Assembly: GCA_963969345.1 (NCBI GenBank)
Contig: OZ017770.1
Location: 8,875,246-8,939,245, forward strand
Length of the DNA: 64,000 nt
Direction: 5' to 3'
From: Turbatrix aceti
Lineage: Eukaryota; Nematoda; Chromadorea; Rhabditida; Panagrolaimidae
Shown: positions 1 to 64,000 of the stretch, piece by piece
Position numbering within the stretch: the stretch's first letter is position 1
Layout: every line of letters begins with the position of its first letter
Notes under the pieces: generated by a model
Database searches by the model: none
What the model was told of the DNA's origin: nothing
The model's input: only the letters and a program-made list of their open reading frames with translations
Program-made: the position numbers and the translations under genes

Positions 1-223
1 TTCCTCCTTCAACTTCTATTCCGATGTCTATTTCGGGTTCTTGGATCGCATCGTAATCCTCTTCATCGTCTCCGAGATTGGCGTGGGGAGCATCGTAGTC
101 GTCCGGGTCACTGTCGAGGTCATGCGCAAGCATGATATTGTCAGCGTTGTTTTCGGGTTCTTGGATCTCATCGTAATCCTCTCCATCGACCGCAGGGAGT
201 ACGGTAATGTTGAATGCAAACAT
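1..223 (-). CDS. 5' end of an acidic protein gene with an internal repeat (partial, runs off left edge)
   Basis: Read leftwards from an ATG at 221-223, the minus strand is open to the window edge for about 74 codons. The product is very acidic (many D and E) and contains a short duplicated block, EDYD-x-IQEPE, near residues 16-25 and again near residues 56-65. The DNA shows the same duplication (roughly 31-70 and 150-189). No domain is recognised. The frame stays open a few codons upstream of the ATG, and a weak acceptor-like sequence lies just upstream, so the true start could be in an earlier exon. The repeated acidic block gives some support that this is coding, but low-complexity DNA could mimic it. 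Confidence 0.4.
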   Translation of the reverse strand, partial: MFAFNITVLPAVDGEDYDEIQEPENNADNIMLAHDLDSDPDDYDAPHANLGDDEEDYDAIQEPEIDIGIEVEGG

Positions 224-3200
224 TTCGGTTCTTCTCAGTTGGAAAAAAAAAATGTTTTTTTTTGCAAATTTTTTAATCGTAATAAAAAATGTGATCATTG
301 TTTGTATAGTATTTTTTTTAACGTTTAATCATTTTTAAACGTTTTTTTTTAATGCCAGATTGATTTGTGCAATGTTATATAAAATAAACCAAACATACCT
401 ATTGTTGCAATCCAGGATGTCGTTTTCAATAGTAACGCCGAGTCATCCATCGTCACTTATTCGGGCAGCAATACATAAAATAAGATGCACCCCAACAAGC
501 CACGACTGATCACTGAGGTTGCCACTTATTTGTTTTTCTGAACTCATATGTACGGTAAATTATTAGGTACTTGCACAGCTGCAGTAAATAAATTATGCAG
601 CTCTGCAAGGACCAAATGATTATTCCCGTACAAAAAAGTTTAAAAACATTTTCACCATGACATGCCATCGGTCGCTACTTCTCCAAGATGCAATTATAAA
701 AAAAGGCTTCTGATCACCGCACCAGGCAACAGGTCACACTGACCTCAACAGCGAAGAACGAAATCAAAAAAATGAACGATGACCGAGCGAGCACATCATC
801 CCAGTCGTTGTCTGCGAGTTGCTTTTTTATTTCTGGAGCGTGTGCAGTCAAATGACTGGCTCACGAATAACAACCGGGCGGCAAAAAACAACCGTGTGCT
901 TAAAGCTTAGGGGATTGCCTGAAAACACGCGATTTGCTAAAATAACCTTTCTTTCACAGCGGGATGCCTTCTAGTCTACCGTGTTTACTTTGGTATTTTT
1001 AATAAAGTCGTTAATGCTCTAATAAGAATTTTTCGATTTTTACCGTGCTAATATTTTTTCTTTCTTTCGTTTGTAAGCCGACGACTAGTTCCGGCCACAA
1101 CCTACACTCTAGCCACTTTGAATCGATGTTTTTCTTTTTGCCCAGTGCTTTGATCAGTCGGTACTTTACTGTTTCCATATTTTTTTTGGCGACGGTTAAG
1201 TAACGACTGATAACTCACCGTGGCATACATACTATATATATTTACAAGAAAGTGACAAAAATTAAAAATAAAATGTTGGTATTTGTTATTTTTTGGTTAA
1301 AACTTCCACAGCTGCTGACCAAACAAGCCGACCTTTTTCACAACCGTTGCTTGTTCACCAAAACAAGCCAAAAAGATGTCTGGATCTATCAGAACAGAAC
1401 TCGGCTTGGCGGCTGCCCTTCTGAACCGACACTTTGAGAACTAGACACAACTCTACACCTCCAGATGTACAGATATACCTCACGCACGAAACCAGCTCAG
1501 CAGTTTTGGTTTTGATTTCAGGTGATTTATATCCTTGTTTTTGATTTCAAGTGATCGCTTGAGATAAGTAAAAAATGCACAGCAGTCAAATTTTGGAGGA
1601 TGTAGGTTGATTAATAAGTTTTTGGGAAAACTCTATTGCAGGCAAAACTCAGATACAGCGCCTAAAGACTCAGAAAAACGTCGGCGAAAATGGCACAAAT
1701 TTTTTGCCGTTTTCGGGGGTGGGTGAATCACTGAATAAGGGTTTCTGCTGACCATGGATCAAATCCTGGTTCTGCAGAATGTACTAACCTTGTCTTAAAT
1801 AACTTAAAATTTAAAAAAAAATGTTTACACACACCATGCCAGTTATATTTTTAGAATGGGGGGTGTTCACGAACGGTGGAATGCGTGGCCCCCAGAAACG
1901 TTTTTGTTCTATTTTTTTTTGGGAAAAATATGACTTTCGATTTTTTTTTCGTTTTTCTCAGCTTATCGGCAAAAATGCTCTAAGTTTTTTACTGTTTTTG
2001 GAGGAAAAGTAATGTCGATGCTTCTGCAGAATACTACCAATATCGTTTATTTTTAACTGATCAAAAAAAATCATAGATATTCAACGAATTTACCCGGCAA
2101 GCTAAGCTCTATTCTCTGCTCTTACATAAAAAAATTTTCCAAATCGAGACTTGTTGCAATGATTCACACTATTGCGAGTTAATTTGTCAACTTTTTGGTG
2201 CGTGGCTATGCAAACTCACATTCAACAATCGTTTACCTTTGCGGAGTATTGGCGAACAAACAACACAGATCTTAAATATACATTGCGATCATTGACTTGT
2301 TCCAAAACTAAATATTAATTGCAACAAAAAAATGCTGTAAATCAGAAAAAAAGAATTTTGTAAGTGACTTCGCCTTTTTTTGTTATGTTTTACGTTATGA
2401 TAATAAATATAAATACAGGCAAATGGTGACAAATTAGACGTTGAAATATTTTTTTTAAGTTTGGGTGACTTCACAACACATGTAGCATATTTAGCAAACA
2501 CATTTTTTTGACAAAAACGACATGCAGCCTAAATTAGCATGTACCGATGTTTATTTTACATTTTTTTGTCTCTTTGTTTTTTTTCTGAAGACACTAAATC
2601 CTTATAAGTGTTAGTCGTTGACATACAAATGTGTCCTCGTCTTTTGTTTTACGAAGAAGAGCCAGGTGAGTGTGATCTGCTAATTGGCGTGAAATAAAGG
2701 CGGAGTTGATGTTTCTCGAACGTGGTCGCGCAAAGACGAGGGAGAGACTTGTTCGGGTTTTTCGAACAAATAGAAAAGCCTTTATTCATTTGCTTGACTG
2801 CGACTCTTCTCGCAACTGGTCACTCCGCACAGTTTTGCGCCACACCGAGTAAGTTTATCGTGTGTGTGTGTGTGTGTGTGTGTTGAAAATTGTTTGACTC
2901 ATTTCATTGACCGAAACAGTTTGATTGGAATCCGGTCAGTTATTGTTACTGATGCGGAAGCCTGTTTGCACATTAATGTTTATGCTCTGACCTGCATTTC
3001 GTTCCTCACTTCATCACTTGTTCCAACTGTTTTTTTTACCAGCTCTCCCTCCCCCCGGGGATGATGATCCCTTCACCTACCCTCCTTCTTTCCCAGGTTG
3101 CTCTCTGTACCCGGATACGCTCAGTACTCCGTTCCGGGGGCAGTATAGTGTCGCACTGTTTCATACCTGTCTGACAGTGATTGTGCAGTGGTTTTATATC

Positions 3201-3645
3201 TTACTTGTATTCGAGTGCTTAGTAATACTTTTGTCATCCGCATTTTCGTAGATTTTCAATCCCTTATGAGATGACCACCACCGGTCAGTCAGTCTCTCGC
3301 GCAACTGTCTTGTTACCTCCTTGCTATGGACAAGGTAGAGCGCAAAAAAATTACTCTCCGATTTTTCCGATGATTGTGTCGTAAAGCACGTTATTCAAGA
3401 TTTTACTTTTTTTGCAACCCATTTTGTCGTTGTACCCCCAGGGGTCATCTCAGCTTTCACGTTCGATGAACACTTTACAATGATTTTCCATTTTGTTTGC
3501 GTTTTACAATATTTTTTTTCTCATTGTACATTCGAAGTATCTGCCCCCCCCCTGTGACTGCCAATTGCGTGTGTCTATTATTTTTTGTATCACAAAATTT
3601 TAGATCACTGTGATTCTAAATGCTTGGCCCCAATAGCCACAGCAA
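224..3645. other. Intergenic region, no gene recognised
   Basis: AT-rich, with long A and T runs and only short open frames that lack consistent splice sites or family similarity. It contains a GT microsatellite at 2860-2883. A good donor-like GTAAGT at 2849 and an acceptor-like TTTTAG ending at 3603, upstream of the PTR start codon, could mark a 5'-UTR intron of that gene; this is only a possibility. Confidence 0.5.
2860..2883. repeat. (GT)n microsatellite
   Basis: About 12 uninterrupted GT dinucleotides upstream of the PTR gene, read directly from the sequence. Confidence 0.9.
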
Positions 3646-6600
3646 ATGAGGCTAGATTGTGTTGAACGCCGTTTTGCTGTATTGTTTGCAAACTACGCAA
3701 AATGCGTTGTTCTACAGCCTGTGCCCTTCATTGTTATTCCCATTCTTCTGACCGCTGTTCTGAGCGTAGGCCTGCTGAGGCACTCTGAAGCATTTATCAA
3801 AGATGAACTTGAACTTTACACTCCAACGGATGCTAAGGCCAGGAGAGAATTACAACAACTCGATTTGTTATTCCATATTAACGACAGTGATCCGTTTTAC
3901 GCAACCAGACGGTGAGTGTTTTGACTTTGACTAATCCACCTTGCACTTAAACGGTCTTTACGTTTTTGTTGTCTTTTTTACGACCTGCGCAGGCTTACTA
4001 ATAAGCCTAGGCGTAATCGCGCTGGCTTGCAGCAATGAGTTTTGCAACATTCAAATAATTTTTCGTCACTTTAAACGAATCACACTCAAAGGGAACGCGC
4101 CCGCAAGTCATAAGCGGTCAACGGATTTTGATTTTAAGCAACAAAAAGAATTTACTGAGACGTGACAGCTCAGACTGCGCAAGTTGAATAAAAGCGGAAA
4201 CTCGGGGCAACCAGAAATTATTATACTGCAAGAAAATAAGAAAATAGTATTATACATTTCTTTTTTTTCTGCAGGTATGACATCAAGCGCGCTGGGTACA
4301 TCATCGTAACCGGTGATCACGAGGATGCAGACATCCTTAACCCACTTGTCATGCACGCAGCCATGCAGCTGTGGAGTGTGGTTCAATCGTTAACGATCGA
4401 GGACTCAGACTCCAAGAGAGTCAATTATCCTTCCATCTGTGTCAAGTTTCCGATGCCACCTGAATTCGGACAGGCTATATCGCAATTTTTGTCACCGAAT
4501 ATTACCAGGTTTGTTTGAAATGACCCTCTTCGTCTGCCTTGACCGATGTCATCTTTGTCACCTTTTTTACAGCCCAGAGCAAATCTGCGTCAGCAATCCT
4601 CTCGTTGAAATTTTCAAATTGTTTCTACTTTCGGACAAAACATTTTTGAATCGGTCAATAAGCGATATTACACTTACCCAAATCACAGATGCATTTGCGG
4701 TCGATTCAACCGGAATCGTCCACTTGCTTGGCGGCGTTACATTTGACACTGGTAAACGGATATCAGGTGCTAAAGCTATCATGCTTCCCTACGCCCTGAG
4801 GCACTCTTCCAAGGCTGAGGACAGCCTAGCAGAGAAATGGGAACTCAAACTTGCAGACTTTTTGCTGACCTACAATTCACCCATCATAAGGACATCGTGG
4901 TGGACATATGAAACCCTCGCTTCCGAATCAGCCAACGACAGAATACAACTTATCAAGTACGAGTTTAAATTTTTTTATGCACAAAAACTATCTACATTTT
5001 TATCCATTTTTTAGCATGTTGGTTCCCTGTTTTTTGGTGGTGTCAGTTTACACTGTATTGTCGTGCTGCGTTTTTTCCTGGGTAAGAAGTCGTCCACTGC
5101 TCGCTATCGGCGGCGTATCATCGGCAGCAATGGCTATAATCAGCGCCGTCGGCCTCCTCCTTCTCATGAAATTCAGCATGACGAGCGTCGCTTACTCCAT
5201 GCCTTTTATTGTTTTTTGTAAGTTTATTTTAGTACTTATTCACAGCATTGAGTTGTAAGATGGAACGGTCATTGACGGGGATGGATAGGGGAGACGAGGG
5301 AGGGATGCGCTATAGACATTTGGCCTCTTTGCACGATGCTATACGGAGGATGAAAGCAACGATTTGCGTGGAAGATGAACTGTCAAAGATGTGATTGAAT
5401 TTGTTTTTCGTGCATAGCGACCAGCGGTTAACTTGAGATGACCAGCATTTTTGAGAGGAAAATGACGGAAAAAAAACTGCGTTGTTGTCCTCTTTGCGCT
5501 GCTACCTTACAATAAAAAGCAAGGCGCTATCCGTAGTGTCTGTCTGTGTGTGAAGCACTTGAAATTTATTTAAAAAAATCGGGACCTTCGATAGGCGATA
5601 GATTGAAGACAACAAGCCACAGGCAAAACGTACTTTTTTTCTTTTTTTAGCTTACGAACAACGGATAAAATGGGGGTATTGATGGGGGACCTGTAACCGT
5701 TATTTACATTTTGTGTACAACAATATGAAACCAAGTCGGAACTCTGAAGAAGATTAGCCTCTGGGATTAGTTTTCTGGCTAAGAAATCTCTTGAATCCAC
5801 AGACATTCATACCAAACAGGAAAACAAACAAATAATTCATAAACATTGAACAGCATTTTTTTTTTCACTTTGTCAATTTTTTTTCACCCAATTAACCTCC
5901 AATTACAGCCGTCGGAGTGGACAACGTATTCATCCTGCTGTCAGCATGGCGAGCCACGAGCTACGAGCAATCCCTGATGGACCGCATGATGGAAACATTT
6001 GCCGACGCAGCGGTATCCATCACTGTGACATCCCTGACCGATCTCATATCCTTTGCTGTCGGATGCATGACTCCCTTTCCCAGCGTTCAGGTAATTTGAC
6101 AGATTTAACAATGCGCATCAAAATTTAATTGCCAATTAAATTGCAGATGTTCTGTGCCTACGCTGTCGTTGCCGTTATCTTTACCTACATTTATCAGCTC
6201 ACATTTTTCGCTGGCATCATGGTTCTTACGAGCAAACGCGAAGTTGAGGGTCGCCATTGCCTGACTTTCCAAAAAATTATCAAAAGACCCAAGTATCCGC
6301 ATTCCAAAAATGGTAATAATTTTTTTTTGCATTTTGACATTTTTTATGAAAATCGAGAATCTTCAGATGGAGTTCTTCCGCCCCCTAATTACTGGTCAGG
6401 TGGAGATTACTACGGATCACCGACGATGCGAAAACAACAAAAAAAGATAGACAAAAGTTTTGAAAAGAATCATTGTCTGTCCAAGTTTTTTCGTACGACT
6501 TACGCGGATTTTTTGCTCAATCCTTTCGTTCGGCTCATCATCATCTGCGGTTTTTTGTTGTATTTGGTTAGGGGATTTAAACTTTTTTTAGAATCATTGT

Positions 6601-8438
6601 TAAATTTTTTTATTATAGGCTGTTGCAATTTACGGATGCGCAAACGTCAAGCTGGGCTTAGAGCCAAATGATTTGCTTCCGGAGAACTCGTATGGCAAAA
6701 GAACTTTGCTTCAGGCAGAGAAGTATTTTTCAGGTACTTTTTTTTAACTTCCGAAAAATTTATTGAAGATACTTTTTTTGCAGAATACGGCAGCTACCTG
6801 CACGTCTGGATGTACAACCTGTCAAACACAGATTTGGGTCACAAAAGACTCTGGGTGGTTTTGGAAAAAGAAATCGAACTTTATGAGCACACTGAATTTA
6901 CCGGATCCAGCGATTCTTGGTAGCAAATATTTTTTTTTGTGCATCTATAAATTTTTTTTCAGGTTGCGCTCGTTTTTGGAATTTGTCAACAAAGCAGGGC
7001 TCTACATCACTGAAGACAACTTTATCTACATCCTGAAGCATGTTTTCCTCTCTCAACCCCAGTTTGCAAAGTACAATCGAGATGTCGTGTTTGACGTTGC
7101 CGGAACGGTGCTTGAAGCGTCACGTGTACCTGTTCATTTGCGATACGTCGGATCGTCAAACCAATCCCGAGCCATGCACCTGTTTCGTCGACTGGCGGAA
7201 ACCAGCGATTTGGCCACCGGGGTGTACGCTGATTTCTTCCAGTTTGCGGAGCAGTACAACGCTGTCCTTCCGGGCACTCTGTCTTCTGTCGCTATTGCCG
7301 GGGCTGCTGTGGTCGTCGTCAGTCTCCTGCTTATTCCAGTGCCCAGCGCATCACTCTGGGTATCGTTCAGTATTTTGAGCATCAATGTCGGTATTCTTGG
7401 CTTCATGACATTCTGGTCTGTCAGACTGGATTTCATATCCATGGTCACGATCGTCATGTCTATTGGCTTCTGCGTGGATTTCGCAGCCCATCTCGCGTAT
7501 AACTACGCCAAGGGAATAAATCTCACGTCCGCAGACAGAATTCGGAACGCGTTGTACTCGGTTGGAACACCGATTCTTCAGAGTGCTTCTTCGACGATTA
7601 TTGGCGTGTCCTTCATGGCAATGACCGAATCCTACATTTTTCGGTCTTTTCTGAAAACTATTGTTCTCGTCATCGTGCTTGGAGCTCTTCATGGACTGGT
7701 TATCCTACCGGTGCTCCTGACCATTTTCCACTGCAGTGATCTATCGGATGATGACCAAAATGTCGACGACGGTGCAAAGGCCGACAATGATGTCATCATA
7801 GTCATGGCTAATGACGGAATTCCTCAAGGGTAAGCTTATTTTTTTGAGTAGCACAAACAACTTTTTTTTAAAGTGATTTTTAATGCCCTTAATGTGTAAA
7901 AAATGAGGTTTTGAAAATTCCAAAGGGTTTTAGATAATCTGGATTTGCAAATGTTGCTAAATAATTTTTAACCGTCAAATCCGTACATTTTTTTGATTTT
8001 TAAAAATCATAAAAAACAGTCCGGTTATTTGTTCAATTTTTTTGTAACCAAAAAAATATTTCATTTTTTAGACCAACGCGGCTGCCTCGGGTGTCCATAA
8101 TCGACGAGCCTCCCCCGTCATTTCACAGCAGCATCTACGAAGCGTCTAACGCGAGTCCGATGAATGACTACCTGTCAAATCCCATGCAGACATCATCGTC
8201 GACACCGACAATCGGAGCAATACCCTTTCGAATATCCCCAGAAAAGTGTCGTAAGGAAAAGAGACGCAAAGCAGCGCTCAAAGCCGCAATGAACAATCAT
8301 TCAGACTATTCCAATAGCTATGGCACCGTTGACAGCATGGCAAATTCGTGCGCTATCAACAGCAGTTATTCGCAGTACAACAATTATCCAACGCCAGAAA
8401 GTGAACCGGATGTTCTTTATCAGCAAATCAAGCGTTAA
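3646..8438 (+). CDS. Patched-related (PTR) membrane protein with sterol-sensing domain
   Basis: Eleven exons: 3646-3911, 4275-4508, 4573-4956, 5015-5217, 5909-6090, 6147-6312, 6367-6566, 6619-6733, 6784-6919, 6963-7829, 8072-8438, giving 1039 residues. The order is that of Patched-related/RND proteins: a short N-terminal tail and first membrane segment (residues about 18-40), a large extracellular loop, then a sterol-sensing bundle (about 296-480) with the hallmark GVDNVFILLSAWR at its fourth helix. A second extracellular loop and a second bundle follow (about 730-920), with the paired motif GFCVDFAAHLAYNY. The last exon encodes a polar cytoplasmic tail of about 130 residues rich in S, N and P. 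RND relatives use acidic residues at these two motifs for proton-coupled transport, and D is present in both. Nematodes have a large PTR family with roles in moulting and cuticle; the specific role here is unknown. The 692-bp intron 4 is the longest. Confidence 0.93.
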
Positions 8439-9127
8439 TTTATATTTATTATTCCCTTTCCCCTTTTTTTCTGTAAATTCCACTACTAATGGTCGGCAAT
8501 AACTCACACGTGTAAAAATTACGTTGAACAAAAGTCTCAATTTAAAATATTTTTTTTATCAAATTTAAATAATTATTGCTTTATATTAATTAATAACTTT
8601 CTGGAACAAAAAGAACACATTTTGACAATGAACAAACATTATACCGGTAATGTAGTATCAAGTTTGTTAGACAAATAAATAATAAATATGTATGTGGACA
8701 TGGTCTGAATAAAGAGGTATATCATTACATTTTTAATATTACACTCAACCCCGGTCGTGAATTGAAAGCCAGACGTCGGTAATTTTGGGAATTAGATCAC
8801 ACTTTTGGTGACTCTGAATCACAGTGGCGTAGATGGATCATCAGATGGATCAAGTTACGTCAAGTAAGTCGACAACGAACAAATATGAGAAGTGCGAAAT
8901 TTTGAACATTTTTGTGTGCTATTTTTGTGTGTTTTGAGGACGTCTTGACGACCGAAAATAGTCGGAAATCAATCTCCTAGATGGTTTTTTGTTACCATTT
9001 TTTTCAACAATTGCTTTTTGTTATTCATGCAATGCTTGAAAACTTACAAGCTTTCAATGCATTTTTTGAACATTACATAAAAAATGATTGATAACAATTT
9101 TATTTTTTTTCTCTTTGCTGATGACAA
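8439..9127. other. Convergent intergenic region
   Basis: Separates the 3' ends of the PTR gene (+) and the STK32-like gene (-). It contains AATAAA-type sequences near 8676 usable for polyadenylation of the plus-strand transcript. No coding signal was found. Confidence 0.6.
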
Positions 9128-10566
9128 TCACTGTGATACCTGAGAAATATCAACAACACCATCGTTTGTAGGTACGTTATTGCTTTCGGAAGTGTTCTGA
9201 AATGCAAAAAGGTACAAACCTGACAAAAAAAACATGCGTGCGAACTCACCTGGATTATTTGATAGTTTTCGATATTTCGGAGCGATTTGAACCTGTTATA
9301 GGGTGCGAATGAGTCTCCTATATCCCGGACAAGTTCGTCGGCTTCAGGTCCTAGCCGCGAGTGCGAGTGATGGCCCTGGTGTCGTCGATGCCTGTGCAGG
9401 GGACTTGGCTCGATGATTCTCTCTTCCAACTCGTAAGTTGGATCGCAATTTAATTTGTCGTTTTTGGGGATAAATACAGGTGCAGATTTTCTGAAAAATA
9501 AATACATATTTAAAATATTTTTTGGGATGAAAAAAAATCAAACCTCTGAAAGACGCATTCAAAATCAACTCTTCGCATGTACATATGACTTCGAAAGTCT
9601 TCAAAGCATTGCAGACGTCGATCAAGGTCGGCATTCAGTATAAAACCCGTGAATGATATCAGATCAGAAGACCATTGTGCAGGCAATGCAAGTGTGTTTT
9701 CGCTTATTAAATGAAGAACCTACAAAAAAAATTTTCTTGAGGGTTTCAAAATTTTTTTTGTACCTGTACAGTCGGAAACACGTTTGGAAATTCAAACGGC
9801 CTTCTCCCTCGAAGAAATTCGTACAAACAGACGCCCAACGACCACCAATCAACTTTTTCGTTATATCCAGTCAGCAGTCCTAATGACGTTTTAAGAATTT
9901 CCGGTGCCATGTATGGTCGAGTTCCGGTAAAAGACGTGGCAAGAGTGTTTGGCTTCAATTTCGTTGCCAGATTGAAGTCTGTCAGATGTGCGTGTCCCTG
10001 GCTATCGAGGAGAATATTTTCCGGCTTGACATCGCGATGAACAATTCCGTTGCAGTGAAGATAGTCGAGTGCAAGCGCTATCTCGCAGAGATACAACTTT
10101 GTCCGAACTTCAGAAAATTTTCCCTGATCATTGAGGTGAAATCGAAGATCGCCACCAAGCAGGAGGTCGCTAACCATGTAGATGTAGCATTCATCCTATA
10201 AGTATTTTTTTCTGTTAACAAAAAATACATGCATGCACTCACTTGAAAGGTGAACCAGAGATTGACAATAAATGGATGACTCAGTTCTTGAAGCAATTCA
10301 AGTTCACGGAGGACATTGTAAGCCACTGATTTTTGTACAAGGCGTCGTTTGGCCATGTACTTGAGTGCATAGTGCTTTTTCATGCCACGATGAAAAACAA
10401 TACAAACCTACAGTTAAATTTTCAATAATGCACTAAAATAAAAAAGAACCCAAAAATAGTTTCCCACCTTTCCAAATGCTCCACGGCCGATAGACCTGAC
10501 AAGCGAAAAGTCTGTTAATTCAGTCTGCGAAGGACTTGGTGCTCTTCTGGAACATCGACCGCCCAT
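9128..10566 (-). CDS. STK32/YANK-type serine/threonine protein kinase
   Basis: Six minus-strand exons: 10468-10566, 10243-10407, 9764-10195, 9544-9719, 9250-9490, 9128-9196, giving 393 residues. The glycine loop is GRGAFGK at about 27-33. The VAIK lysine is in YALKYM at about 49, the catalytic loop HRDVKPEN at 141-148 and the APE motif in YMAPE. The magnesium motif is DFN (161-163) rather than DFG, which is a known trait of the STK32 (YANK) family, as are the helix-C region ending in HPFIVNLW and the C-terminal NCDPTYELEE element. Size matches vertebrate STK32A/B (about 400). The extreme N-terminus, M-G-G-R-C-S, resembles the acylatable MGxNxS start of STK32 proteins, so membrane anchoring is plausible. 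Substrates of this family are poorly known. Confidence 0.93.
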
Positions 10567-11999
10567 ATACGGCAAAACACGGTTTGTACAAGTAATGCAT
10601 GCACAAACGTCGAAAACGTTTGTTCACAAATTTTGGGCAGCAGCAGCAGTAATGTTTGGTGTACACGTAGATGTATGAATATGCTGTCTCATATAAAATG
10701 CAGGTAGGAATCAAGCCAGTCTTCTGTCTGGCGGAGCAATTTTATCCAAGAATAGTAATAATCATGGTTTAACAGCTTGAACGACGAGGAAGAGACCTGA
10801 AGCTGCCATAATCGCTTATTTTCAACGCTTATACGAACCTAAAAGTAAAAAAAAAATAGTGTGTGAACGAAAATTGAAGCTTCTCGGAATGTTGCCTGAT
10901 TGATGAAGGCCATTACGTGTGAAACGCATGCAAAAGTATATTACTGCTTTATTGCGCTAATTAGCAGCACCACGATAATCGATAGAGGAAAGAAAAGAGG
11001 CATTTTATTTCCTTTTTTACTTCAACGACTTTAAATGAGACTTTGTTGTTGCCAAAAATCAGTGAAAAAGGCCATATGTGTAGCTGACAATTCTTGACTC
11101 CAGATGGTCTTGGTTAAACGGACCACCGAATCGCACCCATTTTGTCAGTCAGAGGCACATAAAGCTACCAAATGCATTTTAAGGGTACCAAATGAATGAA
11201 AACCCGACTTGCACGATAGCTTCTCCATTTAGCAAGATTCTTGTCCAAATGGCATGTTTGCCGCAGGCAAAAAGCAGAGACGGCAAAAACACGACAGCAA
11301 AATGTTTGTCCTTCGTATAGATGCCGTGTGGCTTGGCTCATAAGGCAACTAACTCTGATGTGCGCGGTTCCACGAGTTTTGACACACAGACGAACCAGCT
11401 TGACAACCACTGTTGGACACACTCGAAAAAAAAAATAAAAGAATTTTATAAAGGCAAACCCTCATGCTATACTCTCTCAACTTTGCCTCTGGCGCTTGAA
11501 ACGGAAGCCGAAGGCACTATGCCCTTGGTTCTGACAACTCGTGTTTGTAAAAACAAGTAACAAATGTAAATTTCGTTAAAAGTAAATATATATGTAAAAA
11601 AACCAAAAGCTAAGAATTCTGAAGCCTGCACTGAAGCGTGCACCCCTCCTGCTATCACGGAAAAACGTCGACTGTGTCGTGGCAGTCCTGACATCACCGT
11701 GTGCTAGCAGTCAAAGCGCAGATGTTTTTATCATCATGAATGCGCATGGACAAAGCATATACTTGTATTTTTCCTCTTTCCAGCGGAACAAGACAAAAAA
11801 AGAGGAGAAAAGCTGACGTGGCCAAAGTTAAACCAAGGCAAAAGTGCACATTCACGAATCCTGTCACCCTTCACGCGCTTCAATTCGTTTATTGCCCGCA
11901 TCAACTAACGATAATTGTATAAAACTTAAATTTTTGGGTAGAAAATGAATAATATTAGTTATTAAATTGTCATTTGCGTTTTTCTTGAAAAGGATATCG
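10567..11999. other. Intergenic region, no gene recognised
   Basis: Short open frames occur on both strands near 11.2-11.7 kb, but they overlap one another in different frames and show no splice-consistent extension or family resemblance. Confidence 0.5.
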
Positions 12000-13425
12000 T
12001 CATGCAAAGGCAATGGTTGGAGACTGAGCACCGAGATTCCTGTCTCTCTGTTCTTCGGAGGAATCATTCCAGGAGTGTTGTTCTTCTTCGAGGGGACCGT
12101 AAGACGTGTGTTGCCTCGACCCGGATGGACCAAAGTTGTCGACAAGTGAACTGCTGCTATTGACGAGTTCCACGTGATTGACGATGTTGGACGACTGATT
12201 GTGCATGAGTATACGAAAGCGTCTAAGCGAAATATCCACGTCACGAAAGAGTTGCATTTGAAAGATTCCAATGATCGTGGTCAAAAAGCCAACCACGTTG
12301 CCGATAACATCGCTGGGTCCGAGTCGAGCCCATTCTTTGTACAGGATAGAACTCGCGAGAATGACAAATGTCGTAAAAAACACGTAATAGATTGGCGTGA
12401 CCATGGAAGTATTGTAGATATCAAGGGATTTGTTAAGATATATCTACAACAAAAAAATATAAAAATATGAGTAAAGATAATGAAAAAAAACCAACCAATT
12501 GAACCGAGACACAGGCAACGACGGAACCAAGCCAAAACCAGGTTAGAATATTGGTAAATTGTTGAGATCCAGTTATGGTTTCTTTAATGGCTAATCCGAG
12601 ACCTTTGACTGATATGACAGATAGAGAACCGATGAGTGAGCAAACAGAAATATACACAAGAATGTTAGAACGACCATATCGAGGAGCAACGTAGACAATA
12701 ATACCCAGGGTGACTAGAATAATGGCTATGACGTAGAGAATAAAAACTGAAAATATGTGAAACAAAAAATTAGATTGCAGCCAGGAAAAAAAAAATCACA
12801 AACCGGCATCTTTCATTTTGAGAGCAAGATCCGCCATCGAAGACACTTCTTCCTCCTTTGGTGAATGAATGACAATAGACGTTGATCCAAGAAGACAAAT
12901 AGCACATCCTATCTTTCCGAGCAGGTTAAGTCTTTCCTTTAGTAATCGAGATGAAAGAATGGCACTGAAAAAAAATTTTCTTGAACACAAAAAAAAATTT
13001 TTGTTTGATACTTACGTAACCAAAACACTCAAAGCACCCAGTGGAGTAACAAGACTGGCAGGAGCAAAAGCATACGCCGCAAAGTTGCAGGCTTCACCGA
13101 CACCCACTAAAAAAATGTTTATGATAAAAAAGAATCGCAAAACTGCCTTCAATCAAGAGAAAATATTGAAAAACTCACTGGTAATAACACCCATCCACCA
13201 CAACCATTCTTTGAGGTAGCCGTATCCTCCTTCGGAAGCCCGCTTATTCGCATCAGAATTACCATTGGCAAGTCTTAGCAGAGCTTTCTTCTTGATAATA
13301 AAAGATGACCCGATGAAGACTGAAGAGCTGACGGCAAGGCCCAGGCCGATGTAGAAGTCGACGAGATTGGACGTTCGCACTGTTTCGGGGGGTTCAGAAG
13401 TAGTCGTTATGTCAGATTGTTCCAT
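12000..13425 (-). CDS. NIPA-family magnesium transporter
   Basis: Five exons on the minus strand: 13179-13425, 13016-13106, 12804-12964, 12496-12746, 12000-12443, giving 397 residues. The NIPA (SLC57) core is clear. The first helix is followed by FIIKKKAL. Exon 2 carries [20 protein letters not shown], then [14 protein letters not shown], a HSPKEEEV loop, [13 protein letters not shown], and the late motif [12 protein letters not shown]. About nine membrane helices are expected. NIPA proteins move Mg2+ across plasma and endosomal membranes and look like drug/metabolite transporters. The last 100 residues form a polar cytoplasmic tail rich in S, N, H and E. An acceptor (ttttgcag, 13430-13437) lies 4 bases before the ATG, fitting a trans-splice or 5'-UTR intron site. 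Confidence 0.93.
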
Positions 13426-13429
13426 GAAG

Positions 13430-13437
13430 CTGCAAAA
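13430..13437 (-). promoter_or_regulatory. Splice acceptor just upstream of NIPA start (candidate trans-splice site)
   Basis: On the minus strand the sequence ttttgcag ends 4 bases before the ATG at 13425. Nematode mRNAs commonly receive a spliced leader at such a site; a conventional 5'-UTR intron is equally possible. Confidence 0.4.
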
Positions 13438-14694
13438 TATCAAAAAATAAAAACACGATAGGTGGAAATTTTTTTATTTGCCTGCGGAAACGCGCACAGA
13501 CAAAGTTTTGTAGCATAAATGAGGTGAAGTGTGAGTAAAACTACGCATGGCAACAGCACCCAGTCATTACATCCTTACAACCAATAATTATATTTGTTGC
13601 AAAAAAAGGAAACAACTCATAAAAAAATTTTTTTTCAGACATTTTTTTAACCAGCGTGCATAAAACCATCAACTAAAAATTGGTCTCATAAACGATCACA
13701 AGACTTAGTGGTGGAAATCAATTCCGAGCGTGAGGACAATAATAAGCTGGCCGGCAGCGAGCCATACTACACCGACAAACGTGGCTGGTGGTTGGTGACG
13801 CGCTTTGATAAGAGAAAAGGTACACGAATTGTACGAGGCGCAAAACAGTCCATAGCACCGCCGTGTCCGTGCATTAGGGCTGGTGGCTCTCTATCAGCTT
13901 TGGGAAGGAACAAAATACTCTGCTCTGCGCAGGAGAAAAACAGCCGGTTGAGTTGGCTAGGTGAGTCAAAGCACACGCGCTAGTAGAGCTTGAGCGCGCT
14001 TGTCCTCGCTCACCTGTTCGTCGTCAGTGTCATCAAACCCATTAACGCGCAGACAACACCACCTGCTTGGTTCACAACAATTTATCTATTACAATGGAAT
14101 GACTCACTCGGTAAATAGTGGATTTCTGATTGATTCATGTAAAAAAGACGGGATATCTTGTGCCATGATGACGCGTGATCATTGAGAGAAACTCTGATCA
14201 GAAATAAGACCTGAAAGCAGCCTGCACAAACGTGAGTTTTAAAGTCAACATTCAGTTAGTTTTCCCACAAATCCTTTGGAAAACAATGAGGAGGAAGAAT
14301 TACGTATCGCTCGATAGCATCAATGCCGTTACACCGCAAGATATGGACGAGGAGAAATTGATTTGCTCGGCAAAAACTAACGACGAAGAAAAAAAACTTT
14401 TTTTAGTTCATTTGTTCGCGTCGAGAACAATTCAAAGCATGAAAAGCAAGCAGACTGGGGAAACATAATTATCCGGAGGGAAAACAAAACGTGCTCCGTT
14501 AAACTGTTTATTTGTTGACCGGGAAGTGATATATTTATTTCAAACTCCGTCACTCGTATGAAATCAATTTCTTGACATTCTACCTTTATACAACTTCGTT
14601 TCTCAGGAATGCAATCATAACAAATTTTTATAATATATGTAAGTGCTAGCATTGATGCGTCATCTTGAACGTGACGAAGCAGACGCTGCGTAAG
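13438..14694. other. Intergenic region, no gene recognised
   Basis: Open frames of 60-91 codons near 13.7-14.6 kb lie on both strands and have no recognisable domain or splice-supported extension. AT-rich runs dominate the rest. Confidence 0.45.
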
Positions 14695-15514
14695 TCAGAA
14701 AGTTTTACGTGTATCATCAGGAGGTGCAGACGGAATGGCTTTGCCCGGAGTTGTATTCACCGAATCCATAATATAGCTGTAGATTTCTCCACTTTTGGGA
14801 ATCGAAGCCGCTTCCCACGCATCGTCGGCGGAAAACTGCTGTCGGCAAAGCGGACACTTTATCTTCATGAGGTGCTGCATTCTTGATACGCAACGACTGC
14901 AGAACAAGTGGGTGCAAGGAAGGATGCTATCGGCCTTGTTCTCGCAGCAGATGACGCATTCGTCGTTGATGTACAGACTGAAAATTTTTATGGTATAGAA
15001 AAACCATCGGTAACAGACAGAAATAAAATCAACAAACGTTTTGTCCGTCAAAACGGGATCCACAAAGACGTCTGGAGCTTCGGTAACCCGGTTCGTAAGC
15101 TGATCGTGAATGCCATCTATGCTGTTGGTGGAATTGAGTAGGGGAATCAGAGCCAGACAGAGTGTCGTAAACTGCATTAGAGTAAAGGTCTTCACAACCT
15201 GACTTGCAGTATATTCATTCTCCGAAGGCTGTCGAACGCAACAGTTGATTCGAAGCAGAAGTTTCCACTGAAAAACGGATTCTTCATCGATGTGTCGATT
15301 CAGACTGAATTGAACTTTTGATCTGTCGTTGGTTGCCAAGGCTGAGCACCTAAAAAAAATATAAAAGGCTGTTGTCATAAAAATTTTTTTAAATAACTCA
15401 CTTTTCGTTCATATAACACACCAAATCGTAGACGTCTTTTTTAGTCATTAATATCCAATTTTGAAGGCATGGCGGAAGCTGACTTTCACGATTTCTGTTT
15501 GGAATATTACCCAT
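14695..15514 (-). CDS. RNF141-like RING finger protein, copy A
   Basis: Three exons: 15402-15514, 15038-15349, 14695-14977, giving 235 residues (vertebrate RNF141 is about 230). It starts M-G-N, as RNF141 proteins start M-G, so N-myristoylation is possible. The middle exon carries the conserved FxWKLLLRINCC and FTLMQFTTLC region seen in RNF141 between the N-terminus and the RING. The C3HC4 RING (about 149-190) reads C-x2-C, then LPCTHLFCSRC and CPLCRQQF, and is followed by the family-typical W-E..IP tail. RNF141 is presumed to be an E3 ubiquitin ligase and is known mainly from testis. This is the most downstream member of a same-strand array: TTLL gene, copy C, copy B, copy A. Confidence 0.85.
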
Positions 15515-15737
15515 CACGAGACCACTTGACAAAAGTCAGGAGAGAAAAGCCTTAACTAAACCGATAATGCCGAGCAAAGCTGCGTCGTGTGTGCACAATG
15601 CTGGCAACAGTTTTATCATTGTACATATTTATTTTGCTGTGCTTCCAGTTTTTTTTATTCCCGATATGATGATAGATGGGCTGCGTTTCTTTTTCTATTG
15701 CGAAACCAATTTATTTTCTTAGATATCGAAGTATGCG

Positions 15738-16591
15738 TTATGCGTTTAAACTCAAAAAAAACACGTAAATCATGATGAAGAACGCGTAAATATGTATCAG
15801 GTTTGTATGTATTTTACGTCTGAGGAGATCTCCTGGATTCGCTTTTACAAAATCCACAATACAAGGGTAAATGTCTTCATTCCTGGGAATTGAAACCGTT
15901 TCCCAAGCATCGGTGACGGCAAATTTACCTCGACAAAATGGACATTTTGTGATATTGTGATCCTGCATCATTGACACGCAACGACCGCAAAATAGGTGAG
16001 TACATGGAAGGATGCTATTAGCTTTGTTTTCACAGCAGATGACGCATTCGTCGTCGATATGAAGACTAAAATGAAAATTTTATGCCATATAAAAATACCG
16101 TCGTCGAAATAAAAAAAATTAACAACCTTGTGTCCGTCAAAACGGTATCCACGATAACGTCAGGTGAATGGGCTACCTGATTTGTAAGCTCATAGTTAAT
16201 GTCATCGGTCGACTGAAGAAAAGGAATGAGAACAGAGCACAGTTTTGTGAACTGATCGAGTGTAAAGATTCTGATAGTAACTTGGCCAGCGATGTGATTA
16301 CTATCACAAGGCTGGCGGTCGCGACAGATGATTCGAAGCAAACTTTTCCAATTTTCTCCCGATTCTTTCGCAATGTACCAATTTGAACTGAATTTAATTT
16401 TTGAAGTGTGCGGGGTTGCAAGAACGAGGCATCTAAAAACAAAATTTAATATATTCTTGATAGTTTATTTTTTTAATTACTCCCTTTTCGTTTATATAAC
16501 TAATCAAATCGTAAACATCATTTTTTGTTATCTCTGACAGATTTTTAAGATACAGTGGACTTTTGTCGTTTTTAGTAAAATAATTACCCAT
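15738..16591 (-). pseudogene. RNF141-like RING finger gene, copy B, with a mutated 5' splice site
   Basis: Exon 1 starts at 16591, exon 2 covers about 16119-16434 and exon 3 runs from 16066 to 15738. Exons 2 and 3 are open, and the RING is intact (CVICC, LPCTHLFCGRC, CPFCRGKF). At the end of exon 1, copies A and C have GTGAGT and GTAAGT donors, but here the aligned bases are GGGAGT (near 16482-16489). The next usable GT, four bases on, shifts the frame and leads to an early stop; retaining the intron also ends in a stop at the acceptor. The C-terminus also differs, with a hydrophobic tail of about 30 residues replacing the usual end. Either this copy is dead, or it uses an unusual donor or another first exon. 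Confidence 0.65.
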
Positions 16592-16597
16592 CACGTT

Positions 16598-16956
16598 ACT
16601 TTTTGACGGAATGACAATTCGAGTGAGCACTACTAATCACATCGGCAATTAGTAATTTACTGATAAATGATAAATATTAGAGGGGTTGTCTTTATTGCAA
16701 GAATTTCGAAATTGCGGTCAATTGTGATCGATTTTTTATCAAATGCGGTCGATGTCGTATGTCATATCGAAATTTAGTTCACAACACATAATTTGTTTCT
16801 CTTTTTTAATGAATTGCAGGAATGCATTGAAAACCAACGTGATAAATTAATAAAAAAAGGCTACAGTCAGTTGTACAGAATTAAAGGACGCTTGCAGTCG
16901 GTGATGCGATTTCTAGAACAACCAAAAAGCCGTCTGAAGTTGTACATCACGTATTT
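16598..16956. other. Spacer between RNF141 copies with a duplicated TTLL 3' tail
   Basis: Around 16815-16945 this spacer matches 17960-18080, which contains the last codons and stop of the TTLL4-like gene. Both share the run ttaaaggacgcttgcagtcg. The fragment is out of context here and marks one end of the tandem duplication unit. Confidence 0.75.
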
Positions 16957-17723
16957 TCAAGAGACTTCTTCTGGATTTGCATTTACAGCGTCCATAATAT
17001 AACCATAAATTTCTTCATTCGGAGGAATCGAGGCAGTTTCCCACGTATTGGTAGCGTCAAATTTGCCTCGACAAAATGGACAATTTGTCATATTGTAATC
17101 CTGCAACTTTGACACACAAGAACTGCAAAATATGTGAGCACATGGAAGAATGTTATCAGCTTTGTTGTCAAAACAGAGGACGCATTCTTCGATGATACTG
17201 AAAGTTTTATGGTTCAGAAAATTCATCGTCAAGAGAAAAAGAAAATCAACAAACTTTGTATCCTGCAATTTGGGATCTTGGACTCCGTCTGGGGTTTCCG
17301 TAACCTGGCTCGTAAGCTTCTCATGAATGACATCAAAGTCGTCGTTGGATATGAGTAAGGGATCAAGTGTCTGGCAGAGTGTCGTGAATTGCTCTAGAGT
17401 AAAGGTTTTGACAACCTGACTGGCGTCGTATTCATTCTCTGAAGGCTGACGTTCGCAACAGTTGATTCGGAGCTGCGTTTTCCATTCATTGTCCGATTTT
17501 TCTTCGATGTGCTTGCTCAGACTGAATTCAATTTTTGACCCATTCGGAGTTGCAAAAGCTGAGCATCTAAGAACAAAATTTGATTAATTAACGTTAGTAA
17601 TTATATCACTTACCGTTTATTCATAAACCACAGCAAATTGTAAACATCTGTTTGTGTCATCAATGCCAAAGGTTTAAGGTATGGTTGATTTTCGTAATAG
17701 TTTTTAAAAAAATAATTACCCAT
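16957..17723 (-). CDS. RNF141-like RING finger protein, copy C
   Basis: Three exons: 17614-17723, 17255-17566, 16957-17197, giving 220 residues. Domain order is as in copy A. It has an M-G-N start, a conserved central block (FTLEQFTTLC), and a C3HC4 RING (CVLCF, LPCAHIFCSSC, CPFCRGKF) ending in the WETASIPPNEE tail. All splice sites are canonical and the frame is intact. It lies 297 bp downstream of the TTLL4-like gene on the same strand, close enough for a nematode operon, although no spliced-leader evidence can be read from DNA alone. Confidence 0.85.
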
Positions 17724-18020
17724 CGCGAAAGATTTTGATTTAACAACAAAGGTAAAAAGTGAAGCTAGTACGTTGTGTGCGTAAAATTCACTTAGTTAGC
17801 ACAATACTACTGGTCCTTTTCATGCATGTTTTTTGGTTTGTTTGCTTGATAACATGATAACGAAGTTGTTGCAATGGCGAAATAAACATATTTCGATGCT
17901 GTATATCGATATTTGCTTCAAATATCGCAATTTTTTTTATCATTTATTAAAAACAAATTGCAGGAATGCATTGCGACCCAAGTATACATTCATTAAAAAA
18001 AGGCCTCAGTTGAACGAAAA

Positions 18021-20151
18021 TTAAAGGACGCTTGCAGTCGGTGATGCGTTTTCCAGGGCAACCAGAAGGACATCTGAAGGTTTTTCCGGCGGAGTTTGAG
18101 GACAACGCAATTCTTCAAGGGCTATGTGGTTGCCGTACACGCACATTCGTTGGAGCACCTTGAGCCAAACGTCTCCGTCATCATGGAATCTGTGAAGGCA
18201 CCAAACGTTAAGCAAAATATCGAAATATGTTGGATTCTTGATGAATTGAAAGTAGTGTTGGATATCTGAATCATCACAACCCGGAAAGACAAGATCAAAA
18301 TTTCCCTTGCAATTGTATTCGTCTTCAAATGTGCAAAGACATCTGATATCGGCTCCGACGAGGTTTTCTGGATGGATTATGCTGCTATCGATGTCCTGGA
18401 AATTTTTAACTGTTATGGAATTTTCTATTTTTACAAAGAACAAACCAGATTCATTCGATATGAACTCATGACGCTAAGAATCTTTTCCTTGCAATCACTG
18501 GTGAAATTTCCAGGACAATGACGTGTGGCATTCCCGGCGGAATTGTCAAGCGTCTGACCACAGACGGGGAACGGATATCGGCACATGTTGAGTACATCTC
18601 GGATAAGCGGCCATTTTACTTGTTTATCAATGGCAGTGGACGCCTGAAGACTGGGCGAGATATTGACTTCCAGCAGGTGTACGTCGAGATTGCTGTCAAG
18701 CAAGATGTCAAATCCAAAAAGTTCATGGCAGTTGACCATTTCTGATTTGTGGATTGTCATGTGATCCCGGATGTAAGATTCACACGAAATAATGGTCTTA
18801 ATTACGATATCCTTGATCTTAGCGTGCAATTTGCCCGAATCAAGACCCATGCTGTCAATGTACGCCCAGAATTCCTTGAGTGACCACTTATCAACCGGGC
18901 TACCAGTCATACCCTCCTGCTGGGCGTACTTGTTGATGCTGAAGTTGGTAAGATGGATGTACTGGTTGTCAAAGGACGACTGTTCGTAGGGCAGCGATGC
19001 AAAGCGAACCAGACCATCGTCGTACATGTAGATCGTCAGAGGATCCAATGTTGGAACGTAAGCGTAAATTCTGAGATCAAATTTTTTGTTGTTGATCAAA
19101 AGTGGGTTTACGATGTATCTGGAATAAACATTTTAAACAATAAATTTTTTTGATGTAAAAAAAAACTTACTCCTGAGCCACCCAAAATTTAGCTTTTTTC
19201 TGAGTCATGTCTAGTTCCGGTAAGTCAATTGGATTTGACACAATGGAAATACCCATGCCTCGCGAGCTTGCAGGAGGCTTCAGAATGACAGCATTGATTT
19301 CGTCTTCCTTGAGATAGGAAATAAGATCATCCAAATCTTCTGGCATGATAAAAGTTTTTGGCATAAAGTCAAAATGACCAGGATATTTTTCTTCAAATTC
19401 CTTAATATGAATCCATATCCTATCCTTTCTCCCGAGGTGAAAAGATCCAGGGTAGTGGTTGACCTTTTGGTTGATGGATAGCCCTGTGTAGTCACTCGTC
19501 TTCCAATGCCGCCCCCAAAATCCGAGCCATCCGCTTTCCTCTTCCATCGGAACGATCGAAAAATGATTCTGACGTAGTATATGACGCATAGGATTTGGCA
19601 GCAAAGGGTTATGAGCCCAAAACAATTTTTTATGTCGATCGGAAGAAGGTTGTTTAACGGTTTTTAATTGGCTGTGAAATCTAATTGTCGGTGGCATGTG
19701 TTCGAACAGACTTTGCCTCAGAAAAGCAGCCTCGGTTTCCGTTGTTTCTCTTAAAATACACACGGTATATGTATTTTTTTTTGTTTTTGAGTGAAAGTCT
19801 ATGACAAGAATTAAGTAAGCTTACAATAAGTACTGGATTTCTTCTTCCTCTTCGCGTGTGTTCCACTTTGACAAAAACGGAAATCGTTCAATAGCACAGC
19901 ATGTGGCTAGTCGAAAGAAATTTCGTGTCAAACTTTGCACTAAAAAAACAACAACGAATAAATGTATTTTTATGTATTTCTTTTTAGGGCTTTTTTGTGA
20001 CTTTTGACAACACAAACAAAGCCTCCTAGTATATATGTATTTTTTTACGCGCGAATGTCGCAAGCCGTCAAGACTACAAACCTGTGCTTATGGAATCATC
20101 GGCGGATAAGGACAGAGGTGATTCGCCGTCTTCTACGACGAATTTGCCCAT
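18021..20151 (-). CDS. TTLL4-like tubulin polyglutamylase
   Basis: Five exons: 20082-20151, 19825-19939, 19171-19749, 18446-19118, 18021-18395, giving 603 residues. The TTL (ATP-grasp) domain spans about residues 95-470. Recognisable motifs in order are WLGFWGRHWK, NHYPGSFHLGRKDR, the ATP-binding KPPASSRGMGI, KFDLRIYAYV, DGLVRFAS, HLTNFSINK, CHELFGFDILLD and LEVNISPSL. The order and wording are closest to TTLL4, which adds glutamate chains to tubulin and other proteins such as nucleosome assembly factors. The C-terminal exon keeps the TTLL4-type EDE..KGNFD.VFP element. The N-terminal extension of about 95 residues is short compared with vertebrate TTLL4 (about 1200 residues in total). It heads a same-strand group with the three RNF141-like copies. 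Confidence 0.92.
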
Positions 20152-23100
20152 TATGTAGGGTCTATAGTTTTTTAGGGACCTAAAGTTCAGTGTTCATTTG
20201 AATGTATATTTGTGCAACTCAAAAGTATGTATACAGGCACAAACAACAACCGCATCGGAAGAAAAAAAAAGAACCACCATTCACGACAAAACGGCATAAT
20301 TTCCATTGTGTAAACAGAACATTGAAGATTCAAAAAACTGGCTAACTCACGTCGGTCCCATCGGTTGAGCAACAAAAATAGAAAAAAAAATTTTGTGTAA
20401 GTACACAATGTTATAACAATTTTTTTTGCTACATTGTGCAAAAAGGGGAGAAAGTACATACAAATACACGTTTACGGGAGTGGGTGGGGTTAAATTTTAG
20501 GGAATACATAAATGGTATAAAATGCAAATGTTTAACCCGGAAAATGATCTTGTCAACCTTCAGGCTAGATAACCCTTTCAGTGTCCTCATCAATGAATGG
20601 AAAAGCAACAATTGCCATCATTTTCACCCTCTCACTCACCCCTCCCCCTTTTTCTTCCTATCCTAGGTAAAATCAGACAAACCCTGTTCTGACGACACCC
20701 ACACTATAGTAGTGCCAGCTGTTGTGTCGGGCAACACCTCTGAGCATTATAAGCATGGATGGGATATCTATTGTTTTGTTCTGCATAATTGATACCACTT
20801 AGATTTTTTGCAAACTTCTAAAAGTGGCCAAAATGGCAATTAGGGCACTAAAAGGTAGCATGTATGTTTTTTGAAAGATAAATGTCCATCCAGTACTTTA
20901 CTCCTCTTTGGTTCTAAAAAAATGCTGGCCTTGTATCATCGTCATGGTGACTTAAGTCGCAAGAGTTTTTCCTGTATGACAACTAAAATACGGAGTGCAC
21001 TGGTATGCCTCGACCAAGGCCAAAAAAATTGCACTTAAACATCAAAAAAATTTTAAAATAAAATTTGACGAAATTGGAATGTCTCCAAAATAAAATATAA
21101 AAAAAACAAAAAAACAGCTGTAAATGAAAAAAATGTTCATAGAATGGGGTATAGATATGCAAGCGAATTCCCACCCCTCCCGCAAAAAGCGTTGTTTGTT
21201 GCAAAACGCATGCTTTGCAGTTGAAAAATCTCTTTTTTTCCACATAAATACATCTCCAGAAACAAATGCAACAATGTTAGATATAGTTAGGGGGTTATAG
21301 ACAACCCCCACGGGCAACAAGTGATTCTTGAGGACGCCTGTCGTGCTTTACTTCTCTCAGTATCCTTTTTTTTCACTGTGTGGCCAGGTATAACAATTGC
21401 TAAATATTTAGTACGCTGCTAAAAACCTGCTCATTTGACATTATATATTTTTAAAAAGTTCAACAATCAAAAAAAAAGAATTTTTTGAAATAACGCTTGA
21501 GTGATTATTGCATGTTTTTTTCTTTTTCACTGTTATATCTTTTTGGGAGAAAAAAAAGTTTTGGTACCCAGGATTAGTATAAAAGCATACATATGAGACA
21601 CACACGACTCTTGAAACCCCAAGCGTTGACGAGCATTCTCCTACTTATTCACCGAAATCCGGTCTAGCTCAAAAAAAGAGAAGAAATGCCTCAAGAAACA
21701 TAGCAGAATTCATGCAAGCACAACAGAGCGTCGTCTAGCTACCAGCTATGCGGCTTCTTCTTCTTTTTCCTCCCCCCACCCGTCCTTTTTTTACAATTTG
21801 ACAAAAAACCCAAAAAAAAAACGTTAAACTGAAATTTATATTATTGGGAAATAAATAGCACAAGCCATGTATAAAAATAAGCTTAGTCAACTAAAAATGC
21901 AACAATTTATAGTACCGTTATTTTACGTCTGGTCAATAAAAAAACTAAAAGGACTACGCATCCACACATCCAAATACAATATGATCACACATACGAAAGC
22001 CGTTAAATTGTAATAAAAATGAGGATATCAAAAGAGGACCACTGCGATGTCTTAAAATCAGGCCAATGGTATAAAAAAAACATATGTTATTACACAATTG
22101 TGTCCATATTTTTTTAAATTCGGATACGGGAAGTTTATTTCGAGGACACGGACTAGTCTAGACAAAAAGCAGGCAATATCTCTATTTATTTACCAATCGT
22201 TGGCTGACCTTCAAGTGCAAGACTAACTTGTTTTTTTTTTGGTGAAAACTTGGGGCGGGCTGTTAAAACTTTTTAAACGTCGTCTTTTGACATGAAAAAA
22301 TTAATCAACGTCATGTTGAAAAAAAAATAGAAAAAGCAATGCCGCAAATCACGAAGAAAATATCATACGTATGTAATTACACTAAATTTCCTGCTTCATA
22401 ATTAAAAAAAATTTTTTTTTGATTGTTTACTTCTTTCTAATTGTTCGTAGAAAAATAGAATGAATTTTTGCAAGAAATGATTGTCATGTTTATTTTTTCT
22501 TTGAGATTGATGGATTGAGTCCAAAGCAAAATACGGCAGACGGGGGAGGAACAGCATTGATCACAAAAAAAATTTATAACCTTCAAAAAAAAATTTAAAC
22601 AGCCGTAAGGCACGAATTAACATAACTTTACTTTACTTTTTGTTTCCCATGAACAACAAAAAATTGAGAGATTTATAAAACTGCTTGCAGGCTCAAAAAT
22701 TACAACCGATAATGACAAACTAGCTCTCGCTCTTTCCTGTTTGCACTCATTTGTATCGCTTTTTGTCCGTTTGAAAGAATGAGGAGGATTTTGATCTCCG
22801 CTAGACGACCGCATAGAAACTACCTATTAGCTTGTGTGATAGTAAATAAATAAATAGTCGTGTCACTGGTGACAATCATCGCGGTTGCTTATCGGGTTTC
22901 TCTTCTTCTAAGGTTCGTTGTACAGACTTTTTTCCATTCAGTTTTGGTTTACAATACAAAAGCAACAAAAAAATATTATGTAGAGCGGAAATTGCGCTGT
23001 GTTATGTATGTATGTAAAAAGTATGAAGCATTTCCGGATGTTTCACAGCTCGCCACCAGCACATAAATCCTGTTATTGTTCGCTCTTTCAACAAGTCCGT

Positions 23101-23232
23101 TAGCCGCACAACAGACTATCAATTGTGTTGATAAAATTAGGAAACGGATTTCTAGTCTATTTTTCTTGCATAATGGACAAAAAGAACGTTTACTCATGTT
23201 GTCAGATTTTTTAAATAGTAGCAAAAATTGAT
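20152..23232. other. 3-kb AT-rich intergenic region, no gene recognised
   Basis: Dense A/T homopolymers and short frames without splice support. Nothing that resembles a known protein, tRNA or repeat family was found. Confidence 0.5.
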
Positions 23233-25382
23233 TCACACTTTGTCGGTTGCAGGAATGGAAACGGCTAATTCATTGTTAACTGCTTCGGTTTTGTCATTGT
23301 CATTAGCCTTGAGTAATTTTAAGGCGATAACAGCGTTGTCAGTTGTCTCCTTTACGTTTCCCCAGCTTTGAACCTCGCCGGAGCCAAAAATAAGGAAAAA
23401 TGAAGCTGAAAAAGCAGCCAAACCAGCCATGATAAAAAATACCGGTCGCCATTCTTCAATTGTACCCTGCAAAAAAAAATCACTTGAACGAAGTGGCATT
23501 GCTAATGATGTTGCTCACTGTCTGAACAAAGTATGAAACAATAACAGGCACTGTCAGTCTTGTCATCGTTCCAATCGTTCCCATGAGTGAGATAATAGTA
23601 GCCGTAAACGCTGGAGCGATAGAAATCGCACTCGTGATAAACCCTGTCGTAATTGTCGACGAACAGAGGTTGAGTACACAAAAAAGGATTAGTACGACAA
23701 TCTTACGAGTACAGTGAGCCGTATAGGCAATGACTACGAATAGAACGGCCTGGGAGAAGCCTCCTAAAGTTGTAAAATTGGGTTGATGAACTTTTAGAGA
23801 GAAATAAAAAAACACTCACCCACGGCCTGCGAAATTTTGCAAGCTCTGGTATTGCTTAAAAGTTGCTTCTTTTTTAGAGTATCCAACATGATGCCCCATG
23901 AAAGCTTGAAGATAAGTTCCAGGGCTGATGGCAGTGCCGTAAAAATACCGTTCTAAATAGTAGCTTTGTTTTTGATATTTTTGAGAGTTTACAGTTTTTT
24001 CTCACCTTTATAGGACTCAAAAGGAGTACTTCCTTGTAAAAAGTTGGAATGTAATACTGCGAAAAAGCAGCCATAAAATGAGTTGAAATAGCGCAAATTA
24101 TATTTGCCAAAAGCGGCAAGGAAGTAAACAATTTCTTAATTGGCAGTTTGAAATTTTTCTTAAAAGCATGTATTTTTGAGTAAATTACATCTTTCAATCC
24201 CTATTTTTACTTTTTTGTGCTTGACAAGTTCTGGTTTTGATGTTAGGTAGACCCGTTCTTTCTCAGTCATTATTTTGCACTTTTCAGGTGTCGATTCAAT
24301 GATAAAAAACCCTGATAGAGTGTACAGAAGTGCAAATACGGCTGTAAAAAGTTTTTTTTTATCATTAATAAAATAGACCAAGTGCAAGTACCGCTGACGT
24401 AAAAAATAGCTGGCCACCGAAGGGAGCTTGAACATAGGAAGCCAAACAGAGGAACAACTAAAAACCATTTTTTTCTTACCGATGATAAAAATTATCACCC
24501 GTGTCAGTAATTTACCTGTGATGAAGGCAACCGAGTAACCCGTAGTAGCTAACGTAGCTGCTACGCTCTTTTCCTGCTGTGGTATCCATGAACTCATTAA
24601 TTTATACATTGCAGGAAGCGCAAATGCCTAAAAAATGTGCCTCAAAAATTATTCCTTGTGTGAAATAAAATATTTACTCACATCCGCAGCGCCTTGAATT
24701 AATTTTAATACAAAAACGGGAAACCAGCCAAAAGAAGCGGCTGTCGGGATGAGAGCAGCAAGCGATCCAATAATGCCAAAGATAATCAGAAGAACACGTT
24801 TTGGACTTCCGGTGTCCACAATATACCCGCTGGGAAGAATCATGATTAACGTTCCGTAAAACATACCCGAGAATATCGTTCCTTGAATTTTTGGAGACCA
24901 AAGAAATGTGCCCTAAAAAGGTAAAAAAAATATTCACGTTTTATATATTCCGTCAAAACGTACTCCGTAGTCATAAATCGGCAAAGCGTCAGAATTTAGT
25001 GCAGACGAGCAACTATCTGAATTTTCAGATCCCTCATTGACAGTCACAATTTTGTGAAAACTAGAATTTCCGTCAAAAGTTGAGTTTATGTCGGTCATAG
25101 CGATGGCTGTAGAGTTGACCATGCAAGTCATGGCAATGCCGAGGTTCAACTTAGTCATACTCGTGCAAATGTGCCCGATGGTGAGGTATAACAGAATATG
25201 AAACCGTTTTGACTTGTAGTGAAACAACGCTTGAAAAGGAATATTTTATTTAAACTTCCTAATGAGGTAGAAAAAACCCTACGAGGTCGTTTATCTGGCT
25301 TAGAATTATTTTTCTCATCGTCCGGAGGAATCGAGGATAAAAAATGAACGGATTCTAGACTTCCTCCTTTTGGCAAATTCAT
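23233..25382 (-). CDS. SLC17-type (sialin/vesicular glutamate transporter-like) MFS transporter
   Basis: Ten minus-strand exons: 25283-25382, 24964-25229, 24682-24912, 24516-24627, 24392-24457, 24211-24341, 24006-24158, 23820-23952, 23519-23763, 23233-23466, giving 556 residues. The layout is that of SLC17 anion transporters. There is a first helix with a long glycosylatable luminal loop, then QGTIFSGMFYGTL with the loop-2 motif G-Y-I-V-D. The helix-4 region is LPAMYKLMSSWIPQQEKS, equivalent to the WxPxxER(K)S signature. These are followed by WPAIFYV, a central loop, LFTSLPLLANI, PTFYKEVLL and the late PVIVSYFVQT. The final exon has EEWRPVFFIMAG, a typical last-helix start. Nematode SLC17 members include vesicular glutamate transporters and many phosphate/sialin-like proteins; the substrate cannot be told here. 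Introns are 42-66 bp. Confidence 0.87.
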
Positions 25383-26364
25383 ATCCTTTTCTGAAACAAA
25401 AATTTGTTTGAGCTGACAATGGTTGAGCAGAAGCACAGAATAGATCAGACGTCCAAGTGATAACCATCAGCGGTGTATTATTTTCGTTCAGGCAGGTATG
25501 TCAGGTTTAGCATGTCAGGTGATAAGAGCCATTAAATTCGGCTACATGAAAAACAGTTTCTTGTGCGTGAAAAATTTGACTGGCTGCTGTAAAGTCACAA
25601 CATTTAAATTATTGTTCTCCAAAATCATGCAAAAAAACGCCGCAATGTGGCGTCTATTTTAACAAATTTAATAGCATCTGGTAATCTATCATAAAACATT
25701 GTGATTCGTAGTTTTCAAGTGCTTTCATGAAAAAAACATGCGTGTGAGAAATTTTTGAGGTTATTATCAGGGATAAACAAATCAATTTTTTTTTTCGTTC
25801 ACAAACAAAAAATAAATTTTACAAATTTTAACACGAACATTGTTAACTGTTCGCGAACGAACACAAATGAACAGCGAACAGAGTATTCTTATCGAATGTC
25901 CAAAAGTTTGTCCATCCATGTAGTAAAAGGTAAACTGGGGTAGTATCGTTTTGGGTGCCGCATATTTTTAAAGGAAAATATAAAAACCGTTTTTTGGCAT
26001 TTTTTTTGTGAAATAAATTCAATATTTTTTGACACTATTATACAGCTACAAAGAACGCAGCCAAATTTTGGTCGACTTGGCTGCGTTTACTCACTCACAC
26101 AAAAAATTAAACTTGCCAACACGAACGAACGCGAACGTTTGTCAATCTCCGGTTTCGACTTCTTTTGATTTGAGTTGGAGAGAACAGTCGTCGAAGACTG
26201 GAAAAGTTATGCCTGCATTAACAAAGCTGTCTAGACCGATTCGCGCAACTCGGTTCTCATTCAATCGAACACAACAGCGATGGTGATCAAACGAACTTGC
26301 GACACTATCACATCGCACCATTGACGGCTACATTTGTGCCCCTAACATCTGACCTCATGGTAAA
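25383..26364. other. Intergenic region, no gene recognised
   Basis: No splice-consistent coding sequence. An 85-codon frame at 26.03-26.29 kb has no recognisable motif. The last 8 bases (26357-26364) are the left target-site copy of MITE 1. Confidence 0.5.
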
Positions 26365-26555
26365 CAGTGTTGTCGGTTCTGAAAATTTTTCGGGTATCCG
26401 GAACCGAAACCGGAACCGAAAATAAATTTTTCAGGTACTCGGAACCGGAATCGGAACCGAAAGTAGAAAATTTGGGTACCCGAACCGTAACCGAACCGAA
26501 ACCGAAAAACCGAACCGGAATCGAAAATTAATTCTTCGGGTACCCGACAACACTG
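26365..26555. mobile_element. hAT-type MITE 1 (191 bp)
   Basis: Begins CAGTGTTGTCGG and ends CCGACAACACTG, perfect 12-bp terminal inverted repeats with the CA-N-TG form typical of hAT elements. Flanking 8-bp target duplications are atggtaaa (26357-26364) and atgataaa (26556-26563), 7 of 8 matching; 8 bp is the hAT target size. The interior is an array of degenerate ggaaccggaaccgaaa units with no coding capacity. Confidence 0.85.
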
Positions 26556-26579
26556 ATGATAAATAATTTCATTTCATTT

Positions 26580-26614
26580 CATTTATTTATTTCATTCTGT
26601 GAAATAAATAAATG
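26580..26614. repeat. 15-bp perfect hairpin
   Basis: CATTTATTTATTTCA, a 5-base loop, then its exact reverse complement, just right of MITE 1 within an ATTT/ATTTC-rich stretch. Confidence 0.7.
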
Positions 26615-27132
26615 AAAATAAATCACTACGTTGAGCCATACCCGACATAACGACTGATTTACATGGTTTCCCTTTTCGCTGATACGGCACGACCAAGATA
26701 CGCACGCGCACCCGTTCCCTTCGTCTCAAAACCACAAAACAACTACCTCACTTTTTTGACTTGGGTTTTGTTCAAAACCACTGCCCATTGATCGCATAAC
26801 TGTTAGCTGTTTGATTTCTCTTATCTTTGTGTTTGCGCGATAGCTGTTAGCTTCTTTCTTTCAGTACTTGTCCGTCATGTTGTTTGAAATCGCTTTACAA
26901 ACGTTCTGAAGGTCCCTTTTACAAGATTTTACAAGAATACGAATTGCGCCTTTTTCTTGTCGAATTCCGTAATCAGTGGTTTTTATATCCTACTTGTCAG
27001 TCTTATTACATATACCTCGCAAGTTTTCGTGTCTTCTGTCATTTGTCGGATTCTATTTGACTCGTACTTTTCGTTTTTCGTGCTTTTTCTGGTACATAAA
27101 TGGCATATTTCACATTTTTTTTGTGTTTTTAG

Positions 27133-27303
27133 GTAACCGATAAACTTTACCCCAAGATAGCAGTCTTCGACAACCAAAACGTCCGATCCGGCGTTATTCA
27201 AACCTGTAACGGCGCCAAGGTCCATCGTTACGAATTTTCCATCGACGGCGTGACTCCCAAGGGCATGCAAAGGCGTTCGGTGCTTATCAGAACACAGAAA
27301 CAT
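27133..27303 (+). pseudogene. Argonaute first-exon fragment
   Basis: An acceptor (gtgtttttag, ending at 27132) is followed by 57 open codons and a GTGAGT donor. The translation aligns with exon 1 of the intact Argonaute at 32624-32784, most clearly at the shared pattern ...Y-x-F/V-x-IDGV and the R-R that follows it. It lies immediately left of the inverted repeat, and its downstream intron ends exactly where the left arm begins, so the arm is fused to it as exon 2. Confidence 0.65.
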
Positions 27304-27759
27304 GTGAGTTTTTGCAATTACACCCAGTTTTCAATATTGTTTCATGATTTTTAGTAATTAGGGGGGTTGCAAACAGTCAACGGCCTTGTACGAAGTTATC
27401 AACTTGTTGTTCACGGAGAATAAATGGCCGTTGACGGCAGTATATGACAACTGCTCCATACTGTACACCCCGAATCCGCTGCCGGACATATTCGATACCG
27501 TTTTTGAACGGGTACAGACACCTAAAGAAATCAATCATGATTTCTTTAACGGCCTCTCGCAGGTCGGGGTGGTAAGTTCTCCAATCGCCGTCCTCCAGCT
27601 CGACGACCCCGAGCACCAAAAAATGGACAACTTTGGCAGTGTCGATGTCAGCCTGACTTCTTTCCTCGAGCTGCTTACAACGCAGCCTCTAATCAACAAA
27701 GAAGCCTGCGACTTGAAGCTTCTCAACTGACGTTTACGACACAGCCAACAAAAAAGCGG

Positions 27760-27855
27760 TGACACTCAAAAAAATCAACCACGATTTTTTTATGTGCCTG
27801 ATGTATGTCATCGTCAGCATCTCGCTGATCGCCGTTCTTGATTTCGTTGAGCTTA
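27760..27855 (+). pseudogene. Second Argonaute exon-2 fragment inside the left arm
   Basis: A further piece of the same Argonaute region follows the first within the arm. The translation reads KINHDFFMC, then a hydrophobic run and LIAVLDFVEL, parallel to EINHDFFNG.. of the intact gene and of the preceding fragment. It is mirrored in the right arm (about 28315-28410). Confidence 0.6.
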
Positions 27856-27884
27856 ATAGTAAGTCTTGCGCATCTGTGTTTTTT

Positions 27885-27973
27885 TCAAGTGCGTAGGTCT
27901 GCGAGACCTATTATCAAGCTCAACGATTTCGCTTTGACGGCTTTAAGTTTGTTCAAATGTGTTTAATTCTGGG
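27885..27973 (+). pseudogene. Argonaute PAZ-region fragment in the spacer
   Basis: The translation VCETYYQAQRFRFDGF matches VCKTYHQARRLRFDGF in exon 3 of the intact Argonaute. It is followed by a GTGAGT donor at about the same place as in the intact gene. It belongs to the single-copy side of the inverted repeat. Confidence 0.65.
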
Positions 27974-28819
27974 TGAGTATATTTTCTGATTGAAAACAAC
28001 ATTTGTTTTGTATTTTTTTAGGATCTCGTGTACACGCAGTGCGCAACGAACCTCCGACTCGCCAACAGAAACGAACGCGGGCAACAAAACTTTTCCCGAA
28101 AATGATCGACAAAAAGAGTTACAATTCGCACAGCAAGTTTTTAAGACTTCCAAACTCGTGAATTGTAAGCTTGTTTTCAGAATTGAAACGAAATTGACGT
28201 ACTGCCGCAGCATCTGTGCTACGAAGAAATCTGATCCGTCAAAGCGAGTCGTTCGGCTTGATAGTGTGTCTGGCAGACCCGTGAACTTTTATACAAGCAC
28301 AGGTAGGCAAGACCTATTATCAAGCTCAACGAGTTCAAGAACGGCGATCAGCGAGATGCAGACGATGACATACATCAGGCCCATAAAAAAATCGTGGTTT
28401 TTTTTTATGAGTGTCACCACTCTTTTGTTGGCTGTGTCGTAAACGTCAGTTGAGAAGCTTCAAGTCGCAGGCTTCTTTGTTGATTAGAGGCTGCGTTGTA
28501 AGCAGCTCGAGGAAAGAAGTCAGGCTGACATCGACACTGCCAAAGTTGTCCATTTTTTGGTGCTCGGGGTCGTCGAGCTGGAGGACGGCGATTGGAGAAC
28601 TTACCACCCCGACCTGCGAGAGGCCGTTAAAGAAATCATGATTGATTTCTTTAGGTGTCTGTACCCGTTCAAAAACGGTATCGAATATGTCCGGCAGCGG
28701 ATTCGGGGTGTACAGTATGGAGCAGTTGTCATATACTGCCGTCAACGGCCATTTATTCTCCGTGAACAACAAGTTGATAACTTCGTACAAGGCCGTTGAC
28801 TGTTTGCAACCCCCCTAAT

Positions 28820-29083
28820 GCTTCTGTTAACTTGATTTTTTTGATTGTAATGTGATTTGCTTTATTTGTGTGTACGTTATAAATTTCTGTGATCTACTTT
28901 TGTGTACCATAACTTCAACTACCAGCTATCAGCCTTGTTGCTGGTTGTAACAGTTACTTTATTTTTCACATCCAGCTAACCTTAATATCTAGCTTTTGTT
29001 AGTGCTTTCACATCTTTTCATAAAAAATTGGTAAAAATCGGTTTAATGAAAAATAGTTTTTTGTGCGTCAACTGAAACACGGT
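28820..29083. other. Spacer between inverted repeat and MITE 2
   Basis: No coding signal. The last 8 bases are the target duplication of MITE 2. Confidence 0.5.
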
Positions 29084-29495
29084 CAGGGTTGTCAGTTCTG
29101 AAAATTTTTCGGGTACTCGAACCGGAGCCGAAATCCTGTTTTTTTGCGTACTCAGAACCGGAACCGGAACCGAAAATGGTCTTTTCGGGTATTCGGAACC
29201 GGAACCGAAAGTAGAAAATTCGAGTACCCGAACCAGAACCGAAACGGAACTTTTCAAACCGCGTGCGAAACAAAATTTGAAGGATTTTGGTGTCAAAAGT
29301 GTTTAAAAACAAGAAAAATGCTTTAATTATGAACTTATAACCGACTTCTAAGCGTTTTTTTTTCATTCTAAGAGCTCGTTTTTTCCATAATTTGAACTCA
29401 TTTTTAAAATCCGGGTACCCGGAACCGGAACCGAAAATATATTTTTTTGGGTACCCGGAACCGGCCGGTTCCGGTCCGGGTACCCGACAACACTG
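29084..29495. mobile_element. hAT-type MITE 2 (412 bp)
   Basis: Left end CAGGGTTGTCAG and right end CCGACAACACTG are imperfect copies of the MITE 1 termini. The 8-bp target duplications are aacacggt (29076-29083) and aacactgt (29496-29503), 7 of 8 matching. The interior has the same ggaaccggaaccgaaa units plus about 160 bp of unrelated sequence in the middle, so it is a longer relative of MITE 1. Its own target duplication shows that it and MITE 1 inserted independently. Confidence 0.85.
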
Positions 29496-29503
29496 AACAC
29501 TGT

Positions 29504-30359
29504 TTATTATCTGCAAACTTATGCGTAAAATTGTGTCAACTTTCGTTGACTTCCAATGCTTATTGCCATGCGTTGGCCATCACTGCATACTTTCAAGTTC
29601 ATGATCAGGTGCGTTTGCAGGTGTACTACATTTGTCGTGACACGTGTGGCACCATGGAATCTACTAGTTATTCCAGGTATGCTTTCACTCTAACGAGATG
29701 AACAAAGGATTTTAAAAAAATATCTAAAAGAAAGACAGCTGGCAGGAACTCGTCAAAATTGCTCCTTTGGTCGAGAATGTTAATCATGGATGTGTGAACA
29801 AGAAATCCCCCTTTCAGGGGTTTTTTTCATTCGAGAATAAACACAAACATTGTGATAAATTGATTTGAAGAATAAAAAAAAGCAAGAACATTATTGATCA
29901 TGTTCGAGAACAAACAGTAATTTCAGGTAACTGCCTGTTAAAGGATAAAGTTGAGAAAAGTTGAGATAAGCCATTTTTTGTCAAACGACATTGCTTTTGA
30001 TCCCCATTTTTTTATTTTATTTGTTAGGAAAATTTAGTCCTGTTCACGGACGAAAGCAAACGTCTGCTCCCCCGTGATGTCTGCAAAAAAAATTAGTCTC
30101 GTTCTAGAATAAAAGGTTTGTTCTATCGCTCACAGAATGATAATCACAAGCATACCTCATTGTATGGGCATCGCCGGTCGTTCGTTCCTCATGTTCGCTG
30201 CAGTTATGACTCATCCTAATCGCGCAGATGAGGAGAAAAACCGAGTTGCTGTCGAGCTGTTTTGCATTTTTGTCTTTTTGTCTTTTGTCCGTCTGATTGA
30301 ACCGTTCCCGCGTCTTTTCTAATTTTGTTGGTCAAAAATATTTCATATGTTCCATCATT
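29504..30359. other. Intergenic region, no gene recognised
   Basis: Short frames only, such as 29447-29701 and 30137-30322, without splice support or recognisable motifs. Confidence 0.45.
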
Positions 30360-30800
30360 TCCTGTTTATTATAATCCTGTTTCAAAAGCTACCTTTACCA
30401 TGTGGAGTATGAAGCATTTCTTGGCCTGTAAGTGTATAGTGATCATGACCGAATTCGTGCTCGCAATTTTCGGGTAGACCAATGACGTTGTACTTTTTGG
30501 CTGTGTGAACTAAATAGACGCGCAACTCCTAATCCCCCCGGCATAGATGATATTTTTCATGTTTTGGTCAGTGTTGACGTTTTCGTCTGTTAGAATGTCG
30601 TAGAGGTGATTTAATTTTTTTGGCGGTAAAAATCTCAGGTTTTGTCAGTGACATGCGTGTTGTTGTTTTTTTTCTTGCTCAGCTTGGCCTCTATGTCGTA
30701 AAAATTAGCGTAGAAAACGTCGGATGCAGAATCTAGCACGCTGTTGTGTGCTTGATTTTTGACCTCATGTTGGCTGCTTTCTTTTTTTGAGAACACGAAG
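30360..30800 (-). pseudogene. Unknown multicopy family, copy 1 (degenerate)
   Basis: Read on the minus strand, short conserved blocks occur in the same order as in the other copies: DVFVFSK, KNQAHN, a D.L.T(D/N)E block, then YLVHTAKKYNVIGLP and EHEFGHDHYTLTGQEM. The last block is histidine-rich. Frames shift between blocks and stops interrupt them. I do not recognise the family. Confidence 0.5.
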
Positions 30801-30989
30801 ACATCGTCGAACTACGAACTCTTGTTTTTACCTTTCCTGGCGACTTTACTCAGAAAAAAATGGTACTGTGAAAAACACGTGAAAAAATTGTGCCTAGATT
30901 TTTTTTCATTACTAACAAAAGGTTTTTCTGTTTCTTGGCCTGATAATTCTTTTCCTGCCAAGAGTGGCACCTTCTTTGCGTACAGAGCG

Positions 30990-31320
30990 TTCTGACGCCT
31001 CTGACGGAAACGACCAGATTGGCACTGCATTTTCCACGATCATCATGTGACGTCGTGATGTAGAAGACCTTTACCACGTTTTTGTCAGTGATTGTGTATT
31101 CCTCTGTTGGAATGCCGTAGCGGGGATATAGCCCGATGATAAACAAACTCCTGTTTTGTCCGTGGTAAATACCATCTCGTTTTTCTTTAGACTTTACTTT
31201 GCTTCTGTGCAGTATAAATACTGTGAAAAACGTTTAAATCAGAAGCCAGTACGCACTTGTGCGCTTGATTTTTGACCTTTTGTTTATTGTCTCCTTCGAG
31301 AACACGAACCGCAGCCTCGG
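30990..31320 (-). pseudogene. Unknown multicopy family, copy 2 (degenerate)
   Basis: Carries the KNQAHKC..ASD.NVF block (about 31230-31320) and a YGIPTEEYTITDKN block (about 31070-31120), both aligned with copies 1, 3 and 4. The 3' part differs from the other copies. Broken by stops. Confidence 0.45.
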
Positions 31321-31499
31321 TTTTTCGTTTATGACAGTTTGCAGTCAAGAAAAATATTGTGTGCAACAAGGAAAAAATTTGTGCCGGTCTAAATAAATAC
31401 CTTGGATTAAAAAAAACTGCCTAAAAAACTAAAAAGTATCAAATTAAAAAAAATTATAAATATTTTTTGGTACACTTAGTAAGAAATATTTTGTTTGTG

Positions 31500-31920
31500 G
31501 CATCGTTCTCTGATTATCAATAATTCTGTTTCAAAAGCTTTGTTTTCCGTGTGGACAAGAAAGCATTTTTTGGCTTATGAGAGACCAGTGATCATGGAAG
31601 AATGACGATGTACTTTTTGGCAGCAAAAGATAAATCAAAACACAATTCCGAATCTCACCAACGTAGAATAATACCTTCTCCATGATTTGTTCAGTTAATG
31701 CGTATTCGTTTGTTAGAAAGTCGAATGGATGATGTACATACTTTTTTTTTGTCGGCAGAAATCTCAGTTTTTAGTATGTCAGTGATATGCGCGATGTCTT
31801 TTTTCTCCTGGACCAGCTTGGTTTCTCTGCCGTAAGTAACAAAAACGTCGGAATCGCAATTGTACGCTTGATTTTTGATCACTTGTTCGTTGTAAATTTT
31901 TGAGAACACGAACTGCATGA
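31500..31920 (-). pseudogene. Unknown multicopy family, copy 3 (degenerate)
   Basis: The longest single frame of the family, about 75 codons from 31918: FVFSKIYNEQVIKNQAYNC, a YGRETKLVQEK block and ITDILK. Further on, in another frame, come FLTNEYALTEQIMEKV and EIRNC. The DNA matches copy 4 closely, for example around 31511-31560 against 36291-36345. Confidence 0.5.
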
Positions 31921-31950
31921 ACTTGTAAAATTTGCGTCCAGAAACATTTT

Positions 31951-32611
31951 TTTCATGTCAGGATCAGTAACAAAAATTCTTAATATTTTTTTTCTTGTGC
32001 ATTCAAAAATTCACCATAAATAGCTTTACAGAGCTGAGTTTTTTTAGAGACAAACGATATCACTAATCCACACAGTTGTCTTTTTGTTGTTCTAAGTTCA
32101 TAAAAAATATAAAAGTTCCTTGGAGTTTTCTTCTAAGTATTATGTTTGAAATTGCTCTTAAAAAGTGGTAACGATCATTTTCACGAAAATTATTGCATAA
32201 TAATTTAAAAAAAGCTTTTTTTTCAAAATTAAAAATTTTTATAATAGTATATCATTTTTTAGTTTCTTCATCATTTTTTTTAGTTTAAATATAAAACTAA
32301 TTTTTTTTCAGAAAAAATGAAACAATTTTGGTCTACTATTCATTTTTTGGTTTTGAATTTATTGACTTGATGAAAAAAAAATCATATTATTCCTTTGTTA
32401 TTTGTCAGTTTCGTTTGACGGTAATTTTTGTACCCTTTATCTGGTGTAAATACATATCATGTGCATTTGATAACGTGTTTATATTTATAAAAATGCACAT
32501 GGATTTTTGTAATTATTATATTTGCCTAGGGATATGAGTTTTGTGACAGTGATGCATTGATATTACTTGGATGTTACCGTGTTGACAGTCCCGTACATAA
32601 ACCAAACACCA
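31951..32611. other. AT-rich region upstream of the Argonaute gene
   Basis: Very T-rich with no coding signal. A promoter for the Argonaute gene would be expected here, but no defined element can be named. Confidence 0.45.
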
Positions 32612-32621
32612 GTTTTTTTAG
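32612..32621 (+). promoter_or_regulatory. Splice acceptor just before the Argonaute start codon (candidate trans-splice site)
   Basis: gttttttta followed by G ends two bases before the ATG at 32624. The same frame upstream meets a stop at about 32558 with no other ATG. This supports 32624 as the start and suggests spliced-leader addition or a 5'-UTR intron. Confidence 0.45.
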
Positions 32622-32623
32622 AC

Positions 32624-35600
32624 ATGTCGATCGACTTCTCTGGACACGACCAAGGATTCTCAAATCTCTTCTCCCTACGCATCCGGAAGGAAGCCAAAGT
32701 TTTCAAGTACACCGTTGCCATCGACGGCGTTGCGTTCAATGGCAGGCGGAGGTCGTTCACAACGCACCAAGACTCTGGACTCCCGTGAGTTTTTGCGATT
32801 ATTCATTTTTTTCAACATTTTTGCTTATTTTTTTAGCATCTACGGAGGATTCGAGAAGTCAAGAGCCCTTTACTACTTAATGAATTACGTGTTTGCTGTT
32901 AACAGCTGGCCGGTGACGGCATTGTATGATAACTGCTCCGTGCTATATACACCAAATCCACTTCCCGGTCTCTACATGGATTATTATGAAAAAAGCTTTC
33001 TAACAACAGAAATTAATCACGATTTTTTTAACGGCCTCTCACAGGTCGTGGTGGTGATTTCCGCGAGTGCAATTTTCAACCTCGACAACTACCAGCATCG
33101 TCGCACAGACAGCTTTGAAGTCGTCGACGAAAGCCTTACATCTTTCCTCGAACTACTCACGACGCAGCCCCTCATCGACCAGTAAGTATCTTCCTGAAAC
33201 TTTTCAGTTGATGAATATGCACATTGTTTTTTTTGCAGATTCGGTTTTGACAAGACGACTCTTCGGAACATCGTTTCTCCAGAAGTTGTCAAAACAAACG
33301 ATTTTGGCGTCCATTTCAAGCTCGAGGTCACGAAGGGCGTCAATCTTTGCCAGCCTGACGAGGGAAAGCAGGATCCTGATTTCAAAGTGGGTCTCGACGT
33401 TCGCATTTCGGCGTACTACGAATCCGCCAGCTTCGCGACTGTATTCCGCCGATACCTCTCGTGCTACGCCACGGGATCTTCAATGCCCTACGTCGAATTT
33501 ACGAACGTCTTCAAGGGTGTTCGGGTCTGCAAGACCTACCACCAAGCTCGCCGACTTCGATTTGACGGCTTTACGCCAGATGCCATTGGTTCTCAAGTGT
33601 GAGTTTACTTTTTTTTGGAGCGAAAAAACATTTGTCTTCTTTTTTTTAGCATCCGGACAGATGCAGGCGACGAGATTTCCCACGAGGCATACTTCGCCGA
33701 GAAGTACGGCATCAAGGTCGACGGTTCGCTTCGCGCTGTCAAGGTCTCCTTCGGTAACGCTGCGATGATCATACCTGTGGAGGCGTTGATGATCTGCCCC
33801 TACCAGCGCTTTCCGAGAGATCGCTACTCTCACATCTCGGGCGATTTCCAAACCCAGCTGTTGAGGGTTTGTCTCTTTTGCTTTGTCGAAACGGCTATTT
33901 TCCTATTTGCAGGAGAATGTGATGAGGCCAGAAGTACGGAAAGCTCGTATCGATAAGGTCGCCCAGTATCTCTTCAATTCGAGTACCTTCTTCGAGGAAT
34001 TTCATGTCAAATTGATTCCGGATTCAAACAGAGTATGTATTTTCAACTTTTTTTTTCATTTTTAAAGTGCAAAAAATTTTCAGATTTCCTTCAACATTTG
34101 TCGTCCTCCCCATGCTGGCGATCAGGCCCGCGACTTCGGCAAGTTCCAGGTAAACCGCTACGTCAACGCCGCCATGGCCCGTCGAATCGTGATCGTATAC
34201 TTCCCCTCCATCCCTCAAAACGTCCTCCAGTGAGTTTTACATGATTTCAGAGCCTATTTTCTTTGTTTGATTTTTTATAGGCAGCTCACGAACCAGCTCT
34301 ACGAGTATGCCAAGCGGAAGGGCATGACGTTTCCTCGGAGCAACCCGTCCTACGAGCCTTTCGACAACACTCGCGCCGATCTTTTCAAGTGGCGTGAATT
34401 TTTTGAACGGATTTCTGACACGTCGCCCAGCATCGTCATCTACATCGACCACAAGAGTCACGACTCCCACAGTAAGATTTTCATAATTTCAAATTTGTTT
34501 ATCTTTTGCAATTTTCAGACACGCTCAAACTGATGGAACACGAATTCGACGTTCTGACTCAGCATCTGTGCGTCGAAACGATTTCGAAGCGCATCGGCGG
34601 GCAAACCCTGGAGAATATCCTGAATAAGATGAACGAGAAGCTGGGTGGCACGAATTACGCTGTACGACCGAGGTTGGTTTTTTTGTTTCGTCGTTGATTG
34701 TGGCCTAAAACAAGTTTTGTATTGCAGCTTCGAAACCGATTACGGACTCGAGAAAGATCGCACTTTCTTTATCGGATACGACGTCTCGCACCCGTCCCCC
34801 TCCAGCTCGGAAATCCAACACGCTCGTTCGCTCGGGTTGCGATCACTTCACCCGTCGACTGTTGGTATTTCGGCCAATGCTGCCAAAGGAAAATACAGTT
34901 TCCTCGGAAACTACTTCTACCAAGAAAGCCGCAGCGAGGCTGTCGACGGTGGGATGCTCAAGAAAACCGTGAAGCAACTACTCACCATCCGCCATGCAAA
35001 CCGCCCGGGTGTTGCTGCGCCGGAATACGTCTTTATCCTTCGAGACGGTGTCAGCGAGGGCCAGTACAAAATGGTAATGGAGCAAGAATTCCCATCCATC
35101 AAGGAAGCCTTTGCGGAATTCTACTCAGAGGTCCAGAACGTCGTCTCCGAAACCCCGAAGTTTGTCACCATGATCGTCACGAAGCGCCACATGAAGCGGT
35201 TTTTCAACAAAAGCGGTGGCAACGTCGATATCAATTCATGCATGAGCGCAGGCGTCGCGAAGGGAAACGCGGATTCATACCTGACTGTTTCCGCTCGCCC
35301 GATCATGGTTGGTTTTTTATTTATTTTTTCGCTTTTATTTGTATCATTTTTTTTCACTTTTAGGGTACTGCGAAGCCTCCCGAATACACGGTTCTTCACA
35401 ACGAAACCGAAAGCGATATGACGTCCATCCGGGCTACGGTGCACAGCTTGTGCTCGGGCCATCAAATTATCACCTCTCCGGTCAGCCTCCCCGAACCAGT
35501 CTTTGTGGCTCACGAATTGGCGAAACGAGGAGCGAACAATCTGAAGGCTCTCATTCAGCACGAAGCGGAAATGCTGACAATGGAAAATGGCCTGTACGAT

Positions 35601-35669
35601 GTCCAGGAATTGACGCAAAAACTGAGTTACTCAGAACGCCAGCTCCTCATGCAACACTTCAACGCTTAG
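32624..35669 (+). CDS. Argonaute protein, nematode type, with intact slicer residues
   Basis: Ten exons: 32624-32784, 32837-33181, 33239-33598, 33650-33866, 33913-34032, 34084-34229, 34281-34471, 34519-34672, 34728-35307, 35364-35669, giving 859 residues. The N-terminal and linker region spans exons 1-2, PAZ about exons 3-4, MID about exons 5-8 and PIWI exons 9-10. PIWI shows FFIGYDVSHP (Asp583), FILRDGVSEGQY (Asp671) and VFVAHELAKRG (His808). A glutamate at 631 or 635 could fill the fourth position, so the DEDH set looks complete. Also seen are TMIVTKRHMKRFF and GTAKPPEY, wording typical of the nematode-expanded Argonautes. Most WAGO-type Argonautes lack the catalytic residues, so the complete set points to a slicing member (CSR-1-like rather than WAGO), though subclade assignment needs a tree. 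Role: guide-RNA-directed silencing. Confidence 0.93.
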
Positions 35670-35738
35670 GTTTGGTCAGTAACTCTTGCAAGAACGCATA
35701 GGTTCAACGCATAGGTTTGGTCAGTAACTCTTGTAATA
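35659..35738 (+). repeat. 45-bp tandem duplication across the Argonaute stop codon
   Basis: The last codons, stop and start of the 3' UTR (from aacgcttaggtttggtcag) are repeated about 45 bp later with few changes. Only the first copy is in the reading frame. Confidence 0.75.
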
Positions 35739-36264
35739 ACAATAATAAATATTGAAAAAAGTATACCGAATCAGATAAGAGGATCACCTGTGCACACATG
35801 ACAGAGAAACAACTGTCAGTTATATTATCAGTCTTCAATTACATAATGTTAGAGCTTCATGAATCAATGAAAGTCTCTGTTTACGCTACCTTATTAGCGC
35901 AGATAAAATATTTACATACAACACATTGATTGCGATTGCGATCGTACGGCAGGTCTGTCGATCACACCGCATTGCAGTCACTGGGGTTAGTGATGTTCGT
36001 TCGCGCACAGAAAAAAGCAGCGTTCTTCTCAGTCTGACGATTTGCGGGCAACTTTTTCGGCTTTTCATGTTCCACAATTTAGTTTTTTTTAAATCCGTTT
36101 GATCGTGTATTGCTCATGAGTCCGAAAGCTGTATTTTTGTTGTTTAATGAGTCGTTTTTCTATCAACGTAGTTCACGATCCTCACTACAATCGCTGTAGT
36201 AATAACTCGTCCAAAAGAGGAGAAAAGCTGCGTTGACATTTTGCGCTTTTCTTATTTTACCACT

Positions 36265-36770
36265 TCGCTGACCAGAAATATATTGTTTGTTGCATCATTT
36301 TCTGATTATCAATAATGCCGTTTCGAAAGCTTTGTTTTCCATGTGAAAAAGGAAGCTTTGTTTTCCATTTTTGGACTATGAGTGACCAGTGATCATGGAA
36401 GAACTCATTCGCGCTTGCGGCTTTTGCGCAGACCAATGACATGTACTTTTTGGCAGCAAAAGAGGCTTTATGTACTAAATAGAAGCACAATTCCGAATCT
36501 CACCGGAGTAGAATACTTTTTCCATGATTTGTAAAGTGATTGTTTATTCGTGCGTAGGAAAGTCGTATTGTATAATATAATTTTTTTGCAGGCAAAAATC
36601 TCAGGTTTTATGTCAGTGATGCGCGTTGTCGTTTTTCTCGTTGACTTCTGTGCCGTAAAGCATAGCGTAAAAAAACATTAGAATCAGAAGCCAGTATGCA
36701 ATTGTGCGCTTGATTTTTGATTACATGTTTGTTGTAAATTTTTGATAACACGAAGACATCAGCTAACTGC
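36265..36770 (-). pseudogene. Unknown multicopy family, copy 4 (degenerate)
   Basis: Minus-strand blocks ADVFVLSKIYNKHVIKNQAHN, then YDFPTHE.TITLQIMEKVFYSGEIRNC and a tail near 36300. Each aligns with copies 1 and 3 and is interrupted by stops and frame changes. It lies on the far side of the Argonaute gene from the other three. Confidence 0.5.
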
Positions 36771-37149
36771 CGCCCTTTGTTTTTACGTTCATGACTATGC
36801 AATAATTATGCTCCCAAAAAATGTATGACCTGTGCAGAAATTATGTTTATGAAAAATGTTTTATTTTATTTTATCCGGATTGTCTAAATAAAATGTACTT
36901 AAAAGTTACTAAATCTGATTTTTTTGCGTAAGCTTCTGTAACTTATGATTCCATATATCGGCTCATTTGTCTTTGATTTGTGCCTATGTGACAGTGTTGC
37001 TTTGCATTTCCTAGGATGTTGACGATGATCTACTCTGCCGTGGTTACAGTTTTTTTCAACCTTCATACCATGTTCGTGTTCAATCTGTGTCCACCTGATG
37101 CCGGAAAGAAAGGTACTGTGCTCAATGTGTGCAAGGCTTAAAAAGTTCG

Positions 37150-37275
37150 TAGTAGACCGACGTTTACATCTCGGCGTATTACGAATCTGCGAGCTTTGCG
37201 ACATTTTTTTGGCGTTAACCTTCGTGCTGCAATACCGTTTCAATCGTGCTCTACGTTGATTTTATGAACGTTCGT
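37150..37275 (+). pseudogene. Argonaute PAZ-region relic
   Basis: The sequence translates to DVYISAYYESASFATFF and then degenerates with a stop. It matches DVRISAYYESASFATVF in exon 3 of the intact Argonaute, and a later block (VDFMNV) also aligns with VEFTNV. About 125 bp remain. This shows at least one further Argonaute copy once stood here. Confidence 0.75.
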
Positions 37276-38264
37276 TACTGAAAACGTTTTGGATATTTTT
37301 TGGTTCCGTATTACTGCTACAGTTAAAACCAATTTTTTGAAAAATCCGAAGTCAAAATGGTTCATAAGGTATGTTTTTTTGAACCGATATAACAATTTTA
37401 CTCGTATCTGAACAATCAATGTTTGCTTTTTTAAACGTGTTTGAAAATTTTCTCTGAAATTAGGTACATAGCATCTCTATTTTTTGAATTAATTTTTTTT
37501 TGTGAATTTGTTTTAACATAGTCCGGTGTTTTGTGTCAGACGTGTTTTTTTGTTTGACATTTATTATCTTTGAAAAAAATGGGTTTCTGCAGATCTGGAT
37601 TGGTTTGACGTGTTTTTTTTTCCGTTACAATTTTTATTGTAGATTTTTTTTATTGCTCCGTGCGCGCATCGATTAATACAAATTCAGAAAGCTAAAATTT
37701 TTCTAAATGTGTCGGATGGGATATAATAGTATGTTATTTTTTTTTAGTTTTTATCAAAAATTGTAAAATTAACATTTGAAGATAATGGGATTTACAGTCT
37801 AAAGGTCGTCAATTTTTCGTTTTTGGTACTTGACCTCTTTGGAATGAAATGTGAAATTCACGTGGTTAACATCGGTTAGTAGCAGACGTTTGATCGAAAA
37901 AAATAATACTAAATAACATAATTTTTAATTTATTTTATGTCGATCGTTATAACTGAATTTTTGCGTTTGATAAAAAAACATGGTAATATTTACTAACGTT
38001 ATTTTTTATTTATTTTGGTTCTGCTATTGTAACTAAATTTTTGCATTTGATAAAAAAATGATCTTTAAATATTTAATTTACAAGTAATTAATAAATAATT
38101 CACTTGATTCGGTCTCATGTTTTCGTCATTTTTTTTTGATATGAAATGCGTGAACTGAAAAAAAACTTTATTCAAACGCGTCATTCTGTGTTACCCAGTA
38201 ATAACAAATATGTGTACATGCTTTCGACTAGGAATATACAAATACACTCACGCACAACACATGT
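37276..38264. other. AT-rich intergenic region with an imperfect direct repeat
   Basis: Around 37928-37980 and 38012-38064 a block ending in tttttgcRtttgataaaaaaa occurs twice about 86 bp apart. No coding signal. Confidence 0.5.
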
Positions 38265-39864
38265 TCATAGACTTTTTACCGAGTCGTCACTTGAGGACGA
38301 ATTGGCAGGGAAATTCACGCAGTCATCAATATCTTTTTCTATGAGATTTTCGGAGTCGAAATGCCTGACGCGACACGAAACAACCGATGTCGTGTACCGA
38401 ACTTCTTGTTTTATGGATATTTTAGGTTTTTTTGACAGCATGAGAATGTCTTCCCGTAAGCTCGATCGTCTTGGTTGCTTTGTCGACACTTCTCGCGATA
38501 GATCTCCTCTTTCTGACAAAATGCCGTTGATGGTTGTCTCGTGTAAGGCACTGGAAACAGGTTTGAAGTGATAAAAGCACCCGCGGGTTGCGCTGTGAAA
38601 GCAAGCCAAGACGCTGTTGCGAATGTGACGCATTCGAAGTGCGTAGATAAGTGGATTTAGTACCAATTTAATCATCACCTGGAACTTAATCAGAGACTTA
38701 CCAAACAGAAATCTGATAAAGTTACTTACCAGAAAATTAACTGTAGAATTGAGCAAAAAGCCGACTTTGAAGCTTACGGATTTCATAAAGATGAACATGC
38801 ATCCCTTTTTGCAGACTAGGACAAAGTTGAGCACACACAGTCCCCAGGAGAGGGTAAACGTTGAGAGAATCAGCAATGTCGTCCAGACAAGCTTGAGCTT
38901 TGATTCTACTTTTTTTTTGTAGTTGTGGTGCATGGATCGTCTAAAAAAAAGGGAAAATGGCTTCTTTTAGGTTTATTTTAAGGTGATACCTCAGATCTGT
39001 ATCGCAGAGGGCTTTGGCCTTCATCAGGGTAACGAGAATATGTGCATAGAGCGCAAAAGTCGCTAGTAGGGGAATAATGAAGCTTACAAACACACTTAAC
39101 CTAAATGGCAATTTGGTGTAAAAGTTGTGACGACACAAATTATTTCTGAAGCCTTCGTTGGGGAGTACGATAAACCAGAGGAGGATAAAGAGCAGGGGTA
39201 CAATCCAGAGCATGGTGATTATTAATCGCTGTCTCTTGGTTGTCAGAATCATTTTGTATTTTAGGGGATAGACAATGCCGACAAACTGGTGTAGAGCCAA
39301 GGCAAATATATGCAAATTTGAAGTCAGCATTCCAGACACCCGAAAGATTTCGAGGATCGCAGCAACGCAATCTGTCTTTTTTCGATAACCCATAACGACA
39401 GGCAAATAACTGTTGAACATTAATCCTTAAAACATGGCTTAATTAAATATCTTTTTTTCAAAAAATAAATATTGTTAGTACCAATTGCCAACAATGATGC
39501 AGCCCACGTATCGGCGGCAGCCAGGCTTACGCAAAGGCGGTTATAGGGATTAATTGGACGCGACAACCATCGTGCAGAAAATACAATAATTCCGTTACCA
39601 AAAACGGCAACCTGAAACCGACGCTTACTAACACACTAAGACTTTTTCAACTAAGACAAATAATATTACCGATAGCACGGCAACCATCACCGGTACAAGC
39701 CAGAGATAAACGGTTCTGGCAAAGAGAAAATCGGGAGTAGAAACCACCGAAAATGTAGTAGCATTGATGAAGGCTGGTAGAGGAGTTGCATAGAGCGTCT
39801 GGGATGTCGGAGAAGACTGGTGTTGGGTGATTGAGGTTATCGCTGTCACTGCTGCCATGTGCAT
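38265..39864 (-). CDS. Rhodopsin-like (family A) GPCR, orphan
   Basis: Five exons: 39670-39864, 39482-39611, 38990-39425, 38730-38940, 38265-38678, giving 461 residues; a second ATG two codons in is also possible. Helix 1 contains GNG, helix 2 LCVSLAAADTW, and helix 3 ends LHIFALALHQFVGIVYPLKY, where the usual DRY is replaced by HQF. Helix 4 has W..P, helix 5 a proline-centred segment, and helix 7 NPLIYALR (NPxxY). The N-terminus has S/T and N-x-T suited to glycosylation, and the 125-residue C-tail is rich in S, K and R. The IVYPLKY and NPLIY motifs place it in class A. Ligand unknown; nematode neuropeptide or amine receptors are the likely neighbours. Confidence 0.87.
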
Positions 39865-39891
39865 ATTCTTGTATGTATATTATATGTTGTA

Positions 39892-39892
<1 letters not shown>

Positions 39893-39928
<36 letters not shown>
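39893..39928. repeat. (GT)n microsatellite
   Basis: About 16 GT units just upstream of the GPCR start codon. Confidence 0.9.
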
Positions 39929-39929
<1 letters not shown>

Positions 39930-41823
39930 GTGTATGAGCAGGGGGTATAATATTTTAAGACGACATCTTACATTGTTTATTTTCCTACAACGTTCTGGAA
40001 AAAAAAACACACAACAATGATGAATAACGCCAACGCGAGTGAATGCATTAAAAAAAACAGCAAAAACAAGGAAAAATATCTATCTATACGAAATAACAAT
40101 TGGCCCAAATTTGAGCAATGTCAGCAAAATAATTGGCATAAAAAAAATTTAAATTGATAAATTGATCAAATTATAGAGCCTAAAGCACGCTTGATCACGG
40201 GCGGAGTTGTATTTATTTTTCAAATTCTATAATAAAAAAAGCCGAATGCACTCAAAGAAAAAATAAATATTACTAAAACTAAATGTTTCATTTTCTTACG
40301 ACAAAAGCAGATTCTACCTGCTCAGATTATCAACGCTCAACGAGTACATTTGCACTACTTTGGGGGAGCTTAGGATTGTTTTTGAAGCATCATAACACGA
40401 CATGGTACAAATTGGTTTTTGGTATTTGTTAGCTATCGTACGAACGTCTACTGCCAGTGATTATCCGACTATACACATTCCCTACAATTTTTTTGAACAA
40501 AAAACAACAGAAAATGTGTTTGTTTCATTAAAAATGATCAGACTAAATAATGTTGAAATAAATAAATATTACTTTCTTAATTCTGACATAAAATTATACG
40601 CATTTACGCATCTCATGAAGAAAGAAAACAACTTTAGTTTTAAAACAAAAAATAGGAGTTCGGAATGCATCTAGCGGCGTTTGCTTGTATCGTGCGTAAT
40701 AAAAACAAACGTAGCAGCATGTAATATGTACAGGCATCTAATGTAAGCATGCATAAAGGGGCGTTTTTGTTCAGGTAACTTGGGAGTTCAAAGTTTGCAA
40801 GCGTATTCTGTAGAAAAAAAATCAAATTGGTAACCAAAATTGGATTTATGCGTTATGCCTTTTTGATGGAGGGTATTGATGGGTTATTGCATGTTGCTAG
40901 CGAACCCGCTACCCTGTATCATAGTAGCCAAGTAGTAGTAATCCACCACCGGCAACAAGCAAAGGGCTAATAAGATAATGTCAAGTGGTAACGGAGTGAA
41001 AAAAACGTAATATACCATGACATTTGTGATTTACAGAAATGGTGAACTACTAAAATTATGAGTCAAACATACACAGGAAAAAAAATTTGATAACGAAAAA
41101 TAAAAAAAACAACAGGCTCGTGTCAGGGAATTTAAATTATAGAAAAAAATGAAGCGCAACAGCCAAATGAATTCCGTCAGGCTCAGGTTCTTTTTTTTCT
41201 ATTAATGTTTCAAGACAAGACACTAATCGTTTATGCCCCTTGCTCCAGAAGAAAAATAAGAAACAGAAAAGGAGGAAAAATGAACAAAACTTTCTTATTT
41301 TGGAGCTCTGTGCCAAGGGTCGAAGAAGACCGCCAGAAAGTTTTATTACCAGTAAAGTGCACTTACTGAGGACAACGATGTTGCCTGATTATAAACGATA
41401 AAAAGGCATCTACACGAATGTAACTGACTTGTTTTGCTTCAGAAACAAAGCAACAGACATTAGAGGTAAAAATTGTATCTTACAGATTGCCAAAATGCTT
41501 TGTATTTTAATTACGTCTGTTATCATTATTGAAACTACAAAAGCAAATCTGTCTGTCGAATCCCGAGTTTTTTTTTTGCTGTTCACCTGATGTTCAGGTT
41601 GCGTGACAGAATGTGAGTCAGAAAAAAATTGTCTTACCTTGGATTTGATTCGGTAAACAGCAAAAAATGGCAAAAAATTTATTAAAAAGGAAATAATTGG
41701 TAAGTACAAAGCATACATCAGTGAGAAGGAATTGCAATCACTTTTGAGATCTTTGAAAAAAAAATATGAGTCACTGGAAGCAGGAGCAGATGCCACAGAG
41801 CGACGGCATTGGTTGATTAGATG
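39929..41823. other. Intergenic region and probable RPC4 3' UTR
   Basis: No convincing gene. On the minus strand the last 150 bp (about 41680-41823) fit the 3' UTR of the RPC4 gene, with an AATAAA near 41680. Repeated A-rich stretches fill 39.9-41.3 kb. Confidence 0.5.
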
Positions 41824-43322
41824 CTAAGCAGTCGTGTTCAACGTCAAATCCACTTCTTCAATTACTGGTTTATCGTTATTTGGATTTGTAAGCATTTCAG
41901 GAGGAAGGTTATCAATTATGTCGCTGTAATTGTAAAATGCCGAAAAGTGATTTGTCACATTTCCAAGAGACAATAGACTGGATTTCGTTTTCGAATTTCC
42001 AGGTGTATTTAGTTTTACGACCGCACCAATCTAAAAAAATTGACCTTTGACCTATTTTTACAAGTTTTTCAAAAAACCTCTGCATCGTGATTTTTCGAAG
42101 ACATAGTGACGTCAAAAATTCTGGTGCCGACTTTTAAAACCGTTTTACCACTTTTGAGAATTTGTAACTTTCCAAATGGTTTGTCTAGTGAAAAGCCGTC
42201 AAGAACGTGCACATTCTGACGTTTTGGTATTGTTGATGTGCCCTGGACATTTGTTGATTCAAACTAGAAATTAGAATAAAAAGTTTAATGCTCTTGTTTT
42301 CAAAAAAAGACACGTACTACATGGGTTGTAGCTCCTTTTTTTCCCTGGTTTCGCAAACGAATGTCAACGTCTGTCATTGTTAATGCATTTCTGTGATTAA
42401 ATATCCGAAGGGAATTTGGTAATTGCATAGAAAATAACTTTGGTCCAGACTCATGAGCTAAAATGCTATATAATTAAAACGTCAACCGAAACACTACTTG
42501 TACGTACTTGAATTAAAAATTTCTGATAATGCTTTGCCTGCTATCTTGCTACACTCTGCCGTACCGCCGAGCAGCGAGGCTACGGAAGACGATGCAAATG
42601 TGAACTGTCTAAAACAGAAAAAAAAATTTTTTTTGGAAGATTTTGTGAAAAGCAAAAACCTTCTCTGTGGTGAAACATGCAACTCAGGTTCACGAAGTTT
42701 CAACTTTGGAGAAACAAATTTGTTTAAGCAGTGGGCAGCCTGTGGTCGGGGAAAAGGAATTGCAGGATATGGCGCAAAATGAGATACTACTTCAACCGGA
42801 CTGCTTTGGTCGTCGGGTAATTGATTTGGCCTAGGCTGAGGCTCCCTCCGCCAGACCTTGTCATAGGAATCACGTGTAGGCACAACATTTGCTTCCTCGT
42901 CGTCGGAAGACTCTGCTTGTAGTCGCAAAGATCGCCGGGGTCTGCTCGGCTGCTTTTTCTGTTTTGGCGTTGATAATTTTTGCTTCTTGAGTTTTGGTTT
43001 ATCAACCGAAGAAGCACTATCCACATTATCAGCCGACCTTTGCGGAATATCCAAGCTTCCCAGAATTTCTTCTGTTCCTAAAATAGTACGCATTTAAAAA
43101 TATTTAATTCACAACTTCTGCAAAAAAAAAACTTGCTCACGCACCGGTCACGCGACATCTCGGTCGTGAAGCAGAAAGTGGAACGCTTTCCAATCCAATA
43201 CTCTCATCAATGAGAGATAAATCGACAATATCTCCAACTTTGTGTCTTGGTGTAGCAATTTTAGAAAGCTTTTTTGTAGCCTTGGGTTTGCGACGAGGGT
43301 CTTCTCGTCGACGCCGCTTCAT
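41824..43322 (-). CDS. RNA polymerase III subunit RPC4 (POLR3D-like)
   Basis: Six exons: 43145-43322, 42660-43077, 42508-42608, 42321-42457, 42078-42263, 41824-42030, giving 408 residues (human POLR3D has 398). The N-terminal half is basic and disordered, with KRRRRE, RPRRSLRLQ and a run of E/D. The C-terminal half carries the RPC4 signature: GKLQILKSGK, VGTRIFDVTM, then a LSLGNV segment and a final F-x-A..YSDIID. This corresponds to the conserved GKL..RKSG..., DVT..., LG.V sequence of RPC4. RPC4 pairs with RPC5 on Pol III, a TFIIF-like module for tRNA and 5S gene transcription. Exon 4 uses the second of two possible acceptors; the first would bring a stop. LIPT2 ends 144 bp upstream on the same strand. 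Confidence 0.8.
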
Positions 43323-43466
43323 TTTAGACAAAAATTTGCCGTGGCATGCGACCAGTGGTATATAAAAAATAGCCGGCTTTCTTTTCCACCCCTTTTATCC
43401 GCACAAGACCATCCACAACGAGCGCAGGAAAACTGTTTGTATATTCTATTTACTCCTAGCACAAAA

Positions 43467-44887
43467 TCAACAAAAAGTCAAAGGATCTCCTGTATCCAAA
43501 GAAACGGTGACATCAAAAACAGATTCAATTTGACGGCATAACGGGACAAAGGTGTCAGGAATTTCTACTTTCCGGTCGAGTTCCTTGGAGAGCGAAGTCA
43601 CGGTTTTGCCATCGATGCCGCAAGGCACGATTTTGTCAAACCAGGTGAGATCCGTATGGCAGTTGAGAGCGAAGCCGTGGCCAGTGATTCCGTGACGAAC
43701 CTGGATGCCGATGGCTGCGATTTTTCGATCTTCTTCGACCCAAACACCTGAAATATTTTTTTTACAATGAAAAACAAGGAATCGTCGTACATATAAGCAA
43801 CCAACAAAAAATTTTTAAATATAACTGAGTGTGCAAAAATTATATAAAAAATAGATGTCCAAACATTTTTTAAATGTGAAACAAGAATAATATTTTCTAC
43901 ACCATAAAAATTAACTTTTGCGCGGCAAAGCTATCTCCGAATTCCAAAGTATTACATGCCAAAAAGTTGGTCATAAAGTCAGTTGAAAGGCAGCCAAAGA
44001 AAAATTTGGTGGTATATAAAAAATTTTGGGAAAAAATTTTTACTTTCATGATCTTTTTTTTATTTTCGGGAAAACCCGGAATTTTAAAAAGGTCCGGAAT
44101 TCGGTTCGGCTACGTTTGCTTTATCCGTGGATATAAAAAATTACACCACGGATGAAGCGTACTAGAATTAATTCATTCTCAACGAGAAAATTCATACAAA
44201 GTAAGATAAAATTTTCTGTTTGTAAAATTTGGTGTAAATCCGTATTACCCTATTCTCAGTTTGTCACACATAAAAATTGGTGTGATACACGCTTATTCAA
44301 GACTTTAAAACCCTTTTTTAAATAAAAACAAACACTTCTGCCTTCAATATGTAATACGCAGCCGTCCCAAGCATCCCAATAAATCCCCACAAACCTGTAT
44401 CTTTTGTCCGAGAAACATTGGGAATGCCAAAGTCTTTTCCCGCTACCCGAATTATGACTTCTTCAATGGCATCGACGAACGATTTGACACCCAGAGACAG
44501 GTGTTTGCGTTGTGATTCTCTCCGAAGATGGAGGTAGCGAAGATCGTAAACGGGATATCCAACGAGCTGTCCCGGTCCGTGAAAAGTGATCATGCCGCCA
44601 CGCCTGATGCGAACAAAATCGGCGCCGAGATTCCGCAGTCGCTGTTCTTCATCTTTTGAGTACAGTTTATCTCGAAGCCCAACGGTGTAGACAGGTGTGT
44701 GCTCGAAAAGACAGAGATAGTGACTGAAAAAATTGATGAGAATGGCAAGAACAGTTTAAACTTACGTATCAAACTTATTTGAAGCTTTGTTTGCATTCAA
44801 CCGGTTAAACAAAGCTTCTTGGATCTGAATTCCTTTAAGATAGGGTAATCTGCCAAACCACAGGGCTTTCACAGGTGTGCTACTCAT
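43467..44887 (-). CDS. LIPT2: Lipoyl(octanoyl) transferase LIPT2, mitochondrial
   Basis: Three exons: 44766-44887, 44395-44723, 43467-43747, giving 243 residues (human LIPT2 has 231). It moves the octanoyl group from acyl carrier protein to H protein/E2 subunits as the first step of lipoate synthesis. Seen: [10 protein letters not shown], the acyl-binding [51 protein letters not shown], and TSLSKEL. The pair TFHGPGQL and LNC-x-TDL..F..I.PCG holds the active-site lysine/cysteine region of LipB enzymes. A possible upstream in-frame extension lacking an ATG could encode the targeting peptide, so the start is uncertain. Intron 2 is long (about 647 bp). It may be co-transcribed with RPC4. Confidence 0.93.
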
Positions 44888-45369
44888 CCGGACGATGTTC
44901 ACGGCAGTCGCATTAGTTTGCTTCAAAAGAAAGCGAACAACGCAACGCACTGTTCACTTTTTGCCAACCAATTTGATTGCTCACGCAAACTTCGATGAAC
45001 ACAATAAAAACTTTGACTCTGCTTTAGCTTCCACGGATAAATTCTTGCTTTACGTTGAGTTATTTTTGGTTTGATTCATGATAACCAAATCGACGGCAAT
45101 GTGATATCTAATTCTGATGGCTTTTTGAAGTTTTGGATGTTATCTGCGTCGATGGCGTTGTCTTCCTTTCTTTTGGATAATGCTTGACACGCGAATAAAG
45201 CTGGAACGGATCGGTTGGCTTCTTTTCTGTGTTCTTAACCGATTTCTAGCATAAACTAAATCAAAATGTTTTTTCCTGTCTAAAATTTGAGCTTCTGCTT
45301 TTTTTTAATCGAACTTGTTGAGAACATTATTTATTTCAATCGATTAATCATTTTATATGCAAATGATTT
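44888..45369. other. Intergenic region between LIPT2 and aspartic protease A
   Basis: Nothing recognisable apart from the first ~120 bp. These are also present upstream of the LIPT2 pseudogene at 53 kb, so the duplication included LIPT2 5' flank. Confidence 0.6.
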
Positions 45370-46473
45370 TTACTTTTTGATTTCGGCGAAGCCAAGGCGC
45401 TTTTGTCCGACGTCAAAGACCGTGCAATACGAGCGAATGAAGGGGTCGCCAAGTAAGAATCCATTAAGTCCAAATAAAGCGTTCGAATCAATAGCTAAGA
45501 CAAGATTCCCGTCACCAAGATCAACGACGTATTGACTGTTGGGGATAGTAAGCTTTTTTCCGCTGATAGTCAATACGATATCGGGTGCGGAGGACGTCGA
45601 TGAAACAGTGTACATTCCGGAAAGTGGATCTATGGTGGCGTTACTTTGGCTCACGATAGAATTCACTAAATCATCCGGTAAAATTAGCACCGTTGTTCCA
45701 GTGTCCGCAATGGCGGTTTTATTATCTTTATGATATTTCTGGACAAAATTACCGGCTTTGACTTTATCGACGTCAAACTGATAATAGTTTGCCTTGGTCA
45801 GATTGATGTATACCACGTCGCTTGAGCAATGTTCTGTATCCAGTCCGCCAAAAGTGATTTGTCCGCCGGGACCATCAGCAGTTGCTGGTTGGTCTTTTTC
45901 GTAGTATGCAGTGAAAATTGGTTCATCAAACACACCTTGGTTGACTGCTTCAATAAATGGTGGCACGGTATTATCATCAGAAAGAGACTGGAAAGCCAAA
46001 CCGAGAATTCCATAAGTTGGAGATTTAACTATGCCTTGATCAACAGTGACTTGAGCAAAAGTAACATTTTGTACAACGACCCCGTCATCGGTTGCTCCGC
46101 CAAAAGCAAAGGTATCAACACCAAGAAATCCGGACGCAGCTCCAGAACCATATTGAATTGAAAATGATTTACCGTTTTTTTTGTAGGTAGAGGATTTTTT
46201 TGAGTTAAAGCCCTTTTTGCCAGCGTTAGGATCAGTTGCGTCCGCGACCCAGAAATCAGAAGATCCTGTGTCTAGAACAACTTCGAACACTTGAGGTGGT
46301 GTACCGAGAGAAATGTTGCCCAAATATGCCATATTGTCAAGGTCGGAAAGATGTTCATGAAACGGATTCTTTTTACGCCGAACTTGATTTTTGACGACTC
46401 GGCGGAGCACGTCCATCTTGACGACGGCTGTGGCTGCTATGCCGACCAAGGCAAAAAGAACGAGTAGCTTCAT
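45370..46473 (-). CDS. Pepsin-like aspartic protease A (intronless)
   Basis: A single exon of 367 residues. A hydrophobic signal peptide (about 1-16) leads to a short basic propeptide with RRKKNPFHEH. The first active-site motif is LDTGSSDFWV (Asp68), the flap tyrosine is in IQYGSG (Tyr108), and the second site is IADTGTTV (Asp257). The ends GFLLGDPFIRSYCTVFD and RLGFAEIKK are typical of the A1 family. The cysteine loop that normally follows the first Asp (C-x4-C) is missing. A secreted or lysosomal digestive role, as for nematode ASP proteins, is likely. It is a tandem partner of copy B, and intron loss in both suggests one intronless ancestor. Confidence 0.95.
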   Translation of the reverse strand: MKLLVLFALVGIAATAVVKMDVLRRVVKNQVRRKKNPFHEHLSDLDNMAYLGNISLGTPPQVFEVVLDTGSSDFWVADATDPNAGKKGFNSKKSSTYKKNGKSFSIQYGSGAASGFLGVDTFAFGGATDDGVVVQNVTFAQVTVDQGIVKSPTYGILGLAFQSLSDDNTVPPFIEAVNQGVFDEPIFTAYYEKDQPATADGPGGQITFGGLDTEHCSSDVVYINLTKANYYQFDVDKVKAGNFVQKYHKDNKTAIADTGTTVLILPDDLVNSIVSQSNATIDPLSGMYTVSSTSSAPDIVLTISGKKLTIPNSQYVVDLGDGNLVLAIDSNALFGLNGFLLGDPFIRSYCTVFDVGQKRLGFAEIKK

Positions 46474-47335
46474 GGTTGAGAATGATGATTTTTTTGGCAG
46501 ACAGGCCAGTATTTATTTGCATTTAAAACGAATAATGTTCGTCTTGACGTCTGGCAGACGGATAACAATGGCTACCGTTCTATTCAACTCCGGGGAAATG
46601 CTTGGCTCCGATGTCTCGTAAACAATATCATCGTTAAATAAAACAATTTAACGGTGTCTGATTTGGGATTCAAATCAACGTCAATTGTTAAAAAAACGTT
46701 ACACCCAATCATCTGCGTTTAAAGTAAGCTATTGTTTTATCTTCTCTGCTTGTTTACCATGATTTTATTCATTGCCCCCGTTTTTTAAATCATGATGCAA
46801 TGCTGAGATGAAGCTTCGTATAACAATACATACAGCACTTTATTATATCTCAAAATTAATGATCGTAATGGAAATAGGGCACTCTTTACTTTACTTTACT
46901 TTATTACTCTTACTCGTGCATAATTACTCATTACAAAATTAAAGAGACAGTGATGAGTATCGAGATTGCACGAAGAGGGCGCCGTCAATCGTAGCTACCT
47001 GCGTCACGTCGTAGTCCTTAGCAGGAGCGTTCTGGAAGGCCGCAAAGTTGTCAGTCCATCGCCTCGGAGGGTGGCCTGGCGGACGCTTGTTCTTTGGCGC
47101 GGTCGGAGGCACTGGCTGGTCTTGCGGCTTTCAGTGGCTTAGGCGGGTCCGTTTCTGTTATCCGTTTTCTGTTATCCGACGTCAAGAAATGGAACTTAAA
47201 AAAAATTTTGCAACGTCAATTTTTTTTTTGTGTTTAAACATTATTTAGAGCGACAATGATTATCTTACACAAAACAGTTTTTGCAGAACGTTATTTATTT
47301 CAATCACTCAATTAATTAATCATTTTATATGTTTT
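46474..47335. other. Spacer between the protease copies
   Basis: Contains a LINE tail (separate entry) and a TACTT-type low-complexity stretch at about 46888-46910; nothing else recognised. Confidence 0.5.
46950..47110 (-). mobile_element. Non-LTR retrotransposon 3'-end fragment
   Basis: Minus-strand translation gives KRPPGHPPRRWTDNFAAF, followed by about 30 codons and a stop. The GRP..RW.D-(D/N) motif is a common C-terminal signature of LINE reverse transcriptase proteins. Only the tail is present. Confidence 0.55.
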
Positions 47336-48439
47336 TTACTTTTTGACTTCGGCAAAGCCAAGGCGTTTTTGTCCGACGTCAAAGACCGTGCAATACGAGC
47401 GAATGAAGGGGTCGCCAAGTAGGAATGCAGGCCATCCAATATCTGAACTCGGTATGATATCTATGACAAGATTCCCATCACCAAGATCAACGACGTATTG
47501 ACTGTTGGGGATCGTAAGCTTTTTTCCACTGACAGTCAATTCGATATCGGGAGCGGAGGACGTCGATGGAACAGTGTACATTCCGGAAAGAGGATCTATG
47601 GTGGCGTTACTTTGGCTCACGATAGAATCCACTATTTCATCCGGTAACGTTAGCACCGTTGTTCCAGTGTCCGCAATGGCTGTTTTGCTAATTCCTTGAT
47701 ACTCCTGAACAAAATTACCGGCCTTGACTTTATCGACGTCAAATTGATAATATTTTGCTTCGGTAAGATTAATGTATAACACATCGCTTGAACAATGTTC
47801 TGTATCCAGTCCGCCAAAAGTGATTTGTCCGCCGGGACCATCAGCAGTTGCTGGTTGGTCTTTTTCGTAGTATGCAGTGAAAATTGGTTCATCAAACAAA
47901 CCTTGATTGACTGCTTCAATGAATGGTGGTACGGTATTATCATCAGAAAGAGACTGGAAAGCCAAACCCAAAGTTCCATAATCTGGTGGTTTAACAACGT
48001 CCTCATCAGAAGTTACTTGTGCAAAAGTTACATTTTGTACGACTACCCTTTCTCCGGTTGCTCCACCAAATGCAAAGGTATCGACTGCAAGAAATCCTGT
48101 TGCACTTCCTATGCCATATTGAATTGAAAATGGTTTTCCGTTTTTTATGTAGGTAGAGGATTTGTTCGAGTAAAAGCCCTTTTTGCCAGCGTTAGGATCA
48201 GTTGCGTCCGCGACCCAGAAATCAGAAGATCCTGTGTCTAGAACAACTTCGAACACTTGAGGTGGTGTACCGAGAGAAATGTTGCCCAAATATGCCACAT
48301 TGTCTTGATCGGAAAGATGTTCATGAAACGGATTTTTTTCACGTCGAACTTGATTTTTGACGACGCGGCGGAACATATCCATCTTGACGACGGCTGCAGC
48401 TGCTATGCCGACCAAGGCAAGAAGAACGAGTGACTTCAT
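47336..48439 (-). CDS. Pepsin-like aspartic protease B (intronless)
   Basis: A single exon of 367 residues, the same length as copy A and clearly its tandem duplicate. It has a signal peptide, a basic propeptide with RREKNPFHEH, Asp68 in DTGSSDFWV, a flap tyrosine in IQYGIG, and Asp257 in IADTGTTV. Differences from A cluster in the flap region (G-S-G to G-I-G-S) and before the last loop (residues about 330-345). These are places that shape the substrate cleft, so specificity may differ. Confidence 0.95.
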   Translation of the reverse strand: MKSLVLLALVGIAAAAVVKMDMFRRVVKNQVRREKNPFHEHLSDQDNVAYLGNISLGTPPQVFEVVLDTGSSDFWVADATDPNAGKKGFYSNKSSTYIKNGKPFSIQYGIGSATGFLAVDTFAFGGATGERVVVQNVTFAQVTSDEDVVKPPDYGTLGLAFQSLSDDNTVPPFIEAVNQGLFDEPIFTAYYEKDQPATADGPGGQITFGGLDTEHCSSDVLYINLTEAKYYQFDVDKVKAGNFVQEYQGISKTAIADTGTTVLTLPDEIVDSIVSQSNATIDPLSGMYTVPSTSSAPDIELTVSGKKLTIPNSQYVVDLGDGNLVIDIIPSSDIGWPAFLLGDPFIRSYCTVFDVGQKRLGFAEVKK

Positions 48440-49307
48440 GGTTTAGAATGATGATTTTTCAGCAAACGGGCCAGTATTTATTCGCATCTAAAACAAAGAA
48501 CGTCCGCGTGGCTGATAGATAACAATGGCTACCGTTCTATTCAACTTTGTAAGAATGCTTGGCTGCGAACAATATCACCGTTAAATAAAACCCCTGAACG
48601 ATGCAGATGTACACAGGATTCGAAGCACCGTCGATTGTAAAAAACGTAATGTTTAACAATCGTCTGTGTTTTAATCATTGTTTTGTTATCCGTGTCCGGA
48701 CAGCAAACAAGCATGTGTGGTGCGTTTTCCTGAATTTGCGCGGGATGCTGCCATTCTGAACTCGGCTTGCCGCGCGCTGTACTGCGCACAACCGGTACCG
48801 GCACAGAACTGCACTCCGCTGCGTGCCTTTCAGGCTCACTCAAAAAACACAGGTAAAGCAGGAATAGCAAAGGCAGTTGGACGATTGTTATACATATGCG
48901 AAAAATGAATCTTATCCTTCCTGCGCAATTGCTCCAAAAACGAGAAAAAGAGTGATTACGCACTACTCGGGGGATACCTGGCAGATCATAGCGATTCAGG
49001 TGTGCGGTAAAAACTTTTTAACATCTCCATCAGTTATGGAAGAGCTGCCATTTTTTTGGTCGCTTGCGAACATGTACAACTTTAAAACTACTTTCGAGAA
49101 TTCGAACGAGGAAAAGCGTTCTGCCAACCCAGAACACTGCGGCAATTCTGTTGCTTTGACTGTGGTCTGGACTTTTTCGTGGGTCTACTGTTCGATATTA
49201 ATTGCATAGCGTCATTTGTAGTCATCGTTTGGTTTATAAAAAAAAGGATGAATGATGGACAGAGTAAAAAAATTGAGAAGATGGACGTTATTCACACAGT
49301 TGGTTAG
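48440..49307. other. Intergenic region; part of the SH2-pseudokinase duplication
   Basis: 48705-49020 and about 49225-49307 match 56768-57112 closely. Copy 1 has an extra stretch of about 200 bp (roughly 49030-49220) absent from copy 2. A 140-codon minus-strand frame at 48.54-48.96 kb is not preserved in the second copy and is not called. Confidence 0.6.
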
Positions 49308-50908
49308 TTATATGATGAGCAACTTGCTGATGGCAAACGACATTTTGCAAAAGCTGTACTCGCGCTGAACGACCTGCTTGATCTCGCCGATTCCGGGCCT
49401 GGCGTTAATGTCACGATTCATGCACGCTGAGAAAATCTGTCTAAAAAAAGGAGCAACTAATGATGATTTTTCCGGAAACTAAACGTACGCAAACGACTCT
49501 GGAATCTTAGGCAGCAGGCTTTTGAACGAGCGAACCAGCTGGCAACTCGCATGGTAGTTGACGTGCTTGCTGTAGGCTTCTCTGTTGACAGGCGTCCCCA
49601 GAAAGTACAGTTCATCGGCCGGGAGCTCTGAGCGGATGAATTCAGACAACGACGAGAATGCCGGCCGAATAGGGACCTGCCCATGGGTGAAGATCTGGTA
49701 GACCAGTGCCCCCAGCTTCCAGGACGGACTCGCATTGTTCCAGCGGCCGCTTTCCATGACCTCGGGCGGTGTCCAGCGCCACTGATCTTGATGCTGCGGG
49801 CCATTCTCAACTACGTTCTCGTCAACTTGACATTCTTGCGGAAGCCAGAAGCGGTTGTTCTGGGAGTCGCAGTCGGGCCAGAAGTCACTCAGTTTGAGAA
49901 TTTCGTTGCCGGAGAGCATGCAGGAGCGGAGAGTGACACATCGAACAGAGCAGCCGACGTCTTCGAGGTAGTCGACGGCCTGGGTCAACTGAAACGAAAC
50001 ATGAATTCATAAAACCAGTGTGCGACTAACCTCCAAGGCCCATTTGGCGTATCGACGAGTCGAAAGCGGAAATTTGAGACCTGAGAAGTGCTGAATCAAC
50101 GTCGATAAGCATAATTCGTAGCGCAGCAGAATCAGAGGTGGCAGTTGGCGTCCGAGCGAATACAACTCGTAGTCCAGGACACGACAGACGTTCTCATGAA
50201 CTGGTGCGAGTAGCTTGGAGACGTGGGATCTGATTTGTGAGTGCGCGGCGTAGGAAACACTCAGTGCACGAACAAAACCCTCCTGGTGATCGATTTTGAT
50301 GACGCGGCCATGGCCAAACAATCCGCTGATTTCTAAAACACAGGAGAACGTAAGTTTTCACACTAGCATAAAACCTACGATTACTCTGCCGAAAGATGCT
50401 TGTCTTGAGTCTGGTTCGACGATCTGTGGTTCTGATGGTAAAGTTTTTGGCCCGGTAGACGTCGATTAGGGAGCTGAGCAGATGAAAGGAATTTGGGCCG
50501 ATGGAAAAGCACACGCGGCTGTTCTTCTGTCAAACCGGCGCATTACTTTATAAAAATCATAAAAAAACCTCACCACGGTGATGTCGATGGGAAACACGTC
50601 GATGGCCGAGTTGCTAACGCGGACACACAGTTCCAACGTCATTTTCCGCTCACCCAGGACGACGAGAAAATCGCCCACGTTGATCAACTCTCGCCTGAGT
50701 TGCGCGGAGCTCGCGTTGCAGAAGACGTACGGCAAAGTCAAGCAGTTGAACCGGATTGCATCAACCAGCGGCGGCGGAAATTTATCAAACTCAGTCATGC
50801 GCTCGCTGAAAGAAATAAAATCAACGCTCGCCGAGAAAGCAACGAGTCACGGCAAACTCACATCAATCGATAGTTCACTCGCGCTTTGAGCTTCTCTTTG
50901 ACACACAT
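49308..50908 (-). CDS. SH2-domain pseudo-tyrosine kinase, copy 1
   Basis: Six exons: 50862-50908, 50574-50805, 50379-50526, 50031-50332, 49489-49988, 49308-49440, giving 453 residues. The N-terminal SH2-like domain (about 25-120) has the GDFLV strand and the closing FHLLSSLIDVYR, but the phosphotyrosine-binding Arg is Val (GDFLVVLGE instead of FLVR). The kinase-like domain (about 140-440) keeps helix C with VHENVCRV, TPPEV (APE), WKLGALVYQIFTHGQVP and CMNRDINARP, all tyrosine-kinase traits. It lacks HRD (CVTLRSCML instead) and has DFW for DFG. The SH2-kinase order is that of the Fer/Fes-like kinases expanded in nematodes. With both active sites changed it should be a scaffold rather than an enzyme. 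Confidence 0.82.
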
Positions 50909-51294
50909 ATCATGAACACGCAATAGAAACCACGGTTTGTGTGACTTGGGCGTGCTTTTTTATTATTGATTTCAGTTATTTCGGAGCCAAACCGGACCGT
51001 TGCAGTCTGACAATGCCGTTGGGGACTCTGGTGAACATGCGCTCAGTACGCTGTGCTCAGGTGAGAGCCATACTGCAGAATCCAAGAACTCCCTAGTCTG
51101 GGTAATAATTTTGTTAGCAACAGTTTACACAGCTTCCAAAGACATTGCAAATGCTCTCCGTCACCTTAGACATTGCAGCCCCAAATTCAAACCCTTGTCA
51201 GCATCAAAATAAACAGATTTATCATTAAAAAACATTTACTAGGCACAAACAAACAAAATTTTAAACTAGAGGTGCGGATGCGACGGCGTTTTCA
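50909..51294. other. Short intergenic region, no gene recognised
   Basis: No coding signal beyond short frames. Confidence 0.5.
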
Positions 51295-51749
51295 TTACTG
51301 GCCAAGAGCGTGTTTGACAAGAGTATATGCGTAATTCAGAGCGTCGTAGCTGTCGCTGGAGTACAACGCAATGTGGAGCGTTTGGTAAATCTCTTCATAT
51401 TCTTCATAGGATGACTGCGCGTTGATGAGAACTTTGACGAAAGCTTCCCGAGCCTCATTCGGGCGATGGACCATGGCTGATGCGAAGAGAACTTTGAGTT
51501 CCGTGAACATATCGGTTAAGGTGTCGCTATGAAGGGCCACTCTGAATTCCTTGACGCGTTTAGCGAAGAAGTTCACGGGTTCGTGCCGGAACGATCGCAG
51601 CTAAAAGTAGTTTTTAAAAGGATGAAATTGAAACAAAAAAATACTTTTTCCATTGTTTCGTAGAACCCTTTCGTAGATAATGTAGCCGGTAATGTTGACG
51701 GAATAGTCAATTCAAGTGAACATTCAGAAATGAAAAAAATCAGACAACG
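51295..51749 (-). CDS. Small protein of unknown function (start uncertain)
   Basis: Two exons in one frame: about 51645-51749 and 51295-51600, with canonical donor and acceptor. An in-frame ATG at 51653 would give 104 residues; the upstream 32 codons stay open to an acceptor, so an earlier exon is possible. The second exon is soluble, rich in A, E, Y and L and probably helical (for example SSYEEYEEIYQTLHIALY), ending in LVKHALGQ. I do not recognise a family. It lies between the first SH2-pseudokinase and the LIPT2 pseudogene. Confidence 0.5.
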
Positions 51750-52060
51750 CTGCAAAGCTTACGTCAATTGCAATGCTCCCAACACGACTATTCTCACACC
51801 ACTCCGCTGCGCATTTTACACAAAAATTTTCAGTCATCGCCGGGGAATGAAAACGTCAAAGGGATTTTGTTGTGGATCACGTGCTCTTATTTCTTGCACA
51901 GGTGAGTCAGTAAAAATGCAGGTGACACTCTTGTTTGCATGCATTCGTAACCATTTATGTTTGGCGTATCTAGCAAATTTCATATGCCAAACAAAAAAAC
52001 GTTATGCGATGTTTTTTGCACTCAATACCGTGAAAAAAGTATAGTGTTTATTTGCAATTA
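51750..52060. other. Short region, no gene recognised
   Basis: A 104-codon plus-strand frame here is antisense to the start of the small unknown gene and has no motif. Confidence 0.45.
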
Positions 52061-53110
52061 AATGCCCCGTCTATTGCACCTTCCTGACACCAAAAAAAAA
52101 ACGATGACACAGCACATACGTCCAGGAAGACAGTCAAATCAAAGACAGAACCAAAAATCTTCCAAAGGCTTTGCAAAGATCTTTTTTGCGGTTGAGTTCC
52201 TTTGAAAGTGAATTCATGTTCCTGCCATCGATGCCGCAAAACACGATGCTGTCGTCAAACGTGTGATAGTTGAAAACAAAGTCATGGCCAGTGGTTCTTG
52301 GACGTCGTTGGCTTGGATTTTTCGACCTTTGTCGACATAAACACCTGAAAGAAAACTAATGCAATGAAAAAAGATTTCATAGGAACTCTGGAAATATTTT
52401 TGTGAATTACACGTACCTTCGATAGAACGTCTATCAAAAACTTGCCATAAAAATGTCTTGGCTATTCAAACAATAATTCAGGTTGCTGGCGATTTATCTA
52501 ATTTTATAAAATCGCAAAGTAACATAAATATTATAAAATTGTGTCCATCTCACCTTCGGAAAGAAAAAATTGTCCAGCTACCTGAATGAAAACTTCGTCA
52601 ATGGCATCGACGAACGATTTGACGCACAGAAACGACAGGTGTTTGCGTTGTGCCTCCCTCCAAAGATGGAGGTAGCGAAGGTAGTAAACGGGATGACTCG
52701 GTACCTGAAAAGTAATCAAGCCATTTTACACTGATACGAACAAAATCGCCGCCGAGATTCCGCAGTCGCTGTTCTTCATCCTTTGAGTACAGTTTATTCC
52801 AAAGCCTGACGGTGAAGACAGAAGTGTGCTCGAAAAAGCAGAGATAGTGACTGAAAAAATTGATGAGAATGGCAAAGACAGTTTAAACTTACGTATCAAA
52901 CTTATTCGAAGCTTTGTTTGCATTCAACAAGGTTGGATCTGAATTTCTTTGAGGTATGGTAATCTGCCAAACCACAAGGCTTTTACAGGTGTGCTACTCA
53001 TTCGGAAGATCACGGCAGTCGCATTCGATTGCTTGAAAAGATGCGAGCGACGCAACACAATGCGCATTTTGCCAAGCATTGTGATTGCGGAGGCAAACTC
53101 CGTGACGCAA
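52060..53110 (-). pseudogene. LIPT2 pseudogene
   Basis: All three LIPT2 exons are traceable in order: exon 1 and 5' flank about 52890-53110, exon 2 about 52560-52862, exon 3 about 52090-52355. Exon 2 has lost the stretch encoding the catalytic HGPGQL motif by deletion, and small indels break the frames. Exon 3 has deletions and frame changes. It is collinear with the functional gene at 43467-44887, so it arose by DNA duplication and not by retroposition. Confidence 0.9.
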
Positions 53111-54303
53111 AAAAATATGACTCCTTCTTACAGCTAGAATAAGCTGGATCTGAACAATTCCCTGCTGAGCGGTTAACTAACACAAACTGCAGTGCTTCGT
53201 CCAAAGCATGGCAATTTTCTCGGTGACGTTTTGGCCTTCATGAGTGATGATAAATGTGGTGTTCAGAATCATTTTTTGTGGACACGACACACTTTTGGCA
53301 AAAGTGTTGCAATTTTTGATAACAGACACGGTTTTTGATTATTTGGAAAGATACTGAATCTGAGTTCACATTGATCCCTTTAGTTTTACGTTTGTCTACT
53401 GCTTTTATTGTTAAACGTGACAAAGCGACGTCACCGAAAGGAATATCTGTAAAGATGAAAGAGGTTCTCAGTCACGTTTCTCATTGAATATGGGCAAAGG
53501 CAAGAAATCAGGGCAACATATTCTTCATTTTTCTTTCATCCTGTTTTGCGTGCACACACCCACAGTAAACGATGTTTATGGTGCTGACAACCGTGCTATT
53601 CCGTCGTTTACTACCAACCGAGTGACTAGTGCTCCGTGCTGACTGCTGGAAGAACGGGTCTACGGTAAAAGCGTTGTCTCGCCTCCTGAACAAGTCAGCG
53701 TTGTTGGATTGCATCAACCCCCCTAGTTTGAAAAAAATATCAAAATTTCAACCAAGTGACGCAAAGAATGATAAAAAAGGAGCAAACAGATGAAAACCCG
53801 TTGAAATAAATTATATTCTCTACCTGGTCGACTGCCTGGGATTTGAGATCATTGAAATCAAACTTCACTGAAAATTTTTCAGTGAAAAAGTACATATTTA
53901 CCTTCAACTACAAATATAGACCAAAAATTCAGAGTGCTTTACTTGACTACGTGCGATGATTTTTTTCAGTTTATAAAACTAGCGTGTCCTGCACAATGAA
54001 TCTCTTCTGTTCTCTGTCGTGCAATGGAGGAGAATGGAGTGCACTAGACAAACGCTGCGCACTCCCTGGTCTAAACACGAAAAAAACGAGCGAGTTAGCT
54101 GACACATTTGCAATAACATCACTTTCCACTCCGTCGCTTCGGAACCTCGTTCCTTCGTCACTTCGTTTCCTCGCTTCTACGCGAAAAACTTGTTTTTCGC
54201 TCCGCTATCGCTCGCTTTCGCTCCGAGAGCCTACGGTATTGCGTCGAGAGTACTCAGACCTCAATCCGGCTCTCTCCGCTCGCTTCGACGACGTCTAGCC
54301 GAC
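53111..54303. other. Intergenic region with a G/C-rich patch before the VWA-like gene
   Basis: 53.1-54.0 kb shows no gene. At 54050-54300 the sequence becomes rich in cgct/ctcg words. Part of it (gcgtcgagagtac... cctcaatccggctctctccg) also occurs near 62465-62515, marking a dispersed repeat. Confidence 0.55.
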
Positions 54304-56028
54304 ATGAATCAGCTTATCGACACTGTTGATGGTAATGCTGGATCCTTGGCATTCGAGACAACCGCGAACATAAGGGTATGTTGTTAAAATAATTTTCTTT
54401 TAGTTTTTTTTCAATCGATTAATTTTTTTATTATACATGCGTTTTTTAGAAGGCGGAAAAGCCTCGGCAAAGGGTGCTTTTTTTCGTAGATATACCCTCA
54501 TTTGCGTCCTCAGAAAACGTGAGTTTTTATATCTTTCAGGATTTGGATGAAAGTTTTTTTGTTGTAGTTACTCAATGATGCAATTGAACTGGTTACTACT
54601 GTGATTGCTTCCGTTTGCTCTCTTCTGAAACCAAAAGCTACGTCGTTTGGCGTAGGCTTTCTGGTTAACGAGCGTGTAGTTGTTCAATCTTTCCCACAAA
54701 AGGAATTCCCGAGTATGGTCAATGTATGTTCTTAAAACCAATTTTTATGATTTTTGAGCGTTGGATTTTTCAGTTTGGATGTCATTTGAGATGCATTCTG
54801 CGATCCGCAGGTTCAGTAACTTCTTCCAACTTTGGTCCAACCAACGAAGCCATCACCAAGGCGATGGGCCTACTTGGTGGACGGGACCCAGCAAACCCGA
54901 TCTTCGGTACCCTTGTCTTGATTACGTCTCTCAGCGACCCAGGGAATTTTCACCGTCGCCTAAAACAATTCCTGGTTTTACCGTTTGTGTTTTAAAACTT
55001 TAATTTGACATTTTTTATATTGCATTTTTGCAAAACAACTTTTTTTAACATAACGCACTTTAATTTTTTTGCTTAGCATTATGCCCTTTCGGAAATCAAA
55101 GTCGCAACCAAAAAAAACTAATATTTTTTGTATTTAGCGAGCATATTTTAGTATTTTTCTGGTTGGATTCGTAATGCGCAAATTTTATATAAAAGTATAA
55201 AAGTTTTTTTAACATTTTTTCCAATCTAGGCATGAGGCAGCCATCGGCGCGGTGAACATTTTTGCGGTCAACGTTAACAAAACTGGGGTGAAGAAAGTTC
55301 TGACCGAAGTCGATCTGAAAAACCATGTAAGTTTAAATGGTTTTTTGTCAATATTGAAAAAAAATTAAAATTTAAGGTCTTTCGTTGTTTCACTATTCGA
55401 ATCACCCCGGCTTCGATTGATGACGGCGTTGAGTACATCTTACTTCACGGCTACAACTTTCCCGTGGGCCAGCTTACGCTCAAGCTGCAGGTTGGTTAAA
55501 GGGATTATTTTTTGCAGCAGCTAATAATAAAAAAAACCGTTATAGGTTCGCCGAAAGGGGCAGCGACGGCAGATCAAGATAAAATTTGTCGTTCCGAAAA
55601 TTCCAACCGTTGGCATGGAAAGCGTCGTGGTTGATTTTTTGTGTCACGAGCGTTCAGAAGCTCGTACTCTGCTTCAAGAACTCGAAAGTGGAAGGCCGTT
55701 TGGTTTCCAGTCCGGGCAGGGTAATATTGGGGTGATCCAACGGGCATCCGGGCTCCACACCCTCACGCGTATGTTTGCCTGTTTGTACACTTTGACAACA
55801 TTTCTTTTATGTTTTTCAGTGATTCGCATGCCTGTCCAAGACCTCAGGTTTCTTCACCAGGGAGAGATCGCCGTTCGGGAAACAAAGGCGGTGAGTTAGC
55901 TTTTTTTGTACAAAAATCATTTGACCTTATTAGGGTTCATCGTAAGCAATTTTGGCACATGTTATTTTTTATTAATGTAAATTATTTTTTAGTCATATCG
56001 GAAAAGGCAGTACAGCAACACTGAATAA
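54304..56028 (+). CDS. VWA-like protein of unknown function
   Basis: Nine exons: 54304-54375, 54450-54518, 54568-54723, 54774-54982, 55230-55326, 55377-55490, 55546-55768, 55820-55890, 55993-56028, giving 348 residues with every junction in frame. Residues about 25-200 fit a von Willebrand A fold. The first strand is RVLFFVDIPSF, then come a helix, FGVGFLVNERVVV, a SSNFGPTNEAITKAM helix, TLVLITSLSD and AVNIFAVNVNK. The metal site is incomplete: DIPSF stands where D-x-S-x-S is expected. The C-terminal half (about 205-348) has beta-rich basic segments and no known domain. There is no signal peptide or membrane helix. The exon 4 donor was chosen because only GTTTGT at 54983 keeps the frame. Confidence 0.7.
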
Positions 56029-56032
56029 ATCT

Positions 56033-56105
56033 CTGTGGCGCCGGACACCGCCTGAGGTCATGGAAGACGGCCGCTGGAATACGAGTTCGTCCTGCTCTGC
56101 ATTAC
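56033..56105 (+). pseudogene. SH2-pseudokinase relic (APE region), plus strand
   Basis: Translates as WRRTPPEVMEDGRWNTSS, matching WRWTPPEVMESGRWNNAS of the two intact SH2-pseudokinases, but on the opposite strand. It starts a few bases after the VWA-like stop codon and fades out after about 70 bp. Confidence 0.75.
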
Positions 56106-57112
56106 CCATCTTTATCCAGGGCCAAGCATCGAGTCTCCAGTTGGTTTTCTTTCCGATGCCGTTTACGGTCTGTCATTTTTTATGTTCTGTCCCTCTGTCA
56201 ATATCGTTTATCTTGTTTTTATAAATGGAGTGAATAATTTGCATGGCTCAATTATTAGTTTGTATTGTATGTATAATAATTGTTTTTTTTACACCGGAAT
56301 CACACGTTCGTTTTGCAAAACAATGGTTGAACCTACGATAACGGGAGTAGGTTCATTCGATCCGGCGTAAAATTTAAGGACGGTTGCGAAGGCGAATCAC
56401 AACAAATTACGGCTATAAAAAAAATAGAGTTTATTTTTTGACCGTTCAAAAGGATAAGTTTAACCTCGGATTTACTAAGAACGTTTTTGATTCCCAAAAA
56501 CAATCCGAGGTAACACCTCAACATCAGAAAAAAAAATTCTTGATTGTGTTTGAGGAAAACTAGGGTTGGAGGATCTTGAGGACTGTGTTAACAATATCTG
56601 ATATTAATATAGCCTTTTTCAAATCAATTTTGAGAGCACTAAAAATTAAAAAAACGCTTACGGGCACTGAGCTTTGAAAAACAGGATCAGCCAGATTTTG
56701 ATACTTTTTAACAAAATTTCCGGCTTCCGGCAGATCTTATCTATGTACAGTGAATTGGAATCAACAAGCAAGCATGTGTGGTGCGTTTTCCTAGACTTGC
56801 GCGGGAAGCTGCCGACCTGAAATTGGCTTGCCGCGCGCTGCACTGCGCACAACCGGTACCGGCACAGAACTGCACTTCGCTGCGTGCCGTTCAGGCACAC
56901 TCAAAAAACACAGGTAAAGCAGGAATAGCAAGGTGATTACGCACTACTCGGGGGATACCTGGCAGATCGTAGCGATTTAGGTGTGCGGTAAAAACTTTTG
57001 AACATCTCCATCGGTTTTGGCAGAAAGTCGTCGTTTGGTTTATAAAAAAAAGGATGAATATGGACAGAGTAAAAAAATTGAGAAGATGGACGTTATTCAC
57101 ACAGTTGGTTAG
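56106..57112. other. Intergenic region; left flank of the second SH2-pseudokinase copy
   Basis: From 56768 on it matches 48705 onwards, the flank of copy 1. At 56430-56515 there is an inverted repeat with cctcggatt / aatccgagg arms. A possible aspartic-protease scrap is listed separately. Confidence 0.55.
56660..56740 (-). pseudogene. Possible aspartic protease relic
   Basis: Minus-strand translation gives EAGNFVKKYQNLAD, resembling KAGNFVQKYHKD of proteases A and B just before their second active site. Only about 40-80 bp align. Its position, just upstream of the SH2-pseudokinase duplication boundary, parallels that of protease B, which gives the match extra weight. Confidence 0.4.
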
Positions 57113-58713
57113 TTATATGATGAGCAACTTGCTGATGGCAAACGACATTTTGCAAAAGCTGTACTCGCGCTGAACGACCTGCTTGATCTCGCCGATTCCG
57201 GGCCTGGCGTTAATGTCACGATTCATGCACGCTGAGAAAATCTGTCTAAAAAAAGGAGCAACTAATCATGATTTTTCCGGAAACTAAACGTACGCAAACG
57301 ACTCTGGAATCTTAGGCAGCAGGCTTTTGAACGAGCGAACCAGCTGGCAACTCGTCTGGTAGTTGACGTGCTTGCTGTAGGCTTCTCTGTTGACAGGCGT
57401 CCCCAGAAAGTACAGTTCATCGGCCGGGAGCTCTGAGCGGATGAATTCAGACAACGACGAGAATGCCGGCCGAATAGGGACCTGCCCATGGGTGAAGATC
57501 TGGTAGACCAGTGCCCCCAGCTTCCAGGACGGACTCGCATTGTTCCAGCGGCCGCTTTCCATGACCTCGGGCGGTGTCCAGCGCCACTGATCTTGATGCT
57601 GCGGGCCATTCTCAACTACGTTCTCGTCAACTTGACATTCTTGCGGAAGCCAGAAGCGGTTGTTCTGGGAGTCGCAGTCGGGCCAGAAGTCACTCAGTTT
57701 GAGAATTTCGTTGCCGGAGAGCATGCAGGAGCGGAGAGTGACACATCGAACAGAGCAGCCGACGTCTTCGAGGTAGTCGACGGCCTGGGTCAACTGAAAC
57801 GAAACATGAATTCATAAAACCAGTGTGCGACTAACCTCCAAGGCCCATTTGGCGTATCGACGAGTCGAAAGCGGAAATTTGAGACCTGAGAAGTGCTGAA
57901 TCAACGTCGATAAGCATAATTCGTAGCGCAGCAGAATCAGAGGTGGCAGTTGGCGTCCGAGCGAATACAACTCGTAGTCCAGGACACGACAGACGTTCTC
58001 ATGAACTGGTGCGAGTAGCTTGGAGACGTGGGATCTGATTTGTGAGTGCGCGGCGTAGGAAACACTCAGTGCACGAACAAAACCCTCCTGGTGATCGATT
58101 TTGATGACGCGGCCATGGCCAAACAATCCGCTGATTTCTAAACACAGGAGAACGTAAGTTTTCACACTAGCATAAAACCTACGATTACTCTGCCGAAAGA
58201 TGCTTGTCTTGAGTCTGGTTCGACGATCTGTGGTTCTGATGGTAAAGTTTTTGGCCCGGTAGACGTCGATTAGGGAGCTGAGCAGATGAAAGGAATTTGG
58301 GCCGATGGAAAAGCACACGCGGCTGTTCTTCTGTCAAACCGGCGCATTACTTTATAAAAATCATAAAAAAAACCTCACCACGGTGATGTCGATGGGAAAC
58401 ACGTCGATGGCCGAGTTGCTAACGCGGACACACAGTTCCAACGTCATTTTCCGCTCACCGAGGACGACGAGAAAATCGCCCACGTTGATCAACTCTCGCC
58501 TGAGTTGCGCGGAGCTCGCGTTGCAGAAGACGTACGGCAAAGTCAAGCAGTTGAACCGGATTGCATCAACCAGCGGCGGCGGAAATTTATCAAACTCAGT
58601 CATGCGCTCGCTGAAAGAAATAAAATCAACGCTCGCCGAGAAAGCAACGAGTCACGGCAAACTCACATCAATCGATAGTTCACTCGCGCTTTGAGCTTCT
58701 CTTTGACACACAT
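57113..58713 (-). CDS. SH2-domain pseudo-tyrosine kinase, copy 2
   Basis: The six exons match copy 1 shifted by about 7805 bp: 58667-58713, 58379-58610, 58183-58330, 57836-58137, 57294-57793, 57113-57245, giving 453 residues. The sequence is almost identical to copy 1; one clear change is YQTS for YHAS near residue 400. Introns differ by single A insertions or deletions. The same losses are present (Val for the SH2 Arg, no HRD, DFW for DFG), so they predate the duplication. Copy 2 is intact, with all splice sites canonical. Near identity in introns and exons points to a recent duplication or gene conversion. Confidence 0.82.
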
Positions 58714-60193
58714 GTCATGTACCCGCAATCAAAAGCACTCCAATCAAGTCACTTTTATTCGGCACGACTCCCGGTTAATTATACAAATTCTTCTCCTGAA
58801 AACGCACGACTGTCATCGGTGCGCAGGTGTCAAAAAGCGGACGTTGACCTTTATTGGCACAAGACAATAAAAGTAGCTTATTGTTAGATGCGCGAAAAAG
58901 TTGTGCCAGACGAAAAACCGACGAAACGCAGAAAGTTACAGGCTTGTTTCTCCCATCGAGGTGAATATGGGATAAAGATTAAAGGCAGACTCAAGGCGAT
59001 ATGGTGTCAAATGCAGTTAACTGGGGACAGTAAACCGCAACGTCATCTACGCGCAGCTCGAGCGAGAGTTGATCAACGTGAGATATTCTCTCGTCGTCCT
59101 GACTGAGTGACGTTGGAGCTGTGGACTCGCCAATTGACGTCTGCAAATCGAGTGCTCAAAGCAAGTCCGCTTTTCATGCGCACACCACTTTTTTTTTGTT
59201 TTTTTTCATGCTGCATGCAACGAGATTAGGTTATCTTTGGAGACAAACACTGACCAATGCTTCCTTCAATGGTTTTGTGATGCACACTCAATGTTGTCGT
59301 ACATAATTTGCGTGGATGAGGTGTATTAACATTTTTTTTATGTTAGTTGCATTACCATAGGCGCACTAGTCGGTTGGTAGCAGCTGCAAGGTACTGAGTG
59401 TACACGGGTCTCTCGCTCAGCCACCAGTCCGCTGGATCCACTGCGTCTCTTCCCTTTCTGACAGCTGGAGCTGCTTGCGTGCTGTTTGAGAGAAAATAGT
59501 CAAAACTACTGTGCTTTTCTGCTTTGGGGTTGACATTTATTACGTCAAATGCATTAACCAGTTACTACAAAAAAAATTTTAAAAATTAAATTTGTCTTGC
59601 TGTTCGCAGTAAAACCCCCTTCGAACACGCAGCATTTTTTCAACCAGATTTCAAAGGCAAACAGATATAAATTACTAACAGATACAGTTGATAAACGTGA
59701 GCATATAAAAATGGTTTAAAAATGTGAAAATAATAATAACGCATTTGTGTGTAAAATTTAAAACGAAAAACACATCGTCATGTTACCGAAGGTTGGATAC
59801 AAAATTGGATTTTATTTTTATCGATTGTATCTAGTCTAGCAAGTCGCACATCACTCAACCGGAATCTAAGAACCCCAAAGACTTAAGCTGAAGTTATTTT
59901 CGGTGACACGGAGGACAACAGTTCTGATTATCGTTAAAAAACCGTATTTCGTCAGTTTCCGGTAGAAATACAAAGCAAATAATCTGAGACGTTGCCCAAA
60001 GATTCATGGTTTACGCGAAAATAACATTTGTTCTAATGCCCCAATAATACACACTTTTTGGTAAAGCAATGGTTATTTATTTATTAAAGAAGAATAGCAA
60101 AACATTAATTTATTATAAAAATGATTTTTTTTCAAATGTTACACTTACAACAGCCTTAACACTCTTCTGGTTCTTGACGGTGATTTTTCTCTT
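58714..60193. other. Intergenic region with a second SH2-pseudokinase relic
   Basis: Apart from the relic at 59035-59130, no coding signal. T-rich stretches and short frames only. Confidence 0.5.
59035..59130 (+). pseudogene. SH2-pseudokinase relic (SH2 region), plus strand
   Basis: Translates as QLERELINVRYSLVVLTE and then a stop, matching QLRRELINVGDFLVVLGE of the intact copies. The DNA shares gagagttgatcaacgtg. It is on the plus strand, like the relic at 56033, so an older inverted copy once surrounded copy 2. Confidence 0.75.
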
Positions 60194-60658
60194 TCACTTG
60201 AGACGATCGGCAACGTGGTTGTAGACAATATTGTTGTAGCTGCCGAGAGAACCCTTCTTGGCGCATGTTTTAGCTTTCATTCTTTTGCAAACAGCGCCGT
60301 GAGGCTTCTTCAATGCCTTGATGGCAGTGAGGATGGCAAGGTTCTTCTTAGCCTTTTCTTCGAAAGGAGCGCGCTCGGCTTTCGTCAGGGCCTTCTACTG
60401 CTCGGTGAGCGTACGAGCATTCTTGACGACGTCTGAGTCACAGCGAGCCTTGCAGAACAGGGCGAACGCCGTAAGCGGATGCGTAGGACTAGTCTTTTGA
60501 CGGTAGTGGCAGAGAGCACTTTCACGGTGGCTGTATGCGGTCAGACGGTTGGTCAAACTGCTGCAAAAAAATCCACTATACATAGATAACGTATTCAAAA
60601 CAACCTACATTTCAACCCGGTCAAAAGAACAGGTGAGATCGTTGACAACATTCTGCAT
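60194..60658 (-). pseudogene. HMG-box protein gene interrupted by one stop codon
   Basis: Two exons, 60609-60658 and 60194-60560, would give 138 residues with one internal TAG (about 60394-60396). The block HPLTAFALFCKAR followed by LTEQ-stop-KALTKAERAPFEEKAKKN matches an HMG box, where the stop stands at the conserved tryptophan, so TGG to TAG is the simplest change. After the stop the frame stays open to a basic C-terminus ending VADRLK. The rest is intact, so the lesion looks recent or is an assembly error. Confidence 0.65.
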
Positions 60659-62515
60659 GCTTTGAGAATTAAACGTAAATGCCGGCTAAAAAAAACAAAT
60701 AACTAAAAAACAGAAATAAAAATAAAGCGTTTACAGCCAAAACAAAAAAATCACGCTAATGAGCATTTATGGTCTTTGCCTAGCATCGTTACGCGTTTAT
60801 GTGAATGAAGACAGATTTATCGATTCATCGCGCTCTTACAAAATAACCTTTTTTTGCTGTCCCCCGCAGTGCGTCATTTCTTGTTGTCATTATTTTTTCA
60901 GAGCTGCATTTTCTTTTTTTTCGGTCGCAGTATTGTCATAAATATTCGGAGTGTATGTAAAAGTTTTGAGTATTCAGTCTTCACGAAAACCTTTTTCTTT
61001 TTTATTTTTAATGCCGACTAAGATGAATATTTTTGATTCGCCGTTCGCTTGCCTTAACGATCGCTTTTGTGTGGCATTTTTCTTTCTGCATGACGTTGCC
61101 CTTCTCGGCTCCCGGCAGGTCGACGAACTTGACCTCGTTCTTAGTCGTCGTCGATAGGAAGACTTCAAATGAGTAGATCCGTCGGCGAGCTTCAATGTGA
61201 GTTTGGTGGTTGTCGCCGTCTGAGGTTGGAGCTGTTGTCAAGCTTGTCAGATTAGTTTATTCAGTGTATGGCAACCCTTTATATACCCCACCAAGAGTCA
61301 GTATGTGGATTTGCCTGACGGCAGCACTCTGACACACCAATGACTACCTCGTCTTTAGACCAATTATATCCCTGTTTCGACAAGTCAAGATCTGCAGCCA
61401 CTTTCTGTTTCTGACCAGCTGGCATCGCAGAATAGTCATTTCGAGTGCCCATGAATGCTCGTTCACTGTAATTTTTTTTATCTTTTCCAATCTGCATTTT
61501 GCAGTTCGGTACTTAGTCGAGATTGCTTTGTTGCCCTCAGTCATTGTCGGGTCGAGAGCGCATCCTTCCCTTGGCTCCTGTATGCATGCAGGCCTGCATG
61601 GCCTACCTGGATCAGATGTTGTCTTTGCCTCAGTCATAGCCTGGGCTTTACGCCGATTTCGGTCATGTTCAAATAGCTTCGGCCTGATTCACGCTCGGAC
61701 TCTGTCCCTCGCGTTCGCTGCCACACAGACGGTCGATATTCGCCCACGTTCCTTTGCATTAGACGCTTCCTCCTTCTCTCTATTCTGGCATTGCCCTTTG
61801 CGTAGCTGAAAAACTGGATGTGCTAATTCCCACCATGCCTGGAACACGGGCCTGGACCCTTTACATAAAAACACTCACCAAAATTGATTGAATTCCGGAA
61901 AGACGGTAGGTTGTGAGCGTGCGTCGTCTGTCCGCGCGACCGCCGTTTGATTTGCCACTCTTGGCTCCAGTTCGGTCCCGACCGACCTGGGTTCCACTCT
62001 CCTCTGATCAAATGACCTCCGCTCTCGGAACTCCGACGGTCCCGTCTGGCTCGTTTCACCTCCTCCTGACCTCAGACTCCTTATCTGGTTCCTGAAACCG
62101 CCCAGCTTCCTCACTGACTTCCTCGGCCTTCTGCCGGTTCGGATTAGGCTCGCTTAGCCTCAGCGACCTGTCTCGGCACGTTTCCGACCACCATAATTCA
62201 GGTCACGGCTGCTGCCGACCACGTCAGACTCCTTCGAAAAACTCACCGGCTTAACAGCGCCTTTGACCAATTTTGGGCCTCCGGACCGGATCCTCTCTGC
62301 CCCATCACAAACTCACCCCTCAGCGTGCCGCCGATGTGCCAGCGTGATCGTGCGTGTAGACGAAGCCCCGGTAGGCAACCATGGCTTTTGGTCGAGGCTC
62401 ATTTGGTTTGAATGTAGCTCCTTTTGTCTGTCAGCCCCAGCCGTTGACTGACCTCAAAAAGTATCGCGTCGAGAGTACGCACGCCTCAATCCAGCTCTCT
62501 CCGCTCACTCTCTGT
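60659..62515. other. Debris region, G/C-richer than its surroundings, no intact gene
   Basis: Several overlapping open frames of 60-97 codons on both strands between 61.0 and 62.4 kb, with mixed basic, Ser- and Arg-rich translations. I recognise no complete domain. A kinesin-like scrap is listed separately. The last 8 bases are the target duplication of MITE 3. Confidence 0.45.
61015..61235 (-). pseudogene. Possible kinesin motor-domain scrap
   Basis: The minus-strand translation contains EVKFVDLPGAEKGN, reminiscent of the kinesin switch-II segment (L-x-x-VDLAGSE), preceded by a strand-like SFEVFLS. No P-loop or other motor motif is nearby. The resemblance is short and the call is weak. Confidence 0.3.
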
Positions 62516-62904
62516 CAGTGTTCCGCTCTGGCCAAAATCGACTCTCGACTCTGACTCAGAGTCGAGAGTCGAAAGAGTCGACTCTTTCGACTCCGACTCC
62601 CAGAATCGACTCTTTGACTCCGAGTTAAAATAGGTTCACAAAAAAATGCATCAATAAACGCCTAAAACTGCGTGCTTTCATCTTTAACGAGTTTTTATTT
62701 TACAAAATCAAACATTTGGCATCAAAAATGCCTATAAAAGTGTATTTTTTTCAAAAAATTTTCATCAAAGAGTCGACTCCAAAGAGTCAAAAGGTCATTT
62801 TGTAAAAATCGACTCTCGACTCTGACTCTGACTCTGACTCTCGACTCTCAGAGTCAGAGTCAGAGTCAAAGAGTCGACTCTGAGTCGGAGTCAGCGGAAC
62901 ACTG
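62516..62904. mobile_element. hAT-type MITE 3 (389 bp)
   Basis: Starts CAGTGTTCCGCT and ends with its near inverted repeat AGCGGAACACTG. The 8-bp target duplication ctctctgt is perfect (62508-62515 and 62905-62912). The interior is built of gagtcgactc and gactctgactc words in both orientations, so it can fold extensively. It is a different family from MITEs 1 and 2 but has the same end type. Confidence 0.88.
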
Positions 62905-63339
62905 CTCTCTGTCCAAAAAACCATGCTCTTGCAGACAATCGCACGCGCGCGCGCGTTGGCCCGAGGTTTGGCATTCTGAGTCAAACGACAATCAGAGTTG
63001 TAAGCATTTTTTTCATGGTCGCATTCGCAGCGTTTTCCGTTCTCCCGTTGTTTTTTTTCGTTGTCTCGTTCGCTGTTCTTGCCTTGTTTTGTCTGTTATT
63101 TTTGATAGCACATCACGCGGATATGATAGCGTAACATAGGTGATATGATGAGCGAACTGGTAGGGCAAAAAATTACGCTTTGCTTGCGATTTCGTGTTTT
63201 TTTTTGCATTCTGTTTTCATTCTGCGCGTTCGCTTTTTGTCAAGTCATTTTAGTGTATTTTGGCTCAAACTTATTGGCTGCGAACGTAACAACTAATTTT
63301 ATAACGTTTTAAAGAGTTTTCTTGATCAAAATCAGTAGT
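62905..63339. other. Intergenic region, no gene recognised
   Basis: Begins with the right target duplication of MITE 3. It contains a short alternating gcgcgcgcgc run near 62945 and otherwise AT-rich sequence. Confidence 0.5.
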
Positions 63340-63472
63340 TTAGGAAATCCGTCTAAAGTCAAAGTCTTTGGTGGGGGCATTGTAAGCAATGGCGAGGTCG
63401 TCGGTCCAGCGCATACGTGGTCGTCCTAGCGGTCGCTTGGCTTCCACGTAGTCTTCTGTAGGGCGCCAGTCG
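63340..63472 (-). mobile_element. Non-LTR retrotransposon 3'-end fragment
   Basis: The minus-strand frame reads KRPLGRPRMRWTDDLAIAYN and ends in a stop at 63340. It shows the GRP..RW.DD motif of LINE reverse transcriptase C-termini and is related to the fragment at 46950-47110 (shared ...R..DL/NF.., NAP.KD.D). Confidence 0.65.
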
Positions 63473-63740
63473 GACTACCCAGTTGTCGTCGTCGGTTGTC
63501 GCGAACGATTACAAATTATTTTAATGAGTTTTATTTCGTGTGAACGTACGGGCGTGTATTCTCTCTTTTTTTTAATATTACCAACATTGAACCAGTTTTT
63601 TTCAACATTTTTTTTGTCGCGTTTGGATTTTTTACAAGGAATTTGCGTTTTTTTTGTTAAAAAAAGAAAAAAAAAATGATTTTTCGCTCCGGGCCTCCTG
63701 CAACGTCGTTCCTGCGTGTCTCGGTTACCGTCGTTCCACC

Positions 63741-64000
63741 ATGTCTGCGATCCCCCAGATGGCACCTCTCCTCGTAGATCAAGTAATTCCAACCTATAAC
63801 AATGGAAGGCTGGTTTATAACGTGTTTTTGGGTGCGCGTTCAACAAGGTAAGATTTTTTTATTTGTAACATGAAAAAAATATGTACTAAATTTTTTGAAA
63901 TATTTTGGAATAATAAAAAAATTGTTTTTCTGTTTTGCCACATTTTTTTCTAACTGCTTTTTGTTTTTCAGAAACGCGCCTGAGCTGAAAACTTTCAGTG
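63741..64000 (+). CDS. First exons of an unidentified gene (partial, runs off right edge)
   Basis: ATG at 63741, exon 1 to 63847 with a GTAAGA donor, exon 2 from 63972 (tttttcag acceptor) to the window end, in frame. Residues seen: M-S-A-I-P-Q-M-A-P-L-L, then VYNVFLGARSTR and NAPELKTFS. It is too short to identify. A weak likeness to the start of the Argonaute at 32.6 kb (N-x-F...R..A..K.F.V) is noted but not relied on. Confidence 0.5.

Follow-up and report, generated by a model that had tools for sequence, protein, structure and literature searches.

The window, by which we mean the whole 64,000-nucleotide stretch of Turbatrix aceti DNA analysed here, carries an intact Argonaute gene and a palindrome built of Argonaute sequence. 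The gene lies on the forward strand at 32624-35669, encodes 859 residues with PAZ and Piwi domains, and matches the arms of the palindrome poorly. A second Argonaute gene, which proved to be the better guide to the palindrome, is found on the minus strand of another contig (G000:C5, about 7953.9-7957.0 kb). Both gene models were drawn by eye from their mutual alignment, on sequence alone; each has ten exons and 859 residues and is open throughout, and the PAZ and Piwi domains of both score above the Pfam cut-offs. A large protein search with the window's Argonaute returned one protein at E <= 0.001, at 23% identity, and no close relatives.

An inverted-repeat search and a base-by-base comparison place the left arm of the palindrome at 27357-27888 on the forward strand, and the same search, together with a listing of open reading frames, places the right arm at 28288-28819 on the minus strand. 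The arms are 532 nt each, 96% complementary and separated by a spacer of 399 nt; when gaps are allowed, they grow to 585 bp at 94.5% and the spacer shrinks to 295 bp. The original prediction spoke of two arms with about 400 identical base pairs, and this is what we find. The outer 397 bp of the arms (27357-27753) are identical base by base, an exact inverted match that far exceeds chance, and the tract ends at a sharp edge, beyond which the arms diverge by about 14% (19 differences in 135 bp). All 19 mismatches between the arms are thus confined to the inner 135 of the 532 positions, for which an even spread gives P of about 5e-12. A search against Rfam at gathering thresholds found nothing in the 64-kb window.

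What do the arms encode? Each holds an open reading frame (27362-27730 on the forward strand and 28446-28814 on the minus strand), and this frame is, on sequence comparison, exon 2 of an Argonaute gene, because the same exon is present in the two intact Argonaute gene models of the genome, at 86% and 59% protein identity. The two gene models thereby bear out the earlier reading of the arms as Argonaute exon-2 sequence in opposite directions, and they do so where a domain search with the exon alone stays below threshold (Pfam ArgoN, 13.8 bits; cut-off, 30.9). Exon 2 of the left arm (27355-27699, forward strand) agrees with the C5 gene at 291 of 345 bases with zero indels, and the stretch over which the arms are identical corresponds closely to this exon.

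The nearest copy of the arm elsewhere in the assembly is the C5 Argonaute. At the DNA level, a search of the assembly for the arm scored four places: the two arms themselves, C5 (83% over 368 bp) and the window gene (70%). A protein search gave five, adding to these a more distant place on C1 (56%). Over 333 compared bases, the arm shares 281 with C5 (overall, 83-84%) and 218 (65.5%) with the window gene. Neither search, among the places scored, contained a near-identical (>95%) Argonaute paralogue, and we reject such a paralogue as a target, the best other place scored being C5 at 83%. The window's own Argonaute is rejected as well: its coding sequence shares with the arm no exact 16-mer and a longest run of 14 nt (so that the "13 bp or less" given at the outset was right within one base), and none of the 21-, 22- or 26-mers of the left arm is found in it exactly. 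As for the proposal that another paralogue would be the perfect target, C5 is indeed closer than the window gene but, at 83-84%, falls short of the >95% match.

The locus is more than a palindrome. Its homology to C5 comes in pieces that keep the order of the gene: exon 1, intron 1, exon 2, the end of exon 3 and the exon 7/8 region. Outside the palindrome, an exon 1 remnant was read from the listing of open reading frames at 27133-27303 (forward strand), with 68 of 97 bases at 27208-27304 matching C5 exon 1. After it, by eye, stands GTGAGT, and a remnant of intron 1 follows C5 at 34 of 50 bases. The remnant of exon 1 ends in a phase that differs from C5, and a splice from it to exon 2 would run straight into a TAA (also read by eye). 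Exon 2 itself begins with a change from TAC to TAG, a stop at 27359-27361 that is present in both arms, and the splice donor after exon 2 is lost (both by eye in the C5 alignment). Further in, on the forward strand, a translated match reveals a second, strongly diverged partial copy of exon 2 (27729-27845; 67 of 117 bases as in C5), followed by a remnant of the end of exon 3 (27885-27946; 47 of 61 aligned bases) and, within the spacer, by a remnant of the exon 7/intron/exon 8 region (28106-28220; 80 identities over 114 aligned bases; 15 gap columns). Another 43 bp of the spacer (28026-28068, forward strand) recur on C4, at C4:5405961 (98%) and, less exactly, at C4:9652664 (88%). With an intron kept, exons missing and a frame broken relative to an intact paralogue, the locus has the marks of an unprocessed pseudogene. 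It is also an inverted partial gene duplicate, a partial copy that is adjacent and in opposite orientation. Because each arm carries exon 2, then the decayed second exon-2 piece together with small inverted pieces of exon 3, the exon 2 unit had already been rearranged before it was inverted.

Repeat elements lie to either side. One, at 26365-26555 on the forward strand, has inverted ends CAGTGTTGTCGG and an 8-bp near-duplicate flank (7/8, by eye); a second copy of the family, at 29084-29495 (forward strand), has 2 mismatches in one end and its own 8-bp near-duplicate flank (7/8, by eye). The family has at least 66 matches in the genome, with 40 of 132 candidates scored, and its ends and 8-bp flanks make it, we presume, hAT-like. 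Could the palindrome have travelled as the cargo of such a transposon? We reject this, since the repeats on either side are each bounded by two ends and a flank of their own; the element at 26365-26555 is a separate insertion outside the palindrome.

The mismatches between the arms are so unevenly placed that the arms are not one simple fresh duplication. On the sequence, the outer part would have been either homogenised later or copied later. The exact match of about 400 bp was originally ascribed to recent origin, conversion or selection for pairing; gene conversion or recent copying is all that the identity needs, and most of what follows leans against selection for targeting.

The history of exon 2 can be read, in part, from its substitutions. 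Over 113 codons, arm and C5 differ by dN of 0.087 and dS of 0.61 (NG86) or 0.097 and 0.45 (YN00). Changes assigned to the arm (C6) branch number 14 nonsynonymous and 12 synonymous with one outgroup (14 ambiguous) and 11 and 12 with two (19 ambiguous); the corresponding counts for the C5 branch are 4 and 10 and 3 and 7. Neutrality would make 72-77% of changes nonsynonymous, and the arm branch lies below this (P of 0.008-0.038 with one outgroup and 0.002-0.013 with two). There are too few nonsynonymous changes on the arm branch, which points to partial past constraint on the exon as protein. By maximum likelihood, that branch is 0.160 long and the C5 branch 0.035, a ratio of about 4.6. These estimates indicate that exon 2 coded for protein during part of its history and that it has diverged more quickly than C5 since then. 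The longer arm branch is a pattern unlike that of an arm kept complementary to C5, and it speaks, as far as sequence can, against co-evolution with a target.

A transcript of the palindrome would have much to pair with. Folding of 27340-28830 is predicted to give a single long hairpin, with a minimum free energy of -1155 kcal/mol (a value without a shuffle control at this length), so that the inverted repeat is, by prediction, foldable into the long double-stranded RNA of an hpRNA. At siRNA length, perfect complementarity to a separate gene is also present: 32 of 512 21-mers, 29 of 511 22-mers and 20 of 507 26-mers of the left arm occur exactly in the C5 coding sequence. The identical runs behind these counts are 41, 29, 22, 20 and 19 nt long, and the alignment puts predicted perfect-match sites at C5 coding positions 202-242, 322-350, 400-421 and 472-491. 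In principle, then, the locus would be able to work as a hairpin RNA, and the earlier expectations that a transcript would fold into long dsRNA and that arm-derived sequence would match an Argonaute family mRNA both gain support as statements of capacity, the latter through the 41-, 29-, 22- and 20-nt runs. The identity to C5 is also somewhat clustered: the 41-nt run exceeds most shuffles (P = 0.03 with sites shuffled and 0.05 with codons shuffled), and the 29 exact 22-mers compare with a shuffled mean of 8.7 (P = 0.03). This clustering leans weakly toward targeting or co-evolution in the sequence; uneven protein constraint along the exon could also explain it.

The genome holds candidate machinery for such an RNA. 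The Dicer dimerisation domain was found at two loci (G000:C6:6654810-6655073 and G000:C4:11354926-11355189), and a profile search gave 16 matches to the RdRP family. There are 145 exact copies (60 forward and 85 reverse) of a spliced leader that we take to be SL1, and the reversed control has none. A COX1 frame with six internal TGA codons was also found. Together, these leaders, the RdRP and Dicer-domain matches and the COX1 frame mark the genome as that of a nematode.

How did this locus arise, and does it do anything? The likeliest and simplest account, and one that we consider probable, is a rearranged unprocessed Argonaute pseudogene in which an inverted duplicate of the exon-2 unit formed and the arms were later homogenised. 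A C5-related Argonaute copy would have lost most of its exons and suffered a new stop codon and a damaged splice site; exon 2, the decayed second exon-2 piece and the end of exon 3 would, as one unit, have been duplicated, inverted, about 0.3 kb away; and the outer 397 bp of the arms would have been made identical again, most likely via gene conversion between them. Any double-stranded RNA from the locus would be a by-product. The anatomy, the pseudogene marks, the uneven divergence of the arms and the partial past constraint are observations; the order of events and the part given to gene conversion are what we infer. The plain decay of a single pseudogene fits less well, because, relative to C5, exon 2 has kept more of its sequence than exon 1 (Fisher P = 0.003) and is free of indels; such preservation would be predicted if exon 2 had arisen separately and later, or had been under selection. 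The clustering of C5 identity into long runs also sits uneasily with plain decay, and the close fit of the arms' identical tract to exon 2 likewise tells against the account. Misassembly of inverted repeats is possible, and a faulty assembly might have created or distorted this one, but the 19 differences between the inner arms and the unlike flanks are not those of one copy simply mirrored, and the locus lies inside a contig of 11.4 Mb; we regard an artefact as very improbable.

Two further explanations involve small RNAs. In one, the locus is a working hpRNA-like gene, whose hairpin would be cut by Dicer into siRNAs that lower the C5 Argonaute, with amplification by RdRP, in a loop of feedback or of control over a paralogue. 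The predicted hairpin, the exact 22- and 26-mers, the clustering of C5 identity above most shuffles and the Dicer-domain and RdRP loci are as such a model would have them, and in Caenorhabditis elegans, alg-3/4 are themselves regulated by siRNAs, according to excerpts of PMC11381353. But tracking of the target is not seen, the arm branch being the long one, and past constraint on the protein could alone have left the complementarity, clustered in the constrained parts of the exon. We think this explanation unlikely. The original prediction of a hairpin locus aimed at Argonaute is, in other words, supported in its capacity (the fold, the Dicer and RdRP loci and the C5 runs), and its aim is what suffers, given that there is no near-identical target, that the arm branch is the longer one and that the locus bears pseudogene marks. 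The boldest form of the idea, in which an Argonaute exon became a self-homogenising palindrome whose hairpin siRNAs would control the C5 paralogue, so that the RNAi machinery would be regulated by the hairpin of its own pseudogene, we hold to be quite unlikely. By analogy with the targets of ERGO-1/ERI-6/7, the pseudogene might instead be silenced itself, covered by Dicer- and RdRP-dependent endogenous siRNAs with weak effect or none on C5. The RdRP loci of the genome fit this, and the locus is, as those targets are, a duplicated gene or a pseudogene extensively homologous to sequence elsewhere; to us it seems an unlikely reading all the same. The preferred account, of an inverted pseudogene fragment with homogenised arms, would make the locus a clean nematode example of an inverted partial duplicate in which homogenisation stops at a sharp edge. 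Were siRNAs produced, this would be a hairpin RNA in an animal that both descends from an Argonaute gene and is directed against one, with direct feedback within RNAi, and the predicted target (C5) and its matching sites can now be named.

Several known systems stand close to this locus. Newborn gene duplicates of C. elegans, in the excerpts of PMC2728529, frequently lie side by side in opposite orientation, and of the young pairs, about 50% are chimeric or partial; the present locus resembles those described there in being an adjacent, inverted and partial copy of a member of a gene family, and it differs from them in that its identical tract ends abruptly inside the arm and its unit was rearranged before inversion. 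The Drosophila hpRNAs offer what looks, from the excerpts of PMC10317233, like a close architectural precedent: hp58 of Drosophila simulans consists of an inverted exon-2 fragment taken from the gene that it silences, and here, too, there is an inverted exon-2 fragment with stretches fully complementary to a coding gene. Unlike hp58, as it is presented there, the Turbatrix palindrome is known from sequence alone and has its likely target not one gene away but on another chromosome-sized contig. Likeness to the C. elegans ERGO-1/ERI-6/7 targets, as excerpted from PMC3213143, lies in the duplicated family genes and pseudogenes and in the presence here of Dicer-domain and RdRP loci; in the main text of that paper, the word "inverted" occurs once, for terminal inverted repeats, which were not found there. 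Small RNAs that act on Argonaute mRNAs are reported in excerpts of PMC11381353, where the alg-3/4 Argonautes of C. elegans are under siRNA control; PMC4300679 concerns plant miRNAs that target Argonautes. Here such action is only predicted, and those papers, in the excerpts concerned, name no hairpin of Argonaute sequence as the source. Among the titles and abstract beginnings listed by searches of the open PMC literature we found no Argonaute-derived hairpin, which does not imply that none has been described.

Long inverted repeats are not peculiar to the locus. We scanned the window and 65 other loci for inverted repeats (312,173 bases counting overlaps; about 248 kb once redundancy is removed); these loci are not a random sample, having come from searches for Argonaute, SL1, repeats, RdRP, Dicer and COX1 and from chosen places. 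Counted were long inverted repeats at L011/L029 (457 bp, 80.5%) and L019 (207 bp, 90%), as well as long foldbacks at L042 (630 bp, 86%) and L047 (746 bp, 89%), the last with a further inverted repeat of 469 bp (94%). The arm of L019 has 11 matches in the genome and is thus repeat-like. Left out of the count were L037 (287 bp, 72%), the foldbacks at L049 (496 bp, 82%) and L008 (422 bp, 79%), the match of the arm to the window's Argonaute (278 bp, 70%), all rows that were shorter or lower, as well as the repeat array on contig C28; some of these were set aside as likely low-complexity or tandem sequence. Together with the inverted duplicates of C. elegans, the long inverted repeats found elsewhere in these 248 kb make the structure one of a familiar kind. 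One of them belongs to another Argonaute: on C1 (about 10021.5-10024.1 kb of G000:C1; L011 511-1122, forward, and 1402-3039, minus), an open reading frame of 545 aa is followed, just past its 3' end, by an inverted partial Piwi-domain copy (arms of 442 and 457 bp, 80.5%, 697 bp apart), which suggests from sequence that such structures may recur in the Argonaute family.

The two intact genes call for a remark of their own. Between the window's Argonaute and C5, 61 of 97 bases agree in exon 1 and 236 of 345 in exon 2, and from exon 3 onward (33239-35669 in the window), the genes are, by eye, far more alike than in exons 1-2. This may reflect gene conversion between them, to judge from the alignment. 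The flanks of the window's Argonaute, at 30333-30500 and 36273-36453, have a repeat in common (69.8% over 182 bp), and this suggests that the gene is flanked on both sides by copies of a single repeated segment.
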